Made by a program: the position numbers and the translations under genes. Below, piece after piece: positions 1 through 30,655 of a stretch of DNA of 30,655 nt. The DNA comes from a virus, in IMG/VR virus record IMGVR_UViG_3300048672_000788, positions 1-30,655 of that record; one strand, 5' to 3'. The notes under the pieces were generated by a model, which ran no database searches, was not told the origin of the DNA, and saw only the letters and a program-made list of their open reading frames with translations. Each line of letters opens with the position of its first letter. Position 1 is the stretch's first letter.

Positions 1-277
1 TTCCCGGTAGGTGGGTCATGCTGATCCAGCCCAGATCTTCTAGGCGTCGTAGGTGCACCTGGGTGCTCGACCGAGTCGGTAGACCGCGGGCTCGGGAGAT
101 GGTGCGGACAGATGCCCGGACGGTCGATATGTCCCGACCGTCCGCCGCCATGGCGGCGACAGCCAGCCATGTGCTGATCTCGGCGGGACTGAGTCGGTCG
201 TGGATGAGCGCGACCGGGACCGGGACCGACACCGGGGCATCCGTACGACCTGTGGTGGAGGGTGTATCCGATGTCAT
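1..277 (-). CDS. Winged-helix DNA-binding protein, N-terminal part (gene crosses the circle junction)
   Basis: The gene starts at ATG 277 behind a GGTAGGA-like ribosome site. It reads to base 1 and continues at 30521 down to a stop at 30337, giving 153 aa in all. Residues about 30-92 look like a winged helix: a helical region, then TISRARGLPTRS as the helix-turn-helix, LRRLEDLGW as the following helix, and a wing (GRTPVITLHD) encoded beyond the junction. Similar folds occur in phage replication initiators and in small regulators. Its place at the head of the leftward block, divergent from the rightward genes, suits a regulator or replication accessory protein. The residues after about 107 are low in complexity and may result from a 17-bp duplication. 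DNA binding is inferred from the fold; the exact role is unknown. Confidence 0.72.
   Translation of the reverse strand, partial: MTSDTPSTTGRTDAPVSVPVPVALIHDRLSPAEISTWLAVAAMAADGRDISTVRASVRTISRARGLPTRSSTQVHLRRLEDLGWISMTHLPG
121..140. repeat. Short inverted repeat with invertible 8-nt loop
   Basis: The arms are cggtcg (121-126) and cgaccg (135-140), with loop atatgtcc (127-134). At the right end of the window the same left arm is followed by ggacatat, the loop in the opposite orientation. The element lies inside the winged-helix gene, and both orientations keep the frame open. Confidence 0.6.
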
Positions 278-323
278 GGGATCGATCCTACCCCTCTAGC
301 ACCGCAGGGATGCACCCAGGCAA

Positions 324-352
324 TTGCATGTCAGAAACGATCGTGCTAGTGT
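324..352 (+). promoter_or_regulatory. Candidate promoter for the rightward block
   Basis: TTGCAT (324-329) and TAGTGT (347-352) are separated by exactly 17 bases. They lie 45 bases upstream of the ATG at 397 in the only divergent gap at the head of the two blocks. They match the -35/-10 pattern of a housekeeping sigma factor moderately well. The leftward promoter must lie in the same gap, but I see no clear match for it. Confidence 0.5.
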
Positions 353-396
353 GTTCTCGTCAGCAGGCATCAGGACCACGAGTAGGAACACACGAA

Positions 397-573
397 ATGG
401 CACCCATATCCATCACCGTCAAGATCAGCGCCAAGGTCGACCCCGCCGCATGGGGGGAAGAGTTCGGCGTGCCCGAGGAGGCCGTCCGCGCTGACGTCGT
501 CCTCCACCTGGAGGGCATGGTCAGGGGCTACCTGGAGAGCCTGGGGCTGGCACCCGTCGACCGTCAGGCCTGA
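397..573 (+). CDS. Small conserved-type actinophage protein, 58 aa
   Basis: The 58-aa product begins with a beta-strand-like stretch (ISITVKISAKVDP), then AAWGEEFGVPEEAVRADV and a helix that would carry a short amphipathic surface. Small proteins with the pattern 'strand - DPxAW..EYG(V/I) - (V/I)R.DV - helix' are common in the early regions of actinobacterial phages, where they have no assigned function. I base this on general resemblance only. I chose the start at 397 because AGGA lies nine bases upstream and because upstream in-frame starts would run through the promoter. It is the first gene of the rightward block. Confidence 0.7.
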   Translation: MAPISITVKISAKVDPAAWGEEFGVPEEAVRADVVLHLEGMVRGYLESLGLAPVDRQA

Positions 574-644
574 GCGCCATCACCAAGGACCGTCTTGCGT
601 CCCGCGCCCGCACCCTCGCCGAAGACCATCGGAGGAACTCGAAA

Positions 645-1181
645 ATGAATTATGAAATCATAAACCTCACCCCCCATGAGATTATCGTCGAATCTGGAAT
701 CTACGCCGGGGTGTACCCGGCCTCCGGACAACTGGCCCGGATCGAGGAAAAGCTCAGCACAGGAGGTGACGGGACGGAAATCGTCACGTACTCGTCCAAG
801 ATCACGGGCCTTCCGGACCCTAGGCCAGGCACGGTCTACGTCGTGTCGACGATGACGGCGATGGCAGCAGTACCGACGAATCGCACAGACATTATGGCGC
901 CGTACGGGGTGACCCGGGACGCGGACGGGAGGATCGTAGGAACGAAACAGCTGGTGAGGGTGGCGCTGGACAGAGAACTGGTTGAGATTTGTCTCCACGA
1001 TGAGATCATCGATGCCATCGAGGATGTCATAGAAATCTGGCAATACAGCTATGAAGAAATTATTTGTGAATGGGATGGATTCATCGGTCTGATCGAGGAT
1101 CATACGGAAATCTCGATCGGAAATACATCGAAGGTTGCTGACGCGATCAGAGACTATGTATCGCGCAATCATAATCTGTAG
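645..1181 (+). CDS. NLTPH-type phage protein of unknown function, 178 aa
   Basis: The N-terminal 120 residues match a family seen in many phages and plasmids. It opens with INLTPHEI, followed by PASGQLARI, a TYSSKITGLPDPRPGTVYVVS stretch, a region around MAAVPTNRTD and a conserved ending near DADGRIVGTKQL. The family has no agreed function that I know of. Residues about 125-178 form an acidic, helical extension that is richer in AT-ending codons than the first part; this extension is unusual and may have been added. The start is supported by GGAGG eight bases upstream. The gene ends with TAG just before the ribosome site of the next gene. Confidence 0.75.
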   Translation: MNYEIINLTPHEIIVESGIYAGVYPASGQLARIEEKLSTGGDGTEIVTYSSKITGLPDPRPGTVYVVSTMTAMAAVPTNRTDIMAPYGVTRDADGRIVGTKQLVRVALDRELVEICLHDEIIDAIEDVIEIWQYSYEEIICEWDGFIGLIEDHTEISIGNTSKVADAIRDYVSRNHNL

Positions 1182-1212
1182 ATTATACACAGACAAAGGA
1201 TAAAGGATAAAT

Positions 1213-1638
1213 ATGAGTACCGAAATGAGCAAGGTGCCCGAATGGGCGTCAAAGGGGATGCAAGTAATTCTCGTACGGGATATTGGCGGACATCGCCCGA
1301 GTCAGAGAGAAATCGTCAAGACCACGGTGACATCCGTAGGGAAGGTATCGATTACCGTGGCAGCTACGGGGAGCACGCGGTACATGCTCTCAGCAGAAGG
1401 ATTGCTCGGCCCAAATACATCAAAATGGACTAATCCGTCTAAAATTGTCTCACCGACGGATCCTGGTGTACAAAAAGATATCGCATCGCACAACATGAAA
1501 CGAATACTCGACAGGATGGACGATGAGATGCGCCGAATTCGTAGTAATAATATGAAAGAAAGTGATATCAGGAACTTCCGAGAAATTCTTGTCCGGGCCG
1601 TTCGGGCTGTCGACGGCATCCTGGATGACACGAAATAA
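1213..1638 (+). CDS. Hypothetical protein, 141 aa
   Basis: I do not recognise this protein. The first 75 residues look beta-rich (QVILVRDIGG, VKTTVTSVGKVSITVAAT, TRYMLSAEGLLG) and could be a small barrel. Residues about 85-141 are helical and charged (NMKRILDRMDDEMRRI, NFREILVRAVRAVDGIL) and may form a coiled coil. AAAGGATAAAT directly upstream supports the start, and the spacing to the preceding gene is 31 bases, which fits one transcript. Codon use is more AT-rich than in the structural genes. Confidence 0.65.
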   Translation: MSTEMSKVPEWASKGMQVILVRDIGGHRPSQREIVKTTVTSVGKVSITVAATGSTRYMLSAEGLLGPNTSKWTNPSKIVSPTDPGVQKDIASHNMKRILDRMDDEMRRIRSNNMKESDIRNFREILVRAVRAVDGILDDTK

Positions 1639-1660
1639 ACAGAAATATAGGAAAGATAGA

Positions 1661-1969
1661 ATGTGGTATGATTCTGATATGGAGTACAAGGCAGACCAAG
1701 AAAACGACAATACGAAGTCGCCCCAGAGACGAAGGCCCGGATCACGTCGATCGCTCCCGGACGGATGGAATCCCGCGAAAATCTATGTCGGGACACCAGA
1801 AGTAGTGGTCAAGGAAATCATAAAATTCGCCGATACGCACAATTATACTAAATCTATGGCATACGTAATTCTTACATCAATAGCTCTGGAAAGAGTCGAA
1901 TACGATCTGAAGAATAGAAATTCTATCGACGAATTCCTCGACGAATTCTTCATACAAGATGGCGAATGA
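1661..1969 (+). CDS. Possible ribbon-helix-helix protein, 102 aa
   Basis: The N-terminal 40 residues are charged and probably disordered (QENDNTKSPQRRRPGSRRS). Residues about 42-82 have the strand-helix-turn-helix spacing of small Arc/CopG-type DNA-binding proteins: a short strand at KIYVGTP, helix VVVKEIIKFADTHN, a turn at YTKS, and helix MAYVILTSIALERV. The basic N-terminal tail would suit DNA contact. A longer reading of this frame exists upstream, but AGGAAAGATAG sits correctly before the ATG at 1661, so I chose that start. The assignment rests on the pattern only; an unrelated helical protein is possible. Confidence 0.55.
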   Translation: MWYDSDMEYKADQENDNTKSPQRRRPGSRRSLPDGWNPAKIYVGTPEVVVKEIIKFADTHNYTKSMAYVILTSIALERVEYDLKNRNSIDEFLDEFFIQDGE

Positions 1970-2294
1970 TATCCTCGGTAAAGACAACGGTCCGGGCCAG
2001 GATCACCTGACCCGGACCAGATCTGATCATCCCCTCCAAGAAATGATCGGACAGATCATATCATGCTCACATATTTTAGGAATAACTTATCTTTCACCGA
2101 GCCAATTGAATGTGATACCAAAGATAGGAATAACTTATCTTTTCTTTAGGATCACATTCAATTGGCTCGGTGTTGGTAAAAACTCTATCACAGATGGAGG
2201 GATGGTGGCGTACGGACCGAATGGCCGAGGCGACCAGCACCACGACACATCCACGACCGGCAGACACCAGCACACCGAAAGAAGCAGAAGATGA
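1959..2294 (+). CDS. Doubtful 111-aa reading frame spanning a repeat element
   Basis: The frame starts inside the end of the preceding gene (overlap of 11 bases) and ends at a TGA that overlaps the ATG at 2291. This is the coupling pattern used elsewhere in the genome. Against it, there is no ribosome site before the ATG, the composition is odd (GITYL appears twice because of a DNA repeat, and the C-terminus is histidine- and arginine-rich), and the frame runs through a 22-bp inverted repeat. It may be a chance open frame over a regulatory region. Only the last 30 codons, from an ATG at 2202, might be translated. Confidence 0.2.
   Translation: MANDILGKDNGPGQDHLTRTRSDHPLQEMIGQIISCSHILGITYLSPSQLNVIPKIGITYLFFRITFNWLGVGKNSITDGGMVAYGPNGRGDQHHDTSTTGRHQHTERSRR
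2077..2172. repeat. 22-bp perfect inverted repeat with an 18-bp direct repeat
   Basis: The arms at 2095-2116 and 2151-2172 are perfect reverse complements of 22 bases, with a 34-base interior. An 18-base sequence (taggaataacttatcttt) occurs at 2077-2094, just outside the left arm, and again at 2125-2142 inside the loop. The interior has its own small hairpin, aaagata/tatcttt. The segment is AT-rich compared with its surroundings. It could be an operator, a structured leader of the 2291 gene, or a remnant of a small mobile element. I saw no target-site duplication and no U-tract that would make it a classical terminator. Confidence 0.8.
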
Positions 2295-3259
2295 GGCGCC
2301 CGACGGTCATCGACGTCATCGCGGTAACGGCGATCTCCGCCGCTGCCACTACCGCTGTCTGGGGAGGATGGGTCGAGCTGGGACACCGATGCGGGTACGG
2401 GCTGGTCCGGCCCATGCCAGGTACCCCGTGGTCCGATGCGCAGGTTGATCTGGCGATCACTCTACCCTTGTGCGTGGAGACGCTCGGAGCGTACGCGCTC
2501 TATTGCTGGCTGTCCCCACGACGGTCCACGACTGATCGTGCGCGACGTCTGGCCCGGTGGGTATCGGTAGGTGCACTGTCCCTGGGAGTGATCGGTCAGG
2601 GTAGCTACCACCTACTGGATGCGATGGGCCGATCATCCGCTCCGTGGCAGCTGACGATGATCGTGTCGATCATCCCGGTGATCGCTCTAGCGGCGATCAC
2701 CACCCTGGTGCATCTGCGTCTAGAGGATGGTGCAGGTCAGGTGATCGATCAGGCGATCACCGACCACCATGCGATCGGTCAGGAGATCGGTCAGGGTGAC
2801 GATCACCAGCTGATCACCGATCAGGCGATCGATCGGTCACCGATTGCTCCGGTCGTCGAGCATGTCGATCAGGCGATCACCGATCACCGCGATCAGGCGA
2901 TCGATCACCCGATGCCGATCGGACCGGTCATCGATCGGTCCGATCGGGTGATCGATCGGCCGATCACCGACCACCGACCAGTATCTGGGGCAGAGGCAGA
3001 ATGGTCAGCGACGATCGTCGATCTCATCGATCGATCGGCAGGGATTCCCAGGATGCCAAGAGGATTGATCTATGATCGTCTACGGAAGCAGATCAGAACC
3101 GATCCGTCACCGATCACGATGCGCCGGTGGGCCCAGAAGTACCGGCTGGCGAAGATGTCTGGTACTAATCTCGGGTACGCACCGGTGAAGCATGATTCCA
3201 TGAGAATCCTTCTGGATAACGACACCGATCATCGAGGAATGAAAATGCGAGCACGATAG
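2291..3259 (+). CDS. DUF2637-like membrane protein with C-terminal DNA-binding-like domain, 322 aa
   Basis: Residues 1-150 contain about four hydrophobic segments (VIDVIAVTAISAAATTAVWG; LAITLPLCVETLGAYALYCW; VSVGALSLGVIGQGSYHLL; MIVSIIPVIALAAITTLV). Their order and the LPLC(V)ET and GQGSYH positions recall the actinobacterial DUF2637/SpdB-type proteins found on plasmids and phages. Residues about 155-235 are a repetitive linker rich in D, Q, I, H and R, encoded by GATC-dense DNA. Residues about 240-310 look helix-turn-helix-like (IYDRLRKQIRTDPSPITMRRWAQKYRLAK). The protein may tether DNA to the membrane; that is inference. The start overlaps TGA of the preceding frame, and its ribosome site is weak. 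Confidence 0.68.
   Translation: MRRPTVIDVIAVTAISAAATTAVWGGWVELGHRCGYGLVRPMPGTPWSDAQVDLAITLPLCVETLGAYALYCWLSPRRSTTDRARRLARWVSVGALSLGVIGQGSYHLLDAMGRSSAPWQLTMIVSIIPVIALAAITTLVHLRLEDGAGQVIDQAITDHHAIGQEIGQGDDHQLITDQAIDRSPIAPVVEHVDQAITDHRDQAIDHPMPIGPVIDRSDRVIDRPITDHRPVSGAEAEWSATIVDLIDRSAGIPRMPRGLIYDRLRKQIRTDPSPITMRRWAQKYRLAKMSGTNLGYAPVKHDSMRILLDNDTDHRGMKMRAR
2742..3038. repeat. Dense GATC cluster inside the DUF2637-like gene
   Basis: I count 26 GATC tetramers in about 300 bases, many as GATCGATC or separated by 8-12 bases in units such as gatcaggcgatcac. About one would be expected by chance. In protein the units read as DQAITDH or AIDRP-like repeats. The density is reminiscent of iteron or methylation-sensitive origin regions, but it also serves as a flexible protein linker. 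Confidence 0.85.
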
Positions 3260-3311
3260 AATAATATGAAACTAGAATACCGGACCCTATTATTTGGATG
3301 TGGTGAATAGC

Positions 3312-3584
3312 ATGGAAGAAAATAAGCGTATTTCGGTCGAGAGATCTTCCCGACCCGACATTGAAGAATTCATTTCCACGGTAGAAATGGCTAAAATCAT
3401 CGGAGTAACGCGAGATACGTTACTGAAATACACATATATTGTAACGCGTGGTGATCGCAGTAATCCACAGTGGAAATCACTACGGGACATGCCGCTACCA
3501 AGGAAGAATTATAGAACGCTGGAGTGGGATTGGCTCCTTGTCGAGGAATGGCACCTGAACCGGAGAAACAAGCGGAAGCGATGA
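3312..3584 (+). CDS. Small MerR/excisionase-like helix-turn-helix protein, 90 aa
   Basis: Residues about 24-75 fit the short winged-helix type used by phage excisionases and AlpA-like regulators. ISTVEMAKIIGVTRDTLLKY is the helix-turn-helix, followed by a wing region and a second conserved-looking stretch, MPLPRKNYRTLEWDWLLVEEWH, where the 'W...VEEWL' pattern is typical. Such proteins bind DNA as regulators or bend it for recombinases. No integrase is visible in the genome, so a regulatory role is more likely. I chose ATG 3312; a TTG six codons upstream (3294) is an alternative. Confidence 0.65.
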   Translation: MEENKRISVERSSRPDIEEFISTVEMAKIIGVTRDTLLKYTYIVTRGDRSNPQWKSLRDMPLPRKNYRTLEWDWLLVEEWHLNRRNKRKR

Positions 3585-3598
3585 GGGGCACTCATACG

Positions 3599-3772
3599 TC
3601 AGATCATCGACGACCAGCGTGACATCCGGATAGAATCTGGGATAACCATGTCCTGGTCGACCGGCTGAAGCGGATACGACATCAATTCGGATAGCTGATC
3701 AGAAGTCATCCGGGCAAGGGCGGCACGAAGTGCCCCGGACAGCTGATAGGTGATGGTGTACATATCGTCCAT
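3599..3772 (-). CDS. Small hypothetical protein, 57 aa, opposite strand
   Basis: A 57-codon frame begins at ATG 3772 with GGAG six bases upstream and ends with TGA at 3599, converging with the gene that ends at 3584. The product (start MDDMYTITYQLSGALRAALA) has a short strand and then an amphipathic helix, and resembles the many small early proteins of such phages. I do not recognise it. It is the only leftward gene within the rightward block. A good ribosome site and dense coding of the gap are the reasons for calling it. Confidence 0.5.
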   Translation of the reverse strand: MDDMYTITYQLSGALRAALARMTSDQLSELMSYPLQPVDQDMVIPDSIRMSRWSSMI

Positions 3773-3859
3773 GTCTACTCCAGAGTCAAATCCGTATCAC
3801 GATACTAACTGATCGAGCGGAAGACGGCCCGAGCTATGACATGGCGGACTGAAACTGAC

Positions 3860-3903
3860 ACAGCTGGTGTCCATCACCGATCCAGGTGATGGACACCAGC
3901 TGT
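3860..3903. repeat. 19-bp perfect inverted repeat, 6-nt loop
   Basis: The arms at 3860-3878 and 3885-3903 are exact reverse complements of 19 bases around loop gatcca. As RNA it would be a very stable hairpin. It lies immediately beside the CRISPR-repeat-like element. Read leftward it is followed by GTCAGTTTCAG, a weak U-containing tail, so it could end a small leftward RNA; it could also be an operator. Confidence 0.85.
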
Positions 3904-3908
3904 ATGAG

Positions 3909-3937
3909 GCTATCCCCGCGCGTGCGGGGACGTGCCG
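3909..3937 (+). CRISPR. Solitary type I-E CRISPR-repeat-like unit (no array)
   Basis: The 29-base segment has the type I-E repeat layout. It has a 7-bp stem tccccgc/gcgggga around a 4-base loop, with four bases before the stem and an eight-base tail ending in CCG, like the 5' handle of Escherichia coli-type crRNAs. Compared with the E. coli I-E repeat, the stem core TCCCCGCGC..GCGGGGA and the final CCG agree. Read on the other strand (3906-3934), the stem is followed by GGGGATA, which also resembles I-E repeats, so orientation is not settled. There is only one copy and no cas gene. A plain GC-rich hairpin is the alternative. Confidence 0.5.
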
Positions 3938-3989
3938 GGACCGGTTTCAACCCGCCGGAGATCCTGGAGAGCTGTTTTCCGCCGGAATC

Positions 3990-4018
3990 TTGTCCCCAGA
4001 CACATTCCATGCTAGATT
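3990..4018 (+). promoter_or_regulatory. Candidate promoter for the 4064 gene
   Basis: TTGTCC (3990-3995) and TAGATT (4013-4018) are separated by 17 bases and would start transcription about 40 bases before the ATG at 4064. The match to the -35/-10 consensus is good. It lies downstream of the CRISPR-like unit, so it would not transcribe that unit. Confidence 0.5.
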
Positions 4019-4063
4019 TGGTCTTGTCAGAGAGGCACACGAACCTCACGATCGGACATACAC

Positions 4064-4711
4064 ATGATACCGACCATGGTCCAGCTCCTCCCACTCTCAT
4101 CCACGAACTGCCCACGCGAGGAATGGGAGGAGTGGCAGGACGACATGATCACCCTGATCGGTGACTACCTCACCGATCCGGATCTCTCACCACATATGAG
4201 AAGCGTCCTGACCCAGCTATGGACTGGACAGTACGTCGACCGATCCATGGCGATCGAGTGCGCATCATCCATGAGTCAAAACTTGGCATACGGCCTGATC
4301 GATGGATTAGCGGATGTCATCGGCGGATCAGTTCAGTATCACCACGATCATAAAACCGAGCTGATGTACATCCGGGATACTCGTATCCTTACCAGGATCA
4401 AGAGAAATCAACACGATATGTTTTCAGATTATATGGACATTGAAGACGTATCCGTGTACGTAGAGGAAGGAGACCACCCGGATGAGGACAGGTACCGCGT
4501 GGTGATCCGGGTGGATGGTCATGTACGGTCGATCCGGGAGCATGGCGCTCCGTGGGGTCAGCCGTGGACGGCGCGCGAGGATGAAGATGGTATCCGGTTC
4601 GTGAGCTACCAGGTGACCCGTGAGGTTCTGCACCGGTGGGAGAAGGATGCGATCGAGGCGGACCGCAAAATTGATGAGCACGAGGAATACATGCATATGC
4701 ATTCCGAGTGA
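4064..4711 (+). CDS. Hypothetical protein, 215 aa
   Basis: I do not recognise this protein. It is acidic, with a helical N-terminal half (EEWEEWQDDMITLIGDYL, a helical segment near SVLTQLW) and a beta-rich centre with an alternating pattern (VSVYVEEG, RYRVVIRVDGHVRSI, IRFVSYQVTREVL). It ends in a charged helix rich in E, H and M. CGGA seven bases before ATG 4064 supports the start; ATG 4076 is possible. A promoter-like pair lies upstream and a hairpin follows the stop, so it may be a single-gene transcript. The setting beside a possible CRISPR-mimic RNA makes an anti-defence role worth testing, but nothing in the protein shows it. Confidence 0.65.
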   Translation: MIPTMVQLLPLSSTNCPREEWEEWQDDMITLIGDYLTDPDLSPHMRSVLTQLWTGQYVDRSMAIECASSMSQNLAYGLIDGLADVIGGSVQYHHDHKTELMYIRDTRILTRIKRNQHDMFSDYMDIEDVSVYVEEGDHPDEDRYRVVIRVDGHVRSIREHGAPWGQPWTAREDEDGIRFVSYQVTREVLHRWEKDAIEADRKIDEHEEYMHMHSE

Positions 4712-4719
4712 GAGGTACT

Positions 4720-4753
4720 GATCCGGGGACCGGGGTAACCTGGTCCCCGGATC
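4720..4753 (+). terminator. 12-bp hairpin after the 215-aa gene
   Basis: The arms gatccggggacc (4720-4731) and ggtccccggatc (4742-4753) pair perfectly around a 10-base loop, nine bases after the stop. Only two T residues follow, so termination would be weak. TTGACG immediately after the stem (4754-4759) could be the -35 of a promoter for the next gene, with CATTGA at 4777 as a poor -10. Confidence 0.5.
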
Positions 4754-4785
4754 TTGACGTAGTATCGGTATTCAAACATTGAAGA

Positions 4786-5364
4786 ATGGTGTATGAAATG
4801 CATATCAAGAGCGCATTGGCTGAATTGATTGCAGCTAACATCAGATTCCGTGATGCAAAAGTGCAGCTGTCAGAGCAGAGGAATGTGGTGAAGAAATATG
4901 TGGAGAATCTCAGGAATGAGGGGGTGATCATCAAAGAATTGGTTGGAGATAATGGAAAGATATCCATTTATAATATGGATAATGAAATTGAGATTACTGT
5001 TGTGGACAGCGATTCACTGGCAGTGTGGATGAAAAAGGAACGACGCAGGAATAACAAGGAAGCCGGTAATCGTCCCGAAATGGACCCGGATGTAAGATAT
5101 GTTATCAGTGTTGGACAGAATGACTACGACAAATTCATTCAGATGAGGGATGAGTTTCCGTCATTCCTCAAAGAGGAAACGAAAATCATGCCGAAAGCGC
5201 TGAGCTATATTTCTAGCAGATCAATTGTGGACGATGACTTGAATATTATTCACACAGATGTCTATGGGATTCCGGACGGTGAAATCATACCTGGAATAGT
5301 GGGAAGGATGAAGGATATTTCGTTCTCGATCCGGCATAGGATTGCAAAATCCGAAGACAACTGA
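4786..5364 (+). CDS. Hypothetical protein, 192 aa, AT-rich codon use
   Basis: I do not recognise this protein. Residues about 5-50 form a long charged helix (KSALAELIAANIRFRDAKVQ, EQRNVVKKYVENLRNEG) that may be a coiled coil. A beta segment follows (KISIYNMDNEIEITVV), then a basic patch KKERRRNNKEAGNR, then a mixed C-terminal half. Codon use is clearly richer in A and T than in the structural genes, which suggests a different origin. ATG 4786 is used here; ATG 4798 in the same frame is the alternative, and neither has a strong ribosome site. It is the last gene of the rightward block, just before the bidirectional terminator. Confidence 0.65.
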   Translation: MVYEMHIKSALAELIAANIRFRDAKVQLSEQRNVVKKYVENLRNEGVIIKELVGDNGKISIYNMDNEIEITVVDSDSLAVWMKKERRRNNKEAGNRPEMDPDVRYVISVGQNDYDKFIQMRDEFPSFLKEETKIMPKALSYISSRSIVDDDLNIIHTDVYGIPDGEIIPGIVGRMKDISFSIRHRIAKSEDN

Positions 5365-5373
5365 TCTACGCAA

Positions 5374-5412
5374 AAACGTCATCCCCCGGATAAATTCCGG
5401 GGGATGACGTTT
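5374..5412. terminator. Bidirectional terminator between converging blocks
   Basis: The arms at 5374-5390 and 5396-5412 form a perfect 17-bp stem with loop taaat. The stem base is A-rich on the left and T-rich on the right, so it gives a U-tract in both directions. It lies ten bases after the stop of the last rightward gene and 72 bases beyond the last leftward gene, exactly where both transcripts should end. Confidence 0.85.
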
Positions 5413-5483
5413 GACACGCGCCGGGTCACGACTCCGGAGCACACACGATGCCGACCTAGACACCTTGATCATCAGTATACATG

Positions 5484-5948
5484 TCATGTAGCCTCATACG
5501 AAATCATCGCCTTGATCTCGTCAGACGATGCCCAGGTGAACGGGGACGTCGCACTGATCCCCGTCTGTGCCTCCACAAGTCGCAGGAACACCATCACCGA
5601 ACCCGACAAGGCGACAAGCCCTTGATAATTCGATGTTGCCGAAGAATCTCGGTACCACGCTTTTCCACCTATCTGGGTATTCGATGCGATCGGTACCGGG
5701 AGCGTGGCGTTCCCTGCCGAACCTACCGATGACGTCGAGCCGAGGACCAGGGAATATCTGGCCGTCACGAACCTGCCGATCTGTAGGTACGCACAGGACA
5801 GCGTACCGTTCCCGACGGTAATGTTCGTGAATGTTGGAGTGAAATCCGTCCACGCGACATCCTCAAGAGCAGAAATATCCGATGCAAGAACCGGATCACC
5901 GGCATAAACCATGTCTGACCTCAAATCGAATAGTGGGACGTTTCCCAT
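5484..5948 (-). CDS. Tail-tip fibre or receptor-binding minor tail protein, 154 aa
   Basis: The protein has the signature of small siphovirus tail-end proteins: an N-terminal helix, then a beta-rich body with WTDFTPTFTNITVGNGTL, YLQIGRFVTARYSLVLGSTS, LPVPIASNT and an ending like PFTWASSDEIKAMISYEA. In related phages such modules sit at the end of minor tail proteins or as separate genes after them and help the virion meet the host surface. It overlaps the large minor tail gene by 28 bases and is the last gene before the terminator. Receptor binding is inferred from position and family style. Confidence 0.75.
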   Translation of the reverse strand: MGNVPLFDLRSDMVYAGDPVLASDISALEDVAWTDFTPTFTNITVGNGTLSCAYLQIGRFVTARYSLVLGSTSSVGSAGNATLPVPIASNTQIGGKAWYRDSSATSNYQGLVALSGSVMVFLRLVEAQTGISATSPFTWASSDEIKAMISYEAT

Positions 5949-8674
5949 AGTGAAATATTCGTCCCTGCAAGATGTGATTTGACGATTCCATTTACCGATC
6001 TAGTGACGGTCAGCGTTTGAGGAGATGTCGCTCCGGACACTCCGGTCACGGTGACCCGCTCACCACCCGCATCGATTTCATAGGGTACGGACGCCACCGA
6101 CCATGTCGGTCCTGTCGACGTTTCCACCGTCCAGGTGGTCGCAGACGAGTCCACCCCGGACGAGAGGGTAGACCCCGACGTATCCCATCTGGAACCCGAC
6201 GCATTCCAGACGCCGGTTTTCCATGCTCCGCCCGAAGTGGTGTTCCATGTGATAGATCTGCCGTACGTCGTCATCTGTTCGGTGTACCCCTGGCAGATGA
6301 CATCGATATCGTCCGGTGGCAGGCCGGTCGGTGGGTCGGTGATCCTGATCAGATCTCCGACATCGACCATGGTCGTATCTGCCGATACGGTCGGTGCAGC
6401 AACCATTTCATTCGATTCCAGACGTACTTGGATGCTCGGGCACCGTGGTGCATCGACGGTCCCGGTATATGCGCGCCATCCGGCGAAATCTGTCAATCGG
6501 TTGTCGTTCGCCAAGTTCAGCGTCACCGAGTCGGGGAGACGACCGATCCCGTCCGGTGGGTCGAGGGACGACAGTGGTCCGGATGTTACGGTCACCCTGG
6601 CGGATGATCCGTTCGTCCGATCGACGGTGACATCGTTCCGAACCCCCTGGTCGTCGTCGATCGACTCCAGGGAATCAGAGATCTGTCCTCCTCCGACGTA
6701 TTTCAGTATAGCTGTCGGATTTTGGTTGAGGATACATTCCCTGGTGCGGTACACGATTCCAGAAATATGTCGTGCTTCGAAGATAACTCCGCTGTCGACG
6801 GATTCGCATTCTCTGATGAGACCGACCAGGTCGACGGGGAGTTGTGCTCCCATCGGTGGGGTGCGGGAAGGTAGCCCACGAATGTCTAGGGAAATGTGTT
6901 CTTCGGCGCATAGACGGTAAATTCTTGCTCCTGCCGTTTCGTTTCTCCATGCGTTGAATTCGTTTGATAGGTCGAATAGGCTTGTTACTTCATTTCTGAG
7001 ATGAATGTGACCGATCGTTAATGTCGCGATCCCTCCTCCGGGTGATATTTGAATTGATTTGCATCTTCCGATGGTGTACCCGGTCGTCGTGAATGTTGAT
7101 GATAATCCTCCGACACTTCCTTGTTCCAATATCGATATTGTCGTATCGATATCCGATCCATTTTGGGTAACTTCACATGACACGTACAGTAGCCGTCCGT
7201 TGACGGAGAACGCGACGGAACCACTATCACCGACAACTGCCCCGGCTGATGACAGGATAACCCCCTGAAGGTTACCTGATGTTCCGGTCCTGTACATGAG
7301 CTGAAATGAATTTCCAGTTCCTGTCGTCCCGATCTTCATGATTGTCTGACTATCAGCCGGTTCTGATCCCGGTGTGATGTACATGAGGAACCGGACCTGC
7401 CAAGCACCAGAACTCGTATATGTCGGGACCTGTCCAGTGAATTGCGCTCCGGCGATGTTGGGTAGTGCTCCGGACGCGTCGAAGTCAGTGAATGATGCCA
7501 GTGTCGGTGAACCCCAGATCCTCATCGGGGCGACTCCGGAAATCGCCGATCCCAGGTAGTTGGCGTCGGATCCGTCCTCCATCGGCCAGTACGCGATGGC
7601 AGGTGTGGTGAGTGTGGTGATCGCCCGGTACAGCGTGGATCGTAGGGCAGATTGTCCTTGGGTCATCCTACGGAGTGGTCCTGCTGCCTCGATATCTACA
7701 TATGCGTCACGACCAGTGATATCCCATTTTTGTGGGAATGACGAGATTTCTCCATAGAATCGCGCATCAAAATCATCTAACTTTGCATCACCGTAGAGTG
7801 TCCATGTCCTGATCCCGTCGGAGACGGTGGGATCGCCAGGAGCTGCTACGGAGATATCCAGATCGGAGACGATCGATCCTCCGGCGGAGGACCTAAGCTG
7901 GAACGCCCATACTCGACCGGCGTGCTGGTCGTAGGTCGTCGCGCCAGGGACGGATCCGACAGTGAGCGCAGCGGTATTGTCATATACCGATGTAGTTCCG
8001 GTACCGACGAATTGTGTACCAATTTGCGACCAGGTAGAGGAATTAACTGATTCACCCTGATAGAATGTAACTGTATGTCCACTTGCACCATTATTGACGT
8101 CAAGAACGACACGAATAGTCGTCCTCCCATGCCCTGCCACCACAGACCGATCCGATCGGACATAGCTATATGTCGTCCCATCGGTCGACCAGTAGAACGA
8201 CAACAGATCTGAATCACCAATGGTGATCATCCAGCCACGTTGATTTCCCGAGGTCGCGTACTTCCCACAGAGGTACCGATCGGTCCCAGTCCATCCGTGG
8301 TCCGGCTGTACATCGATCCTGACATCGATGTCACCGACCAGGGAAATCCCGGCGGAGTCCGGGGTGCTCAGATACGAGGAGACATTTCCTGGAACCATGA
8401 GATAGGTCGGCTGCCCGGTCACCCCGACCCGGATAGGACAATTACGTCCTATCGCGCCGTACCATGCTCCCATAGGATTCCTCGGAGACCACCGACCATC
8501 ACGATTATTAACCGTCATCGATAATGACGACGGACCGACCGATGATTGTTCATCGGATCGTCCACGATTAATCTTTACCGGAGACCGCTCATACACGTAT
8601 CCGGTGACATCGGTCCACGTTCCCCCTACGGACAGATCGACCCGGATCGGGAGCGGAGTATCAGGAAACGTCAC
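5921..8674 (-). CDS. Large minor tail protein, 917 aa
   Basis: This protein opens with a tail-hub-like domain (residues about 1-100, with VNNRDGRWSPRNPMGAWYG, typical of actinophage minor tail proteins). Two lectin-like beta-sandwich regions follow: about 110-300, including VRIDVQPD and GRVWAFQLR, and about 360-560, with AIAYWPMEDGSDANYLG as a typical entry. The region about 600-800 resembles the hub or baseplate part. The last 90 residues repeat a small beta module (GGERVTVTGV ... LTVTRSVNGIVKSHLAGT) that is also found in the 356-aa connector protein. It probably forms the tail tip and contributes to adsorption. The order tape measure, minor tail, fibre supports this. The carbohydrate-binding idea is inference. 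Confidence 0.85.
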   Translation of the reverse strand: MTFPDTPLPIRVDLSVGGTWTDVTGYVYERSPVKINRGRSDEQSSVGPSSLSMTVNNRDGRWSPRNPMGAWYGAIGRNCPIRVGVTGQPTYLMVPGNVSSYLSTPDSAGISLVGDIDVRIDVQPDHGWTGTDRYLCGKYATSGNQRGWMITIGDSDLLSFYWSTDGTTYSYVRSDRSVVAGHGRTTIRVVLDVNNGASGHTVTFYQGESVNSSTWSQIGTQFVGTGTTSVYDNTAALTVGSVPGATTYDQHAGRVWAFQLRSSAGGSIVSDLDISVAAPGDPTVSDGIRTWTLYGDAKLDDFDARFYGEISSFPQKWDITGRDAYVDIEAAGPLRRMTQGQSALRSTLYRAITTLTTPAIAYWPMEDGSDANYLGSAISGVAPMRIWGSPTLASFTDFDASGALPNIAGAQFTGQVPTYTSSGAWQVRFLMYITPGSEPADSQTIMKIGTTGTGNSFQLMYRTGTSGNLQGVILSSAGAVVGDSGSVAFSVNGRLLYVSCEVTQNGSDIDTTISILEQGSVGGLSSTFTTTGYTIGRCKSIQISPGGGIATLTIGHIHLRNEVTSLFDLSNEFNAWRNETAGARIYRLCAEEHISLDIRGLPSRTPPMGAQLPVDLVGLIRECESVDSGVIFEARHISGIVYRTRECILNQNPTAILKYVGGGQISDSLESIDDDQGVRNDVTVDRTNGSSARVTVTSGPLSSLDPPDGIGRLPDSVTLNLANDNRLTDFAGWRAYTGTVDAPRCPSIQVRLESNEMVAAPTVSADTTMVDVGDLIRITDPPTGLPPDDIDVICQGYTEQMTTYGRSITWNTTSGGAWKTGVWNASGSRWDTSGSTLSSGVDSSATTWTVETSTGPTWSVASVPYEIDAGGERVTVTGVSGATSPQTLTVTRSVNGIVKSHLAGTNISLWETSHYSI

Positions 8675-8683
8675 GAATCCTCC

Positions 8684-10699
8684 TCATCGTCCTAGGACCA
8701 GCTGAACGTTCCCACCCTGGACCCGGACAGCCTTACGAAGGATCTCGACCAGCATGTCATCGATCCTCGCACCACCTGATCTGATCTCCAGAACGATCGG
8801 CTGACCACTGGCGGACATACCGCCTGCGCTAGGGGAAACCCTGGACCCACCAGGAAGTCTGACCGTCTCTGGACCGCGCTCTCCGACAACAACCTGCCCA
8901 GTTCTAGGGACAATACCTCCCCTGGCCATATATGGGATTCCTGGAACCCCTATCGACGCCCCACCGACGGATCCGAGACCGGGAACGTCGACGGACGGAA
9001 TTGTGAAACTCAGGCTATTCCATTTCCCGATGATCGAATTTATAACAGATCGGAAAGAATTCTTCAGACTGTCCCAGAACCCACCAAAATTTGGTTTCAG
9101 TCTTCTCAGGATACCAACCAGATCCTGCCACTTGGATTTGATCCATCCCAGAGCGGCAGATGCAGAATCCCTCAATGCAGAGAATCCGGATGCAACAGCA
9201 CCCAAAGTACCTCTGACAATATTCCGGAACGTCGTGGAATTCGCCCATGCATACGCGAGCGCCGCCGCCAACGCAACCAGGGCGACGACGACCAAACCGA
9301 TCGGATTCATCGTCAGAAGAACATTAAGGATCGCCTGAACGGCGACCCAGGCACGTACTGCCGCCACCACGGCCAGAATGACGGTCACGACGTACCCTAC
9401 GGCTGGACCCATCGCAGATAGCACGATGGATAGCCCGGTAATCAGCGGGGTGAGTCCGATAATAATCATCGAGAGAGTGCTCAGCAGACCGGCAAGCGCT
9501 TGCCCACCGGCCGCCAGGATGTTCCCGAGCGCCGGACCGAGACCAGCGATAGCTTGTACAACCTGTGGCAGAACCTGCGCCAATGATTGACCGGCCAGCT
9601 GGAGTCCACCGAACAGCCCGGACACGGCGTTCGCCGCACCCCCACTGATCAGAGCATCCACTACGCGCTTGACAGCGTCCGCGACCATGCCAATCGGAGT
9701 TCCCAGACCACCTGCAGCGGATACGATCGCACCGAAAAGCCTGCCGACGTCCAGAGCGATCGAGGCAATATCCCCAAGGGCCTGAAGTGCCCGGTCCCAA
9801 ATCTGTTGTAGTTCTCCACTTGACGATGCCGCGGAAACCCATGCCGCCGCACGCTCTGCTGCTGTTCCGAGCCATTGCGCGATCTGGGGAATGATCGTCT
9901 GGCCCATCCCCATCACTTTCAGGAGAGCCTGTCCGACCGGGATCACGGCCATCCCGAGCCTGGACATCGCATCAGACACCGACTGCATGAATCCCGTGAT
10001 CACCGACATGCCATCTGCCGATGTGATCAGTCCGGCGATCTCTTTTCCTGCGGTATTCGCTGACCCTGCTATCCCGAGCATCGGCTGACGCACGGCATCA
10101 ATAACCGTGCCAAGCGATCTGACCGCTGTAGCTGAATCCGAGAACAGTGTTTCCTGAATATTCAGTTTCAGGCCGTCGAATGCTGGTTTCATGCCCTGAA
10201 TTGCTTTTGCAGTCTCCTGCGCAGATGGAGCTAGCCCTTTGATTGCCTCATTGAATTTTGCCGGATCCTCACCGATCGCGGCTAAAGCATCACTGAAACC
10301 GTCAACACCAAGTCTCAGCGTGAGAAGCGCAGCTCTGGGAGCTGCCATAACTGCTGGCCACGCCATGATCAGACCAGATAGGGAACCCGCCGCAAGAATC
10401 GCCGTACCGGCAGCAGATGTCATCCCCCCGAGAGCCATCCCAAGGCCACCCACCTTGGCGATCGCCTTGGCGGACGACATCCCCACCATCTCCAGACGGT
10501 TGACCAGCATATCCGAATGCCCAGATGCCGCCTTGACAGCCGGAACCATACCGCCGAGTAGACCAGATTTCCATCCGGCACCAGTCCGGGACCCAGAATC
10601 GCGTGCTTCAGATTCGGTTCTCCTCATTCCCCTGGTCACGGACTTCCACAGGGTACCGGTACGGTCGTCACCAGTGACGATGATTTCGATCGGCCTCAT
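8684..10699 (-). CDS. Tape measure protein, 671 aa
   Basis: It sets tail length and occupies the tail lumen before DNA ejection. Evidence: it is the longest protein after the minor tail protein, is alanine- and glycine-rich, and is helical with hydrophobic stretches (about 80-125 and 400-490, such as LVVVALVALAAALAYAWANS). It has the usual ending with a GGIVPRTGQVVVGERGPE motif. Its start ATG overlaps the stop of the tail chaperone extension (ATGA). At 671 residues it is short for the family, and a rule of thumb of 1.5 angstrom per residue would give a tail near 100 nm. No muralytic peptidase motif is visible in it. Confidence 0.92.
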   Translation of the reverse strand: MRPIEIIVTGDDRTGTLWKSVTRGMRRTESEARDSGSRTGAGWKSGLLGGMVPAVKAASGHSDMLVNRLEMVGMSSAKAIAKVGGLGMALGGMTSAAGTAILAAGSLSGLIMAWPAVMAAPRAALLTLRLGVDGFSDALAAIGEDPAKFNEAIKGLAPSAQETAKAIQGMKPAFDGLKLNIQETLFSDSATAVRSLGTVIDAVRQPMLGIAGSANTAGKEIAGLITSADGMSVITGFMQSVSDAMSRLGMAVIPVGQALLKVMGMGQTIIPQIAQWLGTAAERAAAWVSAASSSGELQQIWDRALQALGDIASIALDVGRLFGAIVSAAGGLGTPIGMVADAVKRVVDALISGGAANAVSGLFGGLQLAGQSLAQVLPQVVQAIAGLGPALGNILAAGGQALAGLLSTLSMIIIGLTPLITGLSIVLSAMGPAVGYVVTVILAVVAAVRAWVAVQAILNVLLTMNPIGLVVVALVALAAALAYAWANSTTFRNIVRGTLGAVASGFSALRDSASAALGWIKSKWQDLVGILRRLKPNFGGFWDSLKNSFRSVINSIIGKWNSLSFTIPSVDVPGLGSVGGASIGVPGIPYMARGGIVPRTGQVVVGERGPETVRLPGGSRVSPSAGGMSASGQPIVLEIRSGGARIDDMLVEILRKAVRVQGGNVQLVLGR

Positions 10700-10956
10700 G
10701 GTTCCTCCATCTCATCATCGTCACGGCCGAGTGCCTCGATCTCCAACATCCGGAAAATGCTGGCATCCTCCTGGTAAAGCGCTGACGGCAGGCACCCGAA
10801 ACGCTCACATGTTCCCAGAACTACCCTGGCGCGTGCATGCTCTACTGGTTCTGGCTCAGGGATTCCATCGGGAGATAGGGCGCCTTCTTTCCATCGCCGG
10901 ATTGATTCGCTAAAGGGGCAGACACCTGGATCATCCGCCCGATTGCTTCGGACCAT
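10696..10956 (-). CDS. Tail assembly chaperone extension (gpT-like part, reached by -1 frameshift)
   Basis: This frame is open across the 3' end of the upstream 140-aa gene in the -1 frame and continues 50 codons beyond it to a TGA that overlaps the tape measure start. In most long-tailed phages the two chaperone genes upstream of the tape measure make a short protein and, by programmed -1 slippage, a longer fusion that helps fold the tape measure. A perfect slippery heptamer lies in the overlap (10911-10917). The part downstream of it begins SESIRRWKEGAL. No independent ribosome site is apparent, so expression as a fusion is likely. Confidence 0.8.
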   Translation of the reverse strand: MVRSNRADDPGVCPFSESIRRWKEGALSPDGIPEPEPVEHARARVVLGTCERFGCLPSALYQEDASIFRMLEIEALGRDDDEMEEP

Positions 10957-11264
10957 GCCATGATCACATTTACGATGAGGTCCAAGTCGAACGACATGAA
11001 CTCATTCTGAGATATATTTGCTGGACCAGTACTATCCGCGAGATTCCATGAGATCACCGTGCCGATCATGGTATCCACAACGTCCCGGAGACGGCCCATG
11101 TCGACCGACTCGGAGCTGATGTCTGCTGTCCCGATGCTCAGGAGATCACCAGCAGACGGGACCTTGCACGTGATTTCCAGACCATGAAGATCATGACCAT
11201 CAGGCCACGATATGACAAACGTCCGGGAATTCCGGACGAACATTCTGTTCACGTTCACGTCCAT
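10842..11264 (-). CDS. Tail assembly chaperone (gpG-like), 140 aa
   Basis: The gene stands between the tail-tube genes and the tape measure. Its start at 11264 overlaps the end of the preceding gene by 10 bases. A frame 14 codons longer exists but would overlap that gene by 52 bases without a ribosome site. The product has a beta-rich first part (RTFVISWPDGHDLHGLEITC) and a helical second part (RLRDVVDTMIGTVISWNL; DLDLIVNVIMAWSEAI), the layout usual for this chaperone. It ends in QSGDGKKAPYL... TAG. Position, size and the overlapping -1 frame support the call rather than sequence identity. Confidence 0.8.
   Translation of the reverse strand: MDVNVNRMFVRNSRTFVISWPDGHDLHGLEITCKVPSAGDLLSIGTADISSESVDMGRLRDVVDTMIGTVISWNLADSTGPANISQNEFMSFDLDLIVNVIMAWSEAIGRMIQVSAPLANQSGDGKKAPYLPMESLSQNQ
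10911..10917 (-). promoter_or_regulatory. Slippery heptamer for -1 ribosomal frameshift
   Basis: On the minus strand the sequence is C CCT TTA in the frame of the 140-aa chaperone. This is an exact X XXY YYZ heptamer (X=C, Y=T, Z=A). Slipping one base back turns Pro-Leu codons into CCC-TTT and enters the open -1 frame. A second, weaker candidate, T GGA AAG, lies about 20 bases further along. Confidence 0.65.
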
Positions 11265-11662
11265 GTCGGAACAGTGCCGTCCGCCAGAACCAGGGGAGCT
11301 TTCCACGTCAGTTCTCCGGAATCAGAACGCGAGATCTGGTAATCAGTGACCAGAACCTCGTTCGCCAATGTCTGGCCACCGATGGTCAGGGTCAGCGTTC
11401 GGGTCACACTGGTCGAAGACGCCGTTTTCAGAACGGCATGGGACATGTTGGCCGCAGTGTTGAAAACCCCCTCAAGGTCGCACGTAAAGTCTGCGAGACC
11501 AAGAAGTCTCTCCATCGCCGACTTATCAACTCCAGTGACTTCCTGCACTGCTCTGGGAGTCGCGTACTCCAGTGACGTCACGTCGTTGCGGATATCCTGT
11601 GCAGCTGCCGCCGCATCATCAAGGGTAAGAGCAGTCCATCCGAGACCAGTCTGCTTAGCCAT
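11255..11662 (-). CDS. Second tail-tube-like protein (paralog of the 12434-13156 product), 135 aa
   Basis: It begins MAKQTGLG and contains EVTGVDKSAMERLLGLADF, which lines up with MAKQTGLG and EVTGIDKSAYERIGGIRGG in the 240-aa major tail protein. The middle has the expected beta pattern (TRTLTLTIGGQTLANEVLV) and it ends ELTWKAPLVLADG. Both genes therefore probably descend from a duplication. One would form the tail tube, and the shorter could be a minor tube or tail-completion component. The start is supported by its match to the paralog and by AGG upstream. The stop overlaps the chaperone start. Confidence 0.78.
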   Translation of the reverse strand: MAKQTGLGWTALTLDDAAAAAQDIRNDVTSLEYATPRAVQEVTGVDKSAMERLLGLADFTCDLEGVFNTAANMSHAVLKTASSTSVTRTLTLTIGGQTLANEVLVTDYQISRSDSGELTWKAPLVLADGTVPTWT

Positions 11663-11665
11663 TGC

Positions 11666-12076
11666 TCAGCCTCTTTCCTGTAGGATTTTCAGTCTGTCCT
11701 GGTTTTCGGCAAATCTTTCTGCCCATTCTGTCGGTGATACCACCTGATGTCCACGGACCGACGTCCTACCAGTAGAGATCATGAATGTGGCTGGACGATC
11801 CAGGGTTCTCCTGTGCTCAGCGAAGCATCTGGTTCCCGGAGGGAACTGGAATATGGTCATCCCATCTGGACGATTATGAGTGAGGAATTCACGGCTAGCA
11901 TACGTCCAGATGTAATTTGCCTGCCCGATCCCGAGATCGGTCGTCGGATCGACGATCACCTGGAATCCGGTTCTCTGTCGTTCGCAGTTCACTTCTTCGC
12001 ACGTTGCCGGTACTGTGTGCGTCGATGGTGGAGAAACAATACGGTACCGTAACGTGCCCATAACTGTGATTGACAT
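11666..12076 (-). CDS. Hypothetical tail-region protein, 136 aa
   Basis: The product has a beta-rich N-terminal half (MSITVMGTLRYRIVSPP), a cysteine pair in CEEVNC, and a C-terminal helix with HQVVSPTEWAERFAENQDRL. I have the impression that similar proteins with the ending 'PTEWVERFAENQD' occur next to tail-tube genes in actinobacterial siphophages, without a named function. A minor virion component or assembly factor is likely from position. It is three bases upstream of the second tail-tube gene, which points to the same transcript. A GGAG-type site stands before the ATG at 12076. Confidence 0.65.
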   Translation of the reverse strand: MSITVMGTLRYRIVSPPSTHTVPATCEEVNCERQRTGFQVIVDPTTDLGIGQANYIWTYASREFLTHNRPDGMTIFQFPPGTRCFAEHRRTLDRPATFMISTGRTSVRGHQVVSPTEWAERFAENQDRLKILQERG

Positions 12077-12095
12077 TACTCTCCTTTCGTTGATT

Positions 12096-12434
12096 TCATA
12101 GCTGGTCGGAGTTTCTGTTTACGTAGTTCGATTCCACGACGTCTGAACAGAATTTGTCCATTCCTTTCATGACGTCCTGTGGTGAGATTTTCCTTCCCGT
12201 CTGTCTGAAAAAATCATCGGAGAAGGAAATGATTTGCTTACCTCGATCTTTATCGTACAGCGCGCACCATTCTGCGCCTTTTACGGCCGTGGGGTAAGCA
12301 AATTTCATCGCCCTGGTGACATACGACTGGTCTCGCGGTACATCTTTTGTTTTGACTTCTTGCCATGACCATACGCCGAGCATCGCCACCAGGAATACGA
12401 TCAGTGAAAGAACCACCATATTCTTCGGGCTCAT
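12096..12434 (-). CDS. Small membrane protein inserted in the tail genes, 112 aa
   Basis: The start at 12434 overlaps the stop of the major tail gene as TGATG, with GGAG eleven bases upstream. Residues 6-25 form one hydrophobic segment (MVVLSLIVFLVAMLGVWSW). The rest is soluble, with two cysteines (WCALYDK and KFCSDV) that could pair outside the membrane. With the basic start MSPKN and no signal cleavage site, an N-in, C-out anchor is likely. It has no place in a virion. Membrane proteins inserted among tail genes are often superinfection-exclusion factors or accessory lysis factors; either is only a suggestion here. Codon use is somewhat more AT-rich than that of its neighbours. Confidence 0.62.
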   Translation of the reverse strand: MSPKNMVVLSLIVFLVAMLGVWSWQEVKTKDVPRDQSYVTRAMKFAYPTAVKGAEWCALYDKDRGKQIISFSDDFFRQTGRKISPQDVMKGMDKFCSDVVESNYVNRNSDQL

Positions 12435-13156
12435 CAGAATGTTACTCCTGCACTTTGATTCCGGACGATCGAGCATGAAAATGTTCCAATCGTGAACGTA
12501 CCGGACGTTACGACCCTCACGTATCTGTTAACAGTCGTCGTGTTCGATACGGATTTCCTTTCCCAGGTGATACCGGTCGCCGCCGTGAAAGCGACCAACG
12601 GCGCAAAAGTGATATTGTCCGAGGAATGCTCCACGGTCACCGTAACCGATGTCCCGGTGACCGCCATGACGTGAAGGTACACCTGGGCACCGAAAGCCGT
12701 GGACGCTCCGTCATCGACGGACGTCCCATTCGTCGCCGCAGTGTCCGTACGGACACCAGAAGTCAGCTGCTTTCCCCATTCGACACCGTACCCGGTGGAT
12801 TGTGCCTCAATGTCGAACGAGTATTTCCCGTCATCCTCGCGCTTGCCGTCGTACCCGACCTGTTTTGCGACGATGTTCGCCGCCGGATTCCCCAGAGTTG
12901 TCCCGCGCGCATACGTCACGAGAGTATCGACCATCGGGAGATCACTGAATTTCAGGTGCGACAGGGCAGGATTGTAGAATGCCGTCATCTTCATGCTGCC
13001 ACCCCGGATACCGCCGATTCTCTCATACGCCGACTTATCGATACCGGTCACCTCTATCGTAGCCATAGGTGACTCAATCTCGACATCAGAGATATCGTTT
13101 GATACATTCACCCCGCCAACGTAAAGATTATCTCCGAGACCAGTCTGTTTAGCCAT
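12434..13156 (-). CDS. Major tail (tube) protein, 240 aa
   Basis: Length and position (after the tail terminator gene, before chaperones and tape measure) fit the tube subunit. N-terminal residues include MAKQTGLGDNLYVGGVNVS and the segment MATIEVTGIDKSAYERIGG, which recurs in the paralog at 11255-11662. The central part is a beta-sandwich typical of tubes. Residues about 150-240 look like an added Ig-like or carbohydrate-binding-like domain (VTVTVEHSSDNITFAPLVAF, RYVRVVTSGTFTIGTF), a pattern often displayed on the outside of siphovirus tails. The ribosome site GGGAGTGATC precedes ATG 13156. Confidence 0.85.
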   Translation of the reverse strand: MAKQTGLGDNLYVGGVNVSNDISDVEIESPMATIEVTGIDKSAYERIGGIRGGSMKMTAFYNPALSHLKFSDLPMVDTLVTYARGTTLGNPAANIVAKQVGYDGKREDDGKYSFDIEAQSTGYGVEWGKQLTSGVRTDTAATNGTSVDDGASTAFGAQVYLHVMAVTGTSVTVTVEHSSDNITFAPLVAFTAATGITWERKSVSNTTTVNRYVRVVTSGTFTIGTFSCSIVRNQSAGVTF

Positions 13157-13171
13157 TGCTGATCACTCCCG

Positions 13172-13627
13172 TCATGGTGCCTCGGTCCACGCGTCGTCAA
13201 TGATCACGGGAATCGTCAGTACGGCAACTCGGAAAAGAACCGAGTCCTGTTCGAGGTACCCGAAAGTGATGTCAGCCGGAACACCGACCGATCCACGCAG
13301 GTCGAAGCACCTGGCAATCCCGCCGAGAGTGAAATCTCCCGTGTACGCTCCCATGAGAGCGTCCAGACCATCCGCGATATGAGAATCTATTTCACTTTCC
13401 GGGGTATTCAGCATCCTGGCGTAGATTCTCCCGGAAATTACGACCAATGCTCCGGTTACTGCCATCCCGGATGCGATCGGCCGGATACGGGATGCCCAGA
13501 GAACATACGTCAGACCAGTCCCGGACGGCGCCGATTTCGGTTCGAACGTGAGTACCTCACAGAATATCCCGAGAGATTTCGCGTGGTCTCCCAGGGACAG
13601 GAGAACATCCCGGTACCGTGCCGTCAT
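13172..13627 (-). CDS. Tail terminator / tail completion protein, 151 aa
   Basis: It lies between a gp10-like neck protein and the tail tube gene, the usual site of the protein that caps the tail. An N-terminal helix (RYRDVLLSLGDHAKSLG) is followed by a beta-helix-beta body and ends in LFRVAVLTIPVIIDDAW. The size of about 150 aa is normal. The ATG at 13627 overlaps the upstream stop by four bases (ATGA). The assignment rests mainly on gene order. Confidence 0.68.
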   Translation of the reverse strand: MTARYRDVLLSLGDHAKSLGIFCEVLTFEPKSAPSGTGLTYVLWASRIRPIASGMAVTGALVVISGRIYARMLNTPESEIDSHIADGLDALMGAYTGDFTLGGIARCFDLRGSVGVPADITFGYLEQDSVLFRVAVLTIPVIIDDAWTEAP

Positions 13628-14022
13628 CGCTGACCATCCAGTTTTGCTCTGGCCCGGTCGAAGAATGGCTCAACAATGTCATCAGCACTATCGGCCACGA
13701 TTGAATACGATTCGCTGAACGCGTGGTAGCCCTTGAACCTTGTTACCTGGTTTCTTCCGGATGTTCCTTCTAGCCATGGGCCGTAGACGATTCCCCGGTC
13801 GTGGACGATGTATGTTCCTGGCATCGTCTCGACGGTGATCTGTGTCTCATAGTATGGAGTAGGGTGCTTGATCCTCGCGTTGAGGATGGTGTGTACTCCT
13901 GCGGATGCCGTCTGGATGACTTCTCTACATGCTTCGTCGAGAGTGTTCCGGACGATGCCTGATGCTCCCTGGGACATCATCGGTCCGGCCGGAAACGTCA
14001 TCCTGATCTTGATCTCAGCCAT
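13624..14022 (-). CDS. Head-tail joining (HK97 gp10-like) neck protein, 132 aa
   Basis: The protein begins MAEIKIRMTFPAGPMM and continues with a long helix (NTLDEACREVIQTASAGVHTI) and beta strands (YYETQITVETMPGTYIVHD), with a typical YGPWLEGTSGRN segment. This 'YG.wLE.Gts.r' pattern is characteristic of the gp10-like neck family that joins head connector to tail. The chosen start overlaps the upstream stop as TGATG and has AAGGGGAA before it; a longer frame upstream would only repeat out-of-frame coding. The downstream gene overlaps by ATGA, so three genes here are coupled. Confidence 0.75.
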   Translation of the reverse strand: MAEIKIRMTFPAGPMMSQGASGIVRNTLDEACREVIQTASAGVHTILNARIKHPTPYYETQITVETMPGTYIVHDRGIVYGPWLEGTSGRNQVTRFKGYHAFSESYSIVADSADDIVEPFFDRARAKLDGQR

Positions 14023-15092
14023 CACATTCCCCTTCCCGATCTGCCGTAGGCGACCCGGAGTTGGGATGCTAGTCCGTAGAGACCGGCGCCGGTTGTCTCC
14101 GGGCGGACGGCTGAGCCGCTTCCAGCTGGACGCGCGTAGGCGCCTGCCATGTCGGAGACTCCTGCCACGGCGTGGGAAATTGTGTGTTGCTCGACCAGTG
14201 CGGGCGGAACCCACGCTGTAATAGCTGTTCCCGATGTGTGTGTGGCCACTGTGCTTCCGGTAGCTCCTCGGCTGACTACAAGTGACCATGGTGCGTACAC
14301 GGTGGACGAGATCGCGTGGATCGCCAGAGCAGTGCCGTTGTGTGCGCGGCGGACGACCATCGTTGTTGGTGTGACGTCGGTGACCAGCATTCTCTCGGAT
14401 CCGATCAGGATGATCTGACCTGGTGAGATTGCTGCCGTCGACGCGATTGTGAGGAGAGTGTCCGCCGATGACGCGGTGATCCCGACTGTGAGCGCCTGAC
14501 CGGTGGTGATCATGCGCGTGTCGGTGATGGTCATCCTTTCCGACCCGATGGTGAGGACCGTGCCGACGCTGATCCGTGATGGATCTGTGACAGACGTGAT
14601 GTCAACGCCGGTCTCCGTGAGGTCGAGATCCTCTGCCAGGGATGCAGCTGGCGTCTGAGTATTCCATCCCCAGATACCAGTGATCATGATCGATTGCTGT
14701 GATCCGGACGTTCCACCTTCCCACGCGTACGACGATGACTGGTCGATCTCGATCCTGCTGTACGGAGCGGATGCCCCGTCGTCAAGTCCGCCCCGGAGGA
14801 TATATCCGGACGAGGGGATGACCGTTCCACCGGATGTGATCGATGTCGGCGTGTGGATCGAGTACTGGCCGAGCCATAGTGTCCGGTTCGGTCCGGGTTG
14901 GGTGAGCTGGTCTGGCCAGTCAAAGGTGATGGTCCCAGTCCAGGGAAAGAATCTACGGTGGCAGATTGCGTCGGTGGCATCAGATGCTGCGGCGATTGCC
15001 CGGTCCAGTCGGGTGATGTCGCGTGGGGACCAGGTCTGGTCGGTGGCTCCCTGGACGATGTCGCGCGTGCAGTACCAGATGCGGTCAGCCAT
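14022..15092 (-). CDS. Head-tail connector/adaptor with inserted beta domains, 356 aa
   Basis: The first 110 residues look like a head-tail adaptor: DITRLDRAIAAASDATDAIC is a helical start typical of gp6/gp15-like adaptors. It is followed by a beta region, FFPWTGTITFDWPDQL. Residues about 170-280 contain two copies of a small beta module ending in IGSERMTITD and IGSERMLVTD, with RRAHNGTALAIHA. This module resembles the C-terminus of the 917-aa minor tail protein. The C-terminal part returns to an adaptor-like helix (HTISHAVAGVSDMAGAYARP). At 356 aa it is about three times the usual adaptor length because of these insertions. It overlaps the upstream gene by eight bases. Confidence 0.68.
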   Translation of the reverse strand: MADRIWYCTRDIVQGATDQTWSPRDITRLDRAIAAASDATDAICHRRFFPWTGTITFDWPDQLTQPGPNRTLWLGQYSIHTPTSITSGGTVIPSSGYILRGGLDDGASAPYSRIEIDQSSSYAWEGGTSGSQQSIMITGIWGWNTQTPAASLAEDLDLTETGVDITSVTDPSRISVGTVLTIGSERMTITDTRMITTGQALTVGITASSADTLLTIASTAAISPGQIILIGSERMLVTDVTPTTMVVRRAHNGTALAIHAISSTVYAPWSLVVSRGATGSTVATHTSGTAITAWVPPALVEQHTISHAVAGVSDMAGAYARPAGSGSAVRPETTGAGLYGLASQLRVAYGRSGRGM

Positions 15093-15912
15093 GATCTGTC
15101 CACCCGTCGAATTTGCAATGAAGTATCCCGGTAGTTCCGATTTCCAGTGGCCATGAGCACTGTGGGCAGTCGACTGGTGCAGCGGTCATCTCGTCCGTGT
15201 AACGTTCCGCGTTCTCCTGGATGATCGAGATCATCCCGTACCATCCGGTCCCGGTCCCGGTCTGTTCCGGTTCCAGGAATCCGGACGATCTCGGTCTAGG
15301 AGCGGTTGTCGTGGATGTGAGATTGACACCTGGTGTTCCGGTGACGTCGAGGGATCCTGCCGATACGGGCAGGATCCCGGACGGTGTCCCAGATATCGTA
15401 ACATCCTGGGCAAACAGGATGTCCGGAAAATAGCATCCGCCGCTGAATTGTCCAGTTGGATACGACAATGTCCCGGCGGATGCCGTGAATCTCCCATTCC
15501 GTGCTGGTGTCACCGTGTCGTCCGCCGGAGACGTGAGATTGCCGTGCACAACGGACATCCCAGTGAAGAACCCGCCAGACGCGACGTACCGATTCGGTGT
15601 CCAGACGCACGCGTAGTACGTCTGACCAGCTGTGACGGCTACCGGCGACGCGAAAAACACGCTGTTCCACGCGCCCGGTGTCCATCCGGCGGAAAACGTC
15701 GCCTGACCGAGTAGGATTCCTGACGCATCGGACGTCCGTAGGTACAGTGCGCCCACCGGGGCAGATGATGGCGAGACAGTGGGGAACCACCATCTGATTC
15801 CCAGAACATTTCCAGCTACAGCAGGTATAACTAGTGTGGCCAGAGTGTAGTCGGTCCCATCAGTCAGATCAGTCGATACCGGCGTCTGAGTGGTGAAGAC
15901 CGACTCGGCCAT
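15085..15912 (-). CDS. DUF4082-like structural protein with C-terminal zinc ribbon, 275 aa
   Basis: Residues about 5-175 match the layout of DUF4082 domains, a beta-sandwich seen in bacterial surface proteins: VLGIRWWFPTVSPS, a GALYLRTSDASGILLGQATF stretch, GWTPGAWNSVFFASPVAVTA, and TYYACVWTPNRYVASGG. Residues about 180-225 form a threonine- and proline-rich linker, and the end holds a cysteine cluster (C249, C252, C266) with CPQC and CKFDGW like small zinc ribbons in phage head genes. Its place between capsid and connector genes suggests a head decoration or neck fibre. The binding partner is unknown. Confidence 0.65.
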   Translation of the reverse strand: MAESVFTTQTPVSTDLTDGTDYTLATLVIPAVAGNVLGIRWWFPTVSPSSAPVGALYLRTSDASGILLGQATFSAGWTPGAWNSVFFASPVAVTAGQTYYACVWTPNRYVASGGFFTGMSVVHGNLTSPADDTVTPARNGRFTASAGTLSYPTGQFSGGCYFPDILFAQDVTISGTPSGILPVSAGSLDVTGTPGVNLTSTTTAPRPRSSGFLEPEQTGTGTGWYGMISIIQENAERYTDEMTAAPVDCPQCSWPLEIGTTGILHCKFDGWTDHG

Positions 15913-15917
15913 AACGG

Positions 15918-16349
15918 TCAGCTCGCCGGAAACGTGATAGTCAGCGACAGGATCTGGACCGATCCTCCAAACGTGACCGACGTCGTGGACGCGATCATGT
16001 CTCCTCCACCACCGGATGCCGTGACCGTGCCGTCGACAATTCCTAGACCGGTACCAGCTGCTTCGGTCGAATCAAGCAGCCGCCACCACGTCGCGGTTCC
16101 ATCAGCTGCCCCTGACGTCACCCTCGGAGTGGAGACGTCCAGGGTGATGACACCGAGACCGGCTGTCCCAAACGACGGATCGCCCAACACGAATTCGGCC
16201 AGCATAGTTCCAGCTGCGTACGCATCTGGAGTTGCCGGACGTGTCCCGGAGTAGATCCGGATCCGACCGGCGCCAGCACCGGAATCCGGTAGGATCCCGA
16301 CGGCGTTTCCCTGGGCATTTTGTGCAGCGACGGACATGGTGAGGGTCAT
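15918..16349 (-). CDS. Head-region structural protein, 143 aa
   Basis: The motif GRIRIYSGTRPATPDAYAAG followed by MLAEFVLGDPSF belongs to a small family frequent among phage structural genes, often near head or fibre genes, with a beta-rich fold and no firm function. The rest is beta-rich with glycine and threonine and ends SLTITFPAS. The stop lies five bases before the next gene, and the start overlaps the previous stop. It probably makes a virion surface component. Confidence 0.65.
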   Translation of the reverse strand: MTLTMSVAAQNAQGNAVGILPDSGAGAGRIRIYSGTRPATPDAYAAGTMLAEFVLGDPSFGTAGLGVITLDVSTPRVTSGAADGTATWWRLLDSTEAAGTGLGIVDGTVTASGGGGDMIASTTSVTFGGSVQILSLTITFPAS

Positions 16350-16651
16350 CTGGTCGGCCTAGTCCTGGTGCTGGTGATTACTTTCCGGTTCTTCCCGGTC
16401 CGTTCCGCCTCATCGACGTCCGTCCCGGATGCGAGATGGTCGAGAACTTCTCGGACAGTGTGGTCGGATGGTTCAAAGACAGCTGGAGCTTGATTAGCAG
16501 CTGGAGTTGGGATCTCCTTCTGCTGTTCGTATCCTGTGATCTTCACGAGATCCTCCGAACCTTCAGCAAAATATGCAATACTGCCACATTGGGGACATGC
16601 TGACTGTCCAACTGCGTACGCAGCTGGACAGTCAGCACAGAACCACAGCAT
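16346..16651 (-). CDS. Zinc-ribbon protein of the head module, 101 aa
   Basis: The N-terminus has CADC and CPQC knuckles (FCADCPAAYAVGQSACPQCG) that would bind one zinc ion. A linker rich in A and P follows, and a C-terminal helix with HTVREVLDHLASGTDVDEAE and GKNRKVI. The C-terminal 'TV.EVLdyl' element is common in short proteins after major capsid genes in actinophages. It may be a head assembly or connector factor. The start at 16651 is two bases from the stop of the preceding gene. Confidence 0.68.
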   Translation of the reverse strand: MLWFCADCPAAYAVGQSACPQCGSIAYFAEGSEDLVKITGYEQQKEIPTPAANQAPAVFEPSDHTVREVLDHLASGTDVDEAERTGKNRKVITSTRTRPTR

Positions 16652-16652
16652 C

Positions 16653-17108
16653 TTAGGCCGCCACCAGAGCAGCCCCGGTGTCCACCGGGACCCACGTCAC
16701 GTACCAGGTGATCGCACCATCGGTGCCTGCCGAGACGTGCTCGATCTGGCCGGTCGTGACCAGGATCGGCTTGGCCAGACCGGCACAGGAACCAGGTCCG
16801 CCGATGATCGAATCGGTCTTCACGCCCGTGAAGGACAGAATGTTTCCGGCAGGCGTGTCGGTGGTTCCGATGTCGGTTGCTGCCACCATGTCCGTGGTTG
16901 TTCCAGTTGTGGGGTTCGCCTGGATTTTGTATGAGTTGGCGACCGTGATCGCCGTCGTCACGACACCGAACATCTGCGTGATCTGAACAACTCCACCCGT
17001 GATCGTGAACAAGGCCACGGTGGTAGCTGCCAAGGTCCCGGTCTCTTTTGTCGCCAGGGTCCCCAGAAGAAGACGCCGCATATCTGTTCCAGAAATCATC
17101 GTGCTCAC
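16653..17108 (-). CDS. Probable capsid decoration or head-associated protein, 151 aa
   Basis: I place the start at GTG 17108 because AGGAGGAG lies six bases before it; this is one of the strongest ribosome sites in the genome. A longer frame from ATG 17135 would include that ribosome site in coding sequence. The product is rich in T, G, V and I and almost wholly beta, with repeated strand-turn patterns. This fits a trimeric head decoration protein, and the strong translation signal fits a virion protein made in quantity. It follows the capsid gene and another beta-rich protein. The role is inferred from order and composition. Confidence 0.65.
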   Translation of the reverse strand: MSTMISGTDMRRLLLGTLATKETGTLAATTVALFTITGGVVQITQMFGVVTTAITVANSYKIQANPTTGTTTDMVAATDIGTTDTPAGNILSFTGVKTDSIIGGPGSCAGLAKPILVTTGQIEHVSAGTDGAITWYVTWVPVDTGAALVAA

Positions 17109-17119
17109 GTCTACTCCTC

Positions 17120-17638
17120 CTATCCCTGAAGCCACTCGGGCATCTTCGACGGCGCTCGTTTAGTCGCCAGATCGTGCGGCAGGTACAGCAGACACCCGAG
17201 CTGCGCATTACCTCCGACATCCGCGACGCTAGCGTTCACCCACTCGTACCCATCGGTGAGAGAATCCCCGGACACGGAGAAAACGACGATCTGTTGCTCT
17301 TCGGCCGAGGTACCGGCTCCACCGGGATCGGTGATCGTCGCAGCAGCAGTCTGGGTCACCGTTGTCCACGTCTCGTCACCATCGAGAGTCGTCTCGGACT
17401 TCACGTGGTACCGGTCGATCACTGCGAGATTCGCCGACGTTCCACCAGTGTATGCAGTGTGCTCTTGCAGGGTGATGACTGGGTCATCACCTGCGGTTCC
17501 AGCACCCTTGAAGAACACAACCGTCAGGGCATCACAGTGACGAAGCCGGATCCTCTTTCCCGTGTTCGCAGTAGTCTGCATGTCGACCGGAGCAAAACCG
17601 ATCGAGATGTCGAAGCTGTCGCCCAACCGTTCCTTCAC
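17120..17638 (-). CDS. Head-associated structural protein, 172 aa
   Basis: The gene starts with GTG 17638 behind GGAGGAAAC, an excellent ribosome site. It lies directly after the major capsid gene, where actinophages often carry a head decoration or capsid-associated protein. The N-terminal half has the pattern RIRLRHCDALTVVFFKGAGT followed by PVITLQEH; this 'ltvvffkg.gtagddpvitl.e' form is one I associate with conserved capsid-adjacent proteins. The C-terminal half ends with GCLLYLPHDLATKRAP. Exact function unknown. Confidence 0.65.
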   Translation of the reverse strand: MKERLGDSFDISIGFAPVDMQTTANTGKRIRLRHCDALTVVFFKGAGTAGDDPVITLQEHTAYTGGTSANLAVIDRYHVKSETTLDGDETWTTVTQTAAATITDPGGAGTSAEEQQIVVFSVSGDSLTDGYEWVNASVADVGGNAQLGCLLYLPHDLATKRAPSKMPEWLQG

Positions 17639-17664
17639 GTTTCCTCCTAACTAAAAGTTATGGA

Positions 17665-19002
17665 TCAGGCACGTGCGGCGATACACACATACGGCGAGAG
17701 GGTGGCCGAGCTGTTCGCCGGTGTGAGCGCGGACAGAACCAGCGGACGACCATCCACCCGCTGGATGAGTTTGTACACCGTCTTGTCGCTCAGGAACTTC
17801 ACGTGCGGCGACGAATCCATGGTCATGGCTTTCCTGTCGCCAATCCCATACCGGCTCAGGTCATAGAATCCAATATCACCCTGGTCGCCGAGCGTTGGAA
17901 CCTTCTCCGTGAAGAATACCGGACGCCCGAGAATAGTCATCGGCGGACCAACCTGCCCGTTGTTGAGCCAGATCGCCGATCCACCGGTTCCAACGGACAG
18001 CGCCATCAGCGCCAGCTCTGGGAACGTATCGAGATTTGCGATCCAAACCGCGTTTGAAAGCGAAGACGACAACATCCTGGAATACATTTTTACAATGTTC
18101 TCCCAGAGGATGGTGTCAGCCGCCTGGCCAGCTTCCTTGGCCACTACCACCGTTGCAGGAGCCGACAGCATCCCGAGAGGCTCACCGACACCGCTCCCAC
18201 TCAGGAACGCAACATCCTCAGCCCATGCGAGTGCCGCTGGATATGCGCGGCTGATGTACGCCGTGAACGCCGGAACCGAATCCTCGATGAGTTCATTCGG
18301 AACTGACGTAGCAGCCGTCAGTTTCTTGGCATCGAAGACTGTGGACGAGAACGAAGAATCTGTCTCAGTAATTGTTGCACCTTCGGCCGTCCAGTAGCAG
18401 TGGATCCCATACGGACCGGTCGTGTGGCTGGAATCCTCCTCAGCCGGGAACGACAAGCGACCGACAGTCATCGGGAAAACCAGCGCACCCCTGCGCATCA
18501 CAGAATTTTCAAGAGCAGTCTGGATGAGATCTGATCTCACCATCTCCGGGACCAGGAAACCACCGAGAGACGGAATCTCAGAGGAATATTCATTGACAAT
18601 CCGGTCGTACTTGGCCCGGGCTTTATTGGACACTTTGCAGCTCTTGTGGTACGACGCGTGAGAGATTTCCGTGATGGACATCGCGTCGCTGGAACGGTCG
18701 AGCACGACACCAGGAGCAGTCTCTTCATATTCCGCGTTACGCGACCGGGACTTTGAGGACGGCATGAGCGGAATATCACTGTCAATTCCGTTGTTCTTTG
18801 CCATATCCTGAATTGAGATCTGGATCTGCTCACGAATTAGCTGATTCATGTCCTTGTCAGCTTTTGCCTGAGCATGAGCATAGTCTTTGATCCATGCAGT
18901 GAGTTCCAGCGGATTAGAAAGAAGATCCTGGAGATTCTTCGGGTTCTCCAGGGTAGCTTCCAGTTCTTCCGGACTGGTAGGGATAGCCTGCCTGATAGTC
19001 AT
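17665..19002 (-). CDS. Major capsid protein, HK97 fold, 445 aa
   Basis: The first 130 residues are helical and charged (a delta-domain-like scaffold, for example DYAHAQAKADKDMNQLIREQ) and are expected to be cut off by the protease encoded upstream. The remainder shows HK97 family features: GGFLVPEMVRSDLI at the start of the mature part, the E-loop with RRGALVFPMTVGRLSFPAEE, AEDVAFLSGSGVGEPLGML, a helix with ENIVKMYSRM, and ILGRPVFFTEKVPTLGDQGD near the P-domain. Length is typical. Its ATG overlaps the protease stop (ATGA) and AAAGGA precedes it. Confidence 0.93.
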   Translation of the reverse strand: MTIRQAIPTSPEELEATLENPKNLQDLLSNPLELTAWIKDYAHAQAKADKDMNQLIREQIQISIQDMAKNNGIDSDIPLMPSSKSRSRNAEYEETAPGVVLDRSSDAMSITEISHASYHKSCKVSNKARAKYDRIVNEYSSEIPSLGGFLVPEMVRSDLIQTALENSVMRRGALVFPMTVGRLSFPAEEDSSHTTGPYGIHCYWTAEGATITETDSSFSSTVFDAKKLTAATSVPNELIEDSVPAFTAYISRAYPAALAWAEDVAFLSGSGVGEPLGMLSAPATVVVAKEAGQAADTILWENIVKMYSRMLSSSLSNAVWIANLDTFPELALMALSVGTGGSAIWLNNGQVGPPMTILGRPVFFTEKVPTLGDQGDIGFYDLSRYGIGDRKAMTMDSSPHVKFLSDKTVYKLIQRVDGRPLVLSALTPANSSATLSPYVCIAARA

Positions 19003-19883
19003 GCTGGATTCCTTTCCCTGCTAGGCCGGTACAGTCCGGCTCTTATGGCATCGATCAGCTGCTGTGACGTGAGCACCGGAAATGGAACGGGATCTGGTGC
19101 TGGTTCCTGGGTCCTGGTGAGGATCGGTGGTTTCGGGGCCGAATCCCTACCAGGGTACTTGAACATCTTCAGATCCCACATTGAAGTAGGACTCTTCTTA
19201 GGACTCTTCTTCGGTCGACAACCGTCCATGACCGTGCCGTCATCGTCGACGATATCCTCATCCGGTACATCCTGGACCACGATGGAATCGTCCCCGGACT
19301 CCGGTTTCAGCACGCCGTCTGCTAGACCAGCTGCGACGGCCTCATCGGCGTTATACCAGGTCTCTGCCAGCATAAGTGACCGCCAAGTTTCGACCGTCCC
19401 TGTCCCGGTTTGAGCCTGATACAGCCCAGCGATGGAATCGGACAGCTTATCCAGCATGTCCGCCATCTGCCTCATTTCAGATGCAGGGCCGACTGCCACA
19501 CCCATCGCGTCGTGGATCATCATCATCGCGCCCGGAGAGATCGTCACCTCATCCCCAGCTGTGGCAATAATTGATGCAGCTGACGCGGCCAGACCATCGA
19601 TCTGGACCCGGACGCGTGCCGGATGCTGAGATATTGCGTTCCGGATCGCTATCCCATCGAACGCGTCTCCTCCCGGTGAGTTGATCCTCACCAGGATGTC
19701 GGTAACGTCCAGGGTGGACAACTGCGAGACCAGGGACGACGCATTGATCCCGTATTCTCCCCAATCACCAATCTCATCGTAGATCATGATCTCCGCCGTT
19801 CCACCGGACGAAGAAACAAGATTCCACGACCTGATGCGTGACGCATCAATATTCTTCCTGGCGAACATTCCTTTCACGCTCAT
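18999..19883 (-). CDS. Capsid maturation protease, ClpP/S14-like, 294 aa
   Basis: The ClpP fold is shown by INSPGGDAFDGIAI, then GLAASAASIIATAG with the likely nucleophile Ser101, and MMIHDAMG with His124. It would cleave the scaffold part of the capsid protein inside the prohead. The region after about 200 is acidic and then proline-rich (EPAPDPVPFP) with a short helix at the end, which may help scaffold assembly. I used ATG 19883, which overlaps the portal stop by ATGA; a frame eight codons longer lacks support. Confidence 0.9.
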   Translation of the reverse strand: MSVKGMFARKNIDASRIRSWNLVSSSGGTAEIMIYDEIGDWGEYGINASSLVSQLSTLDVTDILVRINSPGGDAFDGIAIRNAISQHPARVRVQIDGLAASAASIIATAGDEVTISPGAMMMIHDAMGVAVGPASEMRQMADMLDKLSDSIAGLYQAQTGTGTVETWRSLMLAETWYNADEAVAAGLADGVLKPESGDDSIVVQDVPDEDIVDDDGTVMDGCRPKKSPKKSPTSMWDLKMFKYPGRDSAPKPPILTRTQEPAPDPVPFPVLTSQQLIDAIRAGLYRPSRERNPA

Positions 19884-22006
19884 TTTGCTGCCTCTTTTTC
19901 GATCCACTTGCTGGTGTCTTTACCCGGACGGTACACGACAACCACCTGGCCACGGCACCTAGGCCCACCCTCACACTCAACATATTTCCCGGACGGATAC
20001 AGGCGGTTCACCTGATCGAGATCCTCACCGAGCCATCTCCGGTCGACCCTTCGACAGAACGCACACGTATTCACGTCCAGTTTCTCACTGGAATAGTATT
20101 CTGCTACGGGAGCTTTCCTGAGAGTACTCATCCGTCCCGCATACTGTGCACTGGTCAGTGCCGACCCGATCTGGAGTCTCGGCGACGCATCAGTCAGAGA
20201 ATCAAGGTGCTCCCGAACCATCCTCCCGATGGTTACGGCATCGAGACCAGATCCCCGGAGCTGTAGCGCGCTCCATGCCGCTGACGTCGCGATCCCTGCC
20301 GCCATGAGCCCGGTGACGATCGCGGCTTCGGCAGCCAGGGATCCATCGTCCGGTTCCACTGGTGCAACTTGGTATGGTGCACCGGCCGCGTTCGCTTCGT
20401 CCGCCATCTGCTGAGCTGATTCTCCGGCCAGAGCACTCATCGCGTCGGCTAGGATCGCGGACGCTTCTGTGACCGGTACTTCGAGCCGGGTGAGCAGATC
20501 CCAGTTGTTCATGTTCACAGCGTGAACGATCTGCTCAACCAGGGACGCATACTGAATATCGAGGATGGTCGACCACCGATCCAGGATGCCAGCCAATTTG
20601 GTAAGCCACGCTTCCTGGACCAGGTCGAGATCGGGAATCTGTTCATCGGTCAGCCGTGGGTGACCGTACTGGTCTGGAATATCGGCTTCCGTGAGAACCG
20701 GATATCTGTGTGAGTGCGACGGCATGGTCTGAATGATCGTGGCAGGTGCTGGTCCTAGCGCCGGAACCGGTGCTGGTGCTGGTGCTGGTTTCTGGATGAC
20801 CGTGGTGGATCGGGCGATCAGGGGCAGACCGAGAGCATCCATGGTCGCATCCGGGTCGAATCCGGACGCGATCAGGATGCTGGCCGCGCCGACCTTCGAG
20901 TCACGCTCGGCGTTTTCCTGTGCCGAGTCGTCACGTTGGACTGGTGACACGAAGTCCAGCTCAATGGTCGGGTCACCAAAGAGTGGAACCAGGATGCGGT
21001 TTGCTGCGCCACGGATCCGGCGGAGACGTGGAAGGACCAGGTCCTCATCGAACATGAGTTTCTGGGTCTCGGCGACGTCTCTTGGTACGCCGTCAGTGAG
21101 GCCGAGTAGTGCTCTCGGGAATCCGAATGCTGCGATGATGAAATCGACATCGATCTTCCGGAGATTACTCAGGTCCATGTCCCGGATCGAATAGTTCTGT
21201 GGAGTCCAGGTATCTTCCCCTTCGAGGAAGATTGTCGCACCGGCACGGCTCGGACCCCTGTGGGCGAAATCGAAACGGCGCTTTTTCCGGAGAAACTCAT
21301 CATCGCTGATGGTAGTGGCTGAATGGAATACTCCGCCAGGGAAAGCGCCATTCATGAAGAACGCGTGGTTCCATTCTGATGACATCCTGGACGATTGAAT
21401 ATCAGTCATCGCGGCCTGAACCGGTCCGATTCCCCGGATGATGTCCGTCGGGTGAGGCCTCCGGATCCAGATGACCTGGTCCAGGGGGATCGTCGTCTCC
21501 TGACCCTCTGGACCAATTTGTGTCCACGACGTCAGGATCTTCGTCGGGTGCGTTTCAGGACGCATCCGGTCCGGGCGTTGCGGCCACAGCTGGACCGGGA
21601 CCCGGCCGAGCATCGACACGAGGATGCATGATTCTCCGACTAGTTCCTGGTGTTGCTGGATCTGTTCCAGGAGGGAGACACGGTCCATGAGTCGATTCGG
21701 GTTGTTCCACAGCCGCGCCAGGGGATGATCCGGGAGGATAATCCGATCTGCTTCAGTTCCTCCCGTGGGTCGTCGATAGACATGCCATTCAGCTGTAGAT
21801 ACCGCTGTTGTCAGCCTGTCCACGATCTGGTATAGGATCCCGACCTGTGACTGGGTCCGATAATACGCTTCTGGCACTGACCCTTCGGCGGATGTCGACC
21901 ATGTCGGCCATGAGTGGACCATCGGTACCGGTGCATCGGCGCGCGGTCGGATCCTGGACATCAGGCTGGAGATAGTCCTCGGTCTCCTGTCGTCTCCTGT
22001 GCGCAC
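19880..22006 (-). CDS. Portal protein fused to a MuF-like C-terminal domain, 708 aa
   Basis: The N-terminal 400 residues match HK97-type portals: EAYYRTQSQVGILYQIVDRL, DHPLARLWNNPN, an IWIRRPHPTDIIRGIGPVQA stretch, MSSEWNHAFFMNGAFPGGV, and a GLTDGVPRDVAETQKLMFDE segment. A proline- and alanine-rich hinge (APAPVPALGPAPA) near 420 separates the second half. There the end carries C648, C651, C678 and C684 in CAFCRRVDRRW ... CEGGPRCRGQV, the pattern of phage Mu gpF-like head proteins. The fusion joins two usually adjacent genes. The start is uncertain: GTG 22006 lacks a good ribosome site, and ATG 21961 is possible. Confidence 0.88.
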   Translation of the reverse strand: MRTGDDRRPRTISSLMSRIRPRADAPVPMVHSWPTWSTSAEGSVPEAYYRTQSQVGILYQIVDRLTTAVSTAEWHVYRRPTGGTEADRIILPDHPLARLWNNPNRLMDRVSLLEQIQQHQELVGESCILVSMLGRVPVQLWPQRPDRMRPETHPTKILTSWTQIGPEGQETTIPLDQVIWIRRPHPTDIIRGIGPVQAAMTDIQSSRMSSEWNHAFFMNGAFPGGVFHSATTISDDEFLRKKRRFDFAHRGPSRAGATIFLEGEDTWTPQNYSIRDMDLSNLRKIDVDFIIAAFGFPRALLGLTDGVPRDVAETQKLMFDEDLVLPRLRRIRGAANRILVPLFGDPTIELDFVSPVQRDDSAQENAERDSKVGAASILIASGFDPDATMDALGLPLIARSTTVIQKPAPAPAPVPALGPAPATIIQTMPSHSHRYPVLTEADIPDQYGHPRLTDEQIPDLDLVQEAWLTKLAGILDRWSTILDIQYASLVEQIVHAVNMNNWDLLTRLEVPVTEASAILADAMSALAGESAQQMADEANAAGAPYQVAPVEPDDGSLAAEAAIVTGLMAAGIATSAAWSALQLRGSGLDAVTIGRMVREHLDSLTDASPRLQIGSALTSAQYAGRMSTLRKAPVAEYYSSEKLDVNTCAFCRRVDRRWLGEDLDQVNRLYPSGKYVECEGGPRCRGQVVVVYRPGKDTSKWIEKEAAK

Positions 22007-22044
22007 GATCTGATCATAGCTCGAATCCAGGAGAACGCGACGAA

Positions 22045-23430
22045 TCAGTTCATGATCCTAATTTGGGTTGGCTTCCTCGGGCCGTCCCAATCTAGGTGTG
22101 CGACCATGTACCTCATGGCGTCCATCCCATGATCGTTTTCCTTGACCGGTGCCTCTTTCGGGCCGGTCTTGTCCGGCCACACATACGATGTGATCTCATC
22201 AGCCGTGCACGTCGGGACACCCCTATCCATCAGGGACTTATCCATCGATACCAGAGCATCTCGCATGATCTGGATCCTCGGCATCATGATCGTGCGCGGA
22301 AACGAATCACCGGACGCCGTCACGATCCTACTGGTGACCAGGTTAATTCCGGTCATCACAGATTTCCGTGCCGGAACCGTTTTCATACCTGTGACGCGTT
22401 CAATGAGCATCCGGTCCGACGCGTCGTGATCACAGATAATTGCTCGTGGACGTGGCTCGATCCACGTTCCGTCCGGTCGCCGCACGATGCCCATGATCTC
22501 ATGTGCATGTTGATCCGGTGTCCGCCCGGTCCGGTAGATCTCTCGGTACATGACCAGCCGATCGGTCGGCGACAATGCCCAAAATTGTATGACCATGGGG
22601 TGGACGAATCCGAAATCGATTGACCAGTACCGTGGCCATGCTTCAGGTACCCGAGTGTTGTCGATCATGTGTGTCGTCGGGTCCCACCGTTCGTAGACCA
22701 GTCCCTCTGCTGCTGCCCAGATTCCGTCACGGAGTCTGGCACGGCGCACCCCGCTGAGTTGATTGAGCACTTTGAAGTATGACACGCCTGTCGGTGTCGG
22801 CTGCATGGTCGTCTGGTCGACCAGGATCGGGTTGTCCGAGTGTTTGCAGTGGACCATCTTGACCGTGCCGGTGTCCGATCTGGTTTTCAGCCAATGGTGG
22901 GGTGGACCAGGGTTGCAATCGGCAATGAGCTGCTGAAATGTGATCCGGTGGTTTCTGAGACGGGTGAGAAGGTGTTCCCACTCGGTCACGGTTAGTTCTG
23001 TCGCTTCCTGGACATAAATAATGTCATATTCAGATGACATGATCTTTGTCGCGCGGTCCATGCCACCGACGACCAGGACGGAGCCGTTCTTCCAGATATA
23101 CGCGGCGGGTTCGACCGACGATCCGCCGTAGTACCGGATAAATCCTGTCTCGATCGCTTCTTTGGCGACGTGTTCACGCCACGTGACCAGACCTGTAGAC
23201 GCCAGCGATGCTTGAGTTTTCCGGATCACCAGCATTCTCACACCTGGAGTGAGTGATCCTGTGATGAGTAGTTTCTCCAGGCAGGCGCGGGATTTTCCGG
23301 TTCCCGCCGGGCCGGAGAGAACTACCTCGGTGTCCCTGATCCGCATGATTTCCTGAGCGGCACCGTACGGGGAGTAGACATGATCCGTCATGGTCGGCCG
23401 TATAAATTCCTCGGTGAGGTTGCTGATCAT
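22045..23430 (-). CDS. Terminase large subunit, 461 aa
   Basis: This is the packaging ATPase and nuclease. Walker A is GPAGTGKS (residues 40-47) and Walker B is DIIYVQEATE, with catalytic acids after the hydrophobic strand. The nuclease domain begins at WSIDFGF and has further acids in IICDHDASD and ENDHGMDAMRY. The size of 461 aa fits the family. The start at 23430 is 31 bases after the small subunit stop, with a hairpin between them and no clear ribosome site; ATG 23391 is an alternative. Confidence 0.93.
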   Translation of the reverse strand: MISNLTEEFIRPTMTDHVYSPYGAAQEIMRIRDTEVVLSGPAGTGKSRACLEKLLITGSLTPGVRMLVIRKTQASLASTGLVTWREHVAKEAIETGFIRYYGGSSVEPAAYIWKNGSVLVVGGMDRATKIMSSEYDIIYVQEATELTVTEWEHLLTRLRNHRITFQQLIADCNPGPPHHWLKTRSDTGTVKMVHCKHSDNPILVDQTTMQPTPTGVSYFKVLNQLSGVRRARLRDGIWAAAEGLVYERWDPTTHMIDNTRVPEAWPRYWSIDFGFVHPMVIQFWALSPTDRLVMYREIYRTGRTPDQHAHEIMGIVRRPDGTWIEPRPRAIICDHDASDRMLIERVTGMKTVPARKSVMTGINLVTSRIVTASGDSFPRTIMMPRIQIMRDALVSMDKSLMDRGVPTCTADEITSYVWPDKTGPKEAPVKENDHGMDAMRYMVAHLDWDGPRKPTQIRIMN

Positions 23431-23437
23431 TACGTGT

Positions 23438-23459
23438 GCGCGAGGATGTATCCTCGCGC
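23438..23459 (-). promoter_or_regulatory. 9-bp hairpin between terminase genes
   Basis: Arms gcgcgagga and tcctcgcgc with loop tgta lie just after the small subunit stop. No U-tract follows, so it is more likely to adjust RNA stability or translation of the large subunit than to end transcription. Confidence 0.5.
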
Positions 23460-23460
23460 G

Positions 23461-23934
23461 CTATTTGAGATCTTCAATGTCGACACCGTTGATCGTGATT
23501 TCAAGTTGCGTCTGGTTCCCTGCGTCTTTCAGCTGTCCAAGTTCTTCTGCCGCCTGCCTCAATGCCGTCAGTTTCGTTCTGAATAGATTGGCCCGGTCGG
23601 ACATTGATTTCTTATTACCGACCTCATTTCTGATGATCTTATCGATGTCATCGTAGATCTGTTGCATTTCTGCTACACGGTCGGCCCTTCTAGTAATCCA
23701 CAGACTGATGATGGCGTCACTAACTTTGTCTTTTACGTCAAGAATTTCCAGTTCATGCTTCTTTGCAAATCTACAAATGCTTGCAGGATTAACCCCGTAT
23801 TTTCTTCCTAGTTCTGCTTGTGTCATTTCTCCGATACCAAGTTCATGGATGAGATTCATCCTGACCCGGCCGCATTCGAGCGGCCTATGGTAATCGTTTC
23901 CCTCACCTTGTACTCTGGCACGTCCGCCGCGCAT
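23461..23934 (-). CDS. Terminase small subunit, 157 aa
   Basis: Residues about 37-60 form a helix-turn-helix, MTQAELGRKYGVNPASICRF, that would recognise the packaging site. A long helical middle (DRVAEMQQIYDDIDKIIR, RTKLTALRQAAEELGQLK) should make the ring, and a beta ending with LEITINGVDIEDL would contact the large subunit. Length, layout and its place directly before the large subunit support the call. GGTG nine bases upstream supports ATG 23934, although starts within the basic first 25 residues cannot be excluded. Confidence 0.85.
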   Translation of the reverse strand: MRGGRARVQGEGNDYHRPLECGRVRMNLIHELGIGEMTQAELGRKYGVNPASICRFAKKHELEILDVKDKVSDAIISLWITRRADRVAEMQQIYDDIDKIIRNEVGNKKSMSDRANLFRTKLTALRQAAEELGQLKDAGNQTQLEITINGVDIEDLK

Positions 23935-23971
23935 TGTTTATTCACCTACCTCTTATGGAATGTTTACGTAC

Positions 23972-24005
23972 TTACGCCCATCATCATATTGGATGATGGG
24001 CGTAA
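23972..24005 (-). terminator. 14-bp hairpin upstream of the terminase genes
   Basis: The arms at 23972-23985 and 23992-24005 pair perfectly with a 6-base loop. It stands in the 160-base gap between the zinc-binding gene and the small terminase gene. Read leftward it has no U-tract, so it may be a weak terminator, an attenuator, or part of the packaging site region. I saw no gene in this gap. Confidence 0.5.
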
Positions 24006-24094
24006 ATGCAATTCTTATGTAGTTCAGTGTTCAAGTTTCTGCATCACTCAGCGTAAGTGATGACATGTGGCATGGGGTCACCATCTACATCGCG

Positions 24095-24412
24095 TCATGA
24101 ATGATTCTCCATATCTTCAATAATTCTCCTATGTGCGATTCTCTGCTCATGATTGATTTTTATCAGATGATATTTCAATGCTCTTTCTCTCTCTCTTTTT
24201 TCTACTTCTTTGTTGTTGATGCACATCGGGCAACAGTAAGCCCTTAGTGTGGTGTAATATGTGTGTCCTTCCATGCACGTAATCTCCCTTGAGTGATATC
24301 CTATTCTACCATTATCATATAGATTTTTGCATTGTTCGCAGAAGAATATCTTATCGATATTTCTTACCGTGTTCGTATGCCCTCTTGGGCATGTTATCGT
24401 ATTGTATTCCAT
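24095..24412 (-). CDS. Zinc-binding protein with repeated knuckles, 105 aa
   Basis: The product has CPRGH with CEQC, then CMEGH with CCPMC, giving two zinc ribbons of the form C-x3-H/C-x2-C. A long basic helix follows (NNKEVEKRERERALKYHLIK), with an HRRIIEDMEN ending. The start at 24412 overlaps the stop of the preceding small zinc protein as TGATG, with GGAG eight bases upstream. HNH nucleases placed near terminase genes often have such knuckles, but I see no clear HNH core here. The function is not known. The base composition is very AT-rich for this genome, which points to transfer. Confidence 0.65.
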   Translation of the reverse strand: MEYNTITCPRGHTNTVRNIDKIFFCEQCKNLYDNGRIGYHSREITCMEGHTYYTTLRAYCCPMCINNKEVEKRERERALKYHLIKINHEQRIAHRRIIEDMENHS

Positions 24413-24579
24413 CACACACACTCCAGAATTGAAATGATCTTCCCATTCTTGATGGTGAACGAAAATACCTTGCACCCGTACGTCCCGCATATATATTGTT
24501 CTTTTCTGTACGACGTCCCATATAGGTGTGCTTGCCGGTCACATATCGGGCATGTGTGTGTCCGTGCCATGAGTGCCAT
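24412..24579 (-). CDS. Small zinc-ribbon protein, 55 aa
   Basis: The frame encodes 55 residues with CPICDRQAHLYG and YICGTYGCKVFSF, a compact four-cysteine ribbon (C-x2-C ... C-x4-C). The beta strand IKNGKIISILECV follows. It overlaps the end of the preceding gene by 41 bases and the next gene by TGATG. ATG 24579 is chosen; ATG 24570 three codons later is also possible. Proteins of this size with one zinc ribbon are common in phages as regulators or structural aids, and no function can be assigned. The cysteine pattern makes chance unlikely. Confidence 0.6.
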   Translation of the reverse strand: MALMARTHTCPICDRQAHLYGTSYRKEQYICGTYGCKVFSFTIKNGKIISILECV

Positions 24580-24913
24580 TTTTGATCGTCACCATCCATC
24601 CGTGCCAGGTGCCGGTTATTGTCGTGTCTGATTGCTGTGTCCATCTGATTTTCGTCCTGAGCTGTAGCTCTGCCATCATCGTTCTCAGATGGACCATCGA
24701 TGTGAGGATGATCGTGCTGGTGGTTCCAGAGTTTTTGACGGTTATTGACGCAATTGTCTTGTCAGGTAGGATCGTTACCAGAGCAAGAGCGGCGTGTGTA
24801 GCCGTCACGAGAGTTTTGACCGATCCGTCGTTCCTGGTTGTCTGAGCGATCAGTCCGAAAAATGTTCTTCGGACATCGTCGAGGTCCGGGCGGGTTTCGT
24901 TGTTCCTGGCCAT
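24539..24913 (-). CDS. Hypothetical protein, 124 aa
   Basis: I do not recognise this protein. It has an N-terminal helix (PDLDDVRRTFFGLIAQTTR) and then a beta-rich body (VKTLVTATHAALALVTILPD, IASITVKNSGTTSTIILTS, TTITGTWHGWMVTIKNG). This could be a small barrel or sandwich. I begin it at ATG 24913 because a hairpin with a run of eight C/G lies just upstream. A longer frame through that hairpin from TTG 25018 is possible but less likely. It is followed by two zinc-ribbon genes that overlap in series, so these three may be an operon. Confidence 0.55.
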   Translation of the reverse strand: MARNNETRPDLDDVRRTFFGLIAQTTRNDGSVKTLVTATHAALALVTILPDKTIASITVKNSGTTSTIILTSMVHLRTMMAELQLRTKIRWTQQSDTTITGTWHGWMVTIKNGTHGTDTHMPDM

Positions 24914-24942
24914 ATCTATGGCTAGCACATCGTGTGTTTTGG

Positions 24943-24981
24943 CGGCATTACCAGAATCTGGGGGGGGATCTGGTAATGCCG
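24943..24981 (-). terminator. 13-bp hairpin with an eight-G/C run in the loop
   Basis: The arms at 24943-24955 and 24969-24981 pair perfectly around a 13-base loop holding eight consecutive G on the plus strand (24960-24967). It lies after the glycosyltransferase gene. No U-tract follows on the leftward RNA (CCAAAAC), so it may be a weak terminator or stabiliser. The homopolymer is also a place where length may vary. Confidence 0.5.
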
Positions 24982-25010
24982 TTGGTACAAGTCTAGGACA
25001 GCGGATTAAT

Positions 25011-26393
25011 CTATGCAAGTGCTTCTGTCGGATTCTTCTCGGGGATCCGGGTTCCCCACCGTCCGTCCCTGAGCTGGGTCGTTGCCCAGTAGAGGGACGT
25101 CCGGATTAGGAGGAGCTGAAAAATCATGAGAAATGGAGTCAAAAATACCCATGACAGGATCTTCTCGATCTTCTTGATTCCTGGACGTGCCATGTACGCC
25201 GATGTCTGGATGTACAGCAGGATCATCCAGTACACAATCGGGCTGGCCGACGGATCGGCGCCGAGGATGGCCGGAGCAATCAGTACCTGCCAGATGGCCA
25301 TGAACGGCCAAACCACGAACATGATCAAATTCCATGCCCGGAACGCCAGGGGTACCAGGGGCAGGTTCTCGACCTCATACGGGATCGCCTGGAGCGCTCC
25401 CTTGAACCACCTGGTTCTCTGCCGGAAGATCTTCCGGCAGGTGGACGGCATCTCTGTCTCGACGATAGCTGTGTCGACGGCGACGATGGTCTGGCCGGTA
25501 CCCAGGATGTAGTGGCCAAGCCGCCGATCATCACTATATGTGCCGGATGTCGTGTAGTCGGCGATGTTGTCCCGGACGATGCCGTAGTCGTAGACGGATA
25601 GGGCCCCGGACGGTGGTAGCACTGCTCCGACGGAGGATCGTGCTGCTCTCATCGTGGAACAGGAATAATAAATCTCCATGTCGGTGATGCGGGTGAGGAT
25701 GTTCTGGGTGCGGTTCCGCAAGAGTGGGATCCCGGTTGCTGCTCCTACGCCGGGTGTGGACATGGCGCGCATGAGCTGGTCTATCGCGTCCGGTGCGCAG
25801 ACCGAGTCGGAGTCGACGGTGAGGATCCATCGTGCTGGTGCGCTTGCGGCGATGCCAGCCGCTTGTGCGTGGCGTTTCCCGTGGTTGGTCTGTCTGATCT
25901 AGGTGATTCTCGGGTCGGTGTGTGGGGTGGGCGGGGTAATGGATCCATCGTCGACGACGGCGATGTGATCGATATATCTTGTTTGTGTTAGTAACGATTC
26001 TATGCACGCATTGAGTGTTTCTGGTATTTCATTGTATGTGGGAATAATTGCGAGAATTGTTCCATTTGTGGGAAATTTACTTGAATGGTCTTCGTTCCGT
26101 GACGCCATGGTCAGAAACAGGATCAGCACACCGGACCCGATGGCATACATGACCAGTGCCAAAAGCGAAGAGAACGTACCATTTCTGGCACGATACGTGG
26201 TGATGATGATGATGGCGATAGCAGAAACGGCCATGTACCGGCTGGTCGTGTTACCGGAATTCTTTCTGAGCCGTCTCGGTTCTCGTTTTATTGATTGGTG
26301 CATAGGCCTATGGTGTGTATTCCTAATGGCGTGACGGCACGAGATATTCACTAGTGTCCTTAATGCCGATGGCGGGCCTACGTCGATATTCAT
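25011..26393 (-). pseudogene. Membrane GT2 (hyaluronan-synthase-like) glycosyltransferase interrupted by an in-frame amber codon
   Basis: Reading through one TAG (25899-25901, codon 165) gives a complete 460-codon processive glycosyltransferase. Two membrane segments lie near residues 53-97. The GT-A core has IIPTYNE (116-122), VVDDGS (146-151), DSDS (194-197), a SDDRRL stretch (287-292) and RQRTRW (324-329), the (Q/R)xxRW element of polysaccharide-forming synthases. Three or four C-terminal membrane helices follow. There is no frameshift, and both halves stay open. CAG to TAG would be a one-base change. The product would act at the host membrane, adding sugars to a surface polymer or lipid. 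It may be inactive, or expressed by amber suppression. ATG 26303 is an alternative start. Confidence 0.8.
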
Positions 26394-26435
26394 TCGTAAT
26401 CGTCCGGTATGGAGCGCGTAGCATATTTACTCGAA

Positions 26436-26464
26436 TTGACCCTATCATGTCTGAATAATAGGAT
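26436..26464 (+). promoter_or_regulatory. Promoter and possible operator for the 26518 gene
   Basis: TTGACC (26436-26441) and TAGGAT (26459-26464) are 17 bases apart, the best -35/-10 pair in the window. A 7-bp inverted repeat, atgtggt/accacat, begins at 26465 and ends at 26496; it could be an operator or a leader hairpin. Confidence 0.6.
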
Positions 26465-26517
26465 ATGTGGTGCACTCAAAACCGGTCGGACCACATAGAT
26501 CACGCCAGGGAGACATC

Positions 26518-26850
26518 ATGAGCATGACCCACAGAATGCCGCACGGAAATGAGGTAGAAGCGGCTGCCACGGCGCTGGGAATCCGGATGGGCTCCGGACG
26601 ACAGCACGTCGAGTCATATAGCCATGGCCTATTCATCGCGCTGGCATGGCCATACGGCACGACGTATTCGGTGGTGTACCCCGTTCCGTCACCAGAATCA
26701 CAGGTCTGGATCGACGAACTCATCAATGAACTGAACGATGCCATCGCGACCAAGGTAAAAATTACTCCTGACTACCTTGTCGAGGTCATGCGCGGGATCA
26801 TGAGCTGTGCCATGGACGGAGCCGTCGTACCACGTAGCTCCGATAGTTGA
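26518..26850 (+). CDS. Lone rightward gene, hypothetical protein, 110 aa
   Basis: ATG 26518 follows GGAG by five bases. The product starts MSMTHRMPHGNEVEAAATAL and is a compact alpha/beta protein: a helix, strands LFIALAWPYGTTYSVVYPVP, helix QVWIDELINELNDAI, and an ending with EVMRGIMSCAMDGA. I do not recognise it. It lies on the opposite strand inside the leftward block, with its own promoter upstream and a 10-bp hairpin downstream. That is the layout of a moron, a cargo gene expressed independently, possibly during lysogeny or early infection. It is divergent from the glycosyltransferase. Confidence 0.65.
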   Translation: MSMTHRMPHGNEVEAAATALGIRMGSGRQHVESYSHGLFIALAWPYGTTYSVVYPVPSPESQVWIDELINELNDAIATKVKITPDYLVEVMRGIMSCAMDGAVVPRSSDS

Positions 26851-26853
26851 CAT

Positions 26854-26890
26854 GTCCGTGTCCCGGACGATGAATATCCAGGACACGGAC
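26854..26890 (+). terminator. Hairpin after the lone rightward gene
   Basis: Arms gtccgtgtcc (26854-26863) and ggacacggac (26881-26890) flank a 17-base loop just after the stop. The converging gene ends at 26928, so it can serve both directions, though no strong U-tract is present. Confidence 0.5.
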
Positions 26891-26927
26891 TGAGTTGGTG
26901 TGCGGGGATTTTGTCAGCTGGCCTTGT

Positions 26928-27161
26928 TCATTGTGAGTATTCGCTCACGGCCTTGCAGTCAAGGTGAGCTAGTTCTCCGTTGACTGTTCCTGTTTCTTCA
27001 TGGTAGATGATTGCTGTTCCGCAGATACAGCACTCTGCCGTGTTGTTGTAGCAGGTTTGGTGTGCGTACCGCTTGTCGACGATGATGATCCTGTCTCCGA
27101 CAATAATCTTATCCTTGCAGATAAGACATTTTCCCCTGATGTTCTCCGTGGCGATTCTCAT
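26928..27161 (-). CDS. Double zinc-knuckle protein, 77 aa
   Basis: Cysteines and histidines are arranged as CLICKDKIIVGD, then AHQTCY, CCICGTAI and AHLDC, which resembles a small LIM-like or PARP-like double ribbon with the 'C-x2-C ... H-x2-C' pattern twice. Such small proteins accompany phage replication genes and may bind nucleic acid. AGGAAG precedes ATG 27161, and the gene lies 12 bases after the ATPase gene, so it belongs to the replication transcript. Function unknown. Confidence 0.68.
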   Translation of the reverse strand: MRIATENIRGKCLICKDKIIVGDRIIIVDKRYAHQTCYNNTAECCICGTAIIYHEETGTVNGELAHLDCKAVSEYSQ

Positions 27162-27173
27162 GACAACTTCCTC

Positions 27174-28220
27174 TCAGGAAACGATCTTCAAATCTGGGGA
27201 CGTATCGACATTTGTCTTAAGGTGTTCGAGTCTTTCTCGAATAACATCTTTGATTGTAATCGGCATATTTGGTTCCTCACCTGGTGACATGGTGATGATC
27301 TCGGTGACGTCGATCCCGAGTCGGCCGGTTTCCCACAGTTTGTTCCCGATCTGCCGGATCTCCTCCGGATCGATGCTTCCCATGATCCTTTCCAGTGTGT
27401 TCCGGTCGTCTGCTGTCGGGGCCGGTGTCTGGGTGTCGGAGAGGATGGTGTGTCGTATGGCCGTAGTTGATCCGGGGTTGATCCCGAGTCTGTCCCAGAC
27501 CTCACTGATGGTGAGTCCGGGGATTTCTTCTGGTTCTTTCATGGTCCAGATCGCGGACCGTACGCCGGAGATGATGGGCGGGTGTGAGCCGCCTCTCAGC
27601 TGGATGACGGCGCCAGCATCGTATGGCAGGCTCTTCTGCGATTTGATTTTCCACTCCTTGAGGGTTACCCCACCTGGTCCGCGCACTGGCTGCCCCTGGT
27701 CGTCGACGACCATCATCCGGTCGAGTCGACCGGTGATGATCACCGGTCCAGTGTGCTCCCGGAGACTGTTGAGGATGCTGTTCCACCTGGCGTTCGCTTT
27801 GTTCCATAGGTCCGGGGTAATTGGTGCTTCGTCCGTGGGCTTGTTGTTCTTGCGTGCAGCTGAGCGCTGATTCGCCTCGTGTTGTGCGATCTGAGAAATC
27901 AATTCCCAGAGTCGGAATCCGGAATCCACAACGATGAGGGTCGGATGCTCTGGATCGGACGGCTCGGCGACAGCCTCACGGACGGTGTCGCGAATTGAGA
28001 TGAGGGTCCCGGTGTGTTCGGCGATTTCGAAGTCAGCTCCGGGGACCAGGTCCAGTTCTTCCGGGTCATCCTCGCCGACAGATATCCAGATGGTTCGCCC
28101 GATCCTTTGGTCTCCGGATGCCTGAGCGCATGCCCAGCTTTTCCCGGATTTCTCGACTCCTGCGATGAGGATGATGGGCCATGCCGGACGGCCGTTTGGT
28201 TTGCGTGTGCGGAGTGTCAT
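27174..28220 (-). CDS. RecA-like ATPase of the Sak4 type (phage recombinase), 348 aa
   Basis: Walker A is GVEKSGKS (residues 21-28) directly at the N-terminus, and TLIVVDSG fits Walker B. The core is therefore a short RecA-like fold with the first strand at the very start, typical of phage AAA_24/Sak4-type single-strand annealing proteins. Residues from about 190 continue beta-helix with KSLPYDAGAVIQLRGGSH, and the last 100 form a helical tail. Such proteins help phage DNA recombination and replication. Placement next to the exonuclease and initiator supports this. ATG 28220 follows GAGGAG by four bases; a start nine codons earlier is weaker. Confidence 0.82.
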   Translation of the reverse strand: MTLRTRKPNGRPAWPIILIAGVEKSGKSWACAQASGDQRIGRTIWISVGEDDPEELDLVPGADFEIAEHTGTLISIRDTVREAVAEPSDPEHPTLIVVDSGFRLWELISQIAQHEANQRSAARKNNKPTDEAPITPDLWNKANARWNSILNSLREHTGPVIITGRLDRMMVVDDQGQPVRGPGGVTLKEWKIKSQKSLPYDAGAVIQLRGGSHPPIISGVRSAIWTMKEPEEIPGLTISEVWDRLGINPGSTTAIRHTILSDTQTPAPTADDRNTLERIMGSIDPEEIRQIGNKLWETGRLGIDVTEIITMSPGEEPNMPITIKDVIRERLEHLKTNVDTSPDLKIVS

Positions 28221-28250
28221 CGTGCTCCTCGTGTGTGCCTCGACCAATGC

Positions 28251-28949
28251 TCAAAGCATAGCACATTCGATCGGCCACGTGTTGTCGATCCCCCTGGAAC
28301 CCGCCTGCTCCCGGTACCATCCCACCTGGAGATCGTGCAGATCGGCGGACGAACAGTCCCCGATCACCACGCCCATCGCGTACGCGATGCGTGCGGCTAG
28401 CGTGGCGTCTCCGAACGCCGTGTGGAGACGGACATCGTCGGTACGCATTCCGTGTGACGCGGCGACACGTCTCAGGGATCGCCACGACAGACCATGAAGG
28501 TAAGCATCGATGACCATAGGGTCGAATACCGGCCAGACGTCGCGCACGATATCGCCACCAAAGCGGCCCCGGTCCGACCAGCATTCCACAGCGGTACGAC
28601 AGATGATGCTCAGGTCGAAAACAGCGTTGAAAGCGACAATCGGGGTATCCGATCCAAAGATTCTTTTGGAAATGACGATCTGATCCCAAATTTCTATGGC
28701 GGCCTCATGATCCGGAATGCTCCCCGCCACCATCTGATCATCGATCCCGTGGATGGCCGTCGCGTCCGACGGGATGGGCATCCCGGGATCGATGAGCCAG
28801 TCTCGTCCCCAGATCTGCCTCATCCCGGACGATGTGTGCTCGGCATGGATGATGCTGACGGAGACCATCCTGTCAGTGTGGATGTCGGTCCCGGTCGTCT
28901 CGATATCGATGGCGATGATCGGTCGCTGTGCCCAGGTGGTCATTCTCAT
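28251..28949 (-). CDS. DnaQ-like 3'-5' exonuclease, 232 aa
   Basis: The DEDD exonuclease motifs are visible. ExoI is AIDIETTG (Asp15 and Glu17), ExoII is AFNAVFDLS with an Asp, and ExoIII is HTAFGDATLAAR with the DEDDh-type His and Asp. It may trim DNA ends or support replication and recombination with the neighbouring ATPase. The start at 28949 overlaps the stop of the initiator gene by ATGA; ATG 28943, two codons on, is also possible. The size fits the family. Confidence 0.88.
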   Translation of the reverse strand: MRMTTWAQRPIIAIDIETTGTDIHTDRMVSVSIIHAEHTSSGMRQIWGRDWLIDPGMPIPSDATAIHGIDDQMVAGSIPDHEAAIEIWDQIVISKRIFGSDTPIVAFNAVFDLSIICRTAVECWSDRGRFGGDIVRDVWPVFDPMVIDAYLHGLSWRSLRRVAASHGMRTDDVRLHTAFGDATLAARIAYAMGVVIGDCSSADLHDLQVGWYREQAGSRGIDNTWPIECAML

Positions 28950-30193
28950 GTCTCCGTGTGTGTGTGGATGGGGCGCTGGATTGCCGTGGCTAGCCGCCTG
29001 GTCTCCTGTGCGGCTCTGGTGGCGCGTGCGCGTGCGCGTGCCTCGACCATCGTCTGCCGCGCTCTCCTGGCGGCTTCCTGGGCTCTACCGGTTTCCTGGT
29101 CGAGTCTTGCGGCTCTGTTGCAGGTGGCGCAGATGGGCACGGCGGGCTCGGTGGGATGGATCGGGCAGGATGCCCGGACCGGGTCAGCACGGTGATGGGT
29201 GGTGATGGTGTCCGGTGGATGGTCGGGGAGCTGCGACAGCGTGATGGTGACCAGTCCGACTCCTGCGCCGGTCCATGGGCGCAGAGATGCCCATGTGGTG
29301 ATGTGGACCGGCGTCCAGCCGTGGGTTGCCAGTCGGTTGAGTTCTTTGCGTGCCGTGGTGGAGCAGTCGGAGGTGATGGGGCCGCGTGGGGTGCGCATGG
29401 ATGCGCGTGTGGAGATCGGTAGGTGCTGGTCCAGTGCTGATGCGAGATCGTCGACGCTCACCGCGGTGTCCGATTTTTGTGGTTTGTGAGAATCTTCCTC
29501 CTCCTGGTGTGCCGTTGGGGCGTCCTGGTGAGGAGACTCCAGAACAAGATCAAAAGCAGGAGGAGGAGGATCTTGACCTTCATGATCAAGATCAAGGGCG
29601 CGATCAGGATCAAGGTCAATACGTGGTTGGCTCCCAGCCCCTAAGTACTTAATGCCTGAAAATCCGTCTTCGGTCCGACCTGCATGTTCTTCCAGATCCG
29701 TCACCCCGGGGGGCTTCCGGGCGTCAGATCCCGGTCCACCGACGTCAAGAAATCCGTCTTCGGTCCGACCTGCATATTTGTCATCATCCCGAAGGATTCC
29801 GGACTCACCGATGCCTGAAAACCCGTCATCGGTCTGACCAGGAACAACATGAATTTCGTCTAGAAGATCTGGATCGTCAGATATGTGCCACTCCGTGATC
29901 CAATGTCCATGTTCGTCCTGACGCCGGATACGACGTAGGTACCCGCATGTCTCCAGCATCCCCAGGGCCGTCCGGATCGCGTCACGACCCTCACCCCTGG
30001 GACGTCCCAGAGCCAGGCGCTCAGCGGACGTCACCGATCCAGCAGGGGCCGACAGCACGTACAGAAGCACACCTGCCGCACGGTACGACAGGCGCTGATC
30101 CTGAGCGGCACGGCGGCTCAGTGACACGATCAGATCCCCTAGTGATCGGGACCTGACGACTGGAACCTGGTCGGAAACTAGATCAGACGTCAT
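28946..30193 (-). CDS. Replication initiator-like winged-helix protein, 415 aa
   Basis: Residues about 17-110 form a winged helix (RLSYRAAGVLLYVLS, DAIRTALGMLETCGYLRRI, WITEWHISDD), as in phage and plasmid initiators. Residues about 110-245 are an acidic, repetitive linker in which AGRTEDGF-like units recur three times; the DNA under it carries iteron-like repeats. The C-terminal part has a helical domain (TARKELNRLATHGW) and a cysteine cluster, CPIHPTEPAVPICATC, that may bind zinc. It ends in an arginine- and alanine-rich helix (ARARARATRAAQETRR). An initiator with its own origin inside the gene would resemble lambda O. AGGAAGAG before ATG 30193 supports the start. Confidence 0.75.
   Translation of the reverse strand: MTSDLVSDQVPVVRSRSLGDLIVSLSRRAAQDQRLSYRAAGVLLYVLSAPAGSVTSAERLALGRPRGEGRDAIRTALGMLETCGYLRRIRRQDEHGHWITEWHISDDPDLLDEIHVVPGQTDDGFSGIGESGILRDDDKYAGRTEDGFLDVGGPGSDARKPPGVTDLEEHAGRTEDGFSGIKYLGAGSQPRIDLDPDRALDLDHEGQDPPPPAFDLVLESPHQDAPTAHQEEEDSHKPQKSDTAVSVDDLASALDQHLPISTRASMRTPRGPITSDCSTTARKELNRLATHGWTPVHITTWASLRPWTGAGVGLVTITLSQLPDHPPDTITTHHRADPVRASCPIHPTEPAVPICATCNRAARLDQETGRAQEAARRARQTMVEARARARATRAAQETRRLATAIQRPIHTHTET
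29652..29839. repeat. Iteron-like direct repeats inside the initiator gene
   Basis: A 26-base sequence is identical at 29660-29685 and 29750-29775. A third diverged copy occupies 29811-29839, and its first 29 bases differ from 29652-29680 at three positions. Spacings are about 90 and 69 bases. In protein the copies read as AGRTEDGF repeats. Repeats in the middle of the initiator gene are where lambda-like phages place the origin. Confidence 0.7.
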
Positions 30194-30250
30194 GTAGACT
30201 CTTCCTCTTCCAGAGATACAAGTTCATACCCGGGACCACCACACCGGGAC

Positions 30251-30284
30251 CAGGCCCACAGAGACGGACGACTCTGTGGGCCTG
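30251..30284 (-). terminator. 13-bp hairpin before the initiator gene
   Basis: The arms caggcccacagag (30251-30263) and ctctgtgggcctg (30272-30284) pair perfectly with an 8-base loop. The hairpin follows the stop of the 54-aa frame (30291) by six bases, so transcription from the winged-helix gene may end or pause here. No clear U-tract follows. Confidence 0.65.
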
Positions 30285-30290
30285 ACTTTG

Positions 30291-30455
30291 TCACCGCCGA
30301 CCATCCGGGTACGACGGAACCAGACTCCCCATCGCGTCACCGGGAGACATCCACCCAGTCATGATCATCGTCCTGATCCCGGACTCGATCATCTCCGCAG
30401 GGACTCCCATGATCATGAGGTCTCTCAGAGTCCGGTTGAGGTTGTCGTCTGTCAT
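30291..30455 (-). CDS. Small helical protein, 54 aa, overlapping the winged-helix gene tail
   Basis: ATG 30455 has AGGA seven bases before it, and the frame runs 54 codons to TGA. The product (start MTDDNLNRTLRDLMIMGVPA, with a further helix EMIESGIRTMIMTGWMSPG) looks like a real small amphipathic protein. It overlaps the current 3' part of the winged-helix gene in another frame. With one copy of the adjacent 17-bp repeat, the upstream gene would stop exactly at ATGA with this start, which favours it as a true coupled gene. Confidence 0.55.
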   Translation of the reverse strand: MTDDNLNRTLRDLMIMGVPAEMIESGIRTMIMTGWMSPGDAMGSLVPSYPDGRR

Positions 30456-30655
30456 CGGACGGTCCTGCCGTGCGGACGGTCCTGCCGTGCGGACGGTCGT
30501 GGAGCGTGATGACCGGCGTTCTTCCCGGTAGGTGGGTCATGCTGATCCAGCCCAGATCTTCTAGGCGTCGTAGGTGCACCTGGGTGCTCGACCGAGTCGG
30601 TAGACCGCGGGCTCGGGAGATGGTGCGGACAGATGCCCGGACGGTCGGGACATAT
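30337..30655 (-). CDS. Winged-helix DNA-binding protein, C-terminal part (continuation of the gene at 1-277)
   Basis: This is the 3' part of the junction-spanning gene; bases 30522-30655 duplicate the left edge. The frame encodes the recognition helix region, the wing (GWISMTHLPGRTPVITLHD) and then a charged, histidine- and aspartate-rich tail ending at TGA 30337. The tail overlaps a 54-aa reading frame on the same strand. If one 17-bp copy of the tandem repeat at 30456-30489 is removed, the protein instead ends at a TGA overlapping the next ATG, which looks more natural. The last eight bases differ from the left-edge copy by inversion of a hairpin loop; this changes DIS to YVP in the protein and keeps the frame. 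Confidence 0.65.
   Translation of the reverse strand, partial: YVPTVRASVRTISRARGLPTRSSTQVHLRRLEDLGWISMTHLPGRTPVITLHDRPHGRTVRTAGPSDDRRQPQPDSERPHDHGSPCGDDRVRDQDDDHDWVDVSR
30456..30498. repeat. 17-bp tandem repeat, two copies plus a partial third
   Basis: The unit cggacggtcctgccgtg occurs at 30456-30472 and 30473-30489, followed by a 9-base partial copy. As 17 is not a multiple of three, adding or losing a unit moves the frame of the winged-helix gene that crosses it. Confidence 0.9.
30522..30655. repeat. Terminal redundancy: contig ends overlap (circular or permuted genome)
   Basis: Bases 30522-30647 are identical to bases 1-126. The last eight bases (30648-30655) are the reverse complement of the corresponding bases 127-134, which form the loop of a 6-bp inverted repeat. 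An overlap of this kind is usual when an assembler closes a circular or circularly permuted genome, and an open gene continues across the join. A true terminal repeat in the virion cannot be excluded. Confidence 0.85.

Follow-up and report, generated by a model that had tools for sequence, protein, structure and literature searches.

A solitary type I-E CRISPR-repeat mimic in a phage genome, probably a decoy against host CRISPR immunity or the remains of one

A single 29-base unit resembling a type I-E CRISPR repeat is present in a phage genome of 30,655 bases (IMG/VR record IMGVR_UViG_3300048672_000788, the whole of which is called the window hereafter), and it is a real element and not a product of chance. 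This lone repeat is probably a stolen CRISPR part that serves as a decoy against the CRISPR immunity of the host, or the remains of one. Judging from its sequence and from that of its kin, there is an even chance that this phage-borne type I-E repeat mimic is the single-unit member of an actinophage family and acts as a Racr-like RNA decoy for the Cas6e and Cas7e proteins of the host.

Results

On its minus strand the window encodes terminase, portal, protease, capsid, tape-measure and tail proteins. Small genes at its left end are read from the plus strand. No close DNA relative was found in the phage collection, and close relatives of the portal protein and of the 215-aa protein neighbouring the repeat were absent from IMG/VR. 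The nearest named kin by protein similarity are phages of Streptomyces and Thermobifida, so that the host is likely an actinobacterium. Searches by repeat pattern and by terminase in a sample of 396 Actinomycetota genomes yielded no clear host, and tandem ATAGYC arrays considered in GTDB as host pointers were found in three unrelated genomes and gave no host candidate. The features of the repeat locus are listed in Table 1.

Table 1. Coordinates, strands and supporting analyses of the features at and around the solitary repeat unit.
Feature	Position	Strand	Basis or remark
Lone type I-E CRISPR-repeat mimic	3909..3937	-	Canonical minus-strand reading CACGTCCCCGCACGCGCGGGGATAGCCTC
Perfect 7-bp stem with 4-nt loop, expected site of Cas6e binding/cleavage	3913..3930		Folding, Markov expectation
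Perfect 19-bp hairpin with 6-nt loop	3860..3903 (arms 3860-3878/3885-3903)	-	Fold z-score -7.3
Upstream (putative leader/promoter) side of the unit	3938..4063	-	Sequence reading and inference
Putative small helix-turn-helix protein, oriented toward the locus	3294..3584	+	Helix-turn-helix recognized by eye, no Pfam match
57-codon open frame bounding the non-coding gap	3599..3772	-	Sequence reading and inference
Acidic orphan protein of 215 aa, divergent neighbour	4064..4711	+	No Pfam, PHROG or PADLOC match

As the sequence-only reading had described, the unit is located in a non-coding gap (3773-4063) between divergent frames, alongside a perfect 19-bp hairpin. Its plus-strand letters are GCTATCCCCGCGCGTGCGGGGACGTGCCG, with CCG at the 3' end, and its stem (TCCCCGC/GCGGGGA) is paired over 7 bp without mismatch. 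The 29-mer folds as a separate hairpin, with the 19-bp hairpin 5 nt downstream of it on the minus strand, and translation of the open reading frames that overlap it gives IPARAG/SPRVRG, an artefact characteristic of I-E repeats read as protein. The pattern TCCCCGCNNNNGCGGGGA has one match in the window, without mismatches, at the unit itself, and none other at two mismatches or fewer; in a shuffle control, one match at two mismatches was reached in 15 of 100 shuffles. The unit is also solitary in its surroundings, with no further full or partial repeat within 100 bp and no second repeat, even degenerate, in the interval 3580-4120, including the 61-nt register. Core cas genes were not detected among the 33 window proteins scanned (23 with PADLOC and 10 with PHROGs), the only matches of the cas scan being a DnaQ-like DEDDh exonuclease, of a kind ordinary in phages, and a small 'Unk_01' protein. 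The earlier claim that neither an array nor cas genes accompany the unit is supported by these scans.

No T-run follows either hairpin on either strand (3580-4120), so that neither of them qualifies as an intrinsic terminator, and the 19-bp hairpin is likely an end-of-transcript structure that lacks a T-run. Sigma-70-like promoters were not found on the minus strand of the same interval, and actinobacterial promoters often match the consensus poorly. A preceding 32-nt spacer would occupy positions 3938-3969; when the flanks of the unit were searched for spacer targets no clear match was obtained, and hence no spacer against a related virus. At the gathering threshold Rfam gave no match, and the sub-threshold matches (Scr3202, a microRNA) were discarded, as they only reflect the long hairpin.

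The better repeat-like reading of the 29-mer, as judged by alignment, is that of the minus strand, and the plus-strand reading adopted in the sequence-only reading was therefore revised: 23-24 of the 29 positions agree with repeat type B of the sister contig G001 (described below) on the minus strand versus 16-18 of 29 on the plus strand. In this orientation the 19-nt stem-loop TCCCCGCACGCGCGGGGAT is identical, at 19 of 19 positions, to that of the plasmid-array repeat of Streptomyces jietaisiensis (CTGCTCCCCGCACGCGCGGGGATGGTCCC). Over its full length the unit agrees with this repeat at 23 of 29 positions (79%), the best match found in a comparison set of a handful of arrays; a solitary repeat unit is expected to match a known host repeat with a high score over at least 90% of its length, and the 85% identity to a host repeat that had been proposed earlier as support was not reached within this set. 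A plasmid array of S. anulatus, which runs in the same direction as its cas operon, reads GTCG-stem-GTAGCTCC, a form common to the minus-strand 29-mer. The genuine I-E repeats compared agree with the minus-strand unit at 19-23 of 29 positions and with one another at 18-27 of 29, so that the unit falls inside the spread of the I-E family itself. Among the plasmid-borne I-E repeats of Streptomyces with the same stem and handle pattern (NZ_CP108327, NZ_CP107824 and NZ_CP109086), the ACGC loop of the unit is identical in NZ_CP108327 and NZ_CP109086 and its TAGC handle is common with NZ_CP107824. Unlike the window unit, these plasmid repeats sit in long near-identical arrays, with cas genes adjoining that of NZ_CP107824.

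The best terminase match to the window in IMG/VR (58% identical) was found in contig 3300026372_000001 (G001), which is collinear with the window from window position 5484 to 30193 (25 kb). Eight perfect copies of the core, all of them in type I-E repeats, are present in G001 at 29793-30211 (L092:13293-13711), in the same variable interval that holds the window unit, between genes matching window 28946-30193 and 5484-5948. It is very unlikely, from the comparison of both sequences, that a common motif would occur in the same interval by chance. Read on the minus strand, the repeats are of two types, GTGTTCCCCGCGCCTGCGGGGATAGCCCC (n=3) and GTCGTCCCCGCCCACGCGGGGATAGYCC-like (n=5), spaced by 61, 49, 61, 61, 37, 60 and 61 bases; the stop codon of a minus-strand frame of 101 aa directly precedes the array, and a strong hairpin lies 3' of the last repeat. 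No core cas genes were found among the G001 proteins scanned. An assembly artefact is in principle possible, and against it stand the fit of the repeats to the window unit and the phage genes at both flanks. G001 also has a gene with a helix-turn-helix-like C-terminus on the corresponding side of the array, with no significant BLAST similarity between its product and the putative helix-turn-helix protein of the window. The spacers of G001 are 8, 20 and 31-32 nt long; the two short lengths fall 12 and 24 nt below 32, both multiples of the 6-nt Cas7 step, a pattern that may be a coincidence.

One of these spacers, s7 (GTCACGTGGCGCGAACACGTCACGACCGAGAG), encodes VTWREHV-, a terminase motif. It matches the terminase gene of G001 itself at 29 of 32 positions, with ATG beside the 5' end, and that of the window at 24 of 32, with CTG in that place; ATG is an accepted I-E PAM in Escherichia coli. 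No exact target was found in IMG/VR, where no phage other than G001 itself holds a target at that similarity. The spacer points to targeting, and not to a pure decoy, as a putative function of the G001 array. The remaining G001 spacers gave no clear target, and a Gordonia match to spacer s3 was judged to be due to chance, being gapped and extending into the repeat.

These data bear on the main rival explanation of the window unit, namely that it is the remnant of a virus-borne mini-CRISPR array, in which the repeats and spacers of an ancestor used the host Cas proteins against competitors and from which one repeat, now perhaps inert, has been left. Such an origin, which we regard as possible but doubtful, would account for the eight-repeat array of the collinear sister phage and for the terminase match of s7, and a stretch of 16 nt adjoining the window unit is similar to spacer s6 of G001 (12 of 16 positions by eye; BLAST alignment of 3909-3950 with 29857-29898). 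However, this resemblance is weak, no second repeat is found at the 61-nt register, and the stem has been kept perfect while its surroundings diverged, which would be surprising in an inert relic. The mini-arrays of the archaeal viruses SPV1 and SPV2 have mismatches at the carrier's own copy of the target (PMC6858448). They have in common with G001 the lack of detected cas genes, a spacer directed at a gene of a related phage and a mismatched own copy, but they consist of one or two spacers between identical repeats, whereas G001 has eight repeats of two types with irregular spacing. The window unit differs from them in having neither a second repeat nor a proven spacer: in a mini-array a spacer is enclosed by two repeats or more, and the window has one repeat and G001 eight. 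The decoy and the mini-array remnant may be stages of one history.

When the G001 array was searched against named phages, with a follow-up search, eight isolated phages of Streptomyces sanglieri (Piccadilly, Ignacio, Vondra, Cumberbatch, Eastland, HFrancette, Eklok and AxeJC) were found to carry a cluster of I-E repeats, and all eight hold a homologue of the 917-aa tail (minor-tail) protein of the window. The cluster comprises six heterogeneous repeats within a single non-coding gap of 365 bp flanked by two plus-strand genes (34555-34919 in Piccadilly, OL455886.1, L127), spaced by 61, 60, 58, 49 and 51 bases. The stems are identical and the six loops differ (GGTT/GGTC, AGAC, GCAT/ACAT, CGAT, GCAC, GTGA); the handles (ATGGCCCC, GTGGTCCT, ATGGCCCG, GTGGTCCC and two decayed ones) resemble the Streptomyces handle ATGGTCCC. 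No further I-E repeats were found in Piccadilly outside the gap (37.5 kb), cas genes were neither annotated nor detected in these phages, and Piccadilly carries the serine integrase of a temperate phage. A true CRISPR array keeps its repeats alike. The cluster, unlike such an array, has kept the stems and left the rest free to vary, and so it fits selection for a Cas6 hairpin; the divergence among the gaps of these phages (about 1%) is too low for selection on the stems to be tested. Two such units, 50 bases apart, are also present in Samy, a phage of S. ambofaciens (OR263580.1, about 59590-59664). Together with the G001 array, the clusters of the Streptomyces phages support the earlier proposal of a I-E repeat mimic in an actinophage.

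The entry MT835722.1 (L124, 'Bacteriophage sp.') was rejected as a phage: it appears to be a type I-E locus of a bacterium, with cas genes (by reading of its open frames) and at least 25 repeats (counted by script), and it is probably mislabelled. A viral contig of 437 kb (L098, IMGVR_UViG_3300021978_000001) has three unlike I-E repeats with spacings of 58 and 113, one of them with a ATAGCCCC handle.

Discussion

The unit could also be explained as a coincidental G+C-rich hairpin, a terminator or operator that happens to resemble a I-E repeat, which is unlikely. Stems of the form CCCCGC-N4-GCGGGG do serve as terminators, as in the FV3-type E. coli phages (Vequintavirus FV3), which were discarded as mimic carriers because theirs is an ordinary terminator hairpin. 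A few unrelated viral contigs also have single matches to the 18-19-base versions of the pattern; apart from G001 and L098, the IMG/VR contigs with such matches show isolated hairpins only, and those in L096, L097/L100/L101 and L108-L110 were rejected as background, with no array and, where tested, no similarity to the window. Nevertheless, perfect TCCCCGC-N4-GCGGGGA cores are expected only about 0.0007 times per window under a first-order Markov model, as against the one observed, and only one other perfect 6-bp stem of G and C with a 4-nt loop is present in the window. In 1.06 Mb of related phage DNA (92 loci) the 16-nt core is confined to the G001 array, whose eight repeats, mostly 60-61 nt apart, belong to the nearest relative, and the absence of a T-run on both sides also argues against a terminator.

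It is very improbable that the repeat is a landing site, at which homology to host arrays or Cas1-Cas2 integration would lead to spacer gain or recombination with those arrays, as proposed for viral single repeats in literature cited in PMC10651486: the two repeat types and the 8-32-nt spacers of G001 are consistent with recombination between arrays, but neither an integrase nor a tyrosine recombinase was noticed among the window genes and no host array with the flanks of the unit was found.

The RNA decoy is favoured because RacrIF1 needs its stem-loop and not its handle, because type I-E Racrs are active, and because an RNA read from the minus strand would present the exact hairpin of a Streptomyces repeat, a substrate that the Cas6e belonging to that repeat is expected to cleave. 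RacrIF1 depends on its stem-loop and not on its 5' handle, and Cas6f and Cas7f are captured by the cleavage product that lies upstream of the Cas6 site; RacrIE1 and RacrIE2 are proven to be active (PMC10651486). In the proposed mechanism, an accessory locus, multi-unit in the relatives, would produce during infection a short minus-strand RNA consisting of leader, repeat and strong hairpin; the host Cas6e would bind and cut its stem-loop, and the cut product would hold Cas6e and Cas7e in dead-end subcomplexes, diminishing interference as described for RacrIF1. Single and divergent repeats fit this decoy better than a working array. Against the decoy are the best repeat identity of only 79% over 29 nt, the lack of a recognized minus-strand promoter, the match of the G001 spacer s7 to a phage terminase, and the fact that no known acr gene was identified beside the 29-mer. 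The sequence-only reading had also held that relatives keeping the stem but not the bases of the handle would speak against a decoy, which proved too strict, since RacrIF1 tolerates changes of the 5' handle but not of the stem-loop (PMC10651486).

The window unit has in common with the Racr or solitary repeat units (RacrIE1, RacrIE2 and RacrIF1; PMC10651486) that it is a single, intergenic, phage-encoded unit without cas genes and with an intact Cas6 stem-loop, of type I-E as in the first two. It differs from them in that no repeat of at least 85% identity was found among the arrays compared and in the 19-bp hairpin alongside, and the relatives of the window phage carry clusters. Solitary repeat units and mini-arrays were already known, and the window unit adds a member; the exact 29-mer was absent from IMG/VR and from GTDB contigs. 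The dissimilar I-E repeats that occur clustered in related actinophages may represent a variant that has escaped notice, because SRUFinder discards by design repeats that lie within 100 bp of each other (PMC10651486); Streptomyces is not mentioned in the main text of that paper.

On this basis it may be proposed, tentatively, that actinophages carry polyvalent RNA anti-CRISPR loci, whose clustered I-E repeats keep the stem unchanged but differ in loop and handle, often with short 'spacers' (8-22 and not 32 nt) between them; one transcript of such a locus would supply decoys for the differing Cas6e/Cascade of many hosts, and the window would then hold a single-unit form and G001 a two-type form with an added anti-competitor spacer. 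The window unit adds a little-studied group of actinophages to the known range of CRISPR-repeat mimicry, and the eight isolated S. sanglieri phages, each with six divergent I-E repeats and no spacer with a known target, are relatives that can be handled in the laboratory. These loci raise two questions: whether phages have evolved RNA decoys of several specificities, directed at the Cas6e variants within a host genus, and by what route a mini-array directed against rivals is converted into a solitary anti-CRISPR unit or vice versa.

The orphan proteins that adjoin the repeat mimic (4064-4711, plus strand) and the G001 array (L092:13727-14032, minus strand) are anti-CRISPR candidates by position, because Racr units often adjoin acr genes.

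Two further observations concern the window as a whole. A 178-aa protein encoded at 645-1181 on the plus strand matches the PADLOC model 'Unk_01' (E 1e-17), a small protein sometimes fused to CARF domains, and a link with type III CRISPR signalling is possible. The tetranucleotide GATC occurs 403 times in the window (1-30655), about 3.5-fold the mononucleotide expectation of 117, with the highest density at the left end, and 238 times in G001.
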